DNA from: Methanococcoides sp. EBM-47 | GTDB taxonomy: Archaea > Halobacteriota > Methanosarcinia > Methanosarcinales > Methanosarcinaceae | Assembly: GCA_001896725.1 (NCBI GenBank) | Contig: MPPA01000010.1 | Coordinates: 62,001-126,000 of the forward strand | Direction: 5' to 3' | DNA: 64,000 bases | In this document: positions 1 to 64,000 of the stretch, piece by piece | How positions within the stretch are numbered: the stretch's first letter is position 1 | Layout: each line of letters begins with the position of its first letter | Translations under genes and position numbers: made by a program | The notes under the pieces: generated by a model | Databases searched by the model: none | What the model was told of the DNA's origin: nothing | Seen by the model: only the letters and a program-made list of their open reading frames with translations

Positions 1-1964
1 GCTAGAAGATGATCTTGAAATGCAGAAAAAAGGCTTGTTATACTCACTGTTTCCATAGCGCTGCTAAACTCAAATCCCATTTTTTTCAGTAAAGAATATG
101 CAGCTTGCGTGGATATTTCTGTGGTGCTGAACTGCACATGCCCCACTTCATGCATCACGCTCAGCTTATATATATTGAAATTATCTTCAAAATCAATATA
201 TTTTTTGATCTTGGGTTCAAGGTAGATGACATTACCTGCAATAATGGGGTTCAGAAAATCGAGACCTTCCGCCAAAGGAAGAACATGTTTCGACCGGATG
301 CTGAAGTCCACACCTGAAAGGCCGACAGCATAGAATTTCAGAACATTCGCCACCTTTTTCAGGGCTACTCCGCCTTTGAGCTCTTCGATGGTATCCGTGG
401 AACTTTTGGATTTAAGGGAGAAGTAAGGTCTCCCCCTGATCGGACTTTCTTCAAAAACGCTTATCCCTTTGAAGGCCCACTCTTCAAGTTCCCTTACATC
501 CAGATCTGCCAGCAGGGACGGAGAAAAGGCAAAATAATCCACAGCTATCTTTTTATCGTTTTCGTATACCTTCAGGCCGGTGCCTGCCCATTTCCTGATC
601 TCTGCCGGGTCGATCCTTTCCACCACTTCCGGCAGGCTTTCAAAGAAAACACCTGCAAGCAGCCAATCTACTTCCAGCAGCATACGGGCTGTGGAGAATA
701 TTTCTCCGTGATAAGCAGGTGGGACCTGTTTAAAGGCAACAGCCGAGTGCCTGCAATAACCTGCACCAAGATGGGAACTTTTCTTTGCGATCTCTTTTCC
801 AATGGCCAGCCAGTCCCTGAAATTCTGATAGGTGAAGAGATGCAGCACATCAGGGGCATATCTGAAATAATTCTCTACGCATTCGGGATTTACCAGAGCT
901 AGCTCAGATCCCACATCTAATATAAATGCCCTTTGTTCCCGGGTAGTGGTCCGAACATGGCTTTCAAGCCCCTTGAAACCATGATCTATGAATGCTTTTG
1001 CAGCGTGCCTGTCTCTGGATACAAGAGCTATGCCTCTGTCTGCCCATTCTATCAATTCTCCAATATCCGTAGAACCAAGAAGCTTCGGACTTCTGTTCAC
1101 AAAGGATATAGCCATATCGATATTGAACTCAGCGATCTTCTCTGTCACAGAGAACCACTTGTTAAGATCGTTGTCACCCAGGTCAGCCATTGCAAGAGGT
1201 GAACGGTTGAACAGCGCAAGAGTTAGAGGCGCACCGAACCTGAGAATGGGATTGAGCGCATTGAGGATCAAATGCCTTCGATGCGGTTCAATGTGAGTGA
1301 AAGTTTTTCCGGAGCTGTTTATGATCTCTACTACGGTCCTCCAGTCCTTCTCCCTGATATTTTCGATAATATCAACAAATTTGCGGAATTCATCAGCGGA
1401 CAGCAGAGATAAAAGGTCTGCAAGGTGTTTAAAATAAGCCTCAGATACTCTTATATTGGAGCCTGAGAAATTGCTTCCAATAGATACCAATTCTTCAAAC
1501 TGCTCAAAAGGCCGAGATGACACAACTTTAGAAGTATTGGCAAAATAAGATATGGCAAGCCCCTTGTCCCGACCTGCTATGGATATTCCCATTTCTGTCC
1601 ACCGGTGCAAAAGAGGCAGCCCACCTTTTTCAATGATAGTACCCGATGCATCAAAGAAGCCTTCGATACACGAAATGCTCAAGAATGATGCCTTTTGTGC
1701 AAGCATTAGCCATTCTCTAAAGCCATCTTGAGGAAGCGAACGGTACACCTGAGGTGCTGCCTTCAGATAAGATCTAATTACTCTGCGACCTTTACCTGAT
1801 GTAAATTTTCCTGAGCTCAAGATGAACTTCAGATCCTGGACAGATATCTCCTTGAGATGTTCCACTACATAGGATAAATCATCCGGGTCAAGATTAGGAT
1901 AATATGATCTGACAATGTCAGTAAGTTCTTCCGGAGAAAGAGGGCTTCCGCCTGCTTCTTCCAT
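1..1964 (-). CDS. NorD/CbbO-like VWA-family protein, C-terminus beyond window
   Basis: An open frame of about 654 codons runs from an ATG at 1964 to the left edge with no stop, so the gene is cut by the window. It starts 8 nt after the stop of the NorQ-like ATPase gene, with GAGGGA just before the ATG, which fixes the start. The visible part consists of roughly 35-residue helical repeats, each with a tryptophan and a later YF or similar pair (for example REWLMLA, HRWTEMG, IEWADRG, RDWLAIG, RKWAGTG, EEWAFKG). A HEVGH motif lies near residue 605. NorD/CbbO proteins partner MoxR-type ATPases in metalloenzyme activation and carry a C-terminal von Willebrand A domain, which here would lie off the edge. 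The assignment rests on the neighbour and the repeat pattern; the VWA domain itself is not visible. Confidence 0.72.
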   Translation of the reverse strand, partial: MEEAGGSPLSPEELTDIVRSYYPNLDPDDLSYVVEHLKEISVQDLKFILSSGKFTSGKGRRVIRSYLKAAPQVYRSLPQDGFREWLMLAQKASFLSISCIEGFFDASGTIIEKGGLPLLHRWTEMGISIAGRDKGLAISYFANTSKVVSSRPFEQFEELVSIGSNFSGSNIRVSEAYFKHLADLLSLLSADEFRKFVDIIENIREKDWRTVVEIINSSGKTFTHIEPHRRHLILNALNPILRFGAPLTLALFNRSPLAMADLGDNDLNKWFSVTEKIAEFNIDMAISFVNRSPKLLGSTDIGELIEWADRGIALVSRDRHAAKAFIDHGFKGLESHVRTTTREQRAFILDVGSELALVNPECVENYFRYAPDVLHLFTYQNFRDWLAIGKEIAKKSSHLGAGYCRHSAVAFKQVPPAYHGEIFSTARMLLEVDWLLAGVFFESLPEVVERIDPAEIRKWAGTGLKVYENDKKIAVDYFAFSPSLLADLDVRELEEWAFKGISVFEESPIRGRPYFSLKSKSSTDTIEELKGGVALKKVANVLKFYAVGLSGVDFSIRSKHVLPLAEGLDFLNPIIAGNVIYLEPKIKKYIDFEDNFNIYKLSVMHEVGHVQFSTTEISTQAAYSLLKKMGFEFSSAMETVSITSLFSAFQDHLL

Positions 1965-1972
1965 TCCCTCGC

Positions 1973-2803
1973 TCACTCCATGATAGTGGAGATGATCTCA
2001 TCGATGCTTTTTTGCAGATCAGTGTTATCGGTTATAGGTCTGACCATAGCTATGCGACATGCTTCCTTTGCGTCAATGCCGTCCATTATGAGCTTACCTG
2101 CATAGATAAGCAGACGAGTACTTACACCTTCTTCAAGACCGTGTTGTTTAAAGTTTCGGATGCGATGGCCGATATCCACAAGATAGCGAGCCATTTTTTC
2201 ATTTACTCCACTTTCATGTGCAACGATCTTTATTTCAAGCTCTGTAGGAGGGTACTCGAAATCTAAAGCCACGAACCTTTGGCGTGTACTTTGTTTGAGG
2301 TCTTTTATTATGCTTTGATAACCAGGATTATAGGAAATGCTGAGCATGAACTCAGAAGGCGCCTTCAGGATCACTCCCAGCTTGTCAATGGGCATGATGC
2401 GCCGGTTGTCTGTAAGAGGGTGTATGACAACGATCGTATCCTTGCGCGCTTCCACAACTTCGTCAAGGTAGCATATGGCACCGTGTTTAACAGCTTTTGT
2501 AAGAGGGCCATCGCTCCATTCCACAGATTCCCCTTTTATCAGGAACCTTCCTATAAGATCAGTGGCTGTCAGATCCTCATGACAGGCCACAGTTATCAAA
2601 GGACGCTTTAGTATATAGGCCATGTATTCCATGAAACGGGTCTTTCCACAACCAGTCGGTCCTTTAAGGTTGACGGGTAATTTGTTCCGATAAGCTGACA
2701 TGAAAATGTCAACTTCATTTCCTACAGGTACATAATATGGCTCCTTCTCAATGAGATACTTCTCAACAGGTAACTCCTCGAATAAACTACACTTTGTAAA
2801 CAT
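1973..2803 (-). CDS. MoxR-family AAA+ ATPase, NorQ/CbbQ type
   Basis: A 276-residue AAA+ ATPase of the MoxR/NorQ/CbbQ family. The Walker A motif GPTGCGKT is at about residues 48-55 and Walker B (CYLDE) at 111-115; a sensor-1-like SYNPGY follows near 180. NorQ and CbbQ work with a VWA partner as a chaperone pair that remodels or activates metalloenzymes (nitric oxide reductase, Rubisco), and the partner gene begins 8 nt downstream here. Methanogens lack those substrates, so the target is unknown. The gene is divergent from the HAD phosphatase gene, with 124 bp between them holding both promoters. The family call is secure; the client enzyme is not. Confidence 0.88.
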
Positions 2804-2927
2804 TGGAACGATCCCACATTCTATTCGTTGTTATAATAAGGAATGGAGGATTATGGTTTATAATTAATGGTATTAAGGGATATTTCCAAACACAAGCTTT
2901 ATCCGTATTGAAACTGGATCTGTTATC

Positions 2928-3581
2928 ATGGTCAGGTCCATAATATTTGATATGGATGGAGTGTTGGTGGATTCCATGCCTTCTCATGCCGATGCCTGGA
3001 TAGCGGTTTCAAGAGAAATAGGTGCTGAAGTATCCAGGGAAGATATCTATGAGATAGAAGGTGCGAACCACATACTTGGTATACAGTGGCTTTTTGAAAA
3101 AGCAGGTAAAGTGGTCCAACCCCACTTATATGAGGAGATAAAGTGCAAAAAAGTGGAGTTCTTCAATGCCAACGCATCCATTACTCCTTTTGATGGTATG
3201 TCTGGATGTCTCAGAGACCTCAAGCAGCATTTTTCACTTGCAGTGGTCACAGGCTCTGACAGATATACAGTAACAGATATCATGAATAATTTCTTTCCAG
3301 GTGTTTTTGACACCATTGTATGTGGAGAGGATGTCCACTATGGTAAGCCCTTTCCTGACCCATATCTCAAGGCAGTGGAACTGCTCGGCATGGAAAAGGA
3401 TGAATGCATAGTAGTGGAAAACGCACCCATGGGCGTGGAATCAGCTAAAAGGGCAGGGCTTTTCTGTGTAGGTGTACCTACATATGTGCCTCCATCCAGA
3501 TTGAGTGCAGCCGACATTGTGCTGCATGATCATCCTGCGCTATTTGCATATCTGGAAAAGCTGATCCTTTCAAGCAATTAG
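2928..3581 (+). CDS. HAD-superfamily hydrolase, beta-phosphoglucomutase-like
   Basis: A 217-residue cytosolic HAD subfamily IA hydrolase. Motif I is FDMDGVLVDS at residues 7-16, with the nucleophilic aspartate and general-acid aspartate both present. Motif II is VVTGSD near residue 100, motif III is the lysine in YGKPFPDP near 140, and motif IV follows in the ECIVVENAPMG segment. A four-helix cap of the beta-phosphoglucomutase or phosphoglycolate-phosphatase type lies between motifs I and II. The substrate cannot be inferred. The gene starts at an ATG after a short AT-rich leader and is followed 47 bp later by the TPR gene, so the two may be cotranscribed. Confidence 0.85.
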   Translation: MVRSIIFDMDGVLVDSMPSHADAWIAVSREIGAEVSREDIYEIEGANHILGIQWLFEKAGKVVQPHLYEEIKCKKVEFFNANASITPFDGMSGCLRDLKQHFSLAVVTGSDRYTVTDIMNNFFPGVFDTIVCGEDVHYGKPFPDPYLKAVELLGMEKDECIVVENAPMGVESAKRAGLFCVGVPTYVPPSRLSAADIVLHDHPALFAYLEKLILSSN

Positions 3582-3628
3582 AAAGGTTTTAGTTCCTGTC
3601 ATACACAAGTATTACTGGTAGATACTTT

Positions 3629-4339
3629 ATGGACAATAAGCACAACATCTCTGATAAAGTAGAAAGCCTGAAGGAAGAATTCAAAAAAGAACCATCTTTG
3701 GAAATGATGGTACAGGTGATCGCTGCGTATCATGAGCAAGGGCTCACTGAAAGAGGCATCGGTTTTGCTGAAGCTGTATTGCTGCAAGTGGATGATAAGA
3801 AGACACGATCAATGCAAATGGGTATGATCATGGAACTTGTAGGCAGGAATGAGGAAGCGCTCACATACCTGGATAAGGCCCTGAAGATATCTCCCACTGA
3901 TCCACAGGTGCTCCATGCAAAGGGTATGATACTTGTCATAAATGGAAGTTTTGAAGATGCCGCTTTGATCTACCGCGAACTGAGGGATAACAATGCAGCA
4001 GACCTGCAGGCAATGTCAGGCATGCTCCTGTGCCTGTTTGGAGAAGGAAGATCAACTGATGCACTTGCTCTGTACCAGGAGTCCACGGGCACTCTTCCAA
4101 AAAACCCACACGAATGGCATCCGAAAGGTATGATAGATGGTATAGTTGCTGCATATTTTGAAACAACTACATCCGATGATCATGGAACGGCCCCGGAAAA
4201 TATCAAAGAAAGCTTCCGGCGCATGGAAGATATCATAGGCAACTTCGGAACTGAGGTCCGGATGTTTTACACAATGGGAGAGATCGCGGGCAGTGAAGCG
4301 TTCAGGAAAATAATGGAAAAAAAGAAGAACAAGAACTGA
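3629..4339 (+). CDS. Tetratricopeptide-repeat protein
   Basis: A 236-residue soluble protein of helical repeats. The clearest TPR unit runs from about residues 60-125 (GMIMELVGRNEEALTYLDKA followed by ISPTDPQVLHAKGM), with the usual alanine/glycine packing positions and the terminal proline. No signal peptide or membrane segment is visible. The C-terminus is very lysine-rich. TPR proteins act as protein-interaction scaffolds; no partner is evident. The gene lies close behind the HAD gene on the same strand. Confidence 0.75.
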   Translation: MDNKHNISDKVESLKEEFKKEPSLEMMVQVIAAYHEQGLTERGIGFAEAVLLQVDDKKTRSMQMGMIMELVGRNEEALTYLDKALKISPTDPQVLHAKGMILVINGSFEDAALIYRELRDNNAADLQAMSGMLLCLFGEGRSTDALALYQESTGTLPKNPHEWHPKGMIDGIVAAYFETTTSDDHGTAPENIKESFRRMEDIIGNFGTEVRMFYTMGEIAGSEAFRKIMEKKKNKN

Positions 4340-4473
4340 GCTTTACATTTAATCCGTTACCAGTGCTTCAATTTTGCATGGAAGGGGACCATTTGGTTGG
4401 GTGTACTGTATCCCTTGAGCGGACCGTAAAACGGCTCATGTTCCCAAAGTCATGAATAACGGAAGGAGATTTC

Positions 4474-4481
4474 TTTATATA
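4474..4481 (+). promoter_or_regulatory. TATA box upstream of the amber-containing ORF
   Basis: TTTATATA preceded by purine-rich GGAAGGAGA-like sequence at 4461-4469. An archaeal TATA box here predicts transcription start near 4500-4505, about 15 nt ahead of the ATG at 4517. The stretch 4340-4473 before it shows no gene. Confidence 0.4.
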
Positions 4482-4516
4482 GGCACTCTATTTTCCTTGA
4501 CCACGTAGTAAAGGAC

Positions 4517-4795
4517 ATGGTTCACTATTACACACTTGTTACAAGATATCACGGACCATGCTCAAGGATCAGCCCTTGCAGCTATGATAAAGGTATGGGA
4601 GTACGGGATGTGTACACATCTTATACATAGGAAAGACCGCTCCTATCACTTGAAAATGTAAAAAATGGGGTCATAGTGATCAAAGTATAGCTAGGAAATG
4701 CAGAGATACCTAACATAAATATGTTCCCAGAGGCTATACTGAAGGGACCCATAGACAAGATCTCAGATAATACAGATTTGCAAGTATGTCTGTAA
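4517..4795 (+). CDS. Short ORF with two in-frame amber codons (pyrrolysine candidate or pseudogene)
   Basis: The frame from the ATG at 4517 to TAA at 4793-4795 has 92 codons. It is interrupted only by TAG at 4628-4630 (codon 38) and TAG at 4688-4690 (codon 58). The conceptual product looks protein-like throughout: a Tyr/Cys-containing N-terminus (MVHYYTLVTRYHGPC), then ERPLLSLENVKNGVIVIKV between the two ambers and an acidic, Ile/Pro-containing C-terminal part. In Methanosarcinaceae, TAG can be read as pyrrolysine, so this could be a gene of about 92 residues with two Pyl positions. Both TAGs are also one transition from CAG (Gln), which would fit a decaying gene. I do not recognise the family. 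A TATA box lies about 40 bp upstream, and sfsA follows 54 bp downstream. Confidence 0.45.
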
Positions 4796-4849
4796 CACCA
4801 GCAAAGATGTGTACAGGAGGTCTGTTCTCCATACACAAAAGAAGAATCA

Positions 4850-5599
4850 ATGAGAGAAATGGACACGATACAGGTTCCAAGACATGTGCTTGACATTCCC
4901 CTTGATGCAGAGGGTACCCTGGTTTGCAGACCCAACAGGTTTTTGGCAATAGTGGACATTGCCACTCCTTTCGGCCCAAAATGTGAAAAAGTACATATTC
5001 ATGATCCAGGGAGGCTTACGGATATATTGTACCCTGGAAACAGATTGCTTCTGAGAAAAGCCAGTGGAAAGAACAGGAAAACGGAATGGGACATCATAGC
5101 TGGCAAAGCCGGAAATGACTTCGTTCTTACTCATTCCGGATATCACAGGCAGATCTCTATGTGGGTGCTGGATAATAATATAATAGAGAGACTAGCAAAT
5201 ATAGAGAAGATCCTTCCTGAGCAGGTTTTAGGGGAAAGCAGGCTGGATTATCTGCTTGAGAGTGCAGGGCACAGAACATGGATCGAGGTAAAAGGATGCA
5301 CTTTTGCCGAAAATGGAATGGCGATGTTCCCCGATGCTCCCACGATACGCGGAAGAAGGCATGTTGAAGAACTCATAAAGGCCGTGCAAGCTGGAGATAG
5401 AGCTATGATGATTATATTGGTTTTCCGGCAGGAAGCACAATGTTTCACAGCGCATGAGAAAATAGACCCGGATTTTGCTGCCGCTTTTAAGCGGGCCCTT
5501 GAAGAAGAGGTTCAGGTCCACCCTTTATTGTTTGCTTTTGTGAAAAATGATACTTTTGGAGCCATATATTACTTAAGAGAATTGCCTCTCTGCAAATAA
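4850..5599 (+). CDS. sfsA: SfsA family DNA/RNA nuclease-like protein
   Basis: A 249-residue SfsA protein (sugar fermentation stimulation family). The conserved RPNRFLAIV N-terminal block, the HIHDPGRL motif near residue 45, the KGCTF segment near 150 and the FPDAPT(I)RGRRHVEEL block near 160 are all present. The family has an OB-like N-terminal domain and a PD-(D/E)xK-like C-terminal nuclease domain; E. coli SfsA was first noted for effects on maltose metabolism, but its archaeal role is unknown. The start may be the ATG at 4850 or the ATG two codons later, just after GAGAGAA; the second fits the family N-terminus equally well. Confidence 0.9.
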   Translation: MREMDTIQVPRHVLDIPLDAEGTLVCRPNRFLAIVDIATPFGPKCEKVHIHDPGRLTDILYPGNRLLLRKASGKNRKTEWDIIAGKAGNDFVLTHSGYHRQISMWVLDNNIIERLANIEKILPEQVLGESRLDYLLESAGHRTWIEVKGCTFAENGMAMFPDAPTIRGRRHVEELIKAVQAGDRAMMIILVFRQEAQCFTAHEKIDPDFAAAFKRALEEEVQVHPLLFAFVKNDTFGAIYYLRELPLCK

Positions 5600-5688
5600 A
5601 ACTGTATACATGGGGTTGCTTGGTTCAACAAATAATTATATATTTAATTAAATATATAATTATATTTATTTAATTGGAGAAAAATCGT

Positions 5689-7788
5689 ATGAAATTATAC
5701 CAGTCATTAAAAGTAAAAATGGCTATATTCATTGCTGTTGGTCTGTTTTTTGTATTCGGCATCTCGGCAGCATACGTAGTTGATACTGTTACTGAACACG
5801 AAAAGGATATGGCTTATGCCGAAGCCACTCAGATGGCCAGAAGCTATGCCAATGGATTCGATGCAGATATGCAATCTGATCTGTCCGTAGCAAAGACTTT
5901 TGCTACAGCTATGTCCGGATATGGATCAGCTGACACTTCAGAAGTATTGGATATGCTTGAGCGTTCTATGCTGAACAACCCGGATATCTATGGTTCATTT
6001 GTGATTTATGAGCCAAATGGCTTCAGCGGAAATGATGCTGATTATATTGGGGAAGCAGGCCATGACAGCACAGGGAGATTCAGCCCATATTGGCACAGGA
6101 AGGACGGCGTGCCGGTGCTGTCAGAAGATGTTTATGAATATGGAGAAGATCTTGCATACGATTACTATGCTACCCCAAGAAATACGCTAGCAGATGCTGT
6201 TCTGGAGCCTTATACCGAAGATGATGCACTTATGATAAGCTATGTATCGCCTATATTGAAGGATGAAAAATTTGTGGGCATAGCAGGCATTGATGTAATC
6301 CTGAACTACATCGACAGCGAAATGGACAAGGTACACATCTTTGATACAGGATATGCTTTTGTCACATCCAATACAGGTGTGTTCCTTTCACATCCTGTGA
6401 ACAAAGAATGGATAGGTATAAAAAACCTTCAAGGCCTGGGTGTTCCCCAGATGGAGCAGATGGCAAAGGACATAAGTGTGGGTAAAGGCGGGAACATACA
6501 ACTCATCGATCCGGCAACTGGCAAGGATACAGTTATGTTCTACGAACCCATAGATACCGCAGATTTCGCCCTTGTGCTGGCGGCACCCATGGATGAGATG
6601 CTTGCAAATGCTATTGAATTGCGTAATACGATCATTGTAGGGTTTGCCACGGCTATTCTCATCATGACAATTATAACTTTCGTTCTTATTTCAAGGATGA
6701 CGCATCCCCTGAAAGAAATTGTTGAGTGTACTAAAAAGATGGCTGATAACGATTTCAATGTCGATGTAAGTTACAGTTCTTCGGATGAACTGGGAGAACT
6801 TGCAGAATCCATACGTGTGATGGCATCTAACATAGGCAACAACCTGACCCAGCTGGTAGGTGAAGTACAACAAAGTGCAGCGTGGGTTGCAATGACTGCC
6901 GAACATATTTCAGCTTCTGCCGAACAAATGACAGTTACTACGACCCAGCTAGCTGATACAGTGTCCCAAATAGCCGGTGGTGCAATGTCTCAATCCACGA
7001 AGAATACTGAGATCGCAAATGCCATGGGAAATATGACATCAAATGTTCAGGATATAGCAAACAACGCGGAGAAAGCCGCAGAAACAGCCACCCATGCCAG
7101 TAACCTTATACAGGAAGTAGGTGAGCGGTCAAAGAACCTGCTTGTACAGATGGATGCAATAAAAGGAACCTCGTCCGACTCTGCGGCCGTTATCAGGCAA
7201 CTTGACACAAAATCAAGCCAGATAAACGAAATAGTCACTATGATCACAGAAATAGCAGATCAGACGAACCTGCTTGCTCTTAATGCTGCCATCGAAGCTG
7301 CAAGAGCGGGTGAACATGGGAGGGGTTTTTCAGTAGTAGCTGATGAAGTGCGCAAACTGGCTGAGGATTCCAGCGATGCAACCAGACAAATATCAGTGCT
7401 TATCAAGGACATACAGACTGGCACACGCCAGGCTGTTGAATCAGTTGAGAAAGGTACTGGCAGTGTGGCAGATGGTGCAAAGGCACTCAATAAGACAATG
7501 GAAGCTGTAAAAAACATAGTTGAAGGTGGAGGCAAAGTGGCAAGCATGGCGAAAGGAATTGCTCAGGCTGCTCAGGAACAGGCCGCCACCATCCAAGAAG
7601 TGACCGCCTCTATGGAACATGTCTCTACAATCTCGGAACAATCTGCAGTCGGCACTCAGCAGGCTGCAGCTGCAGTCCACAAACAGGCAAAGTCCATGGA
7701 TCAGCTTTATGTTTCTGCAAAAGAGCTTGCAGGTATGGCCGAAAGACTGCAGACCGCCACCCGGTGCTTCAATCTGAAGACAGCGTAA
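5689..7788 (+). CDS. Methyl-accepting chemotaxis protein with Cache sensor domain
   Basis: A membrane chemoreceptor of 699 residues from the ATG at 5689. A GGAGA sequence 8 nt upstream supports this ATG over the in-frame TTG at 5674. An N-terminal membrane segment (residues about 10-28) is followed by a periplasmic-type double Cache ligand domain, a second membrane segment near 310-330 and a HAMP domain. The cytoplasmic signalling coiled coil carries the canonical hairpin tip [20 protein letters not shown]. It would signal to CheA/CheW, but no other chemotaxis gene is in the window, so it is an orphan receptor. The AT-rich tract at 5632-5672 just upstream likely holds the promoter. Confidence 0.93.
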
Positions 7789-7799
7789 AACAAGTTTTC

Positions 7800-7830
7800 A
7801 AGCAGGTGAAATTTATTGCCTGCTTCCGTT
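7800..7830 (+). terminator. Hairpin terminator after the chemoreceptor gene
   Basis: A 7-bp inverted repeat, AAGCAGG (7800-7806) with CCTGCTT (7819-7825), lies 12 nt after the stop and is followed by a short T-rich stretch. Confidence 0.5.
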
Positions 7831-7942
7831 TACTTTAAGTTGTTCACCAAGCCTCACAGGATTGGAGATGATTCCGCCACATCAGGCTGCGTATCACCGA
7901 TATAATATTTGCGCAAATCTCTTGCTTTTTTACTGAAAAGGA

Positions 7943-8032
7943 CGGGCCCGCCGCGATTCGAACACGAGTCAATGGGTATCTTCACCATGGGTTTCGAAGC
8001 CCATTAGGATATCCTGGCTACCCTACGAGCCC
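7943..8032 (-). tRNA. tRNA-Arg (UCG), probably with a 16-nt intron after position 37
   Basis: Read on the minus strand, the acceptor stem pairs GGGCTCG (8026-8032) with CGGGCCC (7944-7950). The discriminator base is G at 7943 and CCA is not encoded. The T loop is TTCGAAT. The anticodon loop begins CTTCGA, giving anticodon UCG. Without an intron, the 90-nt length and the stem ATGGG/CCCAT would force an 8-nt anticodon loop and a long variable arm. Removing 7978-7993 (AACCCATGGTGAAGAT) joins the anticodon stem to a second CCCAT (7972-7976). This yields an ordinary class I tRNA with a 7-nt loop and a 4-nt variable loop. Archaeal introns typically sit at 37/38, as here. Confidence 0.88.
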
Positions 8033-8061
8033 ACTATGGAACTTTGATTACGATCAGATTC

Positions 8062-8823
8062 TTAAATGTTTCCATCAGAAAGAATTCCGAACAGGCCCGC
8101 TGCCATTCTCAAGGCCATACTGCACAACACCACACCAACCATTTTCCTCAAAGTTTCCGGCTGCATTCTGGTATGCATAAGATAAGAACCTACCTGTGCA
8201 CCCAAAAGAGCTGCAATCGTGATATAAGTTACGAGCTGCATGTCCGGCTGCCATGGACCAAGATGACCTATAAGGCCAGCAAGTGAAGTGAACAATACAA
8301 TAAGTCCGGAAGTGGCAGCGGACCTCTTTACAGTGTATCCAAAATACAACAACAATGGCATGATAAGAGAACCACCCCCGATACCCAATAGTCCTCCAAG
8401 AAATCCTACTACAAACCCGCTCGCCATAATAAGGGGAAAGGAAAAAGCATGGTCACCAATCGAAATCCCATTTTCAGGTTTGAGCATCCCTATTCCTACA
8501 AGTACCATAATGATACTGAATATACCAAGAAGCATATGTATAGGTACCAAATGCGCGCAATAAGCACCCACAGGTGCTGCTATCATAGATACTGCTAGGA
8601 ACGGTATGGCTACGCGCAGCTCTACAAGCTTTTTACGCAGGTATGTCACGGCTGCAGATGCAGACGTTACGGTATTCAGCAGCAAGCCCATAGGTATAGC
8701 ACTGAGCAAATCGATCCCTGACCAATAGAAGACCGGTACGTAGACTATGGCACCTCCAAGACCTATCATGGAGAACAGCATAGACAAAAAAAATATTATT
8801 ACTGCAAATACCAGAAACTCCAT
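8062..8823 (-). CDS. TauE/SafE family (TSUP) membrane permease
   Basis: A 253-residue integral membrane protein with about eight hydrophobic helices. It has the family's two internal repeats: the glycine-rich GLGGAIVYVP near residue 23 and its counterpart GLLGIGGGSLIMPLLL near 144. TSUP proteins export sulfite, sulfonates or related organic anions; the substrate here cannot be told from sequence. The gene ends 29 bp from the tRNA-Arg gene and shares no operon with its neighbours. Confidence 0.88.
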   Translation of the reverse strand: MEFLVFAVIIFFLSMLFSMIGLGGAIVYVPVFYWSGIDLLSAIPMGLLLNTVTSASAAVTYLRKKLVELRVAIPFLAVSMIAAPVGAYCAHLVPIHMLLGIFSIIMVLVGIGMLKPENGISIGDHAFSFPLIMASGFVVGFLGGLLGIGGGSLIMPLLLYFGYTVKRSAATSGLIVLFTSLAGLIGHLGPWQPDMQLVTYITIAALLGAQVGSYLMHTRMQPETLRKMVGVVLCSMALRMAAGLFGILSDGNI

Positions 8824-9007
8824 GATATCATCACCTTAGTTTTTCAGATGCTGTTTCTTGAAATATCCGTCCCCTGCATTTCATCGGGTAAATCACAAAT
8901 TACTCAAATTATTTTACCATCTAGGCAAAAAATATTAGAGTTTAGCACCACCAACGCTACTGAGATGTATGTGCTTCATACATCATTATACCTAATCATA
9001 CCTGTTC

Positions 9008-10684
9008 TCAGAAACCATGTACTAAGTAAGGTCCAAATATCATAAATAAAAAGGACATGAGTATCAGTACTGCAAAGGTGGCAGTAACAGCCGCAGAAAG
9101 ACGAAGTGACCGTTCTTCATTCCTGGTCAGCCTGTAAATAAATGCTTTTATATAATCTTTGAATATGTGCCCACCGTCAAGAGGCACTGCAGGTAGACAG
9201 TTAAAGAGAGCCACATAGAAATTGAGCCAGCCGATCCATAGGAGGGAGTTGGCTATCCAAAATACACCAATTCCCAAGGGTTCAGCCCATCCGACAGGCG
9301 TATAGAAGTTAGCAAGCATTCCACTGAACCCGGGAAAACCCTCCCCGGCAAAACCAACGATCGGCAAACCCAAAAGGATCAACCAGCCAGCTATTCCTTT
9401 CAGCATCCCAGGAATATCCTGAAGCAAAGAGAGATAGGCCGTTGCAGGAAATTCCCCCACCGTGATACCAAGACGAGTGTCCACATTTTCGTCCTGGCTT
9501 GTAAATACTCCTAAAAAACCCTTTTTTTCTTCCTCTCCAGGATGTGCTGCAAGCTGAAGTGTTAGTTCAAAGGTGCCGGATGAATTAGTAGCAAGCACTA
9601 ATGTTACAGGCTGGCCTGCAGATGTGGAGTTCATAAAAGATCGGAAGCTATAGACATTTCTCATAGGAACACCGTCCATCTCCATTATTCTCATACCTTT
9701 CTGCAACCCAGCAGTCTCCGCAGGAGATGCAGCTACTATATCCTGTATAAGAACGCCCCTTGTGTCATTTTCAACTGACCCGACCTTTATATCATACACA
9801 GATGTAACCTTATCCTTTGAAGCATGTAACCTGACCGTTTCACCTTCCGGGAAAGCGTCAAGATATTCGATCATCCCCATTATATTGTCAACTGGTTTGT
9901 CATTGATCTGGGTAATGATCATCTGGGGTTCCAGCCCGACTGCAAAAACCTCATCCTGCACATCCATTATCATCACATTACTAATAGGTGCGATGGAACC
10001 AAGTACCGGACCGAAGAACAGAGTAAATGCGAGAAGCGCAACAACGAAGTTAGCCATGACACCTGCTGCAAGAATGCGTGCCCTTTGCTGTCGTGTGGCA
10101 GGCTTCGAGCTTACTGTTCCAACCGATTGCTCATCTTCTTTTGCAGTTACTTCTGTACCAAATAGTTCATTCTCATCAGGTTCTGCAAACCCACCTACGG
10201 GTACAAGTGCAAGCAATATGCCCATTGACTTGACGCGGATGTTTTCTACTCTGCACAGAATGGCGTGAGAGAACTCATGCACCACCAAGGTAACAATAAG
10301 AGCGATCAAGCCCCATGTAAAGGGTATGAACTCATTGACACCAGGTATAAGGAATATATTGCGTGCCTCATTGAACTTATTAGGTTCCGGCATTGTATTG
10401 TCGCCCAGTGATGATAGCATAGAGATATCTGAAACTATTACAATGAGCAGCATGGCGAACATACCTATGAACATCAGGCGAATGCCGATGTCAGCAAATA
10501 TTCTCCAAGCCTTCTTAGGTACTGCCAGCTTGTCAAGTAGCTGAAGCCCTCTTGTGGTCCTGATCATCAAAAGGGGACCATAACTTGTAATATTATATCT
10601 TTCAAGGATACCTTTCTTGCTCAGATGCGATACAAGCATCCAGTAGAAGAGAAACAATGCAATTCCAGTGTTCGTCCAGCTCAA
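9008..10684 (-). CDS. Site-2 protease family intramembrane metalloprotease with PDZ domains
   Basis: A polytopic M50 metalloprotease of about 558 residues. The zinc motif HEFSH lies in a membrane helix (residues about 140-145), and the second metal-ligand motif, NCLPAVPLDGGH, is in a C-terminal helix. Between them are two PDZ-like segments (around EVFAVGLEPQMIITQIN and AETAGLQKGMRIMEMDG). Such enzymes cut transmembrane segments of regulators or clear signal peptides. The frame opens with TTG at 10705, but GGAGAG precedes the in-frame TTG at 10684, which I prefer. There is no partner gene beside it. Confidence 0.88.
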   Translation of the reverse strand: MSWTNTGIALFLFYWMLVSHLSKKGILERYNITSYGPLLMIRTTRGLQLLDKLAVPKKAWRIFADIGIRLMFIGMFAMLLIVIVSDISMLSSLGDNTMPEPNKFNEARNIFLIPGVNEFIPFTWGLIALIVTLVVHEFSHAILCRVENIRVKSMGILLALVPVGGFAEPDENELFGTEVTAKEDEQSVGTVSSKPATRQQRARILAAGVMANFVVALLAFTLFFGPVLGSIAPISNVMIMDVQDEVFAVGLEPQMIITQINDKPVDNIMGMIEYLDAFPEGETVRLHASKDKVTSVYDIKVGSVENDTRGVLIQDIVAASPAETAGLQKGMRIMEMDGVPMRNVYSFRSFMNSTSAGQPVTLVLATNSSGTFELTLQLAAHPGEEEKKGFLGVFTSQDENVDTRLGITVGEFPATAYLSLLQDIPGMLKGIAGWLILLGLPIVGFAGEGFPGFSGMLANFYTPVGWAEPLGIGVFWIANSLLWIGWLNFYVALFNCLPAVPLDGGHIFKDYIKAFIYRLTRNEERSLRLSAAVTATFAVLILMSFLFMIFGPYLVHGF

Positions 10685-10789
10685 ATAAACTCTCCAACTA
10701 GGCAACTATCATAATAGTGACAATGCCTGATTTCGATAATATGAAGTAAAGGATATTTTATGCTATAAAAAAGTATAGCATATGTGCCC

Positions 10790-13072
10790 TTAATTGTCAG
10801 TAGGATTTATATACTCTTTTCTCTCAATACTTTCTCTTTTTAAAGGGAGGGATATATGCACTGTCGTACCTTCACCTTCTTTACTGGAGATCCATATAGA
10901 GCCATTGTGTGCCGTTATAATGTTCTTGCAGATATACAGACCGATCCCCGTACCACCATATCTGCGGCTTGTAGAACTATCTATCTGGTGAAAAAGTGTA
11001 AAGAGGCTGTTCAAATGATCATCACATATCCCTATACCATGATCAGAGATCTCAATTTTGACAATGTCCTTTTCCTCAGAATAAGCAGCTATACATATCT
11101 TTCCACCTTCATGTGAGAACTTGATGGCATTATCTAGTATGTTACGAAGCAACTCCTGGATCTTTTCAGGTTCAGCCCGCATAAAAGGGATCTCATGTGA
11201 GATATTTTTATCTACCGTAATGCCTTTATCATCCAATTTCCTTGAGATCTTGGCAAGCGCCTCGTCTATAGCACTACTAATATGCATGATCTCAAAATTG
11301 TACTCTATCTTTCCTGAGTTCACATAGCTCAGATAAAGCAGGGAGTCTATTAAACTGCGCAATCTTTCTGCATTCCTGTATATAGACTCAGATGCTTTTT
11401 TCTGCACATCGTTCAGTTCCCCCAGGCTTAAAGAGTCCAGCAGTTCACTATACCCTATAACTGAACTAAGAGGTGTCTTAAGTTCATGTCCCAGATTTGC
11501 CAGGAACTCATTTTTTATCCTGTCCACAGATTTAAGTTCCTCGTTCATCCATAGCAGTTCACGGTTAAATTTTTGCATTTGCTCCTGAAACTTTTTTCGT
11601 TCAGTGATATCAAGCGTTATTACAATACCACCATTTATATTACCGCAGGGTCCTTTCAAAGGATAACCTTTCACACTCCATATCCTGCCATCCGGGGTCG
11701 TCCTTTCGACTTCCATGGAGGTCCCCTGGATGTTAGCCAACATGATGGTGCAATTATCTGTGTTATCTACCCCGACGGGCCAGATCTCATTACATAGCTT
11801 ACCTATGATCATACTACGCTCATTATTTAAAAAGCTACAAGCGGCCTTATTAGCCCACAGTATCCTCATCTCATGATCGTGGTAAACAACCTGTTCTTCC
11901 ATACCATCAAGTATTATCTCTTTTTCAATCTCATGCTTACGAACAGCTGCCTCTGCTTCTTTTCTCTCTGTAATGTCCCTTACAATGGTAAGTATACGCC
12001 TCTTTCCATCAAGTTCCACGATACTGCTGCTAAGTTCCACAGGGTATGTGGTACCATCTCTGCGCAGGTGCTCCGATTCAAATATGCCATGACGGAAAAG
12101 ATTTATGGCTGTCATTCTTGACTTTATAAGAGGGGAATGATCAGATGTTTCGATATCTTCGGGCCTTAATTTAAGCAGTTCTTCTTTTGTATAGCCAAGC
12201 CTTTTGCAGGCAACCTGGTTAACTTCCAGTAAATTGAGGTCCATATCATGCATGAATATTTCATCATTCACGTTGTCAAAGATGTAACGAAACTTGTTCT
12301 CAGACCGAGTTAATGCAGATTCAGCTCTTTTACGCCGGCTGATATCCTTCGCAATGCTGAGGATAGCCTGGTGATTTTCATAATATATAATACGATTACT
12401 GATTTCAACAGGCAATATGGCTCCGTCATTACATATATAGGATGTTTCATAAATAGAGCATCCGTTTATGAACAATTCATTTTGCATTTCTCGTTCTTTA
12501 GAGAGTAACTCTTCAGAGGTGATAGTAAGCAGCTTAGTACCAACCATTCTTTCCCTGCTGTATCCCAGAGCTTTAGAAGCAGCTTCGTTCACTTCCAGGA
12601 TGATCATATCCATATCCTGAATGAAGATCAGATCATTAGCGTTATGGAACAAGGTCCTGAACTTGTGATCAGAATGCACTATCTCCTTCTCAGTTCTTTT
12701 AATAGCATCTATATTAGGTTGTGTTCCACTGCTCTCAAAAGGACAGCTCTGCACATTCTTAAGGACAGTAGCTCCATTCACGGAAAGACATTTCCATATA
12801 GTATGCTTAGCTAGTATGCGGGTCACATGTTTTAAATTGTCTTTTATATTTTTTGATCCATGAAAATTACCAGACAGTCTGCTATCTAAAGAGCTCATCG
12901 ATCCCATTTTCAGAACTATGAGCAATAACAAAAAGAAGAGAAACAGAACGATCCAGCCATAATATACAGTGGGCAAAACATGAAGGCTAAGGTTTGGGAC
13001 AATATTTGTAATGAATATGAAAAACACCAAGGATATGCTTAGGAGAAGTACCCTTTTTGTATGTGGCTGCAT
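10790..13072 (-). CDS. Multi-PAS membrane sensor histidine kinase
   Basis: A 760-residue sensor kinase. Two N-terminal membrane helices (residues about 8-28 and 38-56) have only a short loop between them, so sensing is probably cytoplasmic. Three PAS domains follow: around 130-250 with PAC motif ISRRKRAES, 255-375 with ITERKEAEA, and 380-490 with ITERKKFQE. The HisKA phosphoacceptor is in NLGHELKTPLSSVIGYSELL near 530. An HATPase_c domain has the N box (LDNAIKFSHEGG), the G1 box (DHGIG) and the G2 box (GGTGIGLYI). No response regulator gene is adjacent, as is common in Methanosarcinales. Confidence 0.92.
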   Translation of the reverse strand: MQPHTKRVLLLSISLVFFIFITNIVPNLSLHVLPTVYYGWIVLFLFFLLLLIVLKMGSMSSLDSRLSGNFHGSKNIKDNLKHVTRILAKHTIWKCLSVNGATVLKNVQSCPFESSGTQPNIDAIKRTEKEIVHSDHKFRTLFHNANDLIFIQDMDMIILEVNEAASKALGYSRERMVGTKLLTITSEELLSKEREMQNELFINGCSIYETSYICNDGAILPVEISNRIIYYENHQAILSIAKDISRRKRAESALTRSENKFRYIFDNVNDEIFMHDMDLNLLEVNQVACKRLGYTKEELLKLRPEDIETSDHSPLIKSRMTAINLFRHGIFESEHLRRDGTTYPVELSSSIVELDGKRRILTIVRDITERKEAEAAVRKHEIEKEIILDGMEEQVVYHDHEMRILWANKAACSFLNNERSMIIGKLCNEIWPVGVDNTDNCTIMLANIQGTSMEVERTTPDGRIWSVKGYPLKGPCGNINGGIVITLDITERKKFQEQMQKFNRELLWMNEELKSVDRIKNEFLANLGHELKTPLSSVIGYSELLDSLSLGELNDVQKKASESIYRNAERLRSLIDSLLYLSYVNSGKIEYNFEIMHISSAIDEALAKISRKLDDKGITVDKNISHEIPFMRAEPEKIQELLRNILDNAIKFSHEGGKICIAAYSEEKDIVKIEISDHGIGICDDHLNSLFTLFHQIDSSTSRRYGGTGIGLYICKNIITAHNGSIWISSKEGEGTTVHISLPLKRESIERKEYINPTDN

Positions 13073-13297
13073 CCATTCATCTCTGATCTTTTACTTGTTT
13101 TACATGTAGAACAATGATAAATTTAGCAGATGTAAGATATGAATCTTCCGTTTAACATATTTAGCGATCATCTAATTAGGACTTGAACTAAAGAACATAA
13201 ATCTCTAACACCCTACTAAGACATAGGGTTATGGACCTTACAACAAAATTACCCTGCTCATCTAATTTTAGTGATATCATGTTGGAAACTTCTTCCT

Positions 13298-13304
13298 ATA
13301 TATA
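13298..13304 (+). promoter_or_regulatory. Possible TATA box for the DUF6951-cooS transcript
   Basis: CTATATATA in a region otherwise without a gene (13073-13390). A start near 13328 would give a leader of about 190 nt before the DUF6951-like gene, including the small cysteine ORF. Confidence 0.3.
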
Positions 13305-13390
13305 CCAGTTAGATTAACATTTAATATCAATAGGATACTCTACTGTAGATGAGAGTTGTTCTGAACCAATAGGAGGAATGGACCAAATCA

Positions 13391-13501
13391 TTGGATACTA
13401 TTTTAATAGGAACTATCTTGGAAATAACAGTGGAGTTTATTTTTATTACCAATACAGGTTGCGCTGGCTGCCTGAAATATCAAACATGCCAGGAACTTTA
13501 A
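13391..13501 (+). CDS. Possible 36-residue cysteine-motif peptide upstream of the cooS operon
   Basis: A TTG-initiated frame of 36 codons ending at TAA 13499-13501. The product is hydrophobic at first and ends with TGCAGCLKYQTCQEL, so it has a C-x2-C-x5-C cluster that looks deliberate. An AGGAGG lies 14 nt before the TTG, which is far for a ribosome site. It sits 17 nt ahead of the DUF6951-like gene in the presumed leader of cooS. It could be a genuine small metal-binding peptide, a leader peptide, or chance. Confidence 0.25.
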   Translation: MDTILIGTILEITVEFIFITNTGCAGCLKYQTCQEL

Positions 13502-13518
13502 AGGAAAGGAGCTATTAA

Positions 13519-13833
13519 ATGACAGATGTGACCGTAAATTCAAGGATCTGTGGCTATGTTCACGAAATAAAAGGGATGATCGACGGAAATAAAGTCATAA
13601 TCGAAATTGACACTCCATGTAATGTCGTTAAGAACCTATCTCACATGGAAGTTCCCCTTGATGGAATATTTGGTGTAAAAGATAACTACGTACTTGAAAA
13701 AGCGAAAGAAGCCCCATGTTGTGATACATGCCTTGTTCCGATTGCCGTTCTGCATGTATGCAAACTGGAAGCAGGATATATATCCAAGTCCCTTGCTAAA
13801 GGTGTAGGCAATATCACTATCGAATTTAAGTAG
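13519..13833 (+). CDS. DUF6951-like small cysteine protein upstream of cooS
   Basis: A 104-residue soluble protein. Its pattern matches what I know of DUF6951: an early ICG motif (residues 10-12), a middle DTPC, then APCCDTCLVP followed by a CKLEAG segment near residue 85 and a short beta-rich tail. It begins 6 nt after AGGAGC. Five of its six cysteines are clustered or in conserved motifs, suggesting metal or redox chemistry. It precedes cooS by 107 bp on the same strand, so a role in CO dehydrogenase maturation or nickel handling is a reasonable inference, but no function is established to my knowledge. Confidence 0.75.
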   Translation: MTDVTVNSRICGYVHEIKGMIDGNKVIIEIDTPCNVVKNLSHMEVPLDGIFGVKDNYVLEKAKEAPCCDTCLVPIAVLHVCKLEAGYISKSLAKGVGNITIEFK

Positions 13834-13940
13834 ATATAATATCTTAAAGGATCAATCATAGTCTCGTGTTCAGGCCAATGGTCCTACTAATCGTGGCCGT
13901 AACATGGAACAAGTGAATATCAGCATAAGGAAGGAATAAA

Positions 13941-15845
13941 ATGGAAGAGAATAGGATATCCTATCATGATTCAGTAAAGAAAGTATACGCAAGGATCAAA
14001 GAGGATGGTATAACCAATATCTGGGACAGGTATGAGGCACAAGGCATGGGTGGAAATCCCGACAGGCGCTGTACGTTCTGTCAGGGAGGTGTACGCTGCG
14101 ACCTGTGTTCCAATGGACCCTGCAGAGCTAATGCCGAGACTGATAAAAGAGGTGTTTGCGGTATCACTGCTGACGGTATGGCAATGCGTATGATGCTCTT
14201 ACGTAATGTACTGGGAGCTTCAACCTACCAATATCATACAGAGCAGACCATTAAGACGCTCAGGGCCACTGCTCTTGGTAAGACGCCTTTTGAGATAAAG
14301 GAACCTGAGAAACTCAGAACCTTTGCTGCAAGGCTTGGTGTTGATACATCAGGTACAGATAGTGAGGTGGCTTTGAGATTATGCGACTTCGTGGAAGCGG
14401 ACTTCAGGGGAGAATACGGTAATGCCAGCAAGATAGTAGAGATACTTGCACCTGAGGAGCGTAAGGAAGCATGGAAAAAACTGGATATATTCCCCAACGG
14501 TATCCACAGTGAGATCATGAGGACAACGAGCTCATCCCTCACGAACGTGGATGGGAACTATGTGAGCCTTGCACTCAAAGCCATGCGTTTGGGAGTTGCC
14601 ATGGGTTATCAGAGCCAGATAGTCAATGAGTTTTGCCAGGACATCCTATTCGGTTTACCGCGACCGCATCTGATGAGAGTGGACCTGGGAGTACTTGATC
14701 CTGACTATGTGAACGTGCTTCCCAATGGTCATGAGCCGTTTTTGGGATTTGCCATGGTACAACTTGCCAGAGAACAGGCATGGCAGGACAAAGCCCGGGC
14801 GGTTGGCGCAAAGGGATTGCGCATAATTGCCAATATTGAGACAGGTCAGGAAATGATACAGAGATGGGAAATGGACGATGTGTTCTTTGGGTTCACAGGC
14901 AACTGGATCATGCAGGAGGCGGTGTTAGCCAGCGGCTGTGTGGATGTGTTCGTGGCTGATATGAACTGCTCAATGCCTATTGATCCAATATACGCTGAAA
15001 AATATCATTTTAAGATCGTGCCTGTGAGCGATCTTGTTTCTTTGGAGGGCGTTGAAGAAAGAATAGATTACGTACCTGAGAAGGCACATGAACAGGCAGC
15101 TCAGTTATTGCAGATGGCCATAGATAATTTCAGCGAACGCAGGAAGACCGTAACACCTGTAACTGGCCTTCCTATCACTGAGTCTGTAGTGGGGTTCTCA
15201 GCAGAGAGCATTACAGAAGCTCTTGGAGGTAGCATAGAGCCATTACTGGATGCCATAAAGAGCGGAACTATAAGGGGTGTTGCAGGCCTTGTATCCTGTA
15301 CGACCCTGAGGGATTCGGGACAGGACTGTCATAGTCTGAATATTGCAAAGGAACTTATTGCACGAGATGTGCTGGTACTTTCTATGGGATGCGGCAATGC
15401 TGCCATGCAGGTTGGTGGTCTGTGCAGCCCTGATGCAATGGAACTTGCAGGCCCTGGGCTCAAAGGACTGTGTGAACAGCTTAGCATTCCTCCGGTACTC
15501 AGCTTTGGTACATGTACCGATACTGGAAGATTGGCAGATCTGCTTGGTACTATTTCATCGGCATTAGGCGATGTACCTTTCCCTGACCTGCCAGTAGTGG
15601 CAACAGCACCTGAATATATGGAACAGAAAGCTACCGTTGATGCGGTGTACGCTCTGGCACTTGGACTGCACACGCATGTCAATCCCGTGCCTACTGTGAC
15701 AGGTGCCCCGAGGCTTGTGAAATTGCTCACCCAGGACTGTAAAGATGTCACGGGAGGAGTAATGAATGTGGAAACTGATGCAGTAAAGGCCGTAGATGCA
15801 ATGATGGAACATATCGAGAGCAATCGCAGTAAACTGGGCATCTGA
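13941..15845 (+). CDS. cooS: Anaerobic carbon monoxide dehydrogenase catalytic subunit
   Basis: A 634-residue monofunctional Ni-Fe CO dehydrogenase that interconverts CO and CO2. The N-terminal cysteine clusters CTFCQGGVRCDLCSNGPC (residues about 45-62) and CGI near 75 supply the D and B iron-sulfur clusters. C-cluster signatures follow: the histidine in NGHEPFLG near 265, SGCVDVFVADMNC near 335, SMGCGNAAMQVGG near 490 and FGTCTDTGRLADL near 525. The length matches the bacterial-type CooS, not the 800-residue CdhA of ACDS. AAGGAAGG just upstream of the ATG gives a good ribosome site. There is no cooF or hydrogenase gene next to it, so the electron partner is encoded elsewhere. It is upstream of a strong hairpin terminator. 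Confidence 0.96.
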   Translation: MEENRISYHDSVKKVYARIKEDGITNIWDRYEAQGMGGNPDRRCTFCQGGVRCDLCSNGPCRANAETDKRGVCGITADGMAMRMMLLRNVLGASTYQYHTEQTIKTLRATALGKTPFEIKEPEKLRTFAARLGVDTSGTDSEVALRLCDFVEADFRGEYGNASKIVEILAPEERKEAWKKLDIFPNGIHSEIMRTTSSSLTNVDGNYVSLALKAMRLGVAMGYQSQIVNEFCQDILFGLPRPHLMRVDLGVLDPDYVNVLPNGHEPFLGFAMVQLAREQAWQDKARAVGAKGLRIIANIETGQEMIQRWEMDDVFFGFTGNWIMQEAVLASGCVDVFVADMNCSMPIDPIYAEKYHFKIVPVSDLVSLEGVEERIDYVPEKAHEQAAQLLQMAIDNFSERRKTVTPVTGLPITESVVGFSAESITEALGGSIEPLLDAIKSGTIRGVAGLVSCTTLRDSGQDCHSLNIAKELIARDVLVLSMGCGNAAMQVGGLCSPDAMELAGPGLKGLCEQLSIPPVLSFGTCTDTGRLADLLGTISSALGDVPFPDLPVVATAPEYMEQKATVDAVYALALGLHTHVNPVPTVTGAPRLVKLLTQDCKDVTGGVMNVETDAVKAVDAMMEHIESNRSKLGI

Positions 15846-15875
15846 TAATTGTATTGCACACAAATATCGTTGTGT

Positions 15876-15957
15876 AAGGGATGGGAGATCAGAAAAAGGG
15901 CAGTTCGGTCTATGGCCATGTGGCCTCCCATCCCTTTATAGCACATGTTTGTTTTTT
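15876..15957 (+). terminator. Large hairpin terminator after cooS
   Basis: A perfect 12-bp inverted repeat, AAGGGATGGGAG (15876-15887) and CTCCCATCCCTT (15925-15936), encloses a 37-nt loop and is followed by a T-rich run at 15949-15959. The remaining AT-rich 210 bp up to hsdR contain only a short direct repeat of TTGAATTTTA near 16115-16135 and no gene. Confidence 0.65.
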
Positions 15958-16170
15958 TTCAGCTCAGCGATATTATAGTTAATTACCTAGCTTTTCTAAC
16001 TTATTATGTAGAACTTTTCAATCTATTTTCTTGCGAAACTAAGCTTTGATGAACAAATATAGTTGTGAACCGTTTGTTCGAAACTTATGAAACTTATATT
16101 ATTGTCATGATTATTGAATTTTATTGAATTTTATTGCTCATTCATTCATAAGCCACAAAACATTGGATGT

Positions 16171-19100
16171 TTAACTACAAACACCCATTGTTATTTCATC
16201 TGCGATCAATTCCGCCTGCTTGAGCACGGTTTCCGTAGCCAGTGCCTGCATATCAGGTGGATAACCATATTGCCGCAGGGTCCTTTTTACAATTACTTTT
16301 AATCTTGCCCTGGCGCTCTCTTTAATTGTCCAGTCGATGGATGCGTTTTGTTTTACCTTTTCAAACAAAACAACGGCTAACTCCCGTAATTGCTCTTTTT
16401 GCATTACTTCCCTGGCACTCTCATTATCCGCAATTGCCGTGTAAAAAGCAAATTCAAATTCAGATAAGCCCATTTCATGGGGCTCTTTATCCATCCGTTT
16501 TATCTCTTTACTGAGATTGATCAGTTCTTCAATGACCTCAGCCGCAGTTAAGACCTTGTTATGATATCTGACGATGGAACTTTCCAGCATTTCCATTAAG
16601 GATCTGCTCTGAACAAGGTTTCTCTTTGTGCGGGCTCTGATTTCATCATTGAGCAACTTTTTCAGGACTTCCAGGGCCAGATTTTTGTGTTCCATATTCA
16701 TAACTTCTGCAAGGAAATCCTCTGATAATATGGAAATATCCGGTTTTTTAATTCCAGCTGCATCAAAGACATCTATCACCTGTTCAGTAACAAGGGCCTT
16801 GTCAATGACCTGTCTGATGGCAGTCTCTATTTCCTCATCGGTTTTACTGATACCGGTACTGTCAAATTTGACAAGTCTGGCTTTTACTGCCTGATAGAAT
16901 GAGATCTCATCCTTTACATCCATTGCCTGTTCGTGGGGAATAGCAAGGGAAAATGCCTTCGATAACGCAGTTACTGCATCAATGTATCTCTTTTTACCGT
17001 TCTCCAGACCCAGGATGTGTTCTTCTGCTTCAAGTATGATCGATAATTTTCTTGAAGTATCCGCTTCAAAGTAATCATCAAAGGTAAATCCGTAAAACAT
17101 CTGGGATACGATCTCCAATTTCTCAAGCATCAGCTGGACCGCTTCTTCCTGAATTACGGCAGGATCGCCTTTCCCTCCGCTGTCTGAGTAAAAGGACAAG
17201 GCTGCCTTGAGGTCGGAGGCTATTCCCAGATAATCGACGATCAGGCTGCCGGGCTTGTCTTTATAGACACGGTTTACCCGTGCGATGGCCTGCATGAGGG
17301 TGTGGCCTTTCATCGGTTTGTCGATATACATGGTATGAAGGCACGGAACATCAAATCCTGTAAGCCACATATCCCGGACGATCACCAGTTGCAGTTCGTC
17401 TTCCGGGTCTTTCATACGCTCTGCTAAAATCCTTCTTTGGTCTTTTGTAGTGTGATGTTTCGATATTTTAGGACCATCGGAGGACGCGGAGGTCATCACG
17501 ACCTTAATGGTACCTTTGCGGAGATCGTCGCTATGCCACTGAGGCTTTATTCTGATCATCTCCTCATACAGGTCGGCAGCTATTCTTCGTGACATTGTGA
17601 CGATCATACCTTTGCCTTCGAACACTTCCTGACGTTGCCCAAAGTGGGTTATAATATCCTGCGCTATCTGCTTTATCCGTGCCTTGCTGCCTATCAGAGC
17701 TTCCAGCTGGGTCCATTTCGTTTTGACCTTCTGGGTCTCTGCAAGGTCTTCTTTATCCAGTTCTTCATCCAGTTCAGTGACAAGTTTTTTTCCTTCACTG
17801 CTAAGAGAGACCTTTGCCAGCCTGCTTTCATAATATATCTTTACCGTGGCGCCGTCGTCAACAGATTGAGAGATGTCATAGATATCTACATAATTCCCAA
17901 AGACCGCAGGCGTGTTCACGTCTGTTTTTTCAATGGGCGTACCGGTAAATCCGAGGAAGGTTGCATTAGGCAGGGCATCGCGTGTGTATTTCGCAAAACC
18001 ATACACGATCTTTTTGCCTGTCACATTTCCTTTATCATCCCTCACATCAACATGTTTTGCCTTGAAGCCGTATTGTGTCCTGTGTGCTTCATCGGCTATT
18101 ACAATGATGTTTTTCCGGTCCGAGAGTTGGGGGTAGACGTTGCCTTCTTCTGGCTGGAACTTCTGGATAGTGGTAAATACGATGCCTCCTGATGAGACGT
18201 TCAGAAGCTCTTTTAAGTGGTTCCTGTTCTCGGCCTGTACTGGTTCCTGTCCCAGGAGCTGCTTTGAGGCTGCAAAGGTATCAAAAAGCTGGTCATCGAG
18301 ATCGTTCCTGTCGGTGATAACCACTATGGTGGGGTTATCCATTGTGAGTACGATCTTCCCTGCATAGAATACCATGGAAAGGGATTTGCCGCTTCCCTGG
18401 GTGTGCCAGATTACACCGCCTTTCCGGTCTCCTATGGGTTGTTTTTTCACTCCTGGAAGACCATAGCTTTCAGGGCTTTCATGCTGTATCCCTAAAATAT
18501 CCCAATCCTGCTTCTCCTTTTCAACATAACCCGATGCCCTGAGCGTTGATACAATAGCCCGGTTGACCGCATAGTATTGATGGTATGATGCGAGCTTCTT
18601 CACGGTCATGATGGTGACAATACCGGTCTTAAGGTCTTCTTTTTTTGATCTTTCGAATACAATGAAATGCCGGAGAATGTCCAGGAGAGTGGTTTTGTCA
18701 AGCATCCCTTTAATTAGTGTTTCGAGTTGTCCGATGAGCGGAGATGCTTTGACCCTGCCATCTGAGCTTTTCCATGCCATGAACCGGGTGAACCCGGCGG
18801 AGAGGGATCCTGATCTGGCTTCCAGCCCGTCGGAAATGACCATAAGACCATTGTATGCAAATAGGGATGGGATGGTTTGCTTATAGGTTTGGAGCTGTCT
18901 GAATGCAGATCTTATGGTTGCGTTCTCGTCTGCCGGGTTCTTGAGCTCGATAACTACCAAAGGCAGACCGTTTACAAAAAGAATGATATCAGGGCGTTTG
19001 TTCGTGTTGTTCTCAATGACGGTAAACTGGTTAGTAACAAGGAACTCGTTGTTTTCAGGATCCTTAAAATCAATGAGCCAGACAAGGTCGCCTCTGTCAT

Positions 19101-19428
19101 TTCCGTTCTTTTGGTAGCTTACGTTTATGCCCTGGGTAAGCATCCTGTGGAATGTCTCGTTGTTGGATATGAGTTCGGGAGAGTTCAGGCGCCGGACCTG
19201 CCTGATGGCGTCTTCCCTTGCACCTGCCGGAATGTTGGGATTTATCCGGTCCACGGCTGTGCGCAGACGTTCCAAAAGCAGCACATCCTCGAACCTTTCC
19301 CGCTCGGGAGTGTCGCTGTCCGGGGCAATGTCAGGAGCATATACATACTGGTATCCCTGATGCTCCAGAAGCTCGATGGCAAACCTTTCTATTTCGGACT
19401 CGGTGATCTTAGTTGCAGCCATGTTCAT
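16171..19428 (-). CDS. hsdR: Type I restriction enzyme R subunit
   Basis: The 1085-residue motor and nuclease subunit. The N-terminal PD-(D/E)xK nuclease residues are D147 (RPDIIL), E161 and K163 (VVIELKN). The helicase motor has Walker A GSGKS at about 345-349, the DEAH box in IADEAHRTQYG near 445, the TGTP motif near 510 and motif VI in QAIARVNR near 725. A coiled-coil C-terminal region binds the methylase core. With HsdM and HsdS it cuts unmodified DNA far from its recognition site. It is the last gene of the island on the minus strand, separated from kwaB by a RhuM remnant, so it may need its own promoter around 19430-19520. Confidence 0.95.
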   Translation of the reverse strand: MNMAATKITESEIERFAIELLEHQGYQYVYAPDIAPDSDTPERERFEDVLLLERLRTAVDRINPNIPAGAREDAIRQVRRLNSPELISNNETFHRMLTQGINVSYQKNGNDRGDLVWLIDFKDPENNEFLVTNQFTVIENNTNKRPDIILFVNGLPLVVIELKNPADENATIRSAFRQLQTYKQTIPSLFAYNGLMVISDGLEARSGSLSAGFTRFMAWKSSDGRVKASPLIGQLETLIKGMLDKTTLLDILRHFIVFERSKKEDLKTGIVTIMTVKKLASYHQYYAVNRAIVSTLRASGYVEKEKQDWDILGIQHESPESYGLPGVKKQPIGDRKGGVIWHTQGSGKSLSMVFYAGKIVLTMDNPTIVVITDRNDLDDQLFDTFAASKQLLGQEPVQAENRNHLKELLNVSSGGIVFTTIQKFQPEEGNVYPQLSDRKNIIVIADEAHRTQYGFKAKHVDVRDDKGNVTGKKIVYGFAKYTRDALPNATFLGFTGTPIEKTDVNTPAVFGNYVDIYDISQSVDDGATVKIYYESRLAKVSLSSEGKKLVTELDEELDKEDLAETQKVKTKWTQLEALIGSKARIKQIAQDIITHFGQRQEVFEGKGMIVTMSRRIAADLYEEMIRIKPQWHSDDLRKGTIKVVMTSASSDGPKISKHHTTKDQRRILAERMKDPEDELQLVIVRDMWLTGFDVPCLHTMYIDKPMKGHTLMQAIARVNRVYKDKPGSLIVDYLGIASDLKAALSFYSDSGGKGDPAVIQEEAVQLMLEKLEIVSQMFYGFTFDDYFEADTSRKLSIILEAEEHILGLENGKKRYIDAVTALSKAFSLAIPHEQAMDVKDEISFYQAVKARLVKFDSTGISKTDEEIETAIRQVIDKALVTEQVIDVFDAAGIKKPDISILSEDFLAEVMNMEHKNLALEVLKKLLNDEIRARTKRNLVQSRSLMEMLESSIVRYHNKVLTAAEVIEELINLSKEIKRMDKEPHEMGLSEFEFAFYTAIADNESAREVMQKEQLRELAVVLFEKVKQNASIDWTIKESARARLKVIVKRTLRQYGYPPDMQALATETVLKQAELIADEITMGVCS

Positions 19429-19527
19429 CCCCTTTTATGCACCAGCCTTGACCTCCAAATCCATATGTGACGTTCTCATCCTATAGCACCTGATATTCCC
19501 CAGACCCGATCCTTCCACCTGAAATGT

Positions 19528-19770
19528 TCAGAAATCCCGAACAGCTGGATACATCTGTAATTCTCCTTCCGCATATATTTTTTTAATATGCTCGCTAATC
19601 GTTGCTTTTGATCTCCCGAACAGCTCACCGATGGATTTCTGAGTCAGCCATATAGTTTCATCCTGTAATGTGACTTCCACTTTTACGTTCCCGTCATTTG
19701 AGGTGTAGAGGATGAAATCTGACGGGTTGCTGGAAAGGTAATTTTTATTCATGGGTTTCTGATTCCGCAT
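19528..19770 (-). pseudogene. Truncated RhuM-family gene
   Basis: Eighty residues matching the N-terminus of RhuM virulence-family proteins: FILYTSNDGNVKVEV, then IWLTQKSIGELFGRSKATISEHIKKIYAEGEL, a winged-helix-like DNA-binding segment. The family normally continues for over 200 more residues; here the frame ends in TGA soon after EGEL and no continuation is visible in the next 100 bp. The natural start is the second Met (residue 7). It is a remnant in the gap between kwaB and hsdR, and RhuM genes are frequent passengers in type I restriction operons. Expression of the short N-terminal DNA-binding part cannot be excluded. Confidence 0.75.
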
Positions 19771-19821
19771 GGTTGGTTGCTGGTGTGGACATGTTTACAA
19801 ATATCTCATTTATGTTTTCAA

Positions 19822-20646
19822 TTAGCTGCTATTTAGTGTCAACGTAGAATTGGCAAGTCTTTTTTCATTGCCTAGCGGAGTTGTATAGTATCTCTGCTCG
19901 ATACCGTATAATATCTTTTTTAAATGATTCTCTGTGCTGACAACAAAAGCTTCGCCGTTAACCGGAACATCTTCACAATAAGAACGAATATATTGGAAAA
20001 TCTGTCTTTCGTCATCTTCCGTGAATTGGTTTAATATATCAATTGCTATTGCTATACGTTTTCGATTAGCTGTTTTCACATTGTCACTAGTAAATGTTCC
20101 AGCCAGAGAAATAAAATTGTAATTAAAAAAAGCATCTACTTCAGCTTGAGTAGCTTCCCGGTAAAGTTCCTCAATACCTCCGAACATTGATTTGATTCTG
20201 GCAATATTCTTAAAATAAAGAATATCGTCGTTTATATTATAAGCCGCATCGACATAACTATTGAGAATAATGATTGATTTATTAATTTCAAGTCTCGGTG
20301 CGCCTGAAATATCTAACAATTTTTTATTCAATAATCGAGTTGAAGACATTTTCTGAAACAGAAAAAAATCTCCTTGTTTACTGCATAAATAATTAATTTT
20401 AGAGTATTGTTGTCTGGTTATTTGGTTATAACGAGTGCTATCAAATGGCATCCCAATCAAATCATTCTCATAATTACGGCTTAAAAAATTGTCCAACTTA
20501 TACCATTCATCATCTTCAAGCGTATACGATGTTGTGTATGTATGAGTATCTGATAAGTCAGGTAAATCAAATAAATCTCTTTCATCAGACATGACTTTCA
20601 AGATTGTACCATTTCTACCGATTATTTTTGCTAATAAATGGTTCAT
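19822..20646 (-). CDS. kwaB: Kiwa anti-phage protein KwaB-like (DUF4868)
   Basis: A 274-residue soluble protein resembling DUF4868, the KwaB component of the Kiwa defence system. The supporting blocks are the IDLPDLSD-type early region, the central IIILNSYVDAAYNINDDILYFKNIARIKSMF and the C-terminal GEAFVVSTENHLKKILYGIEQRYY. Its ATG overlaps the kwaA stop by 4 nt, the standard kwaA-kwaB order. In Kiwa, membrane KwaA senses phage infection and KwaB binds DNA and blocks phage replication or late transcription. Base composition is lower in G+C than the hsd genes, suggesting separate acquisition. The call rests on remembered family patterns plus the pair arrangement. Confidence 0.78.
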   Translation of the reverse strand: MNHLLAKIIGRNGTILKVMSDERDLFDLPDLSDTHTYTTSYTLEDDEWYKLDNFLSRNYENDLIGMPFDSTRYNQITRQQYSKINYLCSKQGDFFLFQKMSSTRLLNKKLLDISGAPRLEINKSIIILNSYVDAAYNINDDILYFKNIARIKSMFGGIEELYREATQAEVDAFFNYNFISLAGTFTSDNVKTANRKRIAIAIDILNQFTEDDERQIFQYIRSYCEDVPVNGEAFVVSTENHLKKILYGIEQRYYTTPLGNEKRLANSTLTLNSS

Positions 20647-21194
20647 AGTACCTGCCTTCCCATATCCATAAATGTATAATTATTGATACGCTTTAAATTC
20701 TCAAATTCCGCATTTTTTGGCTCTTTAAGTTGTTTTTTTGTTATTACTAATATTTTAGTATTGTTATTAGTTTTTATATAATAAAAATTAAATCCAATCA
20801 GTAAAAAGATGGGATTAAAATACGATATTCTGGAATGATAAATAAAAATGCAGATTATTCCAAAAACATAAAGAAATACTTCTATGTTCGGTGCACTCAA
20901 AGCGACAAAAAAATAACCTAAATAACTCGGCAAGAATGCATCATTGGCAGGTTCAATGACAGATATTGACAACTTATCTATTGTATCTGTGTCTAAGAAG
21001 TTAGTACGATAAATGCTTTCCCGTGTAAGTAGATAAATAAATCCAAAATACAATAGGTAAGAAATTAAGGCTGGCAAATTTGAAAGGTAAGGATGCAACG
21101 GGTTTAGGACAACCTCTTCTTTAATGAGAAATACCAGCAAAGAAAGTAATAATGAGTTTAGTGTCAAGAAAAGTTTGAAAAGATGTACTATCAC
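20643..21194 (-). CDS. kwaA: Kiwa anti-phage membrane protein KwaA-like
   Basis: A 183-residue protein with four likely membrane helices (about residues 5-24, 38-57, 88-106 and 108-128), followed by a short cytoplasmic tail. The tail carries the motif NPIFLLIGFNFYYIKT and then ILVITKKQL, which matches my recollection of KwaA. It starts at GTG, whose G is the last base of the hsdS TAG stop (a 1-nt overlap), and ends by overlapping kwaB by 4 nt. That tight coupling means the Kiwa pair is translated as part of the type I operon. Confidence 0.75.
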   Translation of the reverse strand: MIVHLFKLFLTLNSLLLSLLVFLIKEEVVLNPLHPYLSNLPALISYLLYFGFIYLLTRESIYRTNFLDTDTIDKLSISVIEPANDAFLPSYLGYFFVALSAPNIEVFLYVFGIICIFIYHSRISYFNPIFLLIGFNFYYIKTNNNTKILVITKKQLKEPKNAEFENLKRINNYTFMDMGRQVL

Positions 21195-22342
21195 TATCCC
21201 ACATCCTCACATTCCACCCTCACTTCCCCACTCATCAATTTGGGCAGCAGCATATCCCGCATTTTTTCGAGGGTGCAGATTTGTTTATTATTTATAATCA
21301 GTTTTTCCATGAGAGGAGCCATTGATTTTGTCATTTCTTTCAGTTCATTATTTGATGGAACTAGAACCATTGCCACATCTAAATCTCCTCTTTTGATGTG
21401 CCCCATAGTAGTGGCATGGCTTAGTGAAATAGAAACAAATTCTTCTAAATGATATTTACACCATTGATAGTAAAACCATTTTGGATAATCCTCTGAAGTA
21501 ACTTTGAATAGATGTTGATTCAAAATACACTTTTCACCATCCCATATTTTAACCATTAATGAAGCCGACCAAGAAAAAATAACATCTCCATTTTCTACGA
21601 GATATTCGGGTTTGACTTTTGTTGTAGCATAGTCAGAGTCTTGTGAAATACCATTACGCAGCTCTTTGATTTTCAAGACAGGTAATTTATTTATTTCATT
21701 TAGAGGTGGATATTTTTGACAAGCCAATCCATTTAAAAAATCAGCTATACTTGATAACGACTTTTCTTCCCACTCCTCATCCGCCTCCTCCACGAACCAC
21801 TGCCTGAACAGGGTTTCCGCCATCGCTTCTAGGGTCTTGTTCTGGCGGTGGAGCAGGTCGATCTTGTCGTCGAGGCTGGAAAGCACAGAGGCGATGGCGC
21901 GCTGTTCTTCGATATCTGATGGAACAAGCCATTTTGTATTTTTCATGAAACTCCAGTCAGCCCTTGGCATTTTTGTGCCAGAGGAACTAGAATAAGCCAA
22001 ATTAATAAATTCTGGATTTGCAAACAAATAAAATAAAAATGTTAAATCAGTCCCATTACGAGCACCTATAACCCAAATATCTGTAGAACAGATTCCACTA
22101 AATCGAGGTAGTACAACTTTTCGAAAATAAGGGCGCAATTTTCCGAAAAGAAAGTTGTTTTCACGGAAACGATACTTGTTACTTGTAACAATATCAGAAT
22201 GACCAATTCCATTTAGTCTTAATTTGCCTTCTTCAATGTGTTCCAAACCAATATATGGACATTTTTCATCACCAACTTTCCAACTTTCTTTATAAACAAT
22301 TGCTAACTTTAAAAGAGATTTTTCCTTCCACTCCCCCGTCAC
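21194..22342 (-). CDS. hsdS: Type I restriction-modification specificity subunit
   Basis: A 382-residue HsdS with two target-recognition domains. The first spans about residues 1-130; the conserved coiled-coil spacer follows (EEQRAIASVLSSLDDKIDLL, then a FRQWFVE segment). The second TRD spans about 195-340, and the closing coiled coil is near 345-375 (MRDMLLPKLMSGEVRV). The protein sets the bipartite DNA sequence recognised by the complex. Its ATG overlaps the stop of the preceding ORF6N-like fragment by 4 nt and its stop overlaps kwaA by 1 nt. It has normal length for the family and no visible frameshift. Confidence 0.93.
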   Translation of the reverse strand: MTGEWKEKSLLKLAIVYKESWKVGDEKCPYIGLEHIEEGKLRLNGIGHSDIVTSNKYRFRENNFLFGKLRPYFRKVVLPRFSGICSTDIWVIGARNGTDLTFLFYLFANPEFINLAYSSSSGTKMPRADWSFMKNTKWLVPSDIEEQRAIASVLSSLDDKIDLLHRQNKTLEAMAETLFRQWFVEEADEEWEEKSLSSIADFLNGLACQKYPPLNEINKLPVLKIKELRNGISQDSDYATTKVKPEYLVENGDVIFSWSASLMVKIWDGEKCILNQHLFKVTSEDYPKWFYYQWCKYHLEEFVSISLSHATTMGHIKRGDLDVAMVLVPSNNELKEMTKSMAPLMEKLIINNKQICTLEKMRDMLLPKLMSGEVRVECEDVG

Positions 22343-22611
22343 TTCATCCCCTCCGGCCTTATGAGCATCGCAGCCGCGCTGAAATCAATTTTTGAGAAGG
22401 TCAGGAATCCTTTTTGAAAAATGTGTTCTGTGGTCACATTCTGCGACCTTGGATAATCGAATTCCCCTGCAGAATCTAAGGCCACAATTTGTGACCTTAA
22501 ACGCCCATATTCCCCAGCGGTCAGTTGAAAACAGAACTGCTCCAGGAATTCATCATTAATTTCGCTTCCACTCATATCAGCTTCAACCTCTGGACCATTG
22601 ATGATCTGCAC
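22339..22611 (-). CDS. ORF6N-like fragment immediately upstream of hsdS
   Basis: A 90-residue GTG-started frame whose core, FLEQFCFQLTAGEYGRLRSQ, resembles the end of the ORF6N DNA-binding domain found in phage and restriction-linked proteins. The usual continuation (a Y-A-F-T-E-Q type block) is missing, and the rest looks unrelated. The stop overlaps the hsdS ATG by 4 nt. The segment contains imperfect inverted repeats such as AAGGTCACAA facing TTGTGGCCTT. It may be a decayed ORF6N gene whose coding frame survives because of translational coupling, or a shortened regulator. Confidence 0.5.
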   Translation of the reverse strand: MQIINGPEVEADMSGSEINDEFLEQFCFQLTAGEYGRLRSQIVALDSAGEFDYPRSQNVTTEHIFQKGFLTFSKIDFSAAAMLIRPEGMK

Positions 22612-22627
22612 AATTAGATCTATTCAT

Positions 22628-22735
22628 TGTGCATACGAGGTCCGGTCTGCACAACACCTGTGCATTCAAACCAGGGTGTGCACATAAGTCCTGCATATTT
22701 GTGCACTCTTCGCATATATGCACAGAACCTGTGCA
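22628..22735. repeat. Cluster of eight TGTGCA/TGCACA hexamers
   Basis: TGTGCA or its complement TGCACA starts at 22628, 22648, 22659, 22677, 22679 (overlapping, TGTGCACA), 22700, 22719 and 22730, on both orientations within 108 bp. About 0.05 would be expected by chance. They lie between fic and the ORF6N-like fragment. They could be binding sites for a regulator of the downstream hsdS-kwaAB part of the operon or a degenerate expanded repeat. Confidence 0.7.
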
Positions 22736-22781
22736 TTCTTTCCGGCAAACGCTCATCTTCTCTTTTACCCATATACATTTG

Positions 22782-23858
22782 TCATTTCCTAAATATTTCA
22801 TACAGCCCCTTATTTTTGAAGATAAACTCATTCCCTACCTTCTCCTTTTCAAGTATACCGATATTCACCAGTTGGTTCAGGTATTTGCTTGCGGTGTTTC
22901 TAGATGCAATCCCCCTTTCAACAAGGAAGGCATATTTGCAATACACCTGCATGAACAAGATCTCAAGCAATTCAAAGCTGTAAATATCAGGAACTTCATC
23001 CTGCATCTTTTCTTTCGTATCATTGAACAAACCAATAATGGTCAATACTTTATCAAGGGTGTATTTTGAAGTCTCTTCTATAGCTGTAAGCATAAAGAGA
23101 ATCCATCCTTCCCAGTTGTTGTTTTTGGTAACGTCCAGTAAAAGCCTGTAATAATCATTCTTCTTTTCATTGATATATTTCGACAGGTACAGAACAGGAT
23201 CATCCAGCAGATCATATACAGAGAGGAGTAACACATTAATTACCCTCCCTGTTCTCCCATTACCGTCCTTGAACGGATGTATAGCTTCAAACTGATAGTG
23301 CAGGATTGCCATTTTAATAAGCGGGTCGATATGATCCGATTTAGGGGTGGCGACCAATACCCAATTATTTAGTTTGTCTAAAATCACATCCCTGCAGCAC
23401 GGAGGTGTGTAAATGCTCCTGTACTCATTTCCGATATAAACGGGAAAATCACGTATGCCGTCATTTTCTTCCTTTATATTCCTGTAAATAAGCTCCATAA
23501 GTTCGACAGAAATCGCATTTCCGGATTTTATAACCCTAAATCCGTCTACCAGTGCCTTCCCATATCTCAAAACCTCTTTTGTATGCGGGTCCGCCGTTGA
23601 ATTGAGAGTGAAGGCTTTGAACAGTTTGTCATTGGTTGTGAAAACATTCTCTATGGATGAACTGTCCTTCGCCTCCTGTAAACTCAAAGTATTAATGAAT
23701 ATCTCAGGATTCGGGATCGCTGAGAGCCTGCCCTTCAGTTCCGCCAATGCCCTGTTTGCTTTGTTGGCCTGTTCATAAACACTTAACAGATGCCAGTACT
23801 TCTCGTCAGGTAATATCTCCGGCAACTCATTATATGGCTCATCCGGGTTAAATTCCAT
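22782..23858 (-). CDS. Fic family AMP-transferase with N-terminal inhibitory motif
   Basis: A 358-residue class II Fic protein. The catalytic motif [12 protein letters not shown] is intact near residue 200. An N-terminal autoinhibitory motif, SSSIEN, fits the (S/T)xxxE(G/N) pattern near residue 70. A C-terminal winged-helix-like segment ([20 protein letters not shown]) is present. Fic enzymes usually transfer AMP from ATP to a target protein's hydroxyl group. The ATG lies inside the hsdM end (11-nt overlap), so it is translated with the methylase. Fic genes are known passengers in type I systems, but the target here is unknown. Confidence 0.93.
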
Positions 23859-25380
23859 TTTCCCTCTCCATTTTAATTTTCGATAAGTTCTCGGCGATCA
23901 GCAGGTTCAGCCTCTCTTCCTCTTTCAGCTGCTCCTCGAACTCGGCCTTCAGGGCAGTGAAGCGCTCATTGAAATCAAAATCATCCTCATCGTCCGGCAG
24001 TCCCACATAGCGTCCGGGCGTCAGCACATAATCCAGTTCACGCACACGTGCGATAGATGCGGAATTACAGAATCCCTTCACGTCCTCGTAATTACCTTCC
24101 GGGTTACGCCAGTTATGGTAGGTGCCCGCGATCTTCTGTATGTCCTCAGATGAGAACTCGCGGGTCCTGCGGTTTATCAGATGTCCCATGTTCCGTGCAT
24201 CGATGAACAGGATCTCATCCGTCCTGTTCCTGTACTTGCCATTGGCCTTGTCCCTGCTCAGGAACCAGAGGCTTGCCGGGATCTGGGTGTTCAGGAACAG
24301 CTTTGGCGGAAGGTTCACTATACAATCTACCAGATGCGCTTCCACGAGCTCTTTTCGTATATCCCCCTCACCAGATGACCTGGATGTCAGGGACCCCTTG
24401 GCCAGGACAAAACCGGCCTGACCGCTCGGACCCAGATGATAGATAAAATGCTGTATCCAAGCATAGTTAGCATTCCCGGCCGGCGGAACACCATACTTCC
24501 ACCTGCCATCCTTACGCAGCAGATCACCGCTCCAGTCGCTGTCATTGAACGGCGGATTGGCTATGACATAATCCGCCTTCAGGTCTTTATGAGCATCATT
24601 GAGGAAAGAACCTTCACTGTTCCATTTTACCTGGGAACTGTCAATACTTCTGATGGCAAGGTTCATCTTCGCCAGCCGCCATGTTGTCTGATTGCTCTCC
24701 TGCCCATAGATCGATATATCATTTATTTTTCCCTGGTGATCAGCAACGAACTTCTCCGACTGCACGAACATGCCACCGGAACCGCAGCACGGGTCAAATA
24801 CCCGGCCATTGTAAGGCTCCAGCATCTCTACCAGCAACTCAACAACACTTCTCGGAGTGTAGAACTGTCCACCCTTTTTTCCTTCAGCAAGGGCAAATTC
24901 ACCAAGGAAATACTCAAAAACATGACCCAGAACATCAGCACTTCTGTTCTTGGCTTCCCCAAGAGCGATATTGCTTACCAGATCGATCAGACCGCCAAGA
25001 CTTGCAGGGTCAAGATTACCCCGGGCATATACCTTGGGTAAAACCCCTTTAAGTAAAGGATTCTCCTTTTCGATGGCATCCATGGCATTATCAACAGTTT
25101 TGCCAATCTCAGGTTTTCTGGCCGATGCCTGCAAATATGACCAGCGGGCAGCCGCAGGTACAAAAAAGACATTCTCCGCTTTGTACTCATCCCTGTCCTC
25201 AGGGTCCGCACCGGCATATTCTCCTTCTCCCAGTTTAAGTTTTTCATACAGTTCATCAAAGGCATCTGAAATGTATCTCAGAAATATCAAACCCAGAACT
25301 ATATGTTTATACTCAGCAGCATCAATGTTTTTCCGAAGCTTGTCTGCGGCTTTCCATAATTGCTTCTCAATATCACTCAT
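23848..25380 (-). CDS. hsdM: Type I DNA methyltransferase subunit
   Basis: A 510-residue N6-adenine methylase. The HsdM N-terminal helical domain ([20 protein letters not shown]) precedes [18 protein letters not shown] near 175. The AdoMet motif is [12 protein letters not shown] near 200, and the catalytic NPPF motif lies near 280. With HsdS it forms the M2S modification complex. The frame opens at TTG 25386, but the ATG at 25380 with GGAAGG 8 nt upstream is the better start. It is the first gene of the minus-strand island and 220 bp downstream of tRNA-Leu, so the promoter probably lies at 25390-25600. Confidence 0.95.
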
Positions 25381-25602
25381 GATCAATGCCTTCCATTATT
25401 CAGATCGTAATCAGTTTAATGAAGTTATAAGAACCATTATATTAGCCTTGAAAAATTCAGACGCTTTTAACCCAACAAGTTCTCTACAGAATAGGATATA
25501 GATGTTAATATAAAGTATTTACTAAAATTTATCTGCTAAAATCATAATTTGGGTCTAAAAATGAGAATTATCAATTAATATGACATTATTGCAAAAACCA
25601 CA

Positions 25603-25686
25603 TGCGAGGGATGGGATTCGAACCCACGAAATCCTTCGATACCAGATCTTAAGTCTGGCGCCTTTGACCAGCTGGGCAACCCTCGC
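25603..25686 (-). tRNA. tRNA-Leu (UAA)
   Basis: A class II tRNA on the minus strand. The acceptor stem pairs GCGAGGG (25680-25686) with CCCTCGC (25604-25610), with discriminator A at 25603 and no encoded CCA. The anticodon stem CCAGA/TCTGG holds loop CTTAAGA, giving UAA. A long variable arm and the T arm with TTCGAAT complete it. Its 3' end faces the defence island, a typical orientation for an integration target. Confidence 0.95.
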
Positions 25687-25770
25687 ATGAAGAACAGGAT
25701 TGTATCGGATTTGTTCCGGTAAATCATCTCATAATTAAAGTTAAGTTACTTAAGCCTTATTCTTCTACTT

Positions 25771-26529
25771 ATGAAACTCACGTTCTTAGGCACAGGCACA
25801 GGTATCCCGCAGGCAAGGGCACAGTCGGGACTGATCATGGAGGCAGAGGCGAACGGCAGGAAAAAACCCTTGCTCTTTGACTGCGGTTGTGGGGTGCTGC
25901 AACGGATATATGAGAGCGGTTATGATCATCGGAACATAGATACCATTTTTCTGACACATCTGCACCTGGACCATGTGTCCGATGTGCTGGGGCTTATCAA
26001 GGCCAACTGGCTGGTAGGGCTTGCACAGGCGCATATCTACGGTCCTGCAGGCACAGTGGAATGGTTCAATAAGCTCATGACACTTTACCCATATCTTAAA
26101 GACAAGCTACAGGTTCAGATAACCGAGCTTACAGGCGGAACTGTGCTAAGCGTAGCGGACTGTACCATAAGCACCGCACACGGATGCCATAGTGTAACTA
26201 CTATTGGTTACAAGGTGGAGCGGGCAGGCCGGGTCGCTGTGTACACTGGTGACACAGAACCCTGTGACAGCCTTACAGAGCTCGCTCAGGGAGCACATGT
26301 CCTGGTATACGAATGCTCCTTTCCCCTGGGATACGAAGTGGATAATCACACCACCCCTGACATGCTCGCAGCCCATATCTCACAGCATTCCCTGCACGTG
26401 GACAGGCTTTACCTGACCCATCTGTACCCGCACATGCGGGGACACGAGCAGGAATCCATAGACCACATCCGCACCGTCTTCCCAGGAGAAGTGCATATTG
26501 CAGAAGACCTGATGCAGGTAGATGTATAA
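25771..26529 (+). CDS. Metallo-beta-lactamase fold hydrolase, RNase Z-like
   Basis: A 252-residue MBL-fold protein. It has the metal motif HLHLDH near residue 62, a second histidine in HGCHS near 137, an aspartate in YTGDTEP near 160 and the final histidine in YLTHLYPH near 214. The GTGTGIPQ N-terminus is typical of the ElaC/RNase Z and arylsulfatase-like branch. It lacks the long flexible arm of canonical RNase Z, so tRNA 3' processing is uncertain; phosphodiesterase activity is equally possible. It is a single gene divergent from tRNA-Leu. Confidence 0.8.
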   Translation: MKLTFLGTGTGIPQARAQSGLIMEAEANGRKKPLLFDCGCGVLQRIYESGYDHRNIDTIFLTHLHLDHVSDVLGLIKANWLVGLAQAHIYGPAGTVEWFNKLMTLYPYLKDKLQVQITELTGGTVLSVADCTISTAHGCHSVTTIGYKVERAGRVAVYTGDTEPCDSLTELAQGAHVLVYECSFPLGYEVDNHTTPDMLAAHISQHSLHVDRLYLTHLYPHMRGHEQESIDHIRTVFPGEVHIAEDLMQVDV

Positions 26530-26853
26530 AAAATGTAATCAAAGTCTGTGACATGTTTGGAACGGTTCGTTCACATATATGAGGTCCCTTCAGTGTCCCT
26601 ATCTGAGAACTTCACATATTGCTTCTTATATCTGACCTTTCCCGAATGCCAGGAAATATTGAAAATAACTATATTGAAAATAATTAGTATCTCTATATTA
26701 ATTGATAATGTGTGGTGTGCAGTTCAAAAAAGGACAGAGAACAATTGAACAAAAAAACTGAACATCTGCGGAACGTATAAAGAATAAAAAGTAGAAAATT
26801 AAAGCAAAAGAAGTGAATGAACTGTGATCAAAAAAGATTACATCAGATCATGT
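26530..26853. other. Gene-free interval
   Basis: About 320 bp between two convergent genes. It is AT-rich and contains a short direct repeat of TATTGAAAATAA near 26657-26682. I see no credible gene or RNA. Confidence 0.4.
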
Positions 26854-27396
26854 TCAATTTTCTTCTGCGAGCTGTTCCACGATCGCATGTCCGAACTTCT
26901 CAGCAGCCTGCGGATCCCTTGCAGTGATTATGTTTCCGTCCACCACTACATCCTTGTCTATGTACAGGCCACCGTACTTCTCAAGCTCTGCAATGGATTC
27001 CTTGTCCTTGAACACCGTACAGTCCCTGTCCTCCAGTACCTTTGCCCTGGCAAGGACCACAGGTGAGATACAAATAGCAGTTACGAGCTTATCCTGATCG
27101 AACGCATCCTTTACCAGCCTTTGCAAATCCATATTAGGCCAGAGATATTCCCTGGAACCACCGCCGCCGACGATAACAATCCCGTCGAACTCGGCCATTA
27201 TGGCATCCTTGATACTGATGTCAGGCTTTATCTTTGCACCAAGTGCCCCATGAGCCTCTTTTGTACTGTTGCTTGCAACTGTAATGCTTACCCCCGCATC
27301 TTCCAGGATGTCCCTGGGTTCTAAATACTCTTCATCTCTGAAGTTTTCCTGAGCGACCACCATCAATATTTTTTTATCATCAAGTTCTGAACTCAT
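26854..27396 (-). CDS. DJ-1/PfpI family protein
   Basis: A 180-residue class I glutamine amidotransferase-like protein of the DJ-1/PfpI superfamily. The nucleophile cysteine is in AICISPVVLA near residue 115, after the GGGGSREYLW strand-turn. EEYLEPRDILEDAG and the later ITARDPQAAEKFG are conserved family positions. Members act as intracellular peptidases, deglycases or chaperones; no specific role is shown here. The gene is monocistronic and convergent with the MBL gene. Confidence 0.88.
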   Translation of the reverse strand: MSSELDDKKILMVVAQENFRDEEYLEPRDILEDAGVSITVASNSTKEAHGALGAKIKPDISIKDAIMAEFDGIVIVGGGGSREYLWPNMDLQRLVKDAFDQDKLVTAICISPVVLARAKVLEDRDCTVFKDKESIAELEKYGGLYIDKDVVVDGNIITARDPQAAEKFGHAIVEQLAEEN

Positions 27397-27679
27397 TAGA
27401 CCACTACTATGAAATTTTATTACGTTTGGATAGCTTATCAGCGTGCTTTACCATGGGCCGACAAGTACACCTAAAAGCCAAAGGTATACGTCCATCTGTG
27501 ATCACACGCAGAAGTGCAGATAAACTGTAGTATAAATGTAACACTAACATCATCATTAGCTGCACATAAGGCTCATATTTGGTCCCTAGAACCCTATGTT
27601 AAAATTAAGGAATAAATATTTATCGCAGATAGCAGCCTATTAACATGAAGGTATAATGATAAATAAATAGGGGGATCTC

Positions 27680-30094
27680 ATGGCTACAACACCGACTGCA
27701 AGATACATTCGCTGGTTCGAGGAAATAAGGATCGAAGATATACCTGAGGTGGGAGGGAAGAACGCTTCCATAGGGGAGATGTACAGAGAGCTGCAAAATG
27801 CAGGCATTAAAATACCCAATGGTTTTGCCATCACTGCAGATGCTTACTGGTATATGCTGCAAGCTGCCGATGTGCTCGATGAGCTCAAAGATACCATAGC
27901 TGGTCTTGATGTGAGCAATGTAAAGGACCTGGCCACACGAGGCAGAAAAGCAAGGGACATCATCCTTGAGGCAGGTATCCCTGATGATCTGTGGGCAGAG
28001 ATCAAAACGGCCTATGATAAGCTCTGCCAGGAATATGGTCCTGACACCGATGTAGCGGTCCGCAGTTCTGCCACTGCCGAGGACCTTCCAACTGCTTCCT
28101 TCGCCGGCCAGCAGGAAACATATCTCAACGTGCATGGCTATCCGGCCCTGAGGACTGCTTGCATTCGCTGTTTTGCTTCCCTTTTCACAGACCGCGCCAT
28201 ATCATACCGTGTCACGAACGATTTCGATCATTTCAAGGTAGGGCTTTCCATTGGTATCATGAAGATGGTACGCTCGGACATTGCTTCCAGTGGTGTTATC
28301 TTCACCCTTGATACAGAGAGCGGCTTTAATGATGTGGTTTTCATCACAGGTGCTTATGGCCTGGGTGAGAATGTCGTGCAGGGGGCTGTTAACCCTGATG
28401 AGTTCTATGTCTTCAAACCTACTCTTAAAGCAGGCTACAGACCCATCGTCCAGAAAAAGCTGGGCAGTAAGGATATAAAGATGATATACGGTCATGGGGA
28501 TTCCAAGGTCCAGACCCGTAACGTGGAAGTTCCCGAATCCGATAGGCGCAGATATTGCATAAATGATGAGGAAATATTGTCCCTGGCCAGATATGCAGTC
28601 ACCATAGAGGACTATTATTCCCACAAGGCAGGCAAACCCGTGCCCATGGATATAGAATGGGCCAAAGATGGCATAACAGGTGAGCTCTTCATAGTACAGG
28701 CCAGACCTGAAACAGTACAAGCCCACAGATCACATGATGTCCTGGAAACCTATTATCTGGACGAGCGCGGTCAGGTACTTGTGGAAGGCAGGAGCGTGGG
28801 AGGCAAGATAGCTGCAGGCAAAGCCCGCGTCATTACTGACATCTCTCAGTTGTCCCAGTTCGTTCCAGGCGAGGTCCTGGTAGCCGATACCACTACTCCC
28901 GACTGGGAACCGATCATGAAGACAGCTGCTGCTATCGTCACTAACAAAGGGGGCAGGACGTGCCATGCAGCCATTGTGAGCCGGGAGTTGGGCATCCCTG
29001 CAGTGGTGGGTGCCGAGGATGCTACCGAACATCTGATCAACGGTACAGAAGCAACTGTAAGCTGTGCTGAGGGAGATGTAGGCCGGGTGTACGCAGGTAT
29101 CCTGCCTTTCCATGTTGAAACCATTGACCTGAAAGGTCTCAAGCGCCCCAGGACTGCAATAATGATGAACCTTGGCAATCCGGAAGAAGCTTTTTCCCTT
29201 TCCATGATCCCCAACGACGGGATTGGACTTGCCCGGCTGGAGTTCATAATCACGAGCTATATCAAGGTACACCCCATGGCTCTGGTGCATCCTGAAAAAG
29301 TAAAAGATGAAAATACTCTTTCTCTCATCAGGCAGCTGACCAGGGGCTATGACAGCATGTCCTATTACTTTGTTGAAAAGCTGGCACAGGGAGTGGGTAC
29401 CATAGCTGCAGCCTTCTATCCAAAACCAGTAGTGGTGCGCATGAGCGATTTCAAGTCAAACGAATATGCAAGCCTTCTGGGTGGTAAATATTTCGAGATT
29501 GAGGAAAGTAATCCCATGCTAGGGTTCAGGGGAGCTTCCCGATACTATGATGACAGATATCGAGAAGGCTTTGCATTGGAATGCCAGGCCATGAGAACAG
29601 TAAGGGATATAATGGGTCTTACTAACCTTATCCTGATGATCCCCTTCTGCCGGCGGGTGGAAGAAGCAAAGCAGGTTATCGCAGAGATGGAGAAGAACGG
29701 GCTTAAGAGGGGAGATAATGGCTTGCAGGTCTATGTAATGTGTGAGATACCTAACAATATCCTGCTCGTGGACGAGTTTAGCAAGTATTTCGATGGCTTT
29801 TCCATAGGCTCCAATGACCTTACCCAGCTTACGTTGGGAGTCGATAGGGATTCTGAGATCCTTGCTTCCTCCTTTGACGAAAGGGATCCAGGGGTCATGA
29901 AAATAGTTTCAATGGCCATACAGGGAGCTAAACATAATGGAAAACACAGCGGACTATGTGGCCAGGCACCCAGTGACTATCCGGAATTTGCGGAGTTCCT
30001 TGTAAAGGAAGGCATTGACTCCATTTCACTAAACCCGGATTCTATCATGAAGATCACTATGAAAGTGTTGGAAACTGAAGAAAATATCCCATGA
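27680..30094 (+). CDS. ppsA: Phosphoenolpyruvate synthase
   Basis: An 804-residue enzyme converting pyruvate and ATP to PEP, AMP and phosphate at the entry to gluconeogenesis. The N-terminal ATP-grasp domain includes VGGKNASIGEMYREL and the VRSSATAEDLPTASFAGQQET signature near 125. The phosphohistidine domain has GGRTCHAAIVSRELGIPAV with the active histidine near 430. The C-terminal PEP-utiliser barrel has IGSNDLTQLTLGVDRDS near 720 and the conserved Cys in SGLCGQAPSD near 760. AGGGGGAT provides the ribosome site. In a methanogen it carries acetyl-CoA-derived pyruvate to sugars. Confidence 0.96.
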   Translation: MATTPTARYIRWFEEIRIEDIPEVGGKNASIGEMYRELQNAGIKIPNGFAITADAYWYMLQAADVLDELKDTIAGLDVSNVKDLATRGRKARDIILEAGIPDDLWAEIKTAYDKLCQEYGPDTDVAVRSSATAEDLPTASFAGQQETYLNVHGYPALRTACIRCFASLFTDRAISYRVTNDFDHFKVGLSIGIMKMVRSDIASSGVIFTLDTESGFNDVVFITGAYGLGENVVQGAVNPDEFYVFKPTLKAGYRPIVQKKLGSKDIKMIYGHGDSKVQTRNVEVPESDRRRYCINDEEILSLARYAVTIEDYYSHKAGKPVPMDIEWAKDGITGELFIVQARPETVQAHRSHDVLETYYLDERGQVLVEGRSVGGKIAAGKARVITDISQLSQFVPGEVLVADTTTPDWEPIMKTAAAIVTNKGGRTCHAAIVSRELGIPAVVGAEDATEHLINGTEATVSCAEGDVGRVYAGILPFHVETIDLKGLKRPRTAIMMNLGNPEEAFSLSMIPNDGIGLARLEFIITSYIKVHPMALVHPEKVKDENTLSLIRQLTRGYDSMSYYFVEKLAQGVGTIAAAFYPKPVVVRMSDFKSNEYASLLGGKYFEIEESNPMLGFRGASRYYDDRYREGFALECQAMRTVRDIMGLTNLILMIPFCRRVEEAKQVIAEMEKNGLKRGDNGLQVYVMCEIPNNILLVDEFSKYFDGFSIGSNDLTQLTLGVDRDSEILASSFDERDPGVMKIVSMAIQGAKHNGKHSGLCGQAPSDYPEFAEFLVKEGIDSISLNPDSIMKITMKVLETEENIP

Positions 30095-30203
30095 GCTGCA
30101 CTCAGGGAAAGCTCAGGGATTTACTCCTTTTATTTTATCACTGTGAACATTCCAGTGGAATTGTTTCAGGCCAGCTGTTACTATTTTATACTAATCATGC
30201 ATT

Positions 30204-31244
30204 ATGTCCTCTATGGAGCGCCCCATAAAAATGATCATGGCACTTTTGCTATTGGCTGTGCTTGCTGTTGTGCTGGTGCATGCCTTATTGCCATACATCA
30301 ATGCATTTCTGGGAGCTTTTATCCTGTATGTCCTGCTGCGTCCTGTATATCAGTTTATGATCAGAAGGGGGCGTTTACCAAAAAGTCTTTCAGCTCTTTT
30401 GTCCATTGCCATATCCTTTCTTCTTATATTGGTGCCTATGTATTTCCTCATCTCAATTATAGCAATGGAATTACAAAATGCCTTGGAATATGCAGGCTCT
30501 CTTCCTATGTATGCTGAATCTTTGCGTGTTTTTCTGGAGGAGCTGCATCTTGAACGGCTGCCAGTGAACCTGGACCTAAAGACAAAGTTCATGGAACTTG
30601 TTTCCACTATTGCTAATTATGGTAGTGGGGTATTGTTTAGCGCAGTGCAAAGCCTGGGGCAGCGTGCTATTGAATTCACTATAATGTTCTTCCTTTTATA
30701 CTACCTGCTGACAGGAGAAGATTCAGATTTTGCTAAGAGCCTTTATTCAGCCATTCCTTTTAACAGAAAGAATTCTGATAAATTACTGGATGAGTTCAGA
30801 GTTGTTGTTAAGACAACTCTTGTTTCATCCCTTATCGTTGCCATAATACAGGGAGGGATACTTACGATCGCTTTTCTTCTCCTGGGTATACAAGGTGCGG
30901 TACTCTGGGGTGCGGTGGCAGCGGTCCTATCTTTTCTCCCTCTGGTGGGTGCAACCTTCGTATGGTTCCCTGCAGCCATTATCCAGCTGCTACAACATGA
31001 TTACTTTGTTGCTGCCGGGATCCTGCTCACTGGGATATTCATAAGCACCATAGACAATTTCATAAGACCATTCGTCCAGAAACAACTTGGTTCTATCCAT
31101 CCCATGATATCTCTGTTGGGAATTATCATAGGTGTTAATCTTTTCGGCCTCATTGGCCTTATAGTGGGGCCGCTTCTACTATCCTATTTCCTGCTGGTCG
31201 TCAGGATGTTCCATGAAGAGTATATTGTAAATTACTATAACTAG
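30204..31244 (+). CDS. AI-2E family transporter
   Basis: A 346-residue membrane protein of the AI-2E (PerM/TqsA) family. Seven or eight helices are arranged as an N-terminal group (residues 10-95), a central amphipathic segment and a C-terminal bundle. The family signature LWGAVAAVLSFLPLVGATFVW lies near residue 235. Members export signalling molecules or act as Na+/H+ antiporters; the archaeal substrate is not known. There is an alternative in-frame ATG three codons in. A T-rich run at 30121-30137 separates it from ppsA. Confidence 0.88.
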   Translation: MSSMERPIKMIMALLLLAVLAVVLVHALLPYINAFLGAFILYVLLRPVYQFMIRRGRLPKSLSALLSIAISFLLILVPMYFLISIIAMELQNALEYAGSLPMYAESLRVFLEELHLERLPVNLDLKTKFMELVSTIANYGSGVLFSAVQSLGQRAIEFTIMFFLLYYLLTGEDSDFAKSLYSAIPFNRKNSDKLLDEFRVVVKTTLVSSLIVAIIQGGILTIAFLLLGIQGAVLWGAVAAVLSFLPLVGATFVWFPAAIIQLLQHDYFVAAGILLTGIFISTIDNFIRPFVQKQLGSIHPMISLLGIIIGVNLFGLIGLIVGPLLLSYFLLVVRMFHEEYIVNYYN

Positions 31245-31425
31245 AAGTTATCGGCGTTTTAAAAACTGATTTGGGATCAATTTTTTCTGAAAGTATGTTT
31301 TATCGCCTCGATAAAAGTAATATCCATTAATACCATATTATATAATAAAATTGTATTAATGTTTAAAATATATACTTATGCTGATGCTGTTTTAAATTAA
31401 CGCCGTGAACTGAAAGACCATAGAA

Positions 31426-31433
31426 TATATATA
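31426..31433 (+). promoter_or_regulatory. TATA box of the hydantoinase-family gene
   Basis: TATATATA at 31426-31433 predicts transcription start near 31455. This lies downstream of the first in-frame ATG (31436), so it supports initiation at 31490. Confidence 0.5.
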
Positions 31434-31489
31434 GCATGTTTATACAAGATTCTGGCACATACTACATAACAGATAAGGAGTTTGTAATA

Positions 31490-33424
31490 ATGAGCTATAG
31501 TCTTGGTATAGATGCAGGAGGGACTTATACTGATGCTGTTCTTTTAAGAGACGAAGATAATATGATAGTCCAGACGAGCAAAGCGCTGACAAGTTATCCA
31601 GACCCGCTGGATGGGATCAAGCGGGCGATGGACGGTCTGGACCCTGCACACCTCAAAAACGTTAAAATTGTATCAGTATCCACAACACTTTCCACAAACA
31701 GTATACTGGAAGGTACTGGTTTTCCAGTTGCTATGATACTTATTGGGAACTACGATATCAGGCAAGAGCTTCCAACAGAGCATTTTATACAGATACGCGG
31801 CGGTCATGATCACAATGGTATTGAAACTAACAGTTTGGACCTTGATTCCATCAGAGAATTTGCCATGGAAGTAAAAAACAAGGTTTCAGCTTTTGCAATA
31901 TCCTCTTATTTCAGTATCCGGAACAATGAACATGAACTTATGGCCAAGGACCTTATCATGGAACTCACAGGTCTTCCTGTGGTCTGCAGCTATGAACTGT
32001 CCCAGGACCTTGGAGCTTTTGAAAGGGCAGTTACAGCCGTCCTTAACGCACAATTGATACCTGTGACCGAAAGGTTCATGAAGAACGTTGAAACGGAAAT
32101 ATCATCAAGAGGGATAAATGCAAAGGTCTTCATGCTAAAATGTGACGGGTCTGTCATAGGCATACAGAGCGCACTCAAAAAACCGATCGAGTCCATCTTT
32201 TCAGGACCAGCGGGAAGTCTTGTAGGAGCTTCGTTCCTAATCAAAAAGGACACATGTGCCGTTATAGATGTGGGAGGCACAAGCACAGATATTTCAGTTA
32301 TCTATAATGGTGTTCCCAATATGAGCGATTCCGGTGCCGTTGTAGGGGGATGGAAGACCAGGGTTAAGGCATTAAGGATGGAAACATCTGCAATGGGGGG
32401 TGACAGCCATGTATGGGTGAAAGGTAAAAATATTAACATAGGCCCCAGAAGGGTTATTCCCCTGTGCAGGGCCGCTGAGCTTTACCCTGATTTCCTTGAG
32501 CAGCTCAGAATAAATCCAATGCCCACTAAAATGCAATTAGGTATCAACTATCAGCCAACAAAGTTCTTCCTGAGGACAGATTATGAGGTAATGAATGTCA
32601 GTGAAGAGGAAAAAAAGATACTTGATGCCGTGAAAAAACATCCCACTTCGATCACAGAGGTCTTCAACCGGATCAACAAATATCCTGCCAGTAGTGTTCT
32701 GGACAGCCTTATTCAAAAAAGGCTCTTGCAACCTATTGGCTTCACGCTCACGGACGCCTTGCATGTACTTGGAGATTACACGGAAAGGAATGTCGAAGCT
32801 GCTAATACGGGTGCCGATCTGCTCGGTCCATTGGTGGACATGGACAGGTATGAATTTTCGAGACATATTAAGACGGAATTTGCAAAGAACATGGCATGCG
32901 ATCTTACATCATTCTTCCTTGAAGGAGTGGATAAAAAGGAAATAAGAAAGATATTTGATATCCGATCACCTACAAAGTTCAAGATAGAGGTTCCTGTTGT
33001 ATTGATTGGCGGACCTACAGCTGCTTTTGTGGAGAGCATGACGGATATACTGGATGCGGAAATAATACTTCCGGAACATTCCAGCGTAGGGAACGCTGCC
33101 GGTGCACTGGCTGCAAAAGGTATCCGAAGATTCGAGGTGTTGATAAGACCAGCATCAATGGCTGCTCCTGATTGGGAATTCCTTGTATTTTCCGAACATG
33201 GGAAAAGTAATTTCCATGATTATCAGGAGGCGCTGGATTATGCCATCAGCCTTGGAGAAAACACTGTCCGCAATTATATGGAAGATGCTGGGCTTGGATC
33301 TGATCACATCCGAATAGACGTCAATAAAGAAGAGATCGTTCCAGCGGGATGGAAAACGCCAATGGAAACAAAAATTGTTGTACTAGGTGTCGGCAACAGA
33401 AAAACTGAGCAGGATTGTTGCTAA
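31490..33424 (+). CDS. Hydantoinase/oxoprolinase family protein
   Basis: A 644-residue protein of the hydantoinase A/oxoprolinase family. The N-terminal ASKHA-type nucleotide-binding segment LGIDAGGTYTDAVLL starts at residue 5. SVSTTLSTNSILEGTG and a second phosphate-binding motif, AVIDVGGTSTDISVIYNG, follow (the latter near residue 265). A winged-helix-like segment lies near 390-430. The start is the ATG at 31490, with AAGGAG 9 nt upstream. Members hydrolyse ATP to open cyclic amides such as 5-oxoproline, but archaeal homologues stand alone without the B subunit, as here, and may do other chemistry. Confidence 0.88.
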   Translation: MSYSLGIDAGGTYTDAVLLRDEDNMIVQTSKALTSYPDPLDGIKRAMDGLDPAHLKNVKIVSVSTTLSTNSILEGTGFPVAMILIGNYDIRQELPTEHFIQIRGGHDHNGIETNSLDLDSIREFAMEVKNKVSAFAISSYFSIRNNEHELMAKDLIMELTGLPVVCSYELSQDLGAFERAVTAVLNAQLIPVTERFMKNVETEISSRGINAKVFMLKCDGSVIGIQSALKKPIESIFSGPAGSLVGASFLIKKDTCAVIDVGGTSTDISVIYNGVPNMSDSGAVVGGWKTRVKALRMETSAMGGDSHVWVKGKNINIGPRRVIPLCRAAELYPDFLEQLRINPMPTKMQLGINYQPTKFFLRTDYEVMNVSEEEKKILDAVKKHPTSITEVFNRINKYPASSVLDSLIQKRLLQPIGFTLTDALHVLGDYTERNVEAANTGADLLGPLVDMDRYEFSRHIKTEFAKNMACDLTSFFLEGVDKKEIRKIFDIRSPTKFKIEVPVVLIGGPTAAFVESMTDILDAEIILPEHSSVGNAAGALAAKGIRRFEVLIRPASMAAPDWEFLVFSEHGKSNFHDYQEALDYAISLGENTVRNYMEDAGLGSDHIRIDVNKEEIVPAGWKTPMETKIVVLGVGNRKTEQDCC

Positions 33425-33904
33425 ACGCTAGTTACAATTATAGCTGAAGAAATCCTTATGAAATTCTCTCTATGGGGGATAATTCATCCCTATACCTTTT
33501 AAAGGGTCATTGTGAATCTTCTCTTTGAAAGATATTCTAAAGCTGAAAGATATTAGCAGTTGCTATAACAGAGACGTATATGCAAGGAATACCTGTCAAA
33601 ATAATAAAACCATCATCTGTAAGCTAAGAATTGGGAACATCTACGTGTCCTTAGAATACCAAGGACCCTCAGGAGCTGTATGAAGAGAACAGGAACATTG
33701 GACTAATTCCGCTTCGATGTTCATAACTGCCAGGTATTTTCAAAAGACCATTGGAGAAAGATAATAACTACGGACATCTATCAAATAAGTATCACATAAC
33801 ATCGGGAATAGGATATTTTTAAGTAGGATACAGGAAACCGTTCTTTAGTTTTGACGCACAAAGTACAATAGTAAAAACTATAATCTCTTTTAATAAAGAG
33901 AAAG
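33425..33904. other. Gene-poor interval after the hydantoinase-family gene
   Basis: Nearly 500 bp with no supportable gene. A weak hairpin (GGGAT 33476-33480 with ATCCC 33486-33490) may end the upstream transcript. The rest is AT-rich and ends in the TATA element of the small-RNA candidate. Confidence 0.4.
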
Positions 33905-33912
33905 TATATATA
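33905..33912 (+). promoter_or_regulatory. TATA box of the small-RNA candidate
   Basis: TATATATA directly preceded by the purine-rich GAGAAAG, as in archaeal BRE-TATA promoters. It predicts initiation around 33932-33937, exactly where the hairpin begins. Confidence 0.55.
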
Positions 33913-33935
33913 ACATTAATTCATATGGAAATCCA

Positions 33936-34020
33936 GTGAGCGGGTACAACATTTTTAACCCCACTCCCACACTAACCCCCACTCCCCAACCCGCTCACAT
34001 AATAATTAGGGGGTTGTTTA
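33936..34020 (+). ncRNA. Candidate small RNA: hairpin with long C-rich loop
   Basis: A perfect 10-bp stem (GTGAGCGGGT at 33936-33945, ACCCGCTCAC at 33989-33998) closes a 43-nt loop. The loop is almost free of G and has several C runs (ACCCCACTCCCAC, AACCCCCACTCCCC). A GGGGGTT at 34010-34016 can pair alternatively with AACCCCC in the loop. A consensus TATA box lies 24-31 bp upstream. No ORF overlaps. Methanosarcina small RNAs such as sRNA41 and sRNA162 use exposed pyrimidine-rich loops to cover ribosome binding sites, and this loop is complementary in style to GGAGG-type sites. The 3' end is a guess. Confidence 0.5.
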
Positions 34021-34131
34021 TTGTTGTTGGATTACGTTCAGTCATATTACATTAATATTGCTATATTGTTGTTGTGCGGCTCGTTGAGGGGTAAATAACC
34101 TGGAACTAATAAAAGTAAGAAGGTGTTTTTT

Positions 34132-34491
34132 TCACCTTTCGCGTGCTTCTCCGTACTCATCTATTATGGACTCTTTACACAGACCTACTCCGTGCCTGTG
34201 AGCTGCCCTTGTGATCATATGAGCTGCTATTGGAGCAGTAAGCAGTAAGAACAGACCCACAGCAATGGCTTTGATGCCTATAGGTGCAAAACCTGCTCTC
34301 ATGAGAATGCTCAACATCACACCGAAGGCTCCAAGTGTACCTATCTTGGCAGTTGTATGTAAACGGTTGTACACATCCGGTAAGCGTATAAGGCCTAACA
34401 TGCCAAGGAATACGAAGATCAGACCTATCAACAGCACTATATCGCTCAGGATATTCATGATCATATTAATGAACACGCTTATTCCGCTCAC
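34132..34491 (-). CDS. mrpG: Mrp-type Na+/H+ antiporter subunit G
   Basis: A 119-residue membrane subunit with three helices. The family core LIGLIFVFLGMLGLIRLPDVYNRLHTTAKIGTLGAFGVML covers residues about 20-62. It is the last gene of the seven-gene operon, and its ATG overlaps the mrpF stop by 4 nt. AAGGTG...CACCTT around a T run at 34119-34137 may form the operon terminator. The Mrp complex exchanges cytoplasmic Na+ for external H+, helping methanogens balance the two gradients. Confidence 0.93.
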   Translation of the reverse strand: MSGISVFINMIMNILSDIVLLIGLIFVFLGMLGLIRLPDVYNRLHTTAKIGTLGAFGVMLSILMRAGFAPIGIKAIAVGLFLLLTAPIAAHMITRAAHRHGVGLCKESIIDEYGEARER

Positions 34492-34751
34492 AACACCACC
34501 CCTTCATCAAGGTATTTTGAAATGGTCACAGTACCCACGAAAGATATCACTGCCAACACCAGTGCTACATCCATGAAGAAAACAGAACCTTTATCGTATG
34601 AATATGCTCCGAGCATCACTATGATCACGGTTGTCATGGCATCCACGGCCACCACTCTGTCAGGGACAGTGGGTCCCTTGATGATACGATACATACATGG
34701 TATGAATGCCAGGACCATGAATATCAGCGAAAAATCCAGTAAACTAATCAT
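34488..34751 (-). CDS. mrpF: Mrp-type Na+/H+ antiporter subunit F
   Basis: An 87-residue subunit with three membrane helices and the family motif RIIKGPTVPDRVVAVDAM at residues 22-39. It overlaps mrpE upstream and mrpG downstream by 4 nt each (ATGA junctions). Confidence 0.92.
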   Translation of the reverse strand: MISLLDFSLIFMVLAFIPCMYRIIKGPTVPDRVVAVDAMTTVIIVMLGAYSYDKGSVFFMDVALVLAVISFVGTVTISKYLDEGVVL

Positions 34752-35242
34752 TCGAAAGCCTCCAATACATATTTCTCAAGATCATCACGTATAGATGCGC
34801 ATATTGCTGCAGGATCAGAAGCATCGATACAATGCACATAGAGCGTTGAATGGTCATCTGATATATCTACCGTGATGGTGCCCGGGGTAAGGGTAATGGT
34901 GTTCGCGATCCCCGTAATACTCAGATCGGTCTTGCATCTGATGGGAACAGCAATGATCCCGGGACTTATATTTATCTTTGGTTTTGTTACTATCTTGGCC
35001 ACCGCAATGTTGGCCTTGATGATCTCTTTTATAAGCACCATGAAATATCTTATAATTGAAACTATACGGTTTGGAGGAGAGAACAGCCTGAAGTTCATTT
35101 CTGGCCTATAAAGGAACCTGAATGGTCTTATGGCCAGCAGGCCGATGAGAAGACCAAATATAAAACTGACCAAGCTGAACGTACCATGTACAAAGCACCA
35201 TATAATTCCAAATATAGCTGCCAGAGGAATATAGCGTATCAT
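34748..35242 (-). CDS. mrpE: Mrp-type Na+/H+ antiporter subunit E
   Basis: A 164-residue subunit. Two N-terminal helices (residues 5-22 and 28-48) are followed by a soluble domain with the conserved VPIRCKTDLSITGIANTITLTPGT (cited here in pieces: VPIRCKTDLS, NTITLTPGT). It ends with the VHCIDASDP segment. It has 4-nt overlaps with mrpD and mrpF. Confidence 0.92.
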   Translation of the reverse strand: MIRYIPLAAIFGIIWCFVHGTFSLVSFIFGLLIGLLAIRPFRFLYRPEMNFRLFSPPNRIVSIIRYFMVLIKEIIKANIAVAKIVTKPKINISPGIIAVPIRCKTDLSITGIANTITLTPGTITVDISDDHSTLYVHCIDASDPAAICASIRDDLEKYVLEAFE

Positions 35243-36777
35243 CTTACCACCCTTGTCAGAACGGCCTCTATGTAAGCCTGCGGATCAAGTATTTGTGCTG
35301 CAGTTGCCTGAGCCAGGGAAAGCAATGGTTCAGAGTACACACCTAAGGCCAGTACCATAAAGGCCAGAAAAACGATGGGCAAATAGACCAGGGGTGAAGA
35401 ACCATGTTCCGAATATTCTCCATATGCTTTCACATCTCTTTTTTCACCCCAGAACATAAGCAACCATGCTCTGAACATGTAGAACATAGAAAATATAGCA
35501 AACAGAAGAGCAATAGCTATTTCCGTATAATATTTTCCTATGATACCGGCATCAAAGAGAACGAACTTCGAAATGAAGCCACCCATCGGAGGCAGTCCTG
35601 CTATGGACATGGCACCTATAAGGAAGGCAACGGCCATGAAAGGAGAACTGTTCACCATCCCCCCCATCTTGTTCATGTCACGTGTTCCTGCATGATGTAT
35701 GATACCACCTGATGTAAGGAACAATAGTGATTTTGCAATCGCATGGTTGAACATGTATACAAGGGATGCTGCAATAGCTCCCAGGCTCCCAAAACCAATA
35801 CCAAGGAATACATAGCCTATCTGGCTCACACTGGAATACGCAAGCAGTCTTTTCACATCTGTCTGAGCGACAGCCGATGCAGCACCTATCCCAATGGTGA
35901 ACAATGCCAGTATGATTATAATGGGCTGAAACATGCCCAGCACGTCCCTGAATACGAAGAAGAAGATCCTGAGCATACCATAAACACCTACCTTTATAAG
36001 TACACCACTAAGCATGGCACTAATGGGAGAAGGCGCTGTGGGGTGTACATCAGGAAGCCAGTAATGCAACGGGAATATGGCTGCCTTGTTACCAAATACA
36101 ACTATGAACAGAAGACCGATGGCAAACACATGCCAGGGAAGAGTTCCTGCAGCCTGCATGGCACTGAGCTTCACTGATATGTCAGCCATGTTAAGGGTGC
36201 CTGTTGTTGCATATAGGGATGCAACGGCTATCAGCATAAGAGCTGCACCCAGTATATTTAAAATGAGGTATTTGAAAGTTGCTTCCAGCTTGTCCGAGCT
36301 TTTTGTAATCCCATCCTTTTCAAGCGCCACTACCAAACCACATGATGAAAGTAAGAGCACTTCAAAAAAAACGAAGAGATTGAATATATCTCCCGTGAGG
36401 AAGGAACCATGCAAACCCGCTACAAGCAGATTAAACAAAGGATGATATGTGGATAATGAACGCTTTTTGATATAGTCCAAGGAATATATGAGCGAAAGGA
36501 AGGAAACACCTGAGCTTAGCACCACAATACTTGCACTAAGCAGATCTGCTACAAGTATGATACCATATTTACCCCACTCTCCTACCTCATATACCTGTAT
36601 TCCTGAATTCCATACCTTCATCAGTAACAAGGAACTTATCAATACAACTGAAAAGGAGGCAAGGACACTTAAGCCTGTTTGCAGCTTTGGTCTTGAGCGT
36701 AACATTATGGTCAAAGCTGCAACAAGTATGGGTATTGCTATCAGCAAGATAGGATAATGATGGTTTAACGAGCTCAT
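35239..36777 (-). CDS. mrpD: Mrp-type Na+/H+ antiporter subunit D
   Basis: A 512-residue NuoM/NuoN-like proton-channel subunit with about 14 helices. It contains the charged-residue helices typical of complex I antiporter subunits: FFEVLLLSSCGLVV with a key glutamate near 138, the lysine in GNKAAIFPLHYWLPDVHPTAPSPIS near 228, and the conserved HAIAKSLLFLTSGGI near 342. The ATG at 36777 overlaps the mrpC stop by 4 nt in ATGA form and is preferred to the in-frame start two codons earlier. Confidence 0.93.
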   Translation of the reverse strand: MSSLNHHYPILLIAIPILVAALTIMLRSRPKLQTGLSVLASFSVVLISSLLLMKVWNSGIQVYEVGEWGKYGIILVADLLSASIVVLSSGVSFLSLIYSLDYIKKRSLSTYHPLFNLLVAGLHGSFLTGDIFNLFVFFEVLLLSSCGLVVALEKDGITKSSDKLEATFKYLILNILGAALMLIAVASLYATTGTLNMADISVKLSAMQAAGTLPWHVFAIGLLFIVVFGNKAAIFPLHYWLPDVHPTAPSPISAMLSGVLIKVGVYGMLRIFFFVFRDVLGMFQPIIIILALFTIGIGAASAVAQTDVKRLLAYSSVSQIGYVFLGIGFGSLGAIAASLVYMFNHAIAKSLLFLTSGGIIHHAGTRDMNKMGGMVNSSPFMAVAFLIGAMSIAGLPPMGGFISKFVLFDAGIIGKYYTEIAIALLFAIFSMFYMFRAWLLMFWGEKRDVKAYGEYSEHGSSPLVYLPIVFLAFMVLALGVYSEPLLSLAQATAAQILDPQAYIEAVLTRVVR

Positions 36778-37190
36778 CCCCACAACCTCTTTAGCTTTTG
36801 TATATCAGTAGTACCATACTCTTCATGGATGCGATAGGCAAGTATAATGATCATTGCCGTGGTTGCAAGGCTGATGACAATGGCTGTCAATACCAGGGCC
36901 TGCACCAGCGGATCCACGAAATGTGTGGGTTCGGTTCCGTTCAATAACGGAGCAAGAACACCATTCTTAAGGGAGTCACTGAAAATCGTGTTTGTGGGAA
37001 CTACTTCATTATGAGTAATTATTGGTACATCTTTACCACTGAAAGCACCCGCTGATACTATCAGCAGGTTCACAGCATGGGATATTATACTCAAACCTAT
37101 GATCACCCTAACAATGTCCCTGCGCAGGATCAGGAAAGTACCTATCCCGAACAGTATAGCTATTACAAGGGATAGTAATGTGTTATTCAT
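36774..37190 (-). CDS. mrpC: Mrp-type Na+/H+ antiporter subunit C
   Basis: A 138-residue NuoK-like subunit with three membrane helices. The family motif is in IIGLSIISHAVNLLIVSAG (residues 31-49), and a C-terminal helix begins PLVQALVLTAIVI. It carries a longer loop (residues 55-90) between helices 2 and 3 than bacterial MrpC. It overlaps mrpB and mrpD by 4 nt. Confidence 0.92.
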   Translation of the reverse strand: MNNTLLSLVIAILFGIGTFLILRRDIVRVIIGLSIISHAVNLLIVSAGAFSGKDVPIITHNEVVPTNTIFSDSLKNGVLAPLLNGTEPTHFVDPLVQALVLTAIVISLATTAMIIILAYRIHEEYGTTDIQKLKRLWG

Positions 37191-37603
37191 TTGTCCTCAC
37201 CAACCATCTGGAATATACTAAGCAAAGAACCTATGACCACAAAATACACACCTATATCAAATAAAGCAGCAGAGACCATCTCGATCTCCCCTATCAGGGG
37301 AATGTCCAAGATCTCCACTGCGCTTCTAAAGAAATTATGACCAAAAGGCAGAGCTGCAAAACCTGTACATGCTGCCAGAACCAATCCAAAACCGAACCAT
37401 TTGCCCCAATCTGGACTGAATGATTTTTTGATCTCTTCAAGACCATACACCACATAGGACAAGGCTACTATTGAAGCGAACATCACACCTCCAATAAAGC
37501 CTCCCCCTGGATTGTTATGTCCGGCAAGCAACAGGGATATGGAAAACAATATCACCAGTGGCAGGCATATCCTGGTGATCATCTTGGTGATAACAGTGGT
37601 CAT
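37187..37603 (-). CDS. mrpB: Mrp-type Na+/H+ antiporter subunit B
   Basis: A 138-residue subunit with four membrane helices. Its hallmark, GHNNPGGGFIGGVMFASI, is at residues 28-45. It overlaps mrpA and mrpC by 4 nt. Its substrate-bearing partners are MrpA and MrpD. Confidence 0.93.
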   Translation of the reverse strand: MTTVITKMITRICLPLVILFSISLLLAGHNNPGGGFIGGVMFASIVALSYVVYGLEEIKKSFSPDWGKWFGFGLVLAACTGFAALPFGHNFFRSAVEILDIPLIGEIEMVSAALFDIGVYFVVIGSLLSIFQMVGEDK

Positions 37604-39966
37604 TCGCTCTCACCTCTGCTGTGTATCAGATTATAGACCCCAAGTGCTGCAAGGCACATCACAGATATCTCACCTAAGGTATCATATCCTCTGAAATCTA
37701 CAATGACCACGTTCACAATATTGTGACCGCCTGCAAGAGGCAAGGTCTTTTCTATGAAGTAGTAAGAAAGCGACTCAAAGGGAGGGATAATTCCCTGAGT
37801 TGCATTTATTAACAATATGAATACCATGGAAGCTACGGATACTGCTATCAGAGCATCTCTCATGAACAGGGAAGGAGTAATGCGCTCTTTAAAGGTCTGA
37901 GGGATCCTCACAATAGCGAGCAGGAAAATTATCGTGGAAAGGGTTTCCACAAGTACCTGAGTAAGTGCAAGGTCCGGGGCTGACAGGTATATGAAAAGTA
38001 AGCCAACCAGATACCCAAGAGCTGAGAGGGATATCACTGCCGGCAGATATTTTGGCAACATTGCTGCTCCCAGAGCAGCTATTATCATAAAGAAGAAAAC
38101 CAGAAGCTCATATGGTGCCACATCGAAGTTCAGTGTTGGTATAAAACCTGCCGAAAGTTTCAGGAAAGGCACAGCGAATAATACGATCGTTAAAAAAAGA
38201 AGTGCAAGGACATATCTCCTGACAGGACCTGGCTGCATGAAAGATGAAAATCCTTTTAGAGTGTCTTTTGCATTGTTCACCAGGCCATCGTATATATAAT
38301 TAATACTGATGAAAGGATACTTCCGGTTAAAGCTGTTCTGCCACTTAGCTATAGAGTCATAACGTGTATATACTGCAATACCCAGCAGGAATGTGATCAA
38401 GGTCATTACCAGAGACCCTGTCAATCCATGCCAGAGCTTTACATGAAGATGTTGTGTTTCCATCATTATCGAAGAAGCTGTAGGTTCGACAAGGTTTTGC
38501 ACAGCTATGGAGGGCACAAGTCCGAACAGTATGATCAGTCCTGCAAGGAAAGCTGCAGGGATGATCATAACAAAAGAAGGATCATGGATATGTGAAGGTA
38601 AACCCTTTTCAGGGCGTTTGCCCAGGAAAATAGCAGCTATGAACTTAATGGAATAGGCAAATGTGAATACACCACCTGCCACAGCCAGTGCCGGAATGAT
38701 AAAGGTAAAAGGACTTCCCAGTGCATGCCCCATCTCAAGGGATGATTCATAGAACATTTCCTTGCTCAAAAAACCATTAAGTGGAGGCACTCCAGCCATG
38801 GAAAGGGCACCTATTGTTGCAATAATGAACGTGATAGGCATTTCGTGCCGCAGACCACCTAGCCGTGTAATATCACGGGTAGCGGCTTCATGTGCTACGA
38901 TGCCAGCGACAAGGAAAAGACATGCTTTGAACGTTGCATGGTTAAGCAGATGGAAGGTTGCTGCCGCAACTCCAATTCCCGGTTCCTGATATGTAGCATA
39001 GCCGTACATCGTCATTATATATGCCAGCTGGCTGACCGTTGAGTACGCAAGCAGGGCTTTTATATCGATTTGTCTAAAAGCCAGGAAACCTGCCACAAGC
39101 ATTGTGATGATCCCAGTTCCACTGATCAATATGAACCAGGCATCTGTGCCCGAGAATATGGGATGGACCCTGGCAACGAGGTATATTCCAGCTTTTACCA
39201 TGGTGGCAGAGTGCAGAAATGCACTTACTGGAGTGGGTGCTTCCATTGCATTGGGAAGCCATATATAGAAAGGACCCTGAGCGGATTTTGATGCAGCTCC
39301 TATGAATATCAGTATAAGGGCTGCTAGGAACAGTTCATGACCTCGAACTGCTTGTATGAGCATTTCGTTCTGCAGGATGGTAGGTATATCGAAAGTGCCC
39401 GTGATAGAGCGCAGTACGATGAAACCAGCAAGCATGAAAAGCCCACCTGCTGCTGTCACCAGCAGAGATTTAGTGGCTCCATAAACTGATTCAGGTCTGT
39501 TCCTCCAGTAACCTATGAGCATGAAAGAAGTGATACTGGTGAGCTCCCAGAAAATAAAGAGCATGATCGTATTGGCAGCAAATACCATTCCCAGCATGGA
39601 GCCCATGAACAGGAGAAGCCATTGGTAATACCTGGGAAGATCTTCTTTATGCCCCATGTACCCATTAGAATAGGACATGATTATTATGCCTATACCTGTG
39701 ATAATGATCCCGAACAAAATGCTCAGACCATCCACATATATGCTGTATTCAACACCCACAGAGGGGATCCATTCCACAGATGCTTGGAAATGTTCACCAT
39801 GCATTACAAGGGGAATTAGACTGACAACCAGCAAAAAACTAACTAAAGCAACAAACGAAGCAAACCAGCCAACCTTGTGCTTTATCAACTTCTCTACTGC
39901 TGGTACTGCAGCCGCCAGCAAGAATGGTAGGAATACCGCCAGAGTGATTGAGATGAAGGGGTCCAT
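37600..39966 (-). CDS. mrpA: Mrp-type Na+/H+ antiporter subunit A
   Basis: A 788-residue NuoL-like subunit with about 20 helices. The antiporter core has WELTSITSFMLIGYW near 130, LPNAMEAPTPVSAFLHSATMVKAG near 240 (cited in pieces: LPNAMEAPTP, SAFLHSATM) and HATFKACLFLVAGI near 340. The C-terminal 170 residues form the MrpB-like extension (DLALTQVLVETLSTIIFLL). GGGGG lies 6 nt before the ATG at 39966, favouring it over the ATG at 39978. It is the first gene of the operon, with the promoter in the AT-rich 39970-40130 region. Confidence 0.94.
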   Translation of the reverse strand: MDPFISITLAVFLPFLLAAAVPAVEKLIKHKVGWFASFVALVSFLLVVSLIPLVMHGEHFQASVEWIPSVGVEYSIYVDGLSILFGIIITGIGIIIMSYSNGYMGHKEDLPRYYQWLLLFMGSMLGMVFAANTIMLFIFWELTSITSFMLIGYWRNRPESVYGATKSLLVTAAGGLFMLAGFIVLRSITGTFDIPTILQNEMLIQAVRGHELFLAALILIFIGAASKSAQGPFYIWLPNAMEAPTPVSAFLHSATMVKAGIYLVARVHPIFSGTDAWFILISGTGIITMLVAGFLAFRQIDIKALLAYSTVSQLAYIMTMYGYATYQEPGIGVAAATFHLLNHATFKACLFLVAGIVAHEAATRDITRLGGLRHEMPITFIIATIGALSMAGVPPLNGFLSKEMFYESSLEMGHALGSPFTFIIPALAVAGGVFTFAYSIKFIAAIFLGKRPEKGLPSHIHDPSFVMIIPAAFLAGLIILFGLVPSIAVQNLVEPTASSIMMETQHLHVKLWHGLTGSLVMTLITFLLGIAVYTRYDSIAKWQNSFNRKYPFISINYIYDGLVNNAKDTLKGFSSFMQPGPVRRYVLALLFLTIVLFAVPFLKLSAGFIPTLNFDVAPYELLVFFFMIIAALGAAMLPKYLPAVISLSALGYLVGLLFIYLSAPDLALTQVLVETLSTIIFLLAIVRIPQTFKERITPSLFMRDALIAVSVASMVFILLINATQGIIPPFESLSYYFIEKTLPLAGGHNIVNVVIVDFRGYDTLGEISVMCLAALGVYNLIHSRGESE

Positions 39967-40084
39967 GCCTACCCCCATTATTTTACCAATATATAATTGT
40001 TTTTAATGATGGATTCGGACCTTGTAATATACTAGCTGAAAAATATATTACCAAAAATATGATATATAGAGATAAATAAGATCA

Positions 40085-40103
40085 ATAGCATAGCATAGCA
40101 TAG
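40085..40103 (+). repeat. Short tandem ATAGC repeat
   Basis: Just under four copies of ATAGC in the divergent promoter region between mrpA and the next gene. It is too short to assign a role. Confidence 0.6.
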
Positions 40104-40140
40104 TAAGCTTGCAGTTTAAAGATGTAAAGGAAGACACAAA

Positions 40141-40476
40141 ATGCCCAGAGACCTATCACAAAAAGATATTGATCTGTTAAAGTTGTTAGCTCCTGAGTGT
40201 AAAGGTTTGGATTGCGCAGGCTCAGGTGCTTCATACAGATCTATCCTCCCGCCTCTTGCCAATCATTTTGCTTCAGATGAACATGATTTCAGAAAAAGGC
40301 TGGAAAAACTTAGTACCGAAGATTTACAGTATTTGCTATCGCTTACAAAAAATGGAGATGAGAGCCTCAACTGTGTGCCTCCCCGATACCTGCTGATCTT
40401 CATTGATCTGGTCAATGAACGTTTAAAGCTATCATTAACAAAAGAGTCGTTTTTCAATGTTATGGGTAAGTGTTGA
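40141..40476 (+). CDS. Small soluble protein of unknown function
   Basis: A 111-residue hydrophilic, largely helical protein with no signal peptide. It has four cysteines (CKGLDCAGSG near residue 19, one near 81 and one at the C-terminus) and an LSTEDLQYLLSL helix. AAGGAAG sits 9 nt before the ATG, so translation is likely. It stands alone, divergent from mrpA and convergent with the flavodoxin gene. I do not recognise the family. Confidence 0.65.
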   Translation: MPRDLSQKDIDLLKLLAPECKGLDCAGSGASYRSILPPLANHFASDEHDFRKRLEKLSTEDLQYLLSLTKNGDESLNCVPPRYLLIFIDLVNERLKLSLTKESFFNVMGKC

Positions 40477-40588
40477 CACATTAGCCTTGCCCATGATATT
40501 AAATCCTTAGTATGATCAGGAAAGACGAACATTTTTCTTGACCGAGCCCTGTAATATATTTTTTGAACATTGGGTCGGCCTGGTATTT

Positions 40589-40615
40589 AAAAAAAGGAGC
40601 CTTGAAAAAAGCTCC
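40589..40615 (-). terminator. Intrinsic terminator of the flavodoxin gene
   Basis: On the minus strand, GGAGC and GCTCC form a stem around a 10-nt loop, followed by seven T residues (40589-40595). It lies 15 nt after the flavodoxin stop. Confidence 0.7.
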
Positions 40616-40629
40616 ATTCTATCATGATG

Positions 40630-41124
40630 TCAGGCCTTTGCCTGTATCTCCTTAGCAAATGCCTTTGCTTTATTTACCCTAGACTCATCAGGTTGTCCTT
40701 TTGTTGATGGACCCATCTCACCAAAGGCTTTCATCTGCGGATCATCGGCCTTTAACAGCCTGTCAATAATAGGCTGAGCAAGCTCACCCTGACAATCAAA
40801 TGCACCGAGGATAGTCGCATCAGCTGCAGCCTGTTCGTAGGAACCGGTCCACGAATGAATGGCTTCTACCCCTTCAGGAACAGCATGTGTCATGAATATT
40901 GCGATCTTCTTACCTTTAGTACTGGTTGATAAAAAATCCTTAACCATTGGCGGAATATCGAACTGCATTATAGGAAAACCAATGAAAGTAAGAGCATATC
41001 CTTCAAGGTCCTTGACCTCAGATATGGGTTTGATCGCCTTTTCCCCTTCAATTTCGCCATAAATGGCTTCAGCTATCTTCTTTGTGTTTCCGGTCTGACT
41101 CATATAGGTAACGAGTGTCTTCAT
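40630..41124 (-). CDS. Flavodoxin family protein
   Basis: A 164-residue FMN-binding flavodoxin-like protein. The phosphate loop YMSQTGNTKKIAEAI is at residues 6-20, with isoalloxazine-contact segments FIGFPIMQFDIPP near 45 and FMTHAVPEG near 78. GGGGAGATG 5 nt before the ATG at 41124 favours this start over the in-frame upstream one. It would shuttle low-potential electrons between redox enzymes. A DUF362 ferredoxin-like gene lies upstream on the same strand, but 160 bp away. Confidence 0.88.
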   Translation of the reverse strand: MKTLVTYMSQTGNTKKIAEAIYGEIEGEKAIKPISEVKDLEGYALTFIGFPIMQFDIPPMVKDFLSTSTKGKKIAIFMTHAVPEGVEAIHSWTGSYEQAAADATILGAFDCQGELAQPIIDRLLKADDPQMKAFGEMGPSTKGQPDESRVNKAKAFAKEIQAKA

Positions 41125-41286
41125 ATTACATCTCCCCATGTTTGGTACTTAGTAAGTATCTGCTGGACACAAATATAAGTTTCGTAAAACATGTGTTATT
41201 TGTATGAAGTTGTTAACAAAAGTGAGACGCTAGCGAAATAAAAAAGATGATCTTATCTTAAGACCATGGCGTATTAAAACATAGGA

Positions 41287-42354
41287 TTAACCAAGTCCCT
41301 CTAAGGAATATCCCAGGCTGCCAGCTCCTATCTTTGCAGCATGTTCCAGATGTATCATCGGATCAATACCCCATACATCCTCAATGGAGTGTATACAGCC
41401 CTCTTCCTCTATTTTTTTATTGATCAGATCGAGACTTGCCTTGTCAATAGCAACAGGGTCCATTGAAGCAAGTATACCCACATTTCCTGCAAAGACGGGA
41501 GCAGAGAAATTAAAGCAATCACATCCAGGGGTCAGATCAAATATCCAGTTGATATATCCTATCTTTTCGGGCAGAAGCTTGACTGGTCCTAAAGCAGCTT
41601 CCCCTAAGCGGACCTGTGTTTCGGTGGTGTAGTCCTCTTGTGTCATTATAGAGTCAAAACTGCATGACCCCATACATGATAACTCACCCATACATACGCT
41701 CTTATCAACAAATGCTTTGCCGTTTTCCAGGTATATAGCATTCCACGGACATGCCCTGACGCATCTTCCACATCCTATGCAAGTATCTGTATCAATTTCC
41801 GGCATTCCGGGAGAATGCACTTTTGCTTTGCCTTCCTTATCCAGACATCCCATACCCAGATTCTTGACAGCGCCACCAAAACCAGATGTTGGATGACCTT
41901 TACAATGTGAGATCATGATCATAGCATCAGCTTTTGCAATGGCAGAAGCCACTGTGATCTCGTCTATATATTTTCCTCCAATGGGTACCTTTACACTGTC
42001 ATCTCCAATCAGACCATCTGCAGGGATGAACGGGGCGTTCATGCTACCGAACGTGAAGCCGTTCACAGCTGCTGTCCAGAGCATGTCAGCGCCATTGAAA
42101 CGTTTTCCGCTGTAAAGGACAGTGGTATCTGTTATGAACGGTATCCCCCCAGCTTCTTTTACAAGGTCCACCACAGTTCTGACTATGACCGGGCGCACAT
42201 ATGTGGTATTCCCATACTCTCCGGGATGGACCTTGATAGCCACAAGATCACCTTCATCAATTACGGTTATTTTTCTGAAAAGCTCCTTTATCTGATCCAC
42301 CTGTGTATTTGTCGGCCCGATATCTGCAGCAGATCTAAAGAACACTTTGCTCAT
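41287..42354 (-). CDS. DUF362 domain protein with 4Fe-4S ferredoxin motif
   Basis: A 355-residue cytosolic protein. An N-terminal and central DUF362 domain includes KVHPGEYGNTTYVRP near 40 and ISHCKGHPTSGFGGAVKNLGMGC near 150 (cited in pieces: ISHCKGHP, GFGGAVKNLGMG). A bacterial-type ferredoxin motif, CIGCGRCVRACPWNAI, follows near 190-205. A further cysteine set, CMGELSCMGSC, completes a likely second cluster. Family members are uncharacterised iron-sulfur proteins common in methanogens. The promoter lies in the 42355-42520 gap. Confidence 0.85.
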   Translation of the reverse strand: MSKVFFRSAADIGPTNTQVDQIKELFRKITVIDEGDLVAIKVHPGEYGNTTYVRPVIVRTVVDLVKEAGGIPFITDTTVLYSGKRFNGADMLWTAAVNGFTFGSMNAPFIPADGLIGDDSVKVPIGGKYIDEITVASAIAKADAMIMISHCKGHPTSGFGGAVKNLGMGCLDKEGKAKVHSPGMPEIDTDTCIGCGRCVRACPWNAIYLENGKAFVDKSVCMGELSCMGSCSFDSIMTQEDYTTETQVRLGEAALGPVKLLPEKIGYINWIFDLTPGCDCFNFSAPVFAGNVGILASMDPVAIDKASLDLINKKIEEEGCIHSIEDVWGIDPMIHLEHAAKIGAGSLGYSLEGLG

Positions 42355-42520
42355 ATACTGCCTCCTTCTTCAGTTTCTCTCAAAAACACACTTTGTACTA
42401 TACTATTTATGACCACATTAATGATCAGACAAAGCTTGCAGAGAGTTCTCATTGTATATTTTCCACACATCTTTGATAAATTAGACCGTTTCACATGGGG
42501 TTGATCACGCGGTCTGTCTA

Positions 42521-42877
42521 TTAACAGATATCATCAACATACCAGTCCACATAGGCAACAAGCTTTTTCTTCTCCCAGTCCTTTAGTCTTGCAGGACTGT
42601 CTTTCCGTGCGCCATCAAAAAGGTCCTTCATCATGCTTTCATCAAGCACGTGCACTTTGTATGCTCCTTTCTCATTCTTCCTTATATAATAGCCAGGTGC
42701 CAATGTATCTGATTTTTTCCACATTTTGATCTTTTCATAATTCCATAGAGATGTGGCCCACTCTGCAAGCTTTAATACATATTCATCTGCTATGTCCTCA
42801 ACATTTCCGAGAATGACACAGTGCTTACAGTTTTTTGTTAATTCGATACTGTTTTTGCGGCGAACTATGTCTGACAT
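42521..42877 (-). CDS. Uncharacterised 118-residue protein
   Basis: A soluble alpha/beta protein with three cysteines (KHCVILGN near 20 and the final residue). It has a central basic stretch with a YYIRKNEKG segment and a C-terminal LKDWEKKKLVAYVDWYV. No ribosome site is obvious. It follows a small ORF by 30 bp. I do not recognise the family. Confidence 0.55.
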   Translation of the reverse strand: MSDIVRRKNSIELTKNCKHCVILGNVEDIADEYVLKLAEWATSLWNYEKIKMWKKSDTLAPGYYIRKNEKGAYKVHVLDESMMKDLFDGARKDSPARLKDWEKKKLVAYVDWYVDDIC

Positions 42878-42907
42878 GATAAAACCAATTAAAACAACAA
42901 AGAAGTA

Positions 42908-43084
42908 CTATAATACATTATCGAAATCTTCTAGGATAATACCTATCCACTTAGGAAAGAAAAATTTGATCGTTCTTGAACAGGCAGGTCCACATATGTT
43001 TCTATTCATTTTCGCTTCCTTAATGGCTACATATTCCCTGTATTGCTCTACTTCAACGAGCATTTTGAATACGAAATATCTCAT
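42908..43084 (-). CDS. Possible small protein, 58 residues
   Basis: A frame from the ATG at 43084, with AGGTAGGA 5 nt upstream, encodes a basic protein starting MRYFVFKMLVEVEQ and containing one NICGPAC motif. The good ribosome site and the close following gene argue that it is real, but there is no family recognition and the length is near chance. Confidence 0.4.
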   Translation of the reverse strand: MRYFVFKMLVEVEQYREYVAIKEAKMNRNICGPACSRTIKFFFPKWIGIILEDFDNVL

Positions 43085-43298
43085 ACAGTTCCTACCTTCT
43101 TCCTTCAACGGTCCATGATTGACTGTACTTTGCTGCAGTTTTATTTTGAGGATCGCTTTCTGCAGTTCATTGAAGTGAACATCTTTTGCTTGTATGCCCC
43201 TGATGTATTGAAATCAAAGTAAGGATTACGAAGGCCGTATGAGATAAAAACCAGCCCTCTTTTATTAATATATACAATAACAGGTTCTGGCCCTGTTG

Positions 43299-43335
43299 AA
43301 AAAATTGATCATGGGGTCCGCAAATAGCGGACACC
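43299..43335 (-). terminator. Terminator of the ACDS operon
   Basis: On the minus strand, GGTGTCCGC (43327-43335) and GCGGACCCC (43313-43321) pair with one mismatch around a 5-nt loop. A T6 run (43299-43304) follows within 15 nt. It begins 17 nt after the cdhE stop. Confidence 0.65.
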
Positions 43336-43351
43336 GTATTTTGATTTGTTT

Positions 43352-44761
43352 TTACTCTGCTTTCGGAGGCCAGTTCTTTTCCATCCAGCCCGGAAGCCTA
43401 CCGGAATCAGCTGGTCCGATCATTACCCTTGATCCTGTCTCATCCTCCACATCACCTTGCAGACGTGCTGCAAGTCCCGGAAGGACTATGGTATTGTGGG
43501 TTGTATCGTTCTTAAGATTGAAACCTGAGTCCTCTATGCCTTTCTTGATCTTTGCTGCCGTGAGCTGACCACCGGCCACTGCAGCCTCCACACCAATACC
43601 ATCGGTATCTATCGCCCAGAGGTAGCAATCTATCTTGCTGGAAGCAAGATCGCTCTCCACTGTATAGTAGGTGAGGGCAAAGTTGGTCGTGACCAGCACA
43701 GGTGAATCCCTGTCCGGATTACCTATCTTATACATAGCGGGCTGTACGCTCACAGGCTTTCTGGGATCAGTATAGATCGTATCCCTGATGTGTAACTGTG
43801 GAAGCAGAGCATATGGCTCGATGCTATGCATTATCATTACATCGCCATACTTTATAGTGAATATGGATGCAATAACCGTTTCCCAATATGAGGCACTGAC
43901 AGCGTCATCATGCACCATCCACGCGGTTAGAGGGACTGCCATTATAGGATAGGCAATATCCTTATCCCCTTCAACGCCAGCCCTTCTGATCTTCAGGAAA
44001 TTGGTGAAGGTCTTCTTCAGGTCCTTGCCTGCAGGGAACGTGCCAGGATCCAGAACAAGTTTCTCAGTGCCCATACTTGCAAAGGTCATTGCAAGGGATT
44101 TGAGCGTGTCCAGATCATCAGGTGAGAACAGTGTAACAGGTACATCGTATTCAATTGCAATGTCTGCCACTTGCTGCCAGTTATCCTTGTTTGCAGCGTA
44201 TAGGAGTGGATTTTTATCCTTTGCCACATCAAGACCAGCCCTCAGCACTTCTGGATCGAAGGAGCAGAGAATAAGGGGCATATCAGTGGTTTCAATAACT
44301 TTTTTTACAGCATCTGCAAACTTTTTAGGGTCATTGGAAATGCACCTGACAGCTACCATGTCCAGTTTAAGGAAGTCACCTACATAGAACTTCTTAAAGT
44401 CCTGGATCTTCCTGACCCTCTCTGTAAGTTCATTTTCGGGCATGGTGTCCCAGACATCATAAGCAAATGCAGTGGGATTGAAGAAAGTAAGTCTGTGACG
44501 GTACAACACATCGTCTCCACCAATCTTCACCGCCTTTTCACCCACACCAACCACCACTTCACGGACCTCTGGGGCGAGAAGTACATGCAGTTCCCTGAGT
44601 TTTTTGCTGAACTTCTCTTCAAGCATAGGTGTGCAATCTGTGAGCTTCTTGGATCGGTCGATCAGACGTGCAGCAAAGGCCATACATGTTTGTTCACCGC
44701 ACTTGCCACAGTTAGTACCCGGCAGATATTTATATGCTTCAAGCGGACTGTTGATCTTCAT
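43352..44761 (-). CDS. cdhE: ACDS corrinoid iron-sulfur protein, gamma subunit
   Basis: The 469-residue large subunit of the corrinoid/iron-sulfur methyl carrier. An N-terminal four-cysteine domain, NCGKCGEQTCMAFAARL (residues 17-33) with a further Cys near 42, binds the low-potential 4Fe-4S cluster. A TIM-barrel follows, and a C-terminal corrinoid domain begins near 320. It passes the methyl group from tetrahydrosarcinapterin to the A cluster of CdhC. AGGTGTG precedes its ATG; cdhD ends 3 nt upstream. It is the last gene of the operon. Confidence 0.96.
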   Translation of the reverse strand: MKINSPLEAYKYLPGTNCGKCGEQTCMAFAARLIDRSKKLTDCTPMLEEKFSKKLRELHVLLAPEVREVVVGVGEKAVKIGGDDVLYRHRLTFFNPTAFAYDVWDTMPENELTERVRKIQDFKKFYVGDFLKLDMVAVRCISNDPKKFADAVKKVIETTDMPLILCSFDPEVLRAGLDVAKDKNPLLYAANKDNWQQVADIAIEYDVPVTLFSPDDLDTLKSLAMTFASMGTEKLVLDPGTFPAGKDLKKTFTNFLKIRRAGVEGDKDIAYPIMAVPLTAWMVHDDAVSASYWETVIASIFTIKYGDVMIMHSIEPYALLPQLHIRDTIYTDPRKPVSVQPAMYKIGNPDRDSPVLVTTNFALTYYTVESDLASSKIDCYLWAIDTDGIGVEAAVAGGQLTAAKIKKGIEDSGFNLKNDTTHNTIVLPGLAARLQGDVEDETGSRVMIGPADSGRLPGWMEKNWPPKAE

Positions 44762-44764
44762 GTT

Positions 44765-46102
44765 TCACACCTCTGCTCCTATCCAATTGGTAATGTCAAC
44801 TGTTTTCGATTCAATTGAACCATAAAGGGTCTGGGTGATCTCCTTGAGCACCTGCACAGAAGCAGGGTGCATCATCATGAACATATCATTGCCTGCAAGG
44901 GACAACGCCAGGCCGGTGATGATCTCCCATATGGGACCACGATATTCTCTGGGGCCCCATTCAGAGTCCTGCGTCTGTGGTGATGAAACCATCCATGCCT
45001 CGCGAGCACCCCATGCGTTGGTGGTGCCTGAGGACATCGGGAACGTCAGTTCATCATCGCCCATCAGACCTGCGAGCCTTATACGTTCCATGTTACTGTA
45101 AGCATAATCCAGACCATAACCAAGAGCTGCAGTGGTCGGATCCATTATGATACTGTCCCTTGGGACATTACACTGCTTCATGAGTTTTCTGTTAAGCTCT
45201 TTCTGAGCATTGATCTCAAGCTGGGTCCAGGAAAGTACCACATGTCCGTTGTTTATAGCTGCCTTGGCTATTCTCTCATAGTCCAGGTTCAGACTTGCGG
45301 AAGCGAGAAGTACACGCTCACCTGCAGCAGCCTCTGCAGCTTTCTCCAGCACTTCAGGATCCTTCTGTGGGTTGCCTGAACCACCAATAACTATAGGCAC
45401 GTCCACAGCCTGCAACACATCTTCAACTACTTTGGCTGCATCACGGGCAGAAGTATCCTTGATAAGAGGATCGGTAGATATCAGGTGTATGGTCACCATA
45501 TCAGCATTAAATTTCTTGACGACTTTTTTTGCCCACTCTGCTGGATCGTTCATGACATCATCATAGTTGGATTTCACCGCCTTGGCCATACCAATGGGCA
45601 TATCGAATACATCCATGGTGACGTAGTTGCGGTGAGGCATTTCAGCATCAAAGTAATATGGCAGGGCATTTTCCCCTCCCAGGGTAATAGTGTTCTTCCT
45701 AGAGCCGCCATTTGAGGATGTGGCACCCAGGGTCACTTCCTGTATAGGGTTGTTCCAGTTCGTTGCTGAGGCCACTTCGAACTTTGCAGCCAGAAGTTCC
45801 TGCACTCTGGCCTTTGTTGCAGCCATCTCGCCCACAGGCGAAAGGGCACCTGCAGTCCCCATTCCCAAAGCCTGGGAGAACAACTGGTCCACGGGGTATC
45901 CCAGTATCCTGCCTATGTTGGCCATGTGCAGGGAGATATGTGAGATCTCCTGTCCCAGTGCATAGGCCAGTGCAGGGTTAAGCCCTCCACCGCCAGTTAT
46001 ATTTAATTCGATATCACCCTCGATGGTCACACCTTCCAGGGCTTCTATATCAAAATCCTTGAACAGGTTGGTGATATCAGTTAGTTTGGTCTTCTTTGTC
46101 AT
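44765..46102 (-). CDS. cdhD: ACDS corrinoid iron-sulfur protein, delta subunit
   Basis: The 445-residue small subunit of the corrinoid protein, which binds the methyl-pterin partner and the corrinoid together with CdhE. Recognisable blocks are the [17 protein letters not shown]-terminus and [20 protein letters not shown] near 265. The central TIM-barrel ends in [15 protein letters not shown]. The frame opens at TTG 46123, but the ATG at 46102 follows GGTGG and begins MTKKTKL as in known CdhD, so I use it. It lies between the CooC-type gene and cdhE. Confidence 0.95.
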
Positions 46103-46130
46103 ATGTATTCCACCATAAATCAAGAGAGCA

Positions 46131-46883
46131 TCATAAATTTAATTTCCGGGAGATATTCTCTACTTCCTTGACGGCAGGTGAGTCGTCTGGAAGTTCCATA
46201 AGCGACTGTCCTGTAAGGTCCCTTTCTACTATCATTTCATCCATTGGGACCATACCTATAAGCTCCAGTCCCATTTCTGTAGCATTCTTCACGATCGTTT
46301 CACGTGTACTGTCAGTGACCTTGTTAGCGATCACGTATATATGGTTCACATCGGTATTCAGTTTTCCAACCAATTCACGGATACGCTCAGCAGTTCCCAT
46401 TCCTCTGCGGGACCCGTCTGTTACTACAATAAGATCATCCACCTGTTTGAATATCTTCCTGCTGAAATGTTCAAGTCCGGCTTCAGTATCGATTATAAGG
46501 ACATCATAGTTGCCTACGAGTTTGTTCATTATACCCCGCAGCAGGTTATTGACATAACAATAACATCCGGAACCCTCGGGCCTGCCCATGACCAGCAGGT
46601 CATATCCGGACATTTCCTCCAGCACTTCGTATAGCTTGGATTCCAGAATGGACTGCTTGTTGATATCGGGAGGAAGATTGTCACGCTCTTCATACATGAA
46701 CTCTTTCACATCACCAATTGTCCTGTGCACCTCACATCCCAGCGTTTCCGGAAGATTTGTATCAGGGTCAGCATCTACTGCTAGAACTACTTTGTTACTT
46801 CTGATGAGGTGCCGTATGAGCAAGGTGGTAATGGCTGTCTTGCCAGTACCTCCTTTCCCGGTCACTGCTATTATTCTGGTCAC
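46131..46883 (-). CDS. cooC: CooC/AcsF-type nickel-insertion ATPase
   Basis: A 250-residue MinD/Mrp-like P-loop ATPase. The deviant Walker [15 protein letters not shown] is at residues 9-22, the [14 protein letters not shown] switch near 37, and a CYCYVNN metal-site-like segment near 110 (within [10 protein letters not shown]). The [10 protein letters not shown] Walker B region follows. CooC proteins insert nickel into CO dehydrogenase or acetyl-CoA synthase clusters, and its place between cdhC and cdhD fits that job. It uses a GTG start, and AGAGGCC serves as a weak ribosome site. Confidence 0.92.
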
Positions 46884-46895
46884 AATAGGCCTCTA

Positions 46896-48323
46896 TTATT
46901 CGATCTTCTTTATGATTATCTTATCTACTGTCACTTTTGCGTTCTTAAGCACTATCTTCACACCACTGGTGTCTGAGCCACCCATCATTGGTATTGAAGG
47001 CATAAAGCCTGCTGGCATCTGCTGCGGGATATATTGCATGGGCTGCTGGTACTGTGCCTGAGGGGGTTGGCTAGCTACTACTTCCTCTTCTGCAGGAGCC
47101 TCTTCCTCTTCGACCACCCATCTCTTGACCACAGGATGATCTTTCTCTTTTAGGAACTTCTTCAAATCTTCAACATCTTTTACTTCTTCGTCAGTTGCTA
47201 CCTTATCCTTTAGCTCATCAGGAATGCTGTCCAGCACTTTCTGTTTCAGCATGTTTGGCATCCATACGACACGTTCCCATCCACCATCAGCCCTGATAAA
47301 CTTCGGTGAACGGAAATAATTAACGCCGATCCCCAGGAAACCCACGACCTGTTTACCTCCACCTGTCTGTCCTGCCATGGTGGAGAACTGGAGCCCGTTG
47401 GGTGCAGTTCCTGCAAAGTCCCTGTCCACCCAGCCAATACCGTCAACTTCAGGTATATAGAAACCTACTACCTCGAAGCAGCCGCATGATGTGTGAGGAT
47501 ATTCAAAGAAAGAATGCAATTTGAGCCTGTCGTATTCGCCACTTGATAAACGCTTTGCATGTTCGTTCACACCGGAATACTCACCTGATGCCTCATCCAG
47601 CAGTTCTCCTTTTTCTATGGCGAACTGCGGACCTTCCGGGTCCACCTTAGCTGCTGCCCTTCCGTCGAACCAGTTGATGGCCCCACACAGAGATATTCTG
47701 TCAGGCGTGATGACACAGACATTTGTCGGAGCAAAGGACTGACACAGGGTACAGCCATAGAAGGTGTCCACATCTTCATCATGGAGACCTTTTGTCCTTT
47801 CGTCCCTTGCCTTATAGACGGCTCTGGCATTCTCTATTTCTCTTTCGATCTCGGCTTGATCTGTGATATACACGGTTTCTACTTTCTCAATGAAAGAAAG
47901 TTCGTTCCTGAATAGCATCATAATGGCCTTTGCGATCTGTTCAAAGGAAGTTAGACCTTTTTTTATGGCTTCCTTGCTCACCCTTAACCATATATCGTCT
48001 CTCTGATTAAGGTGCATAAGGCCCTGGATATAGTTCTGGAACTCATGATTCCTTCTTTCTACAATGGATTCCAGGTCTGTTTCCACCAGTTCACCTGCTA
48101 TCTTGTAGATCATAGCTATAGGATACCTGGAACCTTCAGCCATGTCTGCAAGGTCAGGACCGATAAGTGTGAACTTGCCATCTTCCACATCGTTCATATC
48201 CGCTGCCCTTACCAGTTCAAAACCAATGGATTTCGGGCCAGCAAGTTCAACATACATATTGTCTTTTCTGATCCTTTCTCCTTCGAACATAGGGGATATC
48301 TCAAAAGGGAATTCATCTGCCAT
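46896..48323 (-). CDS. cdhC: ACDS acetyl-CoA synthase, beta subunit
   Basis: A 475-residue catalytic subunit that condenses the methyl group, CO and CoA. The A-cluster cysteines are in FYGCTLCQSFAPTNVC (near residues 188-203) and RISLCGA (near 212). A fourth Cys-containing stretch, YPHTSCGCFEVVGFY, follows near 285. The archaeal short form lacks the N-terminal CODH-binding domain of bacterial AcsB, as expected. The C-terminal 70 residues are a Glu/Ala then Gln/Pro/Met-rich linker with a short beta tail. GGAGAAA is 8 nt before the ATG. Confidence 0.96.
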   Translation of the reverse strand: MADEFPFEISPMFEGERIRKDNMYVELAGPKSIGFELVRAADMNDVEDGKFTLIGPDLADMAEGSRYPIAMIYKIAGELVETDLESIVERRNHEFQNYIQGLMHLNQRDDIWLRVSKEAIKKGLTSFEQIAKAIMMLFRNELSFIEKVETVYITDQAEIEREIENARAVYKARDERTKGLHDEDVDTFYGCTLCQSFAPTNVCVITPDRISLCGAINWFDGRAAAKVDPEGPQFAIEKGELLDEASGEYSGVNEHAKRLSSGEYDRLKLHSFFEYPHTSCGCFEVVGFYIPEVDGIGWVDRDFAGTAPNGLQFSTMAGQTGGGKQVVGFLGIGVNYFRSPKFIRADGGWERVVWMPNMLKQKVLDSIPDELKDKVATDEEVKDVEDLKKFLKEKDHPVVKRWVVEEEEAPAEEEVVASQPPQAQYQQPMQYIPQQMPAGFMPSIPMMGGSDTSGVKIVLKNAKVTVDKIIIKKIE

Positions 48324-48354
48324 TTTAATTTCTCCGCGATTTCTTGATCATGAT

Positions 48355-48864
48355 TTAAAGGTTAGATATGAGCTCATCAAGTGCTGCCATATGGTCTTCG
48401 GTTTTCAGGTTACCGAAAGACATATCTGCATTTTGCAAATAATGTCTGTCTATAGCCAGTGTTCTTATGTTAGTGAAGTTCTTGAGACCTGACAGTACCT
48501 GGTTCACATAGTATTTTTTGTGCCCGAGGAAGATCACCAGATCGTAGGACCCCTGTCCATCTAATCCCTTCCAGTCCTTGTCACATAGATAAGTAGCAAG
48601 GAAATGGATATTGATATACTTTGCATTTACATCGTGACCTTTTAAACCCTGCATGGAATGACCGGTTGCAGCTATCTGCACACCCTTTTTACCAAGTGCT
48701 ATGGCCTTGGGGATCAAACCACTATCCAAGGCATCCGCACCTATTACTAAAAGTGGTCTCTTGGCTTTGGAAATAAGTTTTGCAGCCACTAAAGGCTGCA
48801 CCGGCTTTGCACTTCTGGATCCCCAGGTAGTATATATCGTCGTGTTCTTTGTAGTGTCCACCAT
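48355..48864 (-). CDS. cdhB: ACDS CO dehydrogenase, epsilon subunit
   Basis: The 169-residue epsilon subunit, with a Rossmann-like fold of DHS/NAD-binding type (RPLLVIGADALDSGLIP near residue 35). It binds the CdhA dimer and may help electron transfer to FAD or ferredoxin. The ATG at 48864 overlaps the last base of the cdhA TGA; AAGGAAGGTGTG upstream supports it over the earlier in-frame GTG. It is followed by cdhC after 31 bp. Confidence 0.94.
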   Translation of the reverse strand: MVDTTKNTTIYTTWGSRSAKPVQPLVAAKLISKAKRPLLVIGADALDSGLIPKAIALGKKGVQIAATGHSMQGLKGHDVNAKYINIHFLATYLCDKDWKGLDGQGSYDLVIFLGHKKYYVNQVLSGLKNFTNIRTLAIDRHYLQNADMSFGNLKTEDHMAALDELISNL

Positions 48865-51278
48865 CAACACACACCTTCCTTACAGAGCCTTTTGACATTT
48901 GTAGGCTGTGCAGACACATCGAGCTTCATGGTCGGACCAGAAATGATCTTCTTTTTCTTCCAGTCGATCTGCCATCCATGTTCCTGTTCCAGTATCTTCA
49001 GCAGTTCCTCACGCTTCGCAAGAGGAAGATCGGTCTCTGTCCTTACGAACTTATACCAGTCCTCAGGCAAATGACCCAGGTATTTCTGGCTCAGTTCGAT
49101 ATAATGGGTAAGCTTGATCATACGTCCCATATTGTTGTCACTTGGCCTGATACAGTTCTTAGCGATCATGGGCATGAGCTCCTCCATTGTCTCTGCGGTT
49201 GTAAGCAGGAACTCCGGTGAGGCTGGAATGGGCATTTCTTCTCCGTTACGAGCATCATAGACCTTCCAGTCCTCTTCGTTGTAGGGTTTACCTATCAGTG
49301 CTCGTCTGTATTTGGAACCATGTGGTCCCACTATGACTGGGATCCCTAGCCTGTTACATCCCGTACCAATGGCCGCAGCCTTCTGGGAATACGCACCCCA
49401 CGCCACACCTACTGCACCGATACGGTTCATGATATAATCCGCTATTTCCTCAAAGTTACCTGTGATATTCCTCTGGGCGAATATGGCAGCTACCTTAATG
49501 GCAGTACCTGTTATATGTGAGTTGGAAACACAGGAGCCTACGTTTATGAGATTGCCTGCCAGGAACTTGGCCGGATATTTCTCATAGAGGGTCTGACCTT
49601 CCTCGTCCTTGTACATGCCCAGGTCCATGGCAGAACATCCTGACATTACAACTATGTAATTTCTCTGTAGCATCTCGTTTGCTACAGTGTACAGGTCCTT
49701 GGTACCTTCGGGATAGTTGGAGCATCCGACCATTGCCACGATACCCGGTGTAGTGCCCATTACAAGGTTGACACCTTCCTCACGGATCTCAGGATCACTG
49801 ATCTGTCCCCTTCCGGCACGCATCTTGCCCTTCTCCTCACGGATAACTTTTTGTGCAGCCTTCTCGATCACATTGAGGATCGGAATATCCTTTGGACATA
49901 CCGGGTCACAACGTCCGCAAGCTATGCAATGGTCATGGAGGTACTCAAATAAGGTGATATCTCCCTCAGCAGCTGCTACCATAGCGTTCATTATAGGCAG
50001 GTTGTTAGGGCATACCAGTTCACAGGCACCGCACTGTACACATGCAGAGGTCAGTTTTTTCAGTTCTTCATCAGAAGGCAGTGACTTGATACCTTTTGCA
50101 TCTCTTATGGGTGCCATTTTCATAGCAAGACGGGGAGCTACTTCTCCAAGTAGATCGAAGTCCAATATAAGGGCCCCAGGTTCCTTCCCACTGGAAAGGT
50201 CATCGATTATCTGGTCAGCACTATCGTTTGACCTGTTGGGCAAACCATACATGATCTTTTCGTTGGTTGTGATCACTGGTATGAACAGCTTCTTTGCCTC
50301 ATCAAGAACATCAGGTCTGACACATTGCTCGTCCACAACAATAACATCCGGAGCAGCAGAACGTATCATCTTAAGTTCTTTTGCCATGGAACCTATCACT
50401 TTGGCTCGTGGAAGACTACGGTCATCTGTCTTGTAACGTGTCATGTCGATAGCTGTACAGCACAGTCCTGCAAACTCTATCTTATCGTTAAGTCCCTGCT
50501 CTTCCATATAGTCCATAATATAGGTTACACCTGCAACATTATGTCCTATGACCAGCAATACAGGTTTTGTAGAATCTATACACCCCATCCCTATTTCTGC
50601 AAGAGGGGCCTCAGGATCGGATTTGGGCATACCAAGACATGATATCTGGGCAATATCAGAAACTTCCATGCCCACATGGTCAAGCATCCCACCGTGCAGT
50701 GCCTTGGATTCAAAATCAAGAGCTGAACCTTCCTGACCGGCGTGGATCGTAGAAAGAAGCTGCATCAGTTGTTCCTCAACATATGCAACGACCTCTTCCA
50801 GGTCGCCCAGAGTTCTTGGCACAATGCCTGTGACCAGCTGAGTGTTTGGAGCAAACAGATTTGAAGGTCCTACATCAATAGGATGATCCCTACCATGCAA
50901 TCCTATCAGATGATGCAGCAGGTGACGTCCATGAGCTGAGTGCGCTGCTGCACCGGTGATGACCCTCAAAAGGAACTCTCTTGACTGCTGTGCAGCCAGA
51001 TCTATACCGCATGCTCCTTCTTTGTTCCCACCAAGATCACACTTGCCATATGTGCAGTAACAACACTGATCACAAACAGGAGTGTATATTGGCTGATAGC
51101 GGGACAGCAATTTATAGTCCCAGTCCCTTAGGCCGGAAACACCGGGTTTTGGTGTAGGTCCAGTTTCAATACCTTCCTCTTCAGCTTTTATTTCGATGGC
51201 ACCAACTATGTTGTTGATCGTGATCTGAACGTTCTCCAGATCCTCAAGGGAGAACTTGCCTGTTGATATTTTAGTCAT
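48864..51278 (-). CDS. cdhA: ACDS CO dehydrogenase, alpha subunit
   Basis: The 804-residue Ni-Fe CO dehydrogenase of the ACDS complex, first gene of the operon. The N-terminal cysteines in [23 protein letters not shown] (about residues 69-91) hold clusters B and D; I cite [13 protein letters not shown] as the core. Two ferredoxin-type 4Fe-4S motifs, [12 protein letters not shown] near 415 and [12 protein letters not shown] near 455, are specific to archaeal CdhA. C-cluster residues follow near 550 (SGCSAMDLG), 580 (NVGSCVSNS) and 620. The ribosome site is AAGGAGGG. It releases CO2 and electrons from acetyl-CoA cleavage, or makes CO in the reverse direction. Confidence 0.97.
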
Positions 51279-51361
51279 GTGTTTGGCCCTCCTTTTGTCC
51301 CACTGTTATACTTATAGACACATTCGTAACAATAGGTGTTACAAGTAAACACGACCGTAAT

Positions 51362-51410
51362 ACTTTTATACGAGTATTTAACTGCATCATAATGCGCAAG
51401 CGCATATAAA
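51362..51410 (-). promoter_or_regulatory. cdhA promoter with TATA elements and palindrome
   Basis: Two TATA-like elements face cdhA: TTTATATG (51403-51410) and GTATAAAAG (51362-51371). Between them, abutting the first, lies a perfect 6-bp palindrome ATGCGC-AA-GCGCAT at 51392-51405. Starting from the upstream element, transcription would begin near 51378 and give a leader of about 100 nt. The palindrome would then lie between TATA box and start site, where a bound repressor would block initiation. The whole 51279-51652 interval is shared with the divergent rhomboid gene. Confidence 0.5.
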
Positions 51411-51652
51411 AACATTCCCCTATTTGTCACGATTGATTATGACATAACTACGTATGATCTAATCAAATGAACGTTGTTAAAAAAAAGATAATTTCAGTGG
51501 ATCTGATTTATATTGGCAATAGTATCATATAAAGTTTCCGCAAATATCATGGTTCTTCTTGATCAGCGGAATATTTCTTTCAGAAACAGTTTTATTTTAG
51601 GTGTCTATAGATACATAAAGAACAATTTTGATAGAGAACAATTTTGCGATGG

Positions 51653-52528
51653 ATGCAGATGACGAACGCAGATGACAGTTGCTGGATATGCGGTAAAAGA
51701 GAACTGTTACCTTTCAGGTGCAGATATTGTGGAAAGGATTTCTGTGCAGCCCACAGATTACCGGAACAACATGCATGCCCTGGACTGGATTTTGCCCAGC
51801 GTCATTCGAGATACACAGGCGGTTTAAATAACCAGGTGCCTGATGATGTATTCAAAGATATGGTCCGCAACACGACCAAAAGAGCGGCAAAGAGCATGGT
51901 TAAAAATATTTTAGGTAGTACAATGAGCTCAATGAAAAATAGTCCTTCAATGGCTATCATCTATATTTGTTTGGTATCGTTCTTTATTGGGAATATTTTT
52001 CTGGGGATCAGATATTTCAATCTCTTTAAACTCACACCTGCGTTCATATTCACACAACCTTGGACGATTGTGACCCACATGTTCCTGCATGTGGATTTTG
52101 GTCACCTGTTCTTCAATATGCTTGTGCTGTTCTTCTTCGGACGCGAACTGGAGAATCGCATTGGTAATAGCAGATTTCTGGAAGTCTACTTTATTTCAGG
52201 TGTCGTGGCCGCTATAGGCTATTCCCTAACGGCTTCAAACCCTTACTCTTCTGTGGTGGGAGCAAGTGGTGCCATTCTGGGTGTTTTTGCCACTCTTACA
52301 GTGCTTGCCCCTGACCTGAGGGTTTACGTTTATTTCGTGCCCATGCAAATAAAATATGCATTGCTCCTCTTTGCACTACTGGACTTTGCGCTGATGGGAT
52401 CGAACGATATGGTAGCCCATACTGCACATCTGAGCGGTATTTTAGTAGGCTTGTTCATGGGCTTCCGCATAAAAAAGACTATGAGAATATATAATAGTGC
52501 ATATAATAGTTATTATCGAAGGTGGTGA
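51653..52528 (+). CDS. Rhomboid family intramembrane protease with N-terminal AN1 zinc finger
   Basis: A protein of about 291 residues. An AN1-type zinc finger (CWICGKRELLPFRCRYCGKDF, with ligands continuing to CAAHRLPEQHAC) covers roughly residues 8-45. A rhomboid domain of six helices follows. The catalytic serine is in VVGASGAILGVF near 205 and the histidine in HTAHLSGILVG near 265; HxxxN-type HLFFNMLV lies near 158. It cleaves membrane helices. Start codons at 51653 and 51659 are both possible. The zinc finger plus rhomboid fusion is known from archaea and could recruit substrates. Confidence 0.9.
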   Translation: MQMTNADDSCWICGKRELLPFRCRYCGKDFCAAHRLPEQHACPGLDFAQRHSRYTGGLNNQVPDDVFKDMVRNTTKRAAKSMVKNILGSTMSSMKNSPSMAIIYICLVSFFIGNIFLGIRYFNLFKLTPAFIFTQPWTIVTHMFLHVDFGHLFFNMLVLFFFGRELENRIGNSRFLEVYFISGVVAAIGYSLTASNPYSSVVGASGAILGVFATLTVLAPDLRVYVYFVPMQIKYALLLFALLDFALMGSNDMVAHTAHLSGILVGLFMGFRIKKTMRIYNSAYNSYYRRW

Positions 52529-52940
52529 CCTGGAGATCCAGAGCCACTTAAGGACGAGTTATCCAAGACCTCTTGAAGGTGAAGTTGTACCTATTACTTT
52601 TATAGATATGCGTGAAGTTTTCGCAGGCTGGTCCCCTGAACTGAAAAGAACAGTTTATAAACAGGATTTTGCGGGGACAAAGGGCCTTAAAAGAGTGCGT
52701 GAAGTGGTTCTCCTTGAGGTATACAACTGGTTATTCGAGGGTATAAGTTTCATAGAGCTTTCTGAGATGGAGCTTACCCAGTTCAAAGAGATTCTAGACC
52801 AGCTTGCTGAAAATGGAGGAGAGATAGTTTATACCCGCAAAAAACAGGATCAATGGATGGTCAACTATTTTCAGCTCGTGGAACCGAAGGCAAAGAAATT
52901 GAATGTAACAGGCACATCTATGGACAAATTTTTAAAGTGA
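52497..52940 (+). CDS. Uncharacterised 147-residue protein overlapping the rhomboid gene
   Basis: A soluble, acidic-then-basic protein starting at GTG inside the last 32 bp of the rhomboid gene. The body contains FIDMREVFAGWSPELKRTVY near residue 36 and a REVVLLEVYNWLFEGISF helix near 72. No metal or nucleotide motif is visible. Overlap suggests coupling to the protease gene. The family is unrecognised, and the true start may be further in. Confidence 0.65.
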   Translation: MHIIVIIEGGDLEIQSHLRTSYPRPLEGEVVPITFIDMREVFAGWSPELKRTVYKQDFAGTKGLKRVREVVLLEVYNWLFEGISFIELSEMELTQFKEILDQLAENGGEIVYTRKKQDQWMVNYFQLVEPKAKKLNVTGTSMDKFLK

Positions 52941-53089
52941 TCTGTATGACCGTTTTTGTCAAAAACATCAGTAGCCTGCACAAAACTATAAAAGTCAATT
53001 GAAGTATAATATCAATTACACAGTTTAGTATAAACGAATGAAATCTATACATATATCTCTATAATGTGAGGATATAATGTGAGGACAAT

Positions 53090-53650
53090 ATGCAGAACGT
53101 AAAGAACGGATTAAATTCCATTGTTAGATATCTCAGCACAAAGAAAGAAGTAGGTAGGCGCCGGATAGGTCTTCTGGTGGATGGGCCCAATGTTCTTCGT
53201 AAAGAATTTAACGTAAATCTCGAAGAGATAAGGGATGTGCTGAAAGAGTATGGTAATGTGAAGGTAGGCAGGGTCTTTCTCAACCAGTATGCTTCTGATA
53301 AACTCGTGGAGGCTATTGAGAACAATGGTTTCGAGCCGATCATATGCTCAAGTGATGTTGATGTACGTCTTGCGGTAGAAGGAATGGAACTCGTTTTTAA
53401 TCCTACCATCGATACCCTGGCCCTTGTTACCAGGGATGCTGACTTCAAACCACTTTTAAGTAAGGCAAATGAGAATGGAAAAGAAACCATTCTTTTTGGG
53501 GTGGAACCGGGATTCTCTGCGGCTCTCAGGAATTCTGCAGATTATGTCATCATACTTGAAAATGATCAAATGAATTTCTATGATGATGATGATCTATATA
53601 CAAGCACTCCTGAAAAGGTGCAACATACTACAGAAATCCTATCTGAATAA
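53090..53650 (+). CDS. NYN domain protein, TIGR00288 type
   Basis: A 186-residue NYN (PIN-like) domain protein. RIGLLVDGPNVLRKEF at residues 23-38 has the first acidic metal ligand; a mid ICSSDVDVRLAVEGMEL segment and LALVTRDADFKPLL near 108 supply others. NYN proteins are candidate ribonucleases in RNA processing or decay. The C-terminal 30 residues are acidic. It is convergent with aksA, with one base between the stops. Confidence 0.88.
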   Translation: MQNVKNGLNSIVRYLSTKKEVGRRRIGLLVDGPNVLRKEFNVNLEEIRDVLKEYGNVKVGRVFLNQYASDKLVEAIENNGFEPIICSSDVDVRLAVEGMELVFNPTIDTLALVTRDADFKPLLSKANENGKETILFGVEPGFSAALRNSADYVIILENDQMNFYDDDDLYTSTPEKVQHTTEILSE

Positions 53651-53651
53651 A

Positions 53652-54830
53652 TCACAGGTCAGATCCCTTGACCTCGCCGATCATTTCTTCAAGCCTTTTA
53701 CTGGAAATACCATATTTTGTTTCTGCACTGTTCTTTACCTTTTCGATAAGTGCGCATAGTTCTCCATGGTTAAGTTCATGCCCCATACTTCTCACAATGC
53801 CTTTAAGCGCTTTTATCCCGGTGTGCTTGCCAACTATCAGGCGACGCTGACCACCTACCATCTCCGGACTAAACAGTTCATATGTCCTTGGTTCTTCCAG
53901 TATGGCACATACATGAATACCAGATTCATGAGAGAATGCATGCTCTCCTATAACTGCTTTTGTAACCCCGGGCTTAATGCCAGAATATCTTTCCACTTTC
54001 TTTGAAAGGCCTATGAGCTTTCTGGTATCGTATCTGTCAATATCATATTGGACCCTTAGGGCCACAAGTATTTCTTCCAATGGAGCATTACCTGCTCTCT
54101 CACCAATACCATTCACAGTGGTATGTAATTGTTTGGCACCTGCCTCTGCAGCTGCCAGCGTATTGGCCGTGGCCATACCAATATCGTTATGGCAATGTAT
54201 ACAAACAGGAGTTTTCACAACATTTTTTATTTCTTTCACAAGGTAATATGTAGTGCTGGGATTAAGAATGCCTATCGTATCTGCAATACTTACATAGTCC
54301 ACCTTGTATTCCTCAGCAGCAAGGAACGCACGTTTCAGTGTCCCTATGTCTGTTCTGCTCCCGTCCTCAGCAGCGAACCGTACTCCAAGTCCATGATCCT
54401 TTGCATATTGTACGGCTTCCATGGCAAGTCCGAACATCTCCTCATAGCTTTTATGGTATTTATATTTGAGATGAAGTTCTGACATGGCTATGAAGATACT
54501 TACAAAGTCCACATCACATTCAACAGCTGCTTCCACATCGCTCACTTTGGAGCGTGCAAGGCAACATGTCTTTGAATTGAGGCCCATGTTAGCGATCTCT
54601 TTTACAATTTCCTTTTCGGCCTGTGAGACCACGGGAAACCCGGATTCTATTATCTCAACACCGATAGCATCAAGCTCAGTTGCGATATCTGTTTTCTCCT
54701 CTCTCGTAAACACCACACCAGGAGTTTGTTCTCCATCGCGTAGCGTCACATCGCAGATCTCTATGTCCAGGGGCGCCAGACCAAGGAAATGCATCAATTC
54801 ATTGCGTGAATAATCTTTTGTTAGTACCAT
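53652..54830 (-). CDS. aksA: Homocitrate synthase family protein
   Basis: A 392-residue DRE-TIM metallolyase. The TLRDGEQTPGVVF motif is near residue 31, the HCHNDIGMATANTLAA metal motif near 195 and NGIGERAGNAPLEEI near 225. AksA in methanogens condenses 2-oxoglutarate with acetyl-CoA to homocitrate and elongates it toward 2-oxosuberate for coenzyme B. An isopropylmalate or citramalate synthase paralogue is the main alternative; the short length without a C-terminal regulatory domain favours AksA. Its product supports methanogenesis directly. Confidence 0.85.
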   Translation of the reverse strand: MVLTKDYSRNELMHFLGLAPLDIEICDVTLRDGEQTPGVVFTREEKTDIATELDAIGVEIIESGFPVVSQAEKEIVKEIANMGLNSKTCCLARSKVSDVEAAVECDVDFVSIFIAMSELHLKYKYHKSYEEMFGLAMEAVQYAKDHGLGVRFAAEDGSRTDIGTLKRAFLAAEEYKVDYVSIADTIGILNPSTTYYLVKEIKNVVKTPVCIHCHNDIGMATANTLAAAEAGAKQLHTTVNGIGERAGNAPLEEILVALRVQYDIDRYDTRKLIGLSKKVERYSGIKPGVTKAVIGEHAFSHESGIHVCAILEEPRTYELFSPEMVGGQRRLIVGKHTGIKALKGIVRSMGHELNHGELCALIEKVKNSAETKYGISSKRLEEMIGEVKGSDL

Positions 54831-54963
54831 GTGTCTATCACTTTTAAAATGGTCTTAAGCTTTTTGTAACTGCAAATGTGTGAGGATATTAAATATAATT
54901 TTCTCAATCGATCGATATTATTAGGATCATAATAACTGGTACTTACTGCCCTTTGATAAAATA

Positions 54964-55818
54964 TCAGGTAAGCTTGTTCTTGACTTTTTCGTAGAAGCCA
55001 TTTATAGGCATTTTTATAAGACGTGCCGGATTCCGGGCCCTTGTAAGTGTAATCACATCATGCTCATGGATATGATAAGTATGCTGCCCGTCCAGTACGA
55101 TCACGGCCTCTTTCTCAGGCATTGTCATTGTAAGCCTTATCTTACTGCTGCCAGGTACAACCCACGGTCTTGCTGAGAGCTTAAACGGAGCAAGAGGTAC
55201 TATCAGCGTTGCATCCACCCTCGGATCGATTATAGGTCCACCTGCGCTCATCGCATAGGCCGTTGAGCCTGTTGGGGTTGCTATTACTACTCCATCTGCA
55301 CGCATTTCATCGATCTGTGATTCATCTACACATACACTGAACGAGAGTATCTTTGCAGGCCTAGAAGTGATCAGCACCAGCTCGTTCGTAGCACATGGAA
55401 GATAATCATCGTTAAGTTGTACAGCAAGTCTGGAACGTTCTGTGTATGTAAATCCATTCAATGCATTTTCGATGACCTCTATGGCTTCCTCAGGTTTCAC
55501 ATCTACCAGAAAACCCAGTGTGCCCATGTTAATAGCAAGTAATGGCAGGGGATCATCCATTTTGGAAATGGTGCGCAGTACTGTCCCGTCCCCGCCGATC
55601 GAGATGATAAGCTCCACACCTGCATCCCGCATAGAATCTATTGGCATGCAGGCATATTTATTTTCCAAATGTTCAGCAGTTCTGGGAGAAAGTAATATGT
55701 CAACTTCCTCCCTGAAACGGACAATTATTTTTTCCACCATCTCAAGAGCATCATGCCTGTCATATCTTGATATGATCCCTATCTTCTTTATTATCCCATC
55801 ATCTCCCGGCAATATCAA
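54964..55818 (-). CDS. nadK: NAD(+) kinase
   Basis: A NAD kinase that phosphorylates NAD to NADP. The GGDGTVLR motif is near residue 78, NMGTLGFL near 103, CATNELVLI near 145 and TGSTAYAMSAGGPII near 190. No ATG starts the frame at a family-like position. In-frame TTG codons at 55818 and 55812 lie inside the end of the FBPase/IMPase gene, and the frame stays open to 55863. Initiation at one of these, coupled to the upstream stop, seems most likely. It is followed by 133 bp before aksA. Confidence 0.88.
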   Translation of the reverse strand: MILPGDDGIIKKIGIISRYDRHDALEMVEKIIVRFREEVDILLSPRTAEHLENKYACMPIDSMRDAGVELIISIGGDGTVLRTISKMDDPLPLLAINMGTLGFLVDVKPEEAIEVIENALNGFTYTERSRLAVQLNDDYLPCATNELVLITSRPAKILSFSVCVDESQIDEMRADGVVIATPTGSTAYAMSAGGPIIDPRVDATLIVPLAPFKLSARPWVVPGSSKIRLTMTMPEKEAVIVLDGQHTYHIHEHDVITLTRARNPARLIKMPINGFYEKVKNKLT

Positions 55819-56599
55819 GGATCTTCTGATGTGACACGTTATTCGTTGCCACCATATATACACAATTCACAACATTATCCAGAAGCAACAGCCTGCGACC
55901 CTTTTCATCACTGACGATGCCTCCTGCTTCCTCCAGGATGAGTTTTCCTGCAGCAACATCCGTAAGGCGTAAAGAACCTCTTACATCCACGAACGCATCC
56001 AGTTTTCCGCAAGCGACATAGCACAGCTCAAGGGAAACACAGCCAAGGATGCGGATCCTGCGCACTGCCTGACAAAGATCGGTCATCTCGGTCACATGTG
56101 GGTGAAAACCATAGACGCTGATACAATGGTCCATAAGGTCCGTTTTATCTGATGGATGGATCCTGTGTCCGTTCAGGTACGCCCCTTTGCCACGTTCCGC
56201 ACAGTACACATCACCAGTGACAAAGTCTTTAACATATCCAAAATTGATCCCGGAAAAGCAGGGGCTGGCAATAGCTATAGAAATACTATAGAACGGGATC
56301 CCTGTTGCGGCATTATGGGTTCCATCAAGGGGGTCAATGACCAAAGTAATTTCGGGATCGCAACCGAATATCCTTTCTCCACATTCCTCACTAATCACAC
56401 GTATGGAACGATCCTCGTTTTGCAGTTCTTGGATGATCGCACTTTCAGATACGTCATCAATGAGCTTTGTGGGAGTGCCGTCAGCACCCATGTACAGAGT
56501 AGTGTATGCTTCGGGAGTACCCACAAGGTTCTTTATGGCTTTGTATGAGGCTGCAGAAACCCTTTCGCAGAGTTCCAACAGCTCTCTGTCCACATGCAT
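55799..56599 (-). CDS. Bifunctional fructose-bisphosphatase/inositol-phosphate phosphatase
   Basis: A 266-residue IMPase/FBPase-IV family enzyme. The metal motif DPLDGTHNAATGIPFYS is near residue 86, preceded by SEECGERIFG with the first glutamate near 67; the third motif is LTDVAAGKLILEEAGG near 208. The archaeal family dephosphorylates fructose-1,6-bisphosphate and inositol-1-phosphate. In archaea such as Methanocaldococcus it is sometimes fused to NAD kinase; here the two are adjacent overlapping genes. GAPDH lies 12 bp upstream, making a gluconeogenic cluster. Confidence 0.92.
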   Translation of the reverse strand: MHVDRELLELCERVSAASYKAIKNLVGTPEAYTTLYMGADGTPTKLIDDVSESAIIQELQNEDRSIRVISEECGERIFGCDPEITLVIDPLDGTHNAATGIPFYSISIAIASPCFSGINFGYVKDFVTGDVYCAERGKGAYLNGHRIHPSDKTDLMDHCISVYGFHPHVTEMTDLCQAVRRIRILGCVSLELCYVACGKLDAFVDVRGSLRLTDVAAGKLILEEAGGIVSDEKGRRLLLLDNVVNCVYMVATNNVSHQKILDIAGR

Positions 56600-56611
56600 A
56601 AAAAGTGGGTC

Positions 56612-57619
56612 TTAAAGACCTATTGCCTTGTTCGTCTTCTCTATGGACCTTGCACCATTGCTTTCAAGTTCCATCATTGCCCTGATAGCATCCACGTTCT
56701 CCGGGATCACATCCGATTCTTGATGAATGGCCTGGAAGAAGTATAGTTCTCCCTCATCCACTGTTATGGATTTGTCCCATATGCAGTTCTCCCACATATC
56801 ACCACGTGGGCGATCGAGATCTTTTCCAAGTTCCATTATTTCAGCAGTTGAGGTTATTCCCTGACCTACAAACCTTATGCGGGACTGAGCAGCGAAAAGA
56901 TCTACCACATCATCAGTGGTACATTGGTTGTTCATTTCTATATTGAGGCTGTGCAAGTGCATCAGGGTTGTGGAAGTCACGATAGCCGTAGAGGTGATGT
57001 TTATGTGAGGGATCACAGATTTCACATCTGGTCCGTGGTGTGAAGGCAGCTTGATAGGACTTGGGACAATGGCATTTATGGGTCCTTTCTTGACATCATT
57101 GGGATCGGCAGCTCTACGGATCAATGTTACGCGTACCTTCTTTATTCCAAATTCCTGATCAAGCGGATATATTACTCTGCAAAGTCCTGTGGTGTTGCAG
57201 GAAACTACCCGTGCAAAGTCTAGTCCCAGCGCTTCTTCGTAATTGGCAGTTGCATTGAAAGAAAAGCCTGCAAGCTCATGCTCTTCACCTCCCTGCCAGA
57301 TGGCTTTGACACCTGCTTTCTCATATAAGGCCTTGTTCTTTTCACCCATTCCTCCGGGAGTACAGTCAACTACTATATCTGCAACCTGTACCATATCCTC
57401 TATGGAACCTGAAGTATTTATTCCACCCTTTTCCATATCTTTTATCTTATCGATGGGTGCATAGATGGAATAACCTTTATTCAGGGCAGTGAATGCCTCA
57501 AAATTGGGTTTAGTTTTAGAGACACCGACTATTTCCATATCCTTCTGCATTTGTACGGCATCTGCAACACGCTTACCTATCGTCCCAAAACCATTGATCG
57601 CTACTTTTACTTTTGACAT
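56612..57619 (-). CDS. gap: Type II glyceraldehyde-3-phosphate dehydrogenase
   Basis: A 335-residue archaeal GAPDH of the type II family. The NAD(P)-binding INGFGTIGKRVADAV is at residues 8-22. The catalytic cysteine is in VVSCNTTGLCRV near 140. RRAADPNDVKKGPINAIVP and HHGPDVKSVIP follow. It acts in gluconeogenesis in methanogens. It begins the three-gene cluster with IMPase/FBPase and NAD kinase, 111 bp downstream of the CooT-family gene. Confidence 0.95.
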   Translation of the reverse strand: MSKVKVAINGFGTIGKRVADAVQMQKDMEIVGVSKTKPNFEAFTALNKGYSIYAPIDKIKDMEKGGINTSGSIEDMVQVADIVVDCTPGGMGEKNKALYEKAGVKAIWQGGEEHELAGFSFNATANYEEALGLDFARVVSCNTTGLCRVIYPLDQEFGIKKVRVTLIRRAADPNDVKKGPINAIVPSPIKLPSHHGPDVKSVIPHINITSTAIVTSTTLMHLHSLNIEMNNQCTTDDVVDLFAAQSRIRFVGQGITSTAEIMELGKDLDRPRGDMWENCIWDKSITVDEGELYFFQAIHQESDVIPENVDAIRAMMELESNGARSIEKTNKAIGL

Positions 57620-57729
57620 TGATCTAACCTCTTCTATTTCTGTTCATATTCCCCAAACGGTCCATCCAAATAAGGATCGAAATATAATAGGGCACTTAAT
57701 AAATATATCCATTACCCCCATTAGTAGTG

Positions 57730-57918
57730 TTATTTGCTGAGTATAACAATTTCCCCTTTAGAGAAGTCTATTAATTTAATAGAGCCTTCTAATGTTGTTC
57801 TGTCGCCAAGTATGCCTATCAGTTCTATAGAATCCCCATCCACAAGTACCTTTGTAACAGATTCCATTAAAAGCTGCCTGTTACTATCTTTAAGAAGTAT
57901 CACGTCCAATTCACACAT
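57730..57918 (-). CDS. CooT family nickel-binding protein
   Basis: A 62-residue small protein. The start is placed at the ATG at 57918 so that it begins MCELDVILLKD, matching the family's invariant Cys2. A ribosome site, AGGTGAAC, lies 5 nt upstream. The rest is a beta-rich SH3-like fold with IELIGILGDRTTLEG and a final KGEIVIL strand. CooT of Rhodospirillum binds Ni(II) through Cys2 and takes part in CO dehydrogenase maturation. The window holds two Ni-Fe CO dehydrogenases, so a nickel chaperone role is plausible. It follows the DUF89 gene by 13 bp, so the pair is probably one operon. Confidence 0.85.
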   Translation of the reverse strand: MCELDVILLKDSNRQLLMESVTKVLVDGDSIELIGILGDRTTLEGSIKLIDFSKGEIVILSK

Positions 57919-57931
57919 AATGTTCACCTTA

Positions 57932-58810
57932 TCATTGTTCAAATAGCTGTGCCACAGAATGACCCACATCCACTCCTATATGTCTTGCAACAGGTCTGCA
58001 TTTGGCTTTAAGCAGATACGCTATTGGTCCCAGCTGATGCTCTGTGAGGGTTTCATAGTTCGCCATTCCTTTACTGATTATTAAAGACGCATCCCTGAAA
58101 GCATCAAGAAGCTCCTGTGGAGCCTGTTCCATGTCCACACCTATTGAGCCGGAACCTGTGGTCAGGACCCTGTCAACCTTTCCATCGATCCCCAGCTCTA
58201 TTACATCCTTCATTGTAACGTCATTAAGTATAGGTTTTCCCCTCACCACGAGAGTCACATGTCCCCCCAGTTCTTTTATTATATCAAAGACAAGGGTGTC
58301 AAGCAATATTTCGCCACAATTGTCTGCTACATAGACTACATTGTCCAGCATGCCAAGCATCCTGGAAGTATCATCGACATCCAGACCTCTGGTAAAATGC
58401 TGTCTGAAGGTCTCATCGAAAAAGCTGACGGGAACCTCAAGCCCCATTACTGCGAAATCAAAGAAGTTACCGATCACGGCTGCAAGCACCGCCCGTCTGA
58501 ACAGTTCATTGTCCGAAGGACCACCATCATAGACCATGGACCTCGCAATGGGAAAAACCTTTTCAGCTGTCCTGTTGCACACTTTTTTCAGATCCCTGTA
58601 AGGGTCGCTGTCATTGAGCAGCTCATAAGCCCTCCTGTGTATCGGAGTAGAAACAGATGCTGCCGGAACTCCTGGAGCATATGTTTCATTAAGTACCCGA
58701 ATACATTCCTGCATGACCTTGTCTATAAGCATTTCATTATCAGTAGATAGTTTTGACTCATAGTGGACAGTTGAAAGCAGACAATATGAGCATTGTGGAT
58801 CGACTTTCAT
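57932..58810 (-). CDS. DUF89/ARMT1-like damage-control phosphatase
   Basis: A 292-residue DUF89 protein of subfamily I type. The N-terminal CSYCLLST cysteine pair (residues 6-9) is typical of the archaeal branch. The metal-binding DNCGE motif is in VYVADNCGEILLDTL near 160, and the SKGMANYETL signature near 250. Family enzymes are metal-dependent (Ni, Co, Mn) phosphatases thought to clear damaged sugar or cofactor phosphates. AGGA precedes the ATG at 58810, which is better than the earlier in-frame start. It lies 13 bp upstream of the CooT-family gene. Confidence 0.88.
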   Translation of the reverse strand: MKVDPQCSYCLLSTVHYESKLSTDNEMLIDKVMQECIRVLNETYAPGVPAASVSTPIHRRAYELLNDSDPYRDLKKVCNRTAEKVFPIARSMVYDGGPSDNELFRRAVLAAVIGNFFDFAVMGLEVPVSFFDETFRQHFTRGLDVDDTSRMLGMLDNVVYVADNCGEILLDTLVFDIIKELGGHVTLVVRGKPILNDVTMKDVIELGIDGKVDRVLTTGSGSIGVDMEQAPQELLDAFRDASLIISKGMANYETLTEHQLGPIAYLLKAKCRPVARHIGVDVGHSVAQLFEQ

Positions 58811-58958
58811 GATCATTTCCTGCATAAGGCTGTATTATAATCGGATACATCCAAAATAAGCCTATTGTCCAGGTAAGCATCATATGACTGAAAAGCTCTT
58901 TATATTAAAAGGCAGCTGAGAATAATGTTTATCGTAGTATTGTCAGAACCTGATAGTA

Positions 58959-59486
58959 ATGAAACTTAAAATAGAACATGGAAGATATATCATACTGGGC
59001 AGCATCGACGGGATACTGGCGGTATTGGGCGTAGTTATAGGGACATCTCATGTTGCTAATGATCCTTCTATAATCATCAATGCTGCATTTGGAGGGGCTA
59101 TGGCACTTTCTCTTACCAATGGAATAGGATCATACCTTGCCGAAAGTGCTGTTGAATATGGAAAACTTGCAGAGCTTGAAAAGCCCCTGCTTAGAAGCTT
59201 GGCATGCACAACTATTGAAAAGCAGACAAAACGGAAGATATGGAGTGATTCCATTTTTCACGGAGGTGCTAGTTTTCTGGGTTCAATGGTCCCTATTTTG
59301 CCATTTGTGATACTGGATGAGCATATGCTGACAATATCCATTATATTGAGCATTACTGTGCTTTCTATCCTTGGACTGTATTCTGGAAAACTTGCAAAAC
59401 AAAGTCCTATCAAGCACTCTGCCCGCATGGTGGGTCTTGGTATAATTATCATTATTGCCGTAGCATCTCTTGGACTTGGGCATTGA
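58959..59486 (+). CDS. VIT1/CCC1-like membrane protein, TIGR00267 type
   Basis: A 175-residue membrane protein with five predicted helices. The conserved start IILGSIDGILAVLGVVIGTS, then ALSLTNGIGSYLAESAVEYG, and a polar loop with KQTKRKIW precede two C-terminal helices. It resembles vacuolar iron/manganese transporters (VIT/CCC1) in the first half and matches TIGR00267. Metal transport is inferred only. It is divergent from the DUF89 gene. Confidence 0.82.
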   Translation: MKLKIEHGRYIILGSIDGILAVLGVVIGTSHVANDPSIIINAAFGGAMALSLTNGIGSYLAESAVEYGKLAELEKPLLRSLACTTIEKQTKRKIWSDSIFHGGASFLGSMVPILPFVILDEHMLTISIILSITVLSILGLYSGKLAKQSPIKHSARMVGLGIIIIIAVASLGLGH

Positions 59487-59555
59487 TCGCAGATCAAGTG
59501 CTATTTGACTTAATTTAAAATTAAATTTGAGATTACCTTTTATTTTAAATCTAAT

Positions 59556-60521
59556 GTGAGCATATCGTATCCGCACATGATCCTCATTACAGTATCACTC
59601 TTCATTGTCAGTTTACTGATGATAACAAAAGGAGCTGATTGGTTCGTGGAATCAGCTGTTTCGATATCAGAAAAAAGCGGGATACCTAAAGTGATAGTTG
59701 GTGCCACTATCGTAAGTTTTGCCACAACATCTCCCGAATTTGCTGTTTCTGCCACTGCAGCATTCATAGGCCATACTGATATGACGGTGGGAAATGCAGT
59801 TGGTTCGGTGACCTGTAACATTGGTTTAATTCTGGGATCTGTCCTTGCGATGAAGGCCGCTTCAGTAGACGTTGAAAGTTTTTTACGTAAAGGCTTTTTC
59901 ATGGCACTTGCAGGCATAACCCTTATTGTGGTCAGCCTGGACCAGCACATCTCAAAGACAGATGGTATCATATTGCTGATAATATTTGTTGGGTTCCTTT
60001 ATTACAACTACAAGCTACAGCGTGCTATTTTCAATGGGCCTGAAAAAGTAGAAAGAGTGCCATTGAATGAAATGCGCAGGGATATTGCGTATTTTCTCAT
60101 AGGGGCCATCCTGGTTGTGATCGGAAGCAGGATAATGGTAGATTCGGGAATCGAGCTTGCCCGCATGGTAGGGATCCCTGAAATGATCATCAGTCTTACC
60201 CTGGTGGCTTTTGGTACATCTTTGCCGGAGTTCATAACCGCTATCTCTTCAACTATGAAGGGTCACCAGGACCTTTCCATTGGCAATATCATCGGAGCGA
60301 ACACCATGGATATCACCCTAATACTGGGTGTATGTGCTCAGATAACAAGCCTGGAGATCCTGGGACAGTCTATCAGTTATGATTTTCCGGCTATGTTGAT
60401 ATTCATGTTCTTGCTGCTCTTTTTCGGCGTGACAAAAAAACGCCTTGACCGCTGGGAAGGTGTCTTTATGGTAGTGTTATATGGATTGTATGTTGCCGGA
60501 TTGATGGTATGGTATACGTAA
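59556..60521 (+). CDS. Calcium/cation exchanger family antiporter
   Basis: A CaCA family exchanger of 321 residues from GTG 59556, or 314 from the ATG at 59577. About ten helices form two inverted halves. The alpha-1 repeat is IVSFATTSPEFAVSATAAFIG near residue 55 (core ATTSPEF) and alpha-2 is LVAFGTSLPEFITAISS near 215; both carry the metal-binding glutamate. It exchanges Ca2+ for Na+ or H+. Confidence 0.9.
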   Translation: MSISYPHMILITVSLFIVSLLMITKGADWFVESAVSISEKSGIPKVIVGATIVSFATTSPEFAVSATAAFIGHTDMTVGNAVGSVTCNIGLILGSVLAMKAASVDVESFLRKGFFMALAGITLIVVSLDQHISKTDGIILLIIFVGFLYYNYKLQRAIFNGPEKVERVPLNEMRRDIAYFLIGAILVVIGSRIMVDSGIELARMVGIPEMIISLTLVAFGTSLPEFITAISSTMKGHQDLSIGNIIGANTMDITLILGVCAQITSLEILGQSISYDFPAMLIFMFLLLFFGVTKKRLDRWEGVFMVVLYGLYVAGLMVWYT

Positions 60522-60592
60522 AATGGAACTGCTGTGTAAAATCCTATCGATAATTTTAAATCATATAAGCCAAGACTCAACTGGGGATCAAT

Positions 60593-61030
60593 ATGAACAT
60601 AAAATGGCTAATCGTTGCGATATTGTTAACAGCTGTAGCTGTTTCCGGCTGTGGAGACAAGGATACTACCACCATCGAAACGGATGATGGACAAATTGTT
60701 AAGATAACTACAGATTCAAAGGGTCAGGACAAATGGTGTCCTGTAGGTACTTCCTGGAAAACATCCAATCCAACAACAGGGGAGGAAATCTCCATGGTCT
60801 ATACTGGCGTCAGAGAGGTCGATGGCATACAAATGTGTATAATGGAATACACGTCCAACAATCCTGACGATGAGATCGCCAGAGTAGAATACATGTTCTC
60901 TGAAAATAGTGAGACATTCAGCTGGAAGAGCTATTATGCGGATGGTACAGTTCAGAGCGAAATGACCATGAAAGATGGTAAAATGACCATAATAGATGAA
61001 ACGGGTCAGGTAACTGAATATAACCAGTAA
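60593..61030 (+). CDS. Exported lipoprotein of unknown function
   Basis: A 145-residue protein. Its N-terminal signal (MNIKWLIVAILLTAVAVSGCG) has a lipobox-like VSGC at residues 17-20. A Thr-rich linker is followed by a single domain with a WCPVGTSWKTSNP segment, a repeated beta pattern and a TVQSEMTMKDGKMTIIDE C-terminus. The mature domain is likely a surface beta-sandwich. The family is not recognised. Confidence 0.8.
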   Translation: MNIKWLIVAILLTAVAVSGCGDKDTTTIETDDGQIVKITTDSKGQDKWCPVGTSWKTSNPTTGEEISMVYTGVREVDGIQMCIMEYTSNNPDDEIARVEYMFSENSETFSWKSYYADGTVQSEMTMKDGKMTIIDETGQVTEYNQ

Positions 61031-61047
61031 TTTTTTTTCTTTTTTTG
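61031..61047 (+). terminator. T-rich terminator
   Basis: Two runs of T (8 and 7) separated by C directly follow the lipoprotein stop. U-tract termination without a hairpin is common in archaea. Confidence 0.6.
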
Positions 61048-61060
61048 TCGGATGTGGCCA

Positions 61061-61068
61061 CATATAAA
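61061..61068 (+). promoter_or_regulatory. TATA box of the HTH-CBS gene
   Basis: CATATAAATA begins at 61060. The expected transcription start is 61086-61092, so the mRNA of the gene starting at 61095 would be almost leaderless. Confidence 0.55.
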
Positions 61069-61094
61069 TAGCATAATTACCATGAGTAATAATC

Positions 61095-61655
61095 ATGCAT
61101 CTTCCTACTCCAGAAAGTATCCGGCAGAAAAGGAACGAACTCGGGCTTACTCAGAGCGAATTGGCAAAGCGTGCAGGTGTCAGCCAGCCACTTATAGCTC
61201 GTATCGAAGCAGGTGATGTTGACCCGCGTCTTTCTACTCTTAGGCGTATTTTCGATGCATTCGATAAGAGCGAGATAGAAAGACATGTGATGGCAAGGAA
61301 CCTTATGAACACTAATGTTATCTCTATCAGTGCTGAGGAGCCAGTGGATGCTGCTGTTAGGATCATGGAAGAAAATGATATCTCCCAGATCCCTGTAGTG
61401 GAAAATGGAGTACCTATAGGGAGCATCTCAGAGGAGACCATTGTCCGTTCCATGGCAGAGAAAAAAGCTCTGGAAGTTTCAAAGATGAAAATACGAGATC
61501 TAATGGGAGATACTTTTCCTGTTGTCTCACCCGGGACCCACATCAAATTGGTTTCCCATCTTCTTGAAACCACACCGGCTGTGATCGTTCTGGAAAGAGG
61601 GCAGATCGCAGGTGTTGTTACAAAACATGATCTAATGAAATTATTGCGCGGATGA
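61095..61655 (+). CDS. HTH-XRE regulator with CBS domain pair
   Basis: A 186-residue regulator. The N-terminal helix-turn-helix LGLTQSELAKRAGVSQPLIARIEAG covers residues 16-40 (core QSELAKRAGVSQPLIARIEA). Two CBS domains lie at about 68-122 and 128-184. CBS pairs bind adenosyl ligands such as AMP or AdoMet, so the protein probably couples energy or methylation state to transcription. It is a common archaeal architecture. The following aminotransferase gene has its own leader. Confidence 0.9.
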   Translation: MHLPTPESIRQKRNELGLTQSELAKRAGVSQPLIARIEAGDVDPRLSTLRRIFDAFDKSEIERHVMARNLMNTNVISISAEEPVDAAVRIMEENDISQIPVVENGVPIGSISEETIVRSMAEKKALEVSKMKIRDLMGDTFPVVSPGTHIKLVSHLLETTPAVIVLERGQIAGVVTKHDLMKLLRG

Positions 61656-61767
61656 AGATGTCCACATTCATTATATATAAGGTCTACATTAAACAGGTCA
61701 AGTCCTCAAAAATAGAAAAGCATATCTTACAGCACGATCCTTTCATCCAAGATTTCAGGCGATATAT

Positions 61768-63401
<1,634 letters not shown>

Positions 63402-63458
63402 AAAAATGCAATCAATCAAATTATATACATTGTTAACACAAGTAAAGGTGAATATCAG

Positions 63459-63863
63459 ATGACCATAAATCTTGGATTTGTCATTGCAGAATTCAACAGG
63501 GACCTTACCTATCAGATGGAATTACTGGGTGAGGAACATGCTAAGTTCCTGGGAGCCACGGTACAGGAAAAAATATTGGTTCCCGGTGTATATGATATGC
63601 CTCTAGCTATAAAGAAGCTTTGTAAGAGGGAGGACATAGACGCTATTGTAACCATTGGTTCGGTAATAGAAGGAGCTACCAGGCACGATGAGATCGTTGT
63701 CCAACATGCTGCGCGAAAGATAACGGACCTTTCTCTGGAATATGAAAAACCGGTCACTCTTGGAATAGCCGGTCCGGGTATGTCAAGACTTGAAGCACAT
63801 GAACGTGTCGATTATGCAAAACGTGCCGTAGAAGCTGCTGTCAAATTAGTAAGACGCCTTTGA
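63459..63863 (+). CDS. ribH: 6,7-dimethyl-8-ribityllumazine synthase
   Basis: A 134-residue lumazine synthase. The substrate-site blocks are AEFNRDLTYQME at residues 9-20, the VPGVYDMPLAIKKL loop near 41 and IGSVIEGATRHDEIV near 66 with the catalytic histidine. It forms the penultimate step of riboflavin synthesis. AAAGGTGA precedes the ATG. Confidence 0.94.
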   Translation: MTINLGFVIAEFNRDLTYQMELLGEEHAKFLGATVQEKILVPGVYDMPLAIKKLCKREDIDAIVTIGSVIEGATRHDEIVVQHAARKITDLSLEYEKPVTLGIAGPGMSRLEAHERVDYAKRAVEAAVKLVRRL

Positions 63864-63890
63864 ACAATACAAATTATCCGAGGGCTGACT

Positions 63891-64000
63891 ATGGTTTCCA
63901 CAAGACTTGCAAGGATGCAGGAATCTGCTACTATCAAAGCTGCCAACAGGGCCAGTGAGATGCTGAAACAGGGGATCGATGTTATTAATTTTAATCTTGG
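63891..64000 (+). CDS. Aminotransferase class I/II, partial at right edge
   Basis: Only the first 36 residues are visible. They begin MVSTRLARMQESATIKAANR and end in GIDVINFNLG, the usual start of aspartate aminotransferase-type class I/II enzymes (family: a short basic N-terminus, then an I-x-L/F-G-x-G/P motif). The gene continues beyond the window. Confidence 0.75.
   Translation, partial: MVSTRLARMQESATIKAANRASEMLKQGIDVINFNL

Follow-up and report, generated by a model that had tools for sequence, protein, structure and literature searches.

In M. acetivorans, deletion of either cysteate synthase or comDE results in coenzyme M (CoM) auxotrophy, as reported in PMC12068725. Natural loss of CoM genes and auxotrophy have been described in Methanimicrococcus and Methanolapillus (PMC11362671), and CoM auxotrophy as such is already known in gut Methanosarcinales. 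The genome analysed here resembles these two genera in that the cysteate-dependent CoM pathway has been lost within the Methanosarcinaceae; whereas those are gut lineages, it represents a different genus and retains a relic of the loss that can still be read. The relic lies in a reading frame interrupted by amber codons. Proteins containing pyrrolysine (Pyl), that is the methylamine methyltransferases and rare others, share with this frame the in-frame TAG codons and a host carrying pyl genes, whereas the frame is composed of gene remnants and its homologues have no TAG at these codons. Fujita et al. considered an amber form found in a single species as a likely pseudogene (PMC1914089). The single-species amber CobN homologue treated there is similar to the present frame, whose amber form is also seen in one species only; the CobN case additionally has a TAA, whereas the present case shows a frameshift and a deletion scar.

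The window is the whole 64-kb stretch of DNA that was analysed. The methanogen genome holding it (G000) is a draft in 53 contigs with a completeness of 99.97%, and it was compared with five sister Methanomethylovorans genomes (G001-G005). The stretch 4517-4795 is almost certainly a pseudogene scar left by a deleted CoM gene cluster and not a Pyl protein.

The reading frame and its homology to ComE

The frame 4517-4795 on the forward strand runs from ATG to TAA over 92 codons, with no internal TAA or TGA and with two internal TAGs at codon 38 (4628) and codon 58 (4688). On the reading of the letters, it exists exactly as the first-pass annotation had claimed. Counting frames antisense to genes as well, the window contains 45 frames that start with ATG, are 92 codons or longer and carry at least one internal TAG with no TAA or TGA; 19 of the 45 have exactly two TAGs. 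The openness of the frame alone is therefore weak evidence for a gene.

No family was found for the 92-residue frame in Pfam, and a pattern scan of the genome contigs with it gave no relative. Relatives surfaced only through a six-frame search of whole genomes, in which 21 of 60 related genomes gave matches, the window's own genome among them. Residues 23-92 matched the C-terminal end of ComE proteins of about 190 residues (best E-value 4.5e-17, 51% identity), and the identity of the comE part to the sister species was about 42-51%. The full-length relative in G005 (P0002) was identified as ComE, the beta subunit of sulfopyruvate decarboxylase, by TIGR03846 with 234.4 bits, above the curated cut-off of 221.5 bits, and the gene preceding it is ComD (TIGR03845). 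The window frame itself reached 20.1 bits against TIGR03846 (positions 121-175 of 182, E-value 4.8e-4), which is below the same cut-off. A search of solved structures with an intact relative indicated a TPP-enzyme family and nothing finer. In-frame stops listed for the matches in G003-G005 were set aside, as the comE genes are intact there and the stops fall at their ends or farther on. The protein-like content noticed around the TAGs is accordingly real, and its source is the ComE homology.

Anatomy of the scar

The features of the locus, and of the 449-residue gene to which one of the relics belongs, are as follows.

3629-4339, forward strand: intact TPR-like gene, the left flank, which precedes the CoM cluster in the sister genomes (blastn collinearity)
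4428-4492, forward strand: relic of the 5' end of the 449-residue gene, holding the supposed TATA box (blastn with G001, alignment with G005)
4495-4572, forward strand: relic of the 5' part of cysteate synthase, right edge approximate (blastn with G003, shuffles, translation)
4573-4795, forward strand: relic of comE, codons ~119-188 (C-terminal ~70 residues), left edge approximate (alignment, TIGR03846)
4595-4597, forward strand: 1-nt deletion, where the comE frame switches from the LAAMIK frame to the 92-codon frame (alignment with four intact comE genes)
4628-4630, forward strand: TAG at codon 38; relatives have CAG (G001), CCG (G005) and TCA (G003, G004)
4688-4690, forward strand: TAG at codon 58; relatives have CAG (G001, G003, G005) and AAG (G004)
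4850-5599, forward strand: intact sfsA, the right flank, directly behind comE in G001 and G005
L062 12085-13431, reverse strand: the 449-residue gene, present in G005 and G001

The flanks of the scar were collinear with the relatives. Blastn aligned window positions 1-4492 with G005 at 81.5% and 2886-4339 with G003 at 79%, and the segment 4428-4492 matched G001 at 80% over 66 nt (E-value 6e-10). In G001, G003, G004 and G005 the cluster comprises cysteate synthase, an ABC-type ATPase, a CobW-type GTPase, an Fe-S protein, comD and comE, and an equivalent gene set around the CoM genes is described in PMC12068725. In G001 and G005 the 449-residue gene, which showed no clear Pfam family, separates cysteate synthase from the TPR gene. 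In G003 it is not found at that place. On the other side of the scar, a methyl-accepting chemotaxis-type gene (window 5674-7788) stands between sfsA and a TauE-like gene, and it is absent there in G001 and G005.

The middle relic was recognised from positions 4507-4552, which correspond to the start of the G003 cysteate synthase gene (46 nt, 84.8%, E-value 5e-8). Its score was equalled by none of 2000 shuffles against each of G003, G005 and G001, and was reached in 14 of 2000 against G004, the most distant relative. Positions 4504-4554 translate as RSKGHGSLLHTCYKISR in a frame other than that of the 92 codons, the G003 counterpart being CSKGHDSLLRTSYKTSQ. From the start of cysteate synthase to the part of comE that remains, the distance is about 4.1 kb in G003 and G005 and about 20 bases in the window. 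Remnants of cysteate synthase and comE, both out of frame, make up the first ~25 of the 92 codons; as the ATG lies inside cysteate-synthase DNA and out of its frame, this start codon is accidental. Judged from these alignments, the frame is chimeric, with pieces of two genes, and the scar as a whole is a three-part fossil. A TATA box had also been noted upstream. Its letters are present (TTTATATAGG, near 4473), and its reading as a promoter is ruled out: G005 has the coding sequence TTTATGTCGG of another gene aligned with it, so that the element is former coding DNA of the 449-residue gene.

TPP enzymes have a binding region with a GDG...N motif. The comE relic starts near codon 119, after the sites of GDGS and DNG in the G005 ComE, and the TPP-binding region is absent; at its other end it continues beyond the ancestral stop codon into DNA that was once intergenic. 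The segment 4573-4795 shares homology and synteny with comE of the sister Methanomethylovorans genomes, whereas of the 188 codons it retains just the final ~70, with a frameshift, two TAGs and no ComD partner. A remnant devoid of both the TPP-binding part and the partner ComD could not be an enzyme.

Decay of the relic and the pyrrolysine question

Alignment with the four intact comE genes revealed that the relic spans two frames, LAAMIK being followed by a 1-nt deletion near 4595. None of the aligned homologues (G001, G003, G004, G005) has TAG at either codon. Counting amino-acid columns in which the other four sequences agree, 9 of 28 were changed in the relic against 6 of 82 in intact copies (Fisher p 0.0024), while sfsA of the same genome, used as a control for branch length, was changed in 12 of 140 conserved columns. 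Pairwise dN/dS was 0.50 between the relic and G001, and 0.11-0.26 among intact copies. These statistics rest on small numbers with relatedness uncorrected, and the shortness of the relic makes the rate statistics modest. Two observations count against a pseudogene: the 65 codons past the frameshift contain no TAA or TGA in the frame of the 92 codons, and dN/dS of the relic does not reach 1. A recent loss is expected to show both, and by themselves the two observations do not exclude residual constraint. The features expected of a comE pseudogene were found together, namely synteny of comE and sfsA with a deletion, the 1-nt frameshift and the two TAGs.

The events may be placed in the following order. 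The ancestral arrangement would have been the TPR gene, the 449-residue gene, cysteate synthase, the ATPase, the CobW-type GTPase, the Fe-S protein, comD, comE and sfsA. Deletions would then have brought three pieces together: the 5' ends of the 449-residue gene and of cysteate synthase, in that order, and the last third of comE. As nothing was left to preserve, the remnant would subsequently have acquired the 1-nt deletion and the amber changes, and it presumably yields no protein product.

The first-pass annotation had proposed a Pyl protein other than a methyltransferase, with pyrrolysine inserted at codons 38 and 58 by decoding of TAG. The ability of the cell to do so was examined by profile search, in which PylS scored 375.7 bits, above the cut-off. 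ORFs resembling pylB, pylC and pylD follow directly behind pylS (L061 8120-11093), the assignment being made from their order and sequence and not by profile, and together these genes stand in a row at L061 6859-11093. The Pfam model PylC-like_N misses the PylC-like ORF of this genome, and an initial reading that pyl was absent, based on this miss, was overturned once PylS and its neighbours were found. The pyl genes had been stated to lie outside the window, which is correct: the genome carries them on a different contig. Their presence makes decoding of TAG probably possible, and read-through of the TAGs in the scar is conceivable if it is transcribed; there is no sign of selection keeping such read-through.

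A real small Pyl protein is nevertheless highly improbable. It would agree with TAG being the sole type of internal stop in the open frame and with the pyl genes in the genome, and it is contradicted by the lack of any homologue with TAG there, the frameshift, the chimeric 5' end with its ~25 codons of out-of-frame remnants, the origin of the TATA box in coding DNA, the erosion of conserved columns, and the restriction of the amber form to one species, a sign of a pseudogene according to Fujita et al. (PMC1914089). The other possibility named at the outset, CAG-to-TAG changes in a pseudogene, is supported, the closest homologue having CAG at both sites. Sense codons in homologues at both sites together with frameshifts or raised amino-acid change had been named in advance as speaking against the Pyl protein, and sense codons at both sites, a frameshift and raised amino-acid change are what was observed. 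The scarcely credible case of a truncated or regulatory ComE fragment kept in function after loss of the enzyme could draw on the comE part being still recognisable at its identity to the sisters; two in-frame TAGs, a frameshift, changes hitting otherwise conserved columns and a comD partner found nowhere in the genome stand against it.

Predicted loss of coenzyme M synthesis in the genome

The pseudogene scar is in accordance with the gene content of the whole genome. Cysteate synthase is present and comE intact in G001, G003, G004 and G005; in the window's genome no cysteate synthase was found and comE exists as the relic only. No comD was found in this genome, while four sister Methanomethylovorans genomes have it, and no ComA was found in it either. 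G002 gave no matches to comDE or cysteate synthase, and its TPR gene directly adjoins the end of a contig (G002:C78:27-734) with sfsA missing; since the contig ends just behind the TPR gene and sfsA is lacking, G002 is silent on the loss of the CoM cluster.

A further loss concerns MMP16 (ComF). The best match in the window's genome was far below the cut-off and covered positions 1-289 only; it resembles a second COG1900 homologue, which is present in sister genomes too and is probably L-aspartate semialdehyde sulfurtransferase. At the MMP16 locus (G000:C25 ~164000-164300; L077 ~6992-7313), on a contig of 243 kb, the flanks are contiguous and the gene is missing. The spacing of the flanks is ~230-320 bases there, against ~1.4 kb in G002, the closest sister genome, which retains MMP16. 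In G005 the flanks are ~3.1 kb apart and enclose MMP16 and one further gene. A neighbouring G005 gene, of 267 residues, is also absent from the locus in the window's genome.

An assembly artefact, in which the genes are not truly missing and a chimeric contig accounts for the relic, would find room in a draft of 53 contigs and is exceedingly unlikely, given the point and indel decay inside the relic beyond what a faulty join creates, the collinear flanks on a 441-kb contig, the completeness of 99.97%, and the absence of MMP16 from a second contiguous locus, two separate contiguous loci with losses making an assembly gap unlikely.

The genome therefore has mcrA intact and lacks the CoM genes searched for (comD, cysteate synthase, ComA and MMP16, with comE a relic), which suggests that the organism is a predicted CoM auxotroph taking the cofactor from its surroundings. 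With MMP16 lost at a second locus as well, the cell most likely imports CoM. This Methanomethylovorans lineage has very probably become an obligate scavenger of CoM recently, through at least two separate losses (cysteate synthase-comDE and MMP16), one of which has left a readable scar. No report of CoM auxotrophy in Methanomethylovorans was found in the titles and abstracts of the papers that a text search brought up, and this genome may have an entry in the presence/absence table of PMC12068725.

The analysis removes a tempting false Pyl protein and shows how such frames can originate in users of pyrrolysine, namely by amber changes in dead genes; frames of this kind would pass a gene search that tolerates TAG. 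Its useful result is the predicted CoM auxotrophy, a sign that a methylotrophic methanogen may depend on an outside supply of a cofactor: as its energy metabolism needs CoM and the cell is apparently unable to make it, the cofactor would have to be obtained from neighbours.

What the first reader, a model, noticed from the sequence alone, without database searches (positions are those of the whole stretch)
33905..34020. Candidate small RNA with a 43-nt C-rich loop
Seen: a consensus TATA box at 33905-33912, then at the predicted start a perfect 10-bp stem closing a nearly G-free loop with several C runs, in a 700-bp gene-free interval. A downstream GGGGGTT can pair with the loop, giving a possible switch between two folds. 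Known: Methanosarcina mazei sRNA41 and sRNA162 act by pairing to ribosome binding sites, and sRNA41 regulates ACDS mRNAs. Inference: this RNA could mask purine-rich ribosome sites; the ACDS operon 10 kb away is an attractive target.
Basis: partly seen in the sequence, partly recalled or inferred. Interest (0 to 1): 0.65.

Follow-up and report, generated by a model that had tools for sequence, protein, structure and literature searches.

The report
Conserved small RNA in methane archaea
The spot marks one copy of an undescribed small-RNA family, found in nearly every examined genome of one archaeal class that makes or eats methane, in which a clamp of changeable sequence holds open a nearly unchanging cytosine-rich loop; what the loop binds is still unknown.

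Summary
At 33936-33998 a perfect 10-bp stem closes a 43-nt loop without G, 31 bp after the start of a TATA box. A covariance model finds the element in 224 of 237 genomes of the class (149 of 150 high-quality ones), 1-15 copies each, and in no listed genome outside it. The stem covaries (6 of 10 pairs with two-sided changes). In several paralogs the stem sequence is quite different while the loop (U-run, then CUAACCCCCACUCCCCA) stays. A TATA box lies at the matching distance in 84 of 102 copies on this strand and 4 of 102 on the other. No Rfam family matches. I read it as a multi-copy trans-acting sRNA with paired ends and a C-rich pairing loop. The target is unproven: neither ribosome sites in general nor the ACDS operon are preferred over composition-shuffled loops. 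The proposed two-fold switch is predicted in 2 of 27 orthologs. Identity with M. mazei sRNA41 could not be checked, because its paper is not held.

The parts
33905..33912 (+). TATA box of the RNA gene; starts 31 bp before the first stem base
   Evidence: same distance (-36..-28) in 84 of 102 family members on this strand, 4 of 102 on the other
33936..33998 (+). Conserved RNA element: closing stem plus loop; predicted 5' end at or within a few nt of 33936 (inferred from TATA spacing); 3' end unknown
   Evidence: R1 match 33934-34000, 83.3 bits; exact hairpin z -5.81
33936..33945 (+). 5' arm of the closing stem (GUGAGCGGGU)
   Evidence: covariation
33952..33956 (+). U-run in the 5' half of the loop
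   Evidence: T4+ run in 62 of 64 distinct loops, before the first C-run in 61 of 64
33959..33968 (+). First C-rich tract (CCCCACUCCC), present in this ortholog group
33972..33988 (+). Core of the loop, CUAACCCCCACUCCCCA; CCCCCACTCCCC exact in 49 of 64 distinct loops
33989..33998 (+). 3' arm of the closing stem (ACCCGCUCAC)
   Evidence: covariation
34009..34015 (+). G-tract after the stem that can pair with the loop; GGG within 25 nt in 24 of 28 of this ortholog group, 5 of 75 other members

Best explanation
SHOWN by sequence: the locus is one gene of a multi-copy, standalone, non-coding RNA family confined, as far as searched, to one archaeal class. Nearly every gene has its own TATA promoter; the RNA is predicted to begin at the stem. 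Its ends form a 7-15 bp clamp whose sequence is free to change, and the clamp holds out a 27-71 nt, almost G-free loop made of a U-run followed by two or more C-tracts with the core CUAACCCCCACUCCCCA. INFERRED: it is a trans-acting regulatory RNA. The paired ends protect it from decay and keep the loop single-stranded, and the C-tract core pairs with a limited set of G-rich mRNA sites to block or alter translation or stability, with the U-run as a possible Sm-like protein site. Sibling copies with the same loop and different promoters let several signals feed one target set.
For: Family and range. Negative controls: 32 bacterial loci picked by the same regular expression reach at most 26.6 bits, against 31.8-86.3 bits for the 54 sense-strand matches. 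Covariation. Stem replaced while loop kept: L217, L232, L242, L281, L283, L286, L292. Strand: TATA 84 of 102 against 4 of 102; inner-pair G-U 11 against A-C 1, p 0.006. Loop: 64 distinct loops, 2.1% G and 43.6% C. Not coding: the core lies in all three frames relative to the stem (38/27/25). No protein neighbour is shared across the syntenic groups, which points to action in trans. Ribosome-site masking by sRNA162, whose unpaired linker is needed, is shown in M. mazei (PMC3510493, passages read).
Against: No target found. Average pairing with 385 gene starts is weaker than for shuffled loops (z about +1.9); conserved strong pairs 21/8/2 against shuffled means 21.6/7.4/2.7 in 99 ortholog pairs. 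No near-perfect antisense site (12-mer, at most 1 mismatch) was seen to recur across 8 genomes outside the family itself; 11 of the loci were read. A loop nearly unchanged over a whole class is more than mRNA pairing alone usually demands. No transcript data.
Confidence: 0.5

Rival explanations
1. Protein-binding RNA (sponge or scaffold): the U-run and repeated C-tracts are binding sites for an RNA-binding protein particular to this class, and copy number sets how much protein is titrated.
For: Core unchanged over a class while C-tract number varies between clades; no preference for mRNA sites over shuffles; 1-15 copies per genome; free stem with fixed loop fits a displayed ligand.
Against: No candidate protein identified; M. 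mazei Lsm-like proteins had no effect on sRNA162 binding in published gel shifts (PMC3510493 passages), though that is another RNA.
Confidence: 0.3
2. It is the counterpart of M. mazei sRNA41 and represses ACDS translation by masking several ribosome sites of the operon.
For: sRNA41 represses ACDS by masking ribosome sites (review PMC5867862, passage read). The RNA lies 13-24 kb from cdhC in the window, G160, G178 and G022.
Against: ACDS starts rank 12, 35, 62, 207, 221, 258 of 385; of 18 starts in three genomes only cooC in G160 (0 of 100 shuffles) and, weakly, G178 (0.07) exceed shuffles; tblastn found no ACDS gene in the 400 kb of G005 around its copy.
Confidence: 0.1
3. It is a cis-acting leader or 3'UTR element of neighbouring mRNAs.
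For: In one syntenic group it lies 56-192 nt upstream of a same-strand NADH-oxidase-like gene, and in Methanoperedens 47-258 nt upstream of rtcA-like genes.
Against: Neighbours differ between groups, and the window copy and the RFC-large-subunit group face convergent genes; most copies have their own TATA box.
Confidence: 0.05
4. The DNA, or a transcript of the other strand, is the functional form: a G-quadruplex-forming strand.
For: The antisense of the loop is an array of G-tracts.
Against: TATA 84 of 102 on the C-rich strand against 4 of 102 on the other; inner-stem G-U against A-C 11 to 1 on that strand; a G-quadruplex needs no covarying stem.
Confidence: 0.04
5. Chance hairpin without function.
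For: The 101-nt fold is no better than shuffles.
Against: 224 of 237 genomes, covariation, promoter spacing.
Confidence: 0.01

Closest known systems
Methanosarcina mazei sRNA162 (with sRNA171) (PMC3510493)
   Same: Intergenic archaeal sRNA with an unpaired linker that pairs with a ribosome site; same order of archaea; two copies in its genome.
   Different: 191 nt with three stem-loops and a 39-nt linker, homologs reported only in M. acetivorans and M. barkeri; here one closing stem and a C-rich loop, found across a class.
Methanosarcina mazei sRNA41 (Buddeweg et al. 2018; known here only through reviews, PMC5867862 and PMC9170634)
   Same: Methanosarcina sRNA thought to mask ribosome sites.
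   Different: Sequence not available to me; ACDS preference not seen for this family. It may or may not be a member.
C-rich-loop sRNAs of Firmicutes (Staphylococcus RsaA and relatives, seen in the abstract of PMC3961350; Listeria LhrC siblings, recalled)
   Same: C-rich unpaired loop, sibling copies, conserved seed-like C-tract.
   Different: Bacterial, other sequence and structure; their C-tracts pair with Shine-Dalgarno sequences, a preference not detected here.
Paired-termini antisense RNA design (title seen in a reference list; content recalled)
   Same: Ends of the RNA paired into a long clamp that displays a single-stranded loop.
   Different: A laboratory construct; here the layout is natural and the clamp sequence is exchangeable.
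Nine conserved cold-induced sRNAs of Methanolobus psychrophilus (PMC5378194)
   Same: Multi-copy conserved intergenic sRNAs in a genus that carries this family.
   Different: Sequences are only in a supplement I could not read; the genomes of genus g5 (Methanolobus, inferred) have 2-4 matches to this family, not nine.

Membership tests
trans-encoded archaeal sRNA | intergenic gene with its own promoter | tested here: met
trans-encoded archaeal sRNA | conserved structure, not protein coding | tested here: met
trans-encoded archaeal sRNA | detected transcript | not testable with these tools
   no RNA data
trans-encoded archaeal sRNA | pairs with an mRNA elsewhere in the genome | tested here: inconclusive
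   no excess over shuffled loops; only 439,291 bases and 385 genes tested
Rfam 15 families | score at or above a family's gathering cut-off | tested here: not met
M. mazei sRNA162 | three stem-loops and 39-nt linker, range limited to three Methanosarcina species | tested here: not met
   one stem, class-wide range against PMC3510493 passages
M. mazei sRNA41 | sequence and structure of sRNA41 | not testable with these tools
   paper not held; 2009 transcriptome paper not held
M. mazei sRNA41 | preferential pairing with ACDS ribosome sites | tested here: not met
   says nothing of sRNA41 itself
C-rich-loop sRNA (RsaA/LhrC-like mode) | C-rich single-stranded loop in sibling copies | tested here: met
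C-rich-loop sRNA (RsaA/LhrC-like mode) | sequence-specific pairing with Shine-Dalgarno regions | tested here: inconclusive
   ribosome zone favoured (-6.8 against about -4.2 kcal/mol upstream) but shuffled loops do better

The most novel reading that the evidence does not exclude
A class-wide core regulator of methane-cycling archaea: a sibling RNA family carried by methanogens and by ANME-2/Methanoperedens methane oxidisers, in which an exchangeable clamp displays one nearly invariant U-run/C-tract loop to a single conserved partner (a class-specific RNA-binding protein or a shared mRNA set), so that copy number and promoters, not sequence, are what evolves. It may be the first regulatory sRNA system conserved over a whole archaeal class.
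Probability: 0.35. Interest if true: 0.85.

Novelty: new variant of a known kind. Interest (0 to 1): 0.68.

Why it matters
Only 21% of M. mazei trans-encoded sRNAs were reported conserved even within three Methanosarcina species (review PMC3432209, passage read). An RNA family present in 149 of 150 high-quality genomes of the class, including anaerobic methane oxidisers, would be unusually broad for a regulatory RNA in these organisms and points to a core function. The fixed loop with a swappable clamp makes the functional element obvious, and Methanosarcina genetics makes its role directly testable.

Tried and rejected
Ribosome-site targeting in general and in ortholog pairs: no excess over shuffles. 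ACDS: not preferred. Pairing with 16S rRNA: best -17.1 kcal/mol against shuffled mean -18.9; own rRNA is absent from the assembly, so the 16S of G160 was used. Near-perfect antisense targets in 8 genomes: apart from the family's own copies only scattered single sites (for example L244, L238). Viral contigs: one pattern 0 hits, a second 2 hits without the family's stem. Peptide: rejected. Fold switch: 2 of 27 orthologs. L215 (different stem, weak TATA) was noted but not counted as a clear variant. An alignment with length variants (A3) was discarded for misplaced stems: I dropped L085, L078, L217, L232 and L186, so A4 counts 29 of those 34. One search used brackets one column off and was redone. 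Of 118 collected copies 13 were dropped as duplicates; the 105 left are not independent (several per genome, and some sites come from two collections).

Full report
What is there. Between a gene ending at 33424 and mnhG, which starts at 34491 on the other strand and ends at 34132, lies a gene-free interval of about 707 bp.

Is it more than chance? The single-sequence fold of 101 nt is no better than shuffles (z -0.04); the exact hairpin is (z -5.81, 0 of 200). The decisive test is comparative. A DNA search found a match in 35 of 40 genomes, the own one included. A covariance model built from 19 copies (R1) finds it in 174 of 185 genomes of the order and 116 of 117 high-quality ones, in 224 of 237 of the class and 149 of 150 high-quality ones, and in 53 of 294 genomes sampled over the phylum, all 53 of them in the same class; of the 241 misses only 20 are listed, none in the class. 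The genomes that lack it include all six of genus g11 and both of g10 and g28, mostly small genomes. Matches per genome run from 1 to 15, highest in family f5; named loci show that the range includes Methanolobus, Methanohalophilus, Methanococcoides, Methanosarcina, ANME-2 and Methanoperedens. The own genome has three clear copies, two of them a tandem pair on contig C7, and a fourth, diverged one (E 0.05) that keeps the TATA box, stem and a C-rich loop but not the core.

Controls. The same regular expression also picked up bacterial loci by chance. R1 gives at most 26.6 bits on 32 such loci, while 49 of 50 sources in the other set (archaeal loci, the window and its second locus, plus L133, labelled Desulfuromonadales) match; L130, labelled Thermoplasmata, has none. 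Of the 56 matches in that call two are the antisense reading of sites already counted; the remaining 54 score 31.8 bits or more.

Anatomy. On 29 diverse copies (A4) 94.5% of cells pair, 6 of 10 pairs show two-sided changes (25 cells), and 0 of 500 shuffles reach the covariation score or the percentage paired; sliding the partner by 1-3 columns drops pairing to 24-48%. Beyond ordinary covariation, paralogs exist in which the stem is quite different and the loop is kept: GAGGCATGTGG (L217), GCTGACGGGTT (L232), TTGCACGGGTGG (L242), ATGGGCATCCGGG (L281, two copies), TGGGCATCTGG (L283), TGATGGGCGGT (L286), ATTGTTGGGCAGGAA (L292). So the clamp is structural and the loop is the working part. Among 64 distinct loops G is 2.1% and C 43.6%; 62 hold a run of four or more T, 61 have that run before the first C-run, 61 have at least two C-runs, and 49 hold CCCCCACTCCCC exactly.

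Strand and promoter. A TATA-like box starts 28-36 bp before the stem in 84 of 102 copies on this strand; the mirror test on the other strand gives 4 of 102. In the inner stem pairs, wobble pairs that are G-U on this strand outnumber those that would be G-U on the other strand 11 to 1 (p 0.006). The RNA therefore probably starts at the stem. A run of T5 or more follows within 100 nt in 44 of 102 copies (27 of 104 upstream), so the 3' end is not predicted with confidence. The core lies in all three frames relative to the stem, so a peptide is excluded as the common function.

Neighbourhood. Orthologous sets sit beside mnhG (this one, Methanomethylovorans and Methanolobus), beside the replication factor C large subunit gene, upstream of NADH-oxidase-like and rtcA-like genes, or beside others; no protein neighbour is common to all (product names beyond mnhG are my reading of the sequences, not a family search). 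That points to action in trans.

What it does. The best reading is a trans-acting sRNA with paired ends and a C-rich pairing loop. I tested the obvious target class. Pairing is stronger at ribosome sites (about -6.8 kcal/mol near -10) than upstream of them (-3.8 to -4.5), but loops with the same bases in shuffled order pair even better at every position (z about +1.9 at the site), so the order of the bases is not tuned to Shine-Dalgarno sites. In 99 ortholog pairs with G005, conserved strong hits (21, 8 and 2 at three thresholds) match the shuffled expectation (21.6, 7.4, 2.7). ACDS starts rank 12, 35, 62, 207, 221 and 258 of 385; in G160, G178 and G022, 18 starts were tested and only cooC in G160 (and weakly G178) beat shuffles. 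Pairing with 16S rRNA is not better than chance. These tests would miss a small, specific target set; they do count against a general ribosome-site blocker and against ACDS as a preferred target. A protein partner is the main rival, favoured by the loop's invariance.

The switch. The G-tract itself is kept in 24 of 28 of this ortholog group against 5 of 75 other members, of which 26 carry a C-tract there instead. Its role is open; a pseudoknot with the loop would be possible and was not computed.

Known or new. No Rfam 15 family matches. The core string occurs in 6 held papers, none of them on archaea by title. Searches for Methanosarcina, Methanolobus, Methanoperedens and multicopy or C-rich sRNAs listed no description of such a family; the listings are short and many subscription papers are not held. 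Papers were read only in passages: PMC5867862, PMC5378194, PMC11456600, PMC9170634, PMC3510493, PMC3432209. The sRNA41 paper and the 2009 M. mazei transcriptome are not held, so single members may well have been sequenced already. As a family I rate it a new variant of a known kind.

Noticed in passing
L002:1304-1362 (G000 contig C7, one of the tandem pair) and L070, L101, L104, L111, L114: In the set beside the replication factor C gene, six copies carry a CATNATNATGATGA-like near-palindrome just upstream of the TATA box, a candidate operator, so this sibling may be separately regulated; most also have a conserved UACUCCACU right after the stem.
   Followed up: partly
G000:C51:434555-434633 (minus strand): Fourth, diverged copy in the own genome: TATA box, stem GCGAACGGGU/ACCCGUUCGC, C-rich loop without the core (E 0.05).
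   Followed up: partly
L281 and L283 (G016, G160): Variant subfamily with stem ATGGGCATCCGGG and, in L281, a small inner hairpin GGTCATTTCATGACC at the 5' side of the loop.
   Followed up: no
window 43352-51278 and 33936-33998: The RNA and the ACDS operon are within 13-24 kb of each other in G000, G160, G178 and G022, but no ACDS gene was found in the 400 kb around the G005 copy.
   Followed up: partly
window 20643-22342: The two strongest predicted loop-RBS pairings (-30.4 and -29.6 kcal/mol) fall at adjoining genes; one looks like a type I restriction specificity subunit (my reading of its start). Shuffle tests give no reason to trust them.
   Followed up: no
G000:C51:102630-103139 and C51:436352-436858: A flavodoxin-like and a rubrerythrin-like gene (my reading) share a GGGGAGAT ribosome site, kept in G005, that could pair with CUCCCC of the loop.
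   Followed up: no
L133: Contig labelled Desulfuromonadales carries a 44-bit copy of the family resembling ANME-2 copies; probably a mis-binned archaeal contig.
   Followed up: no
window 7940-8033: ARAGORN reports a tRNA of unknown type with a four-base anticodon (tcga); Rfam does not confirm it.
   Followed up: no
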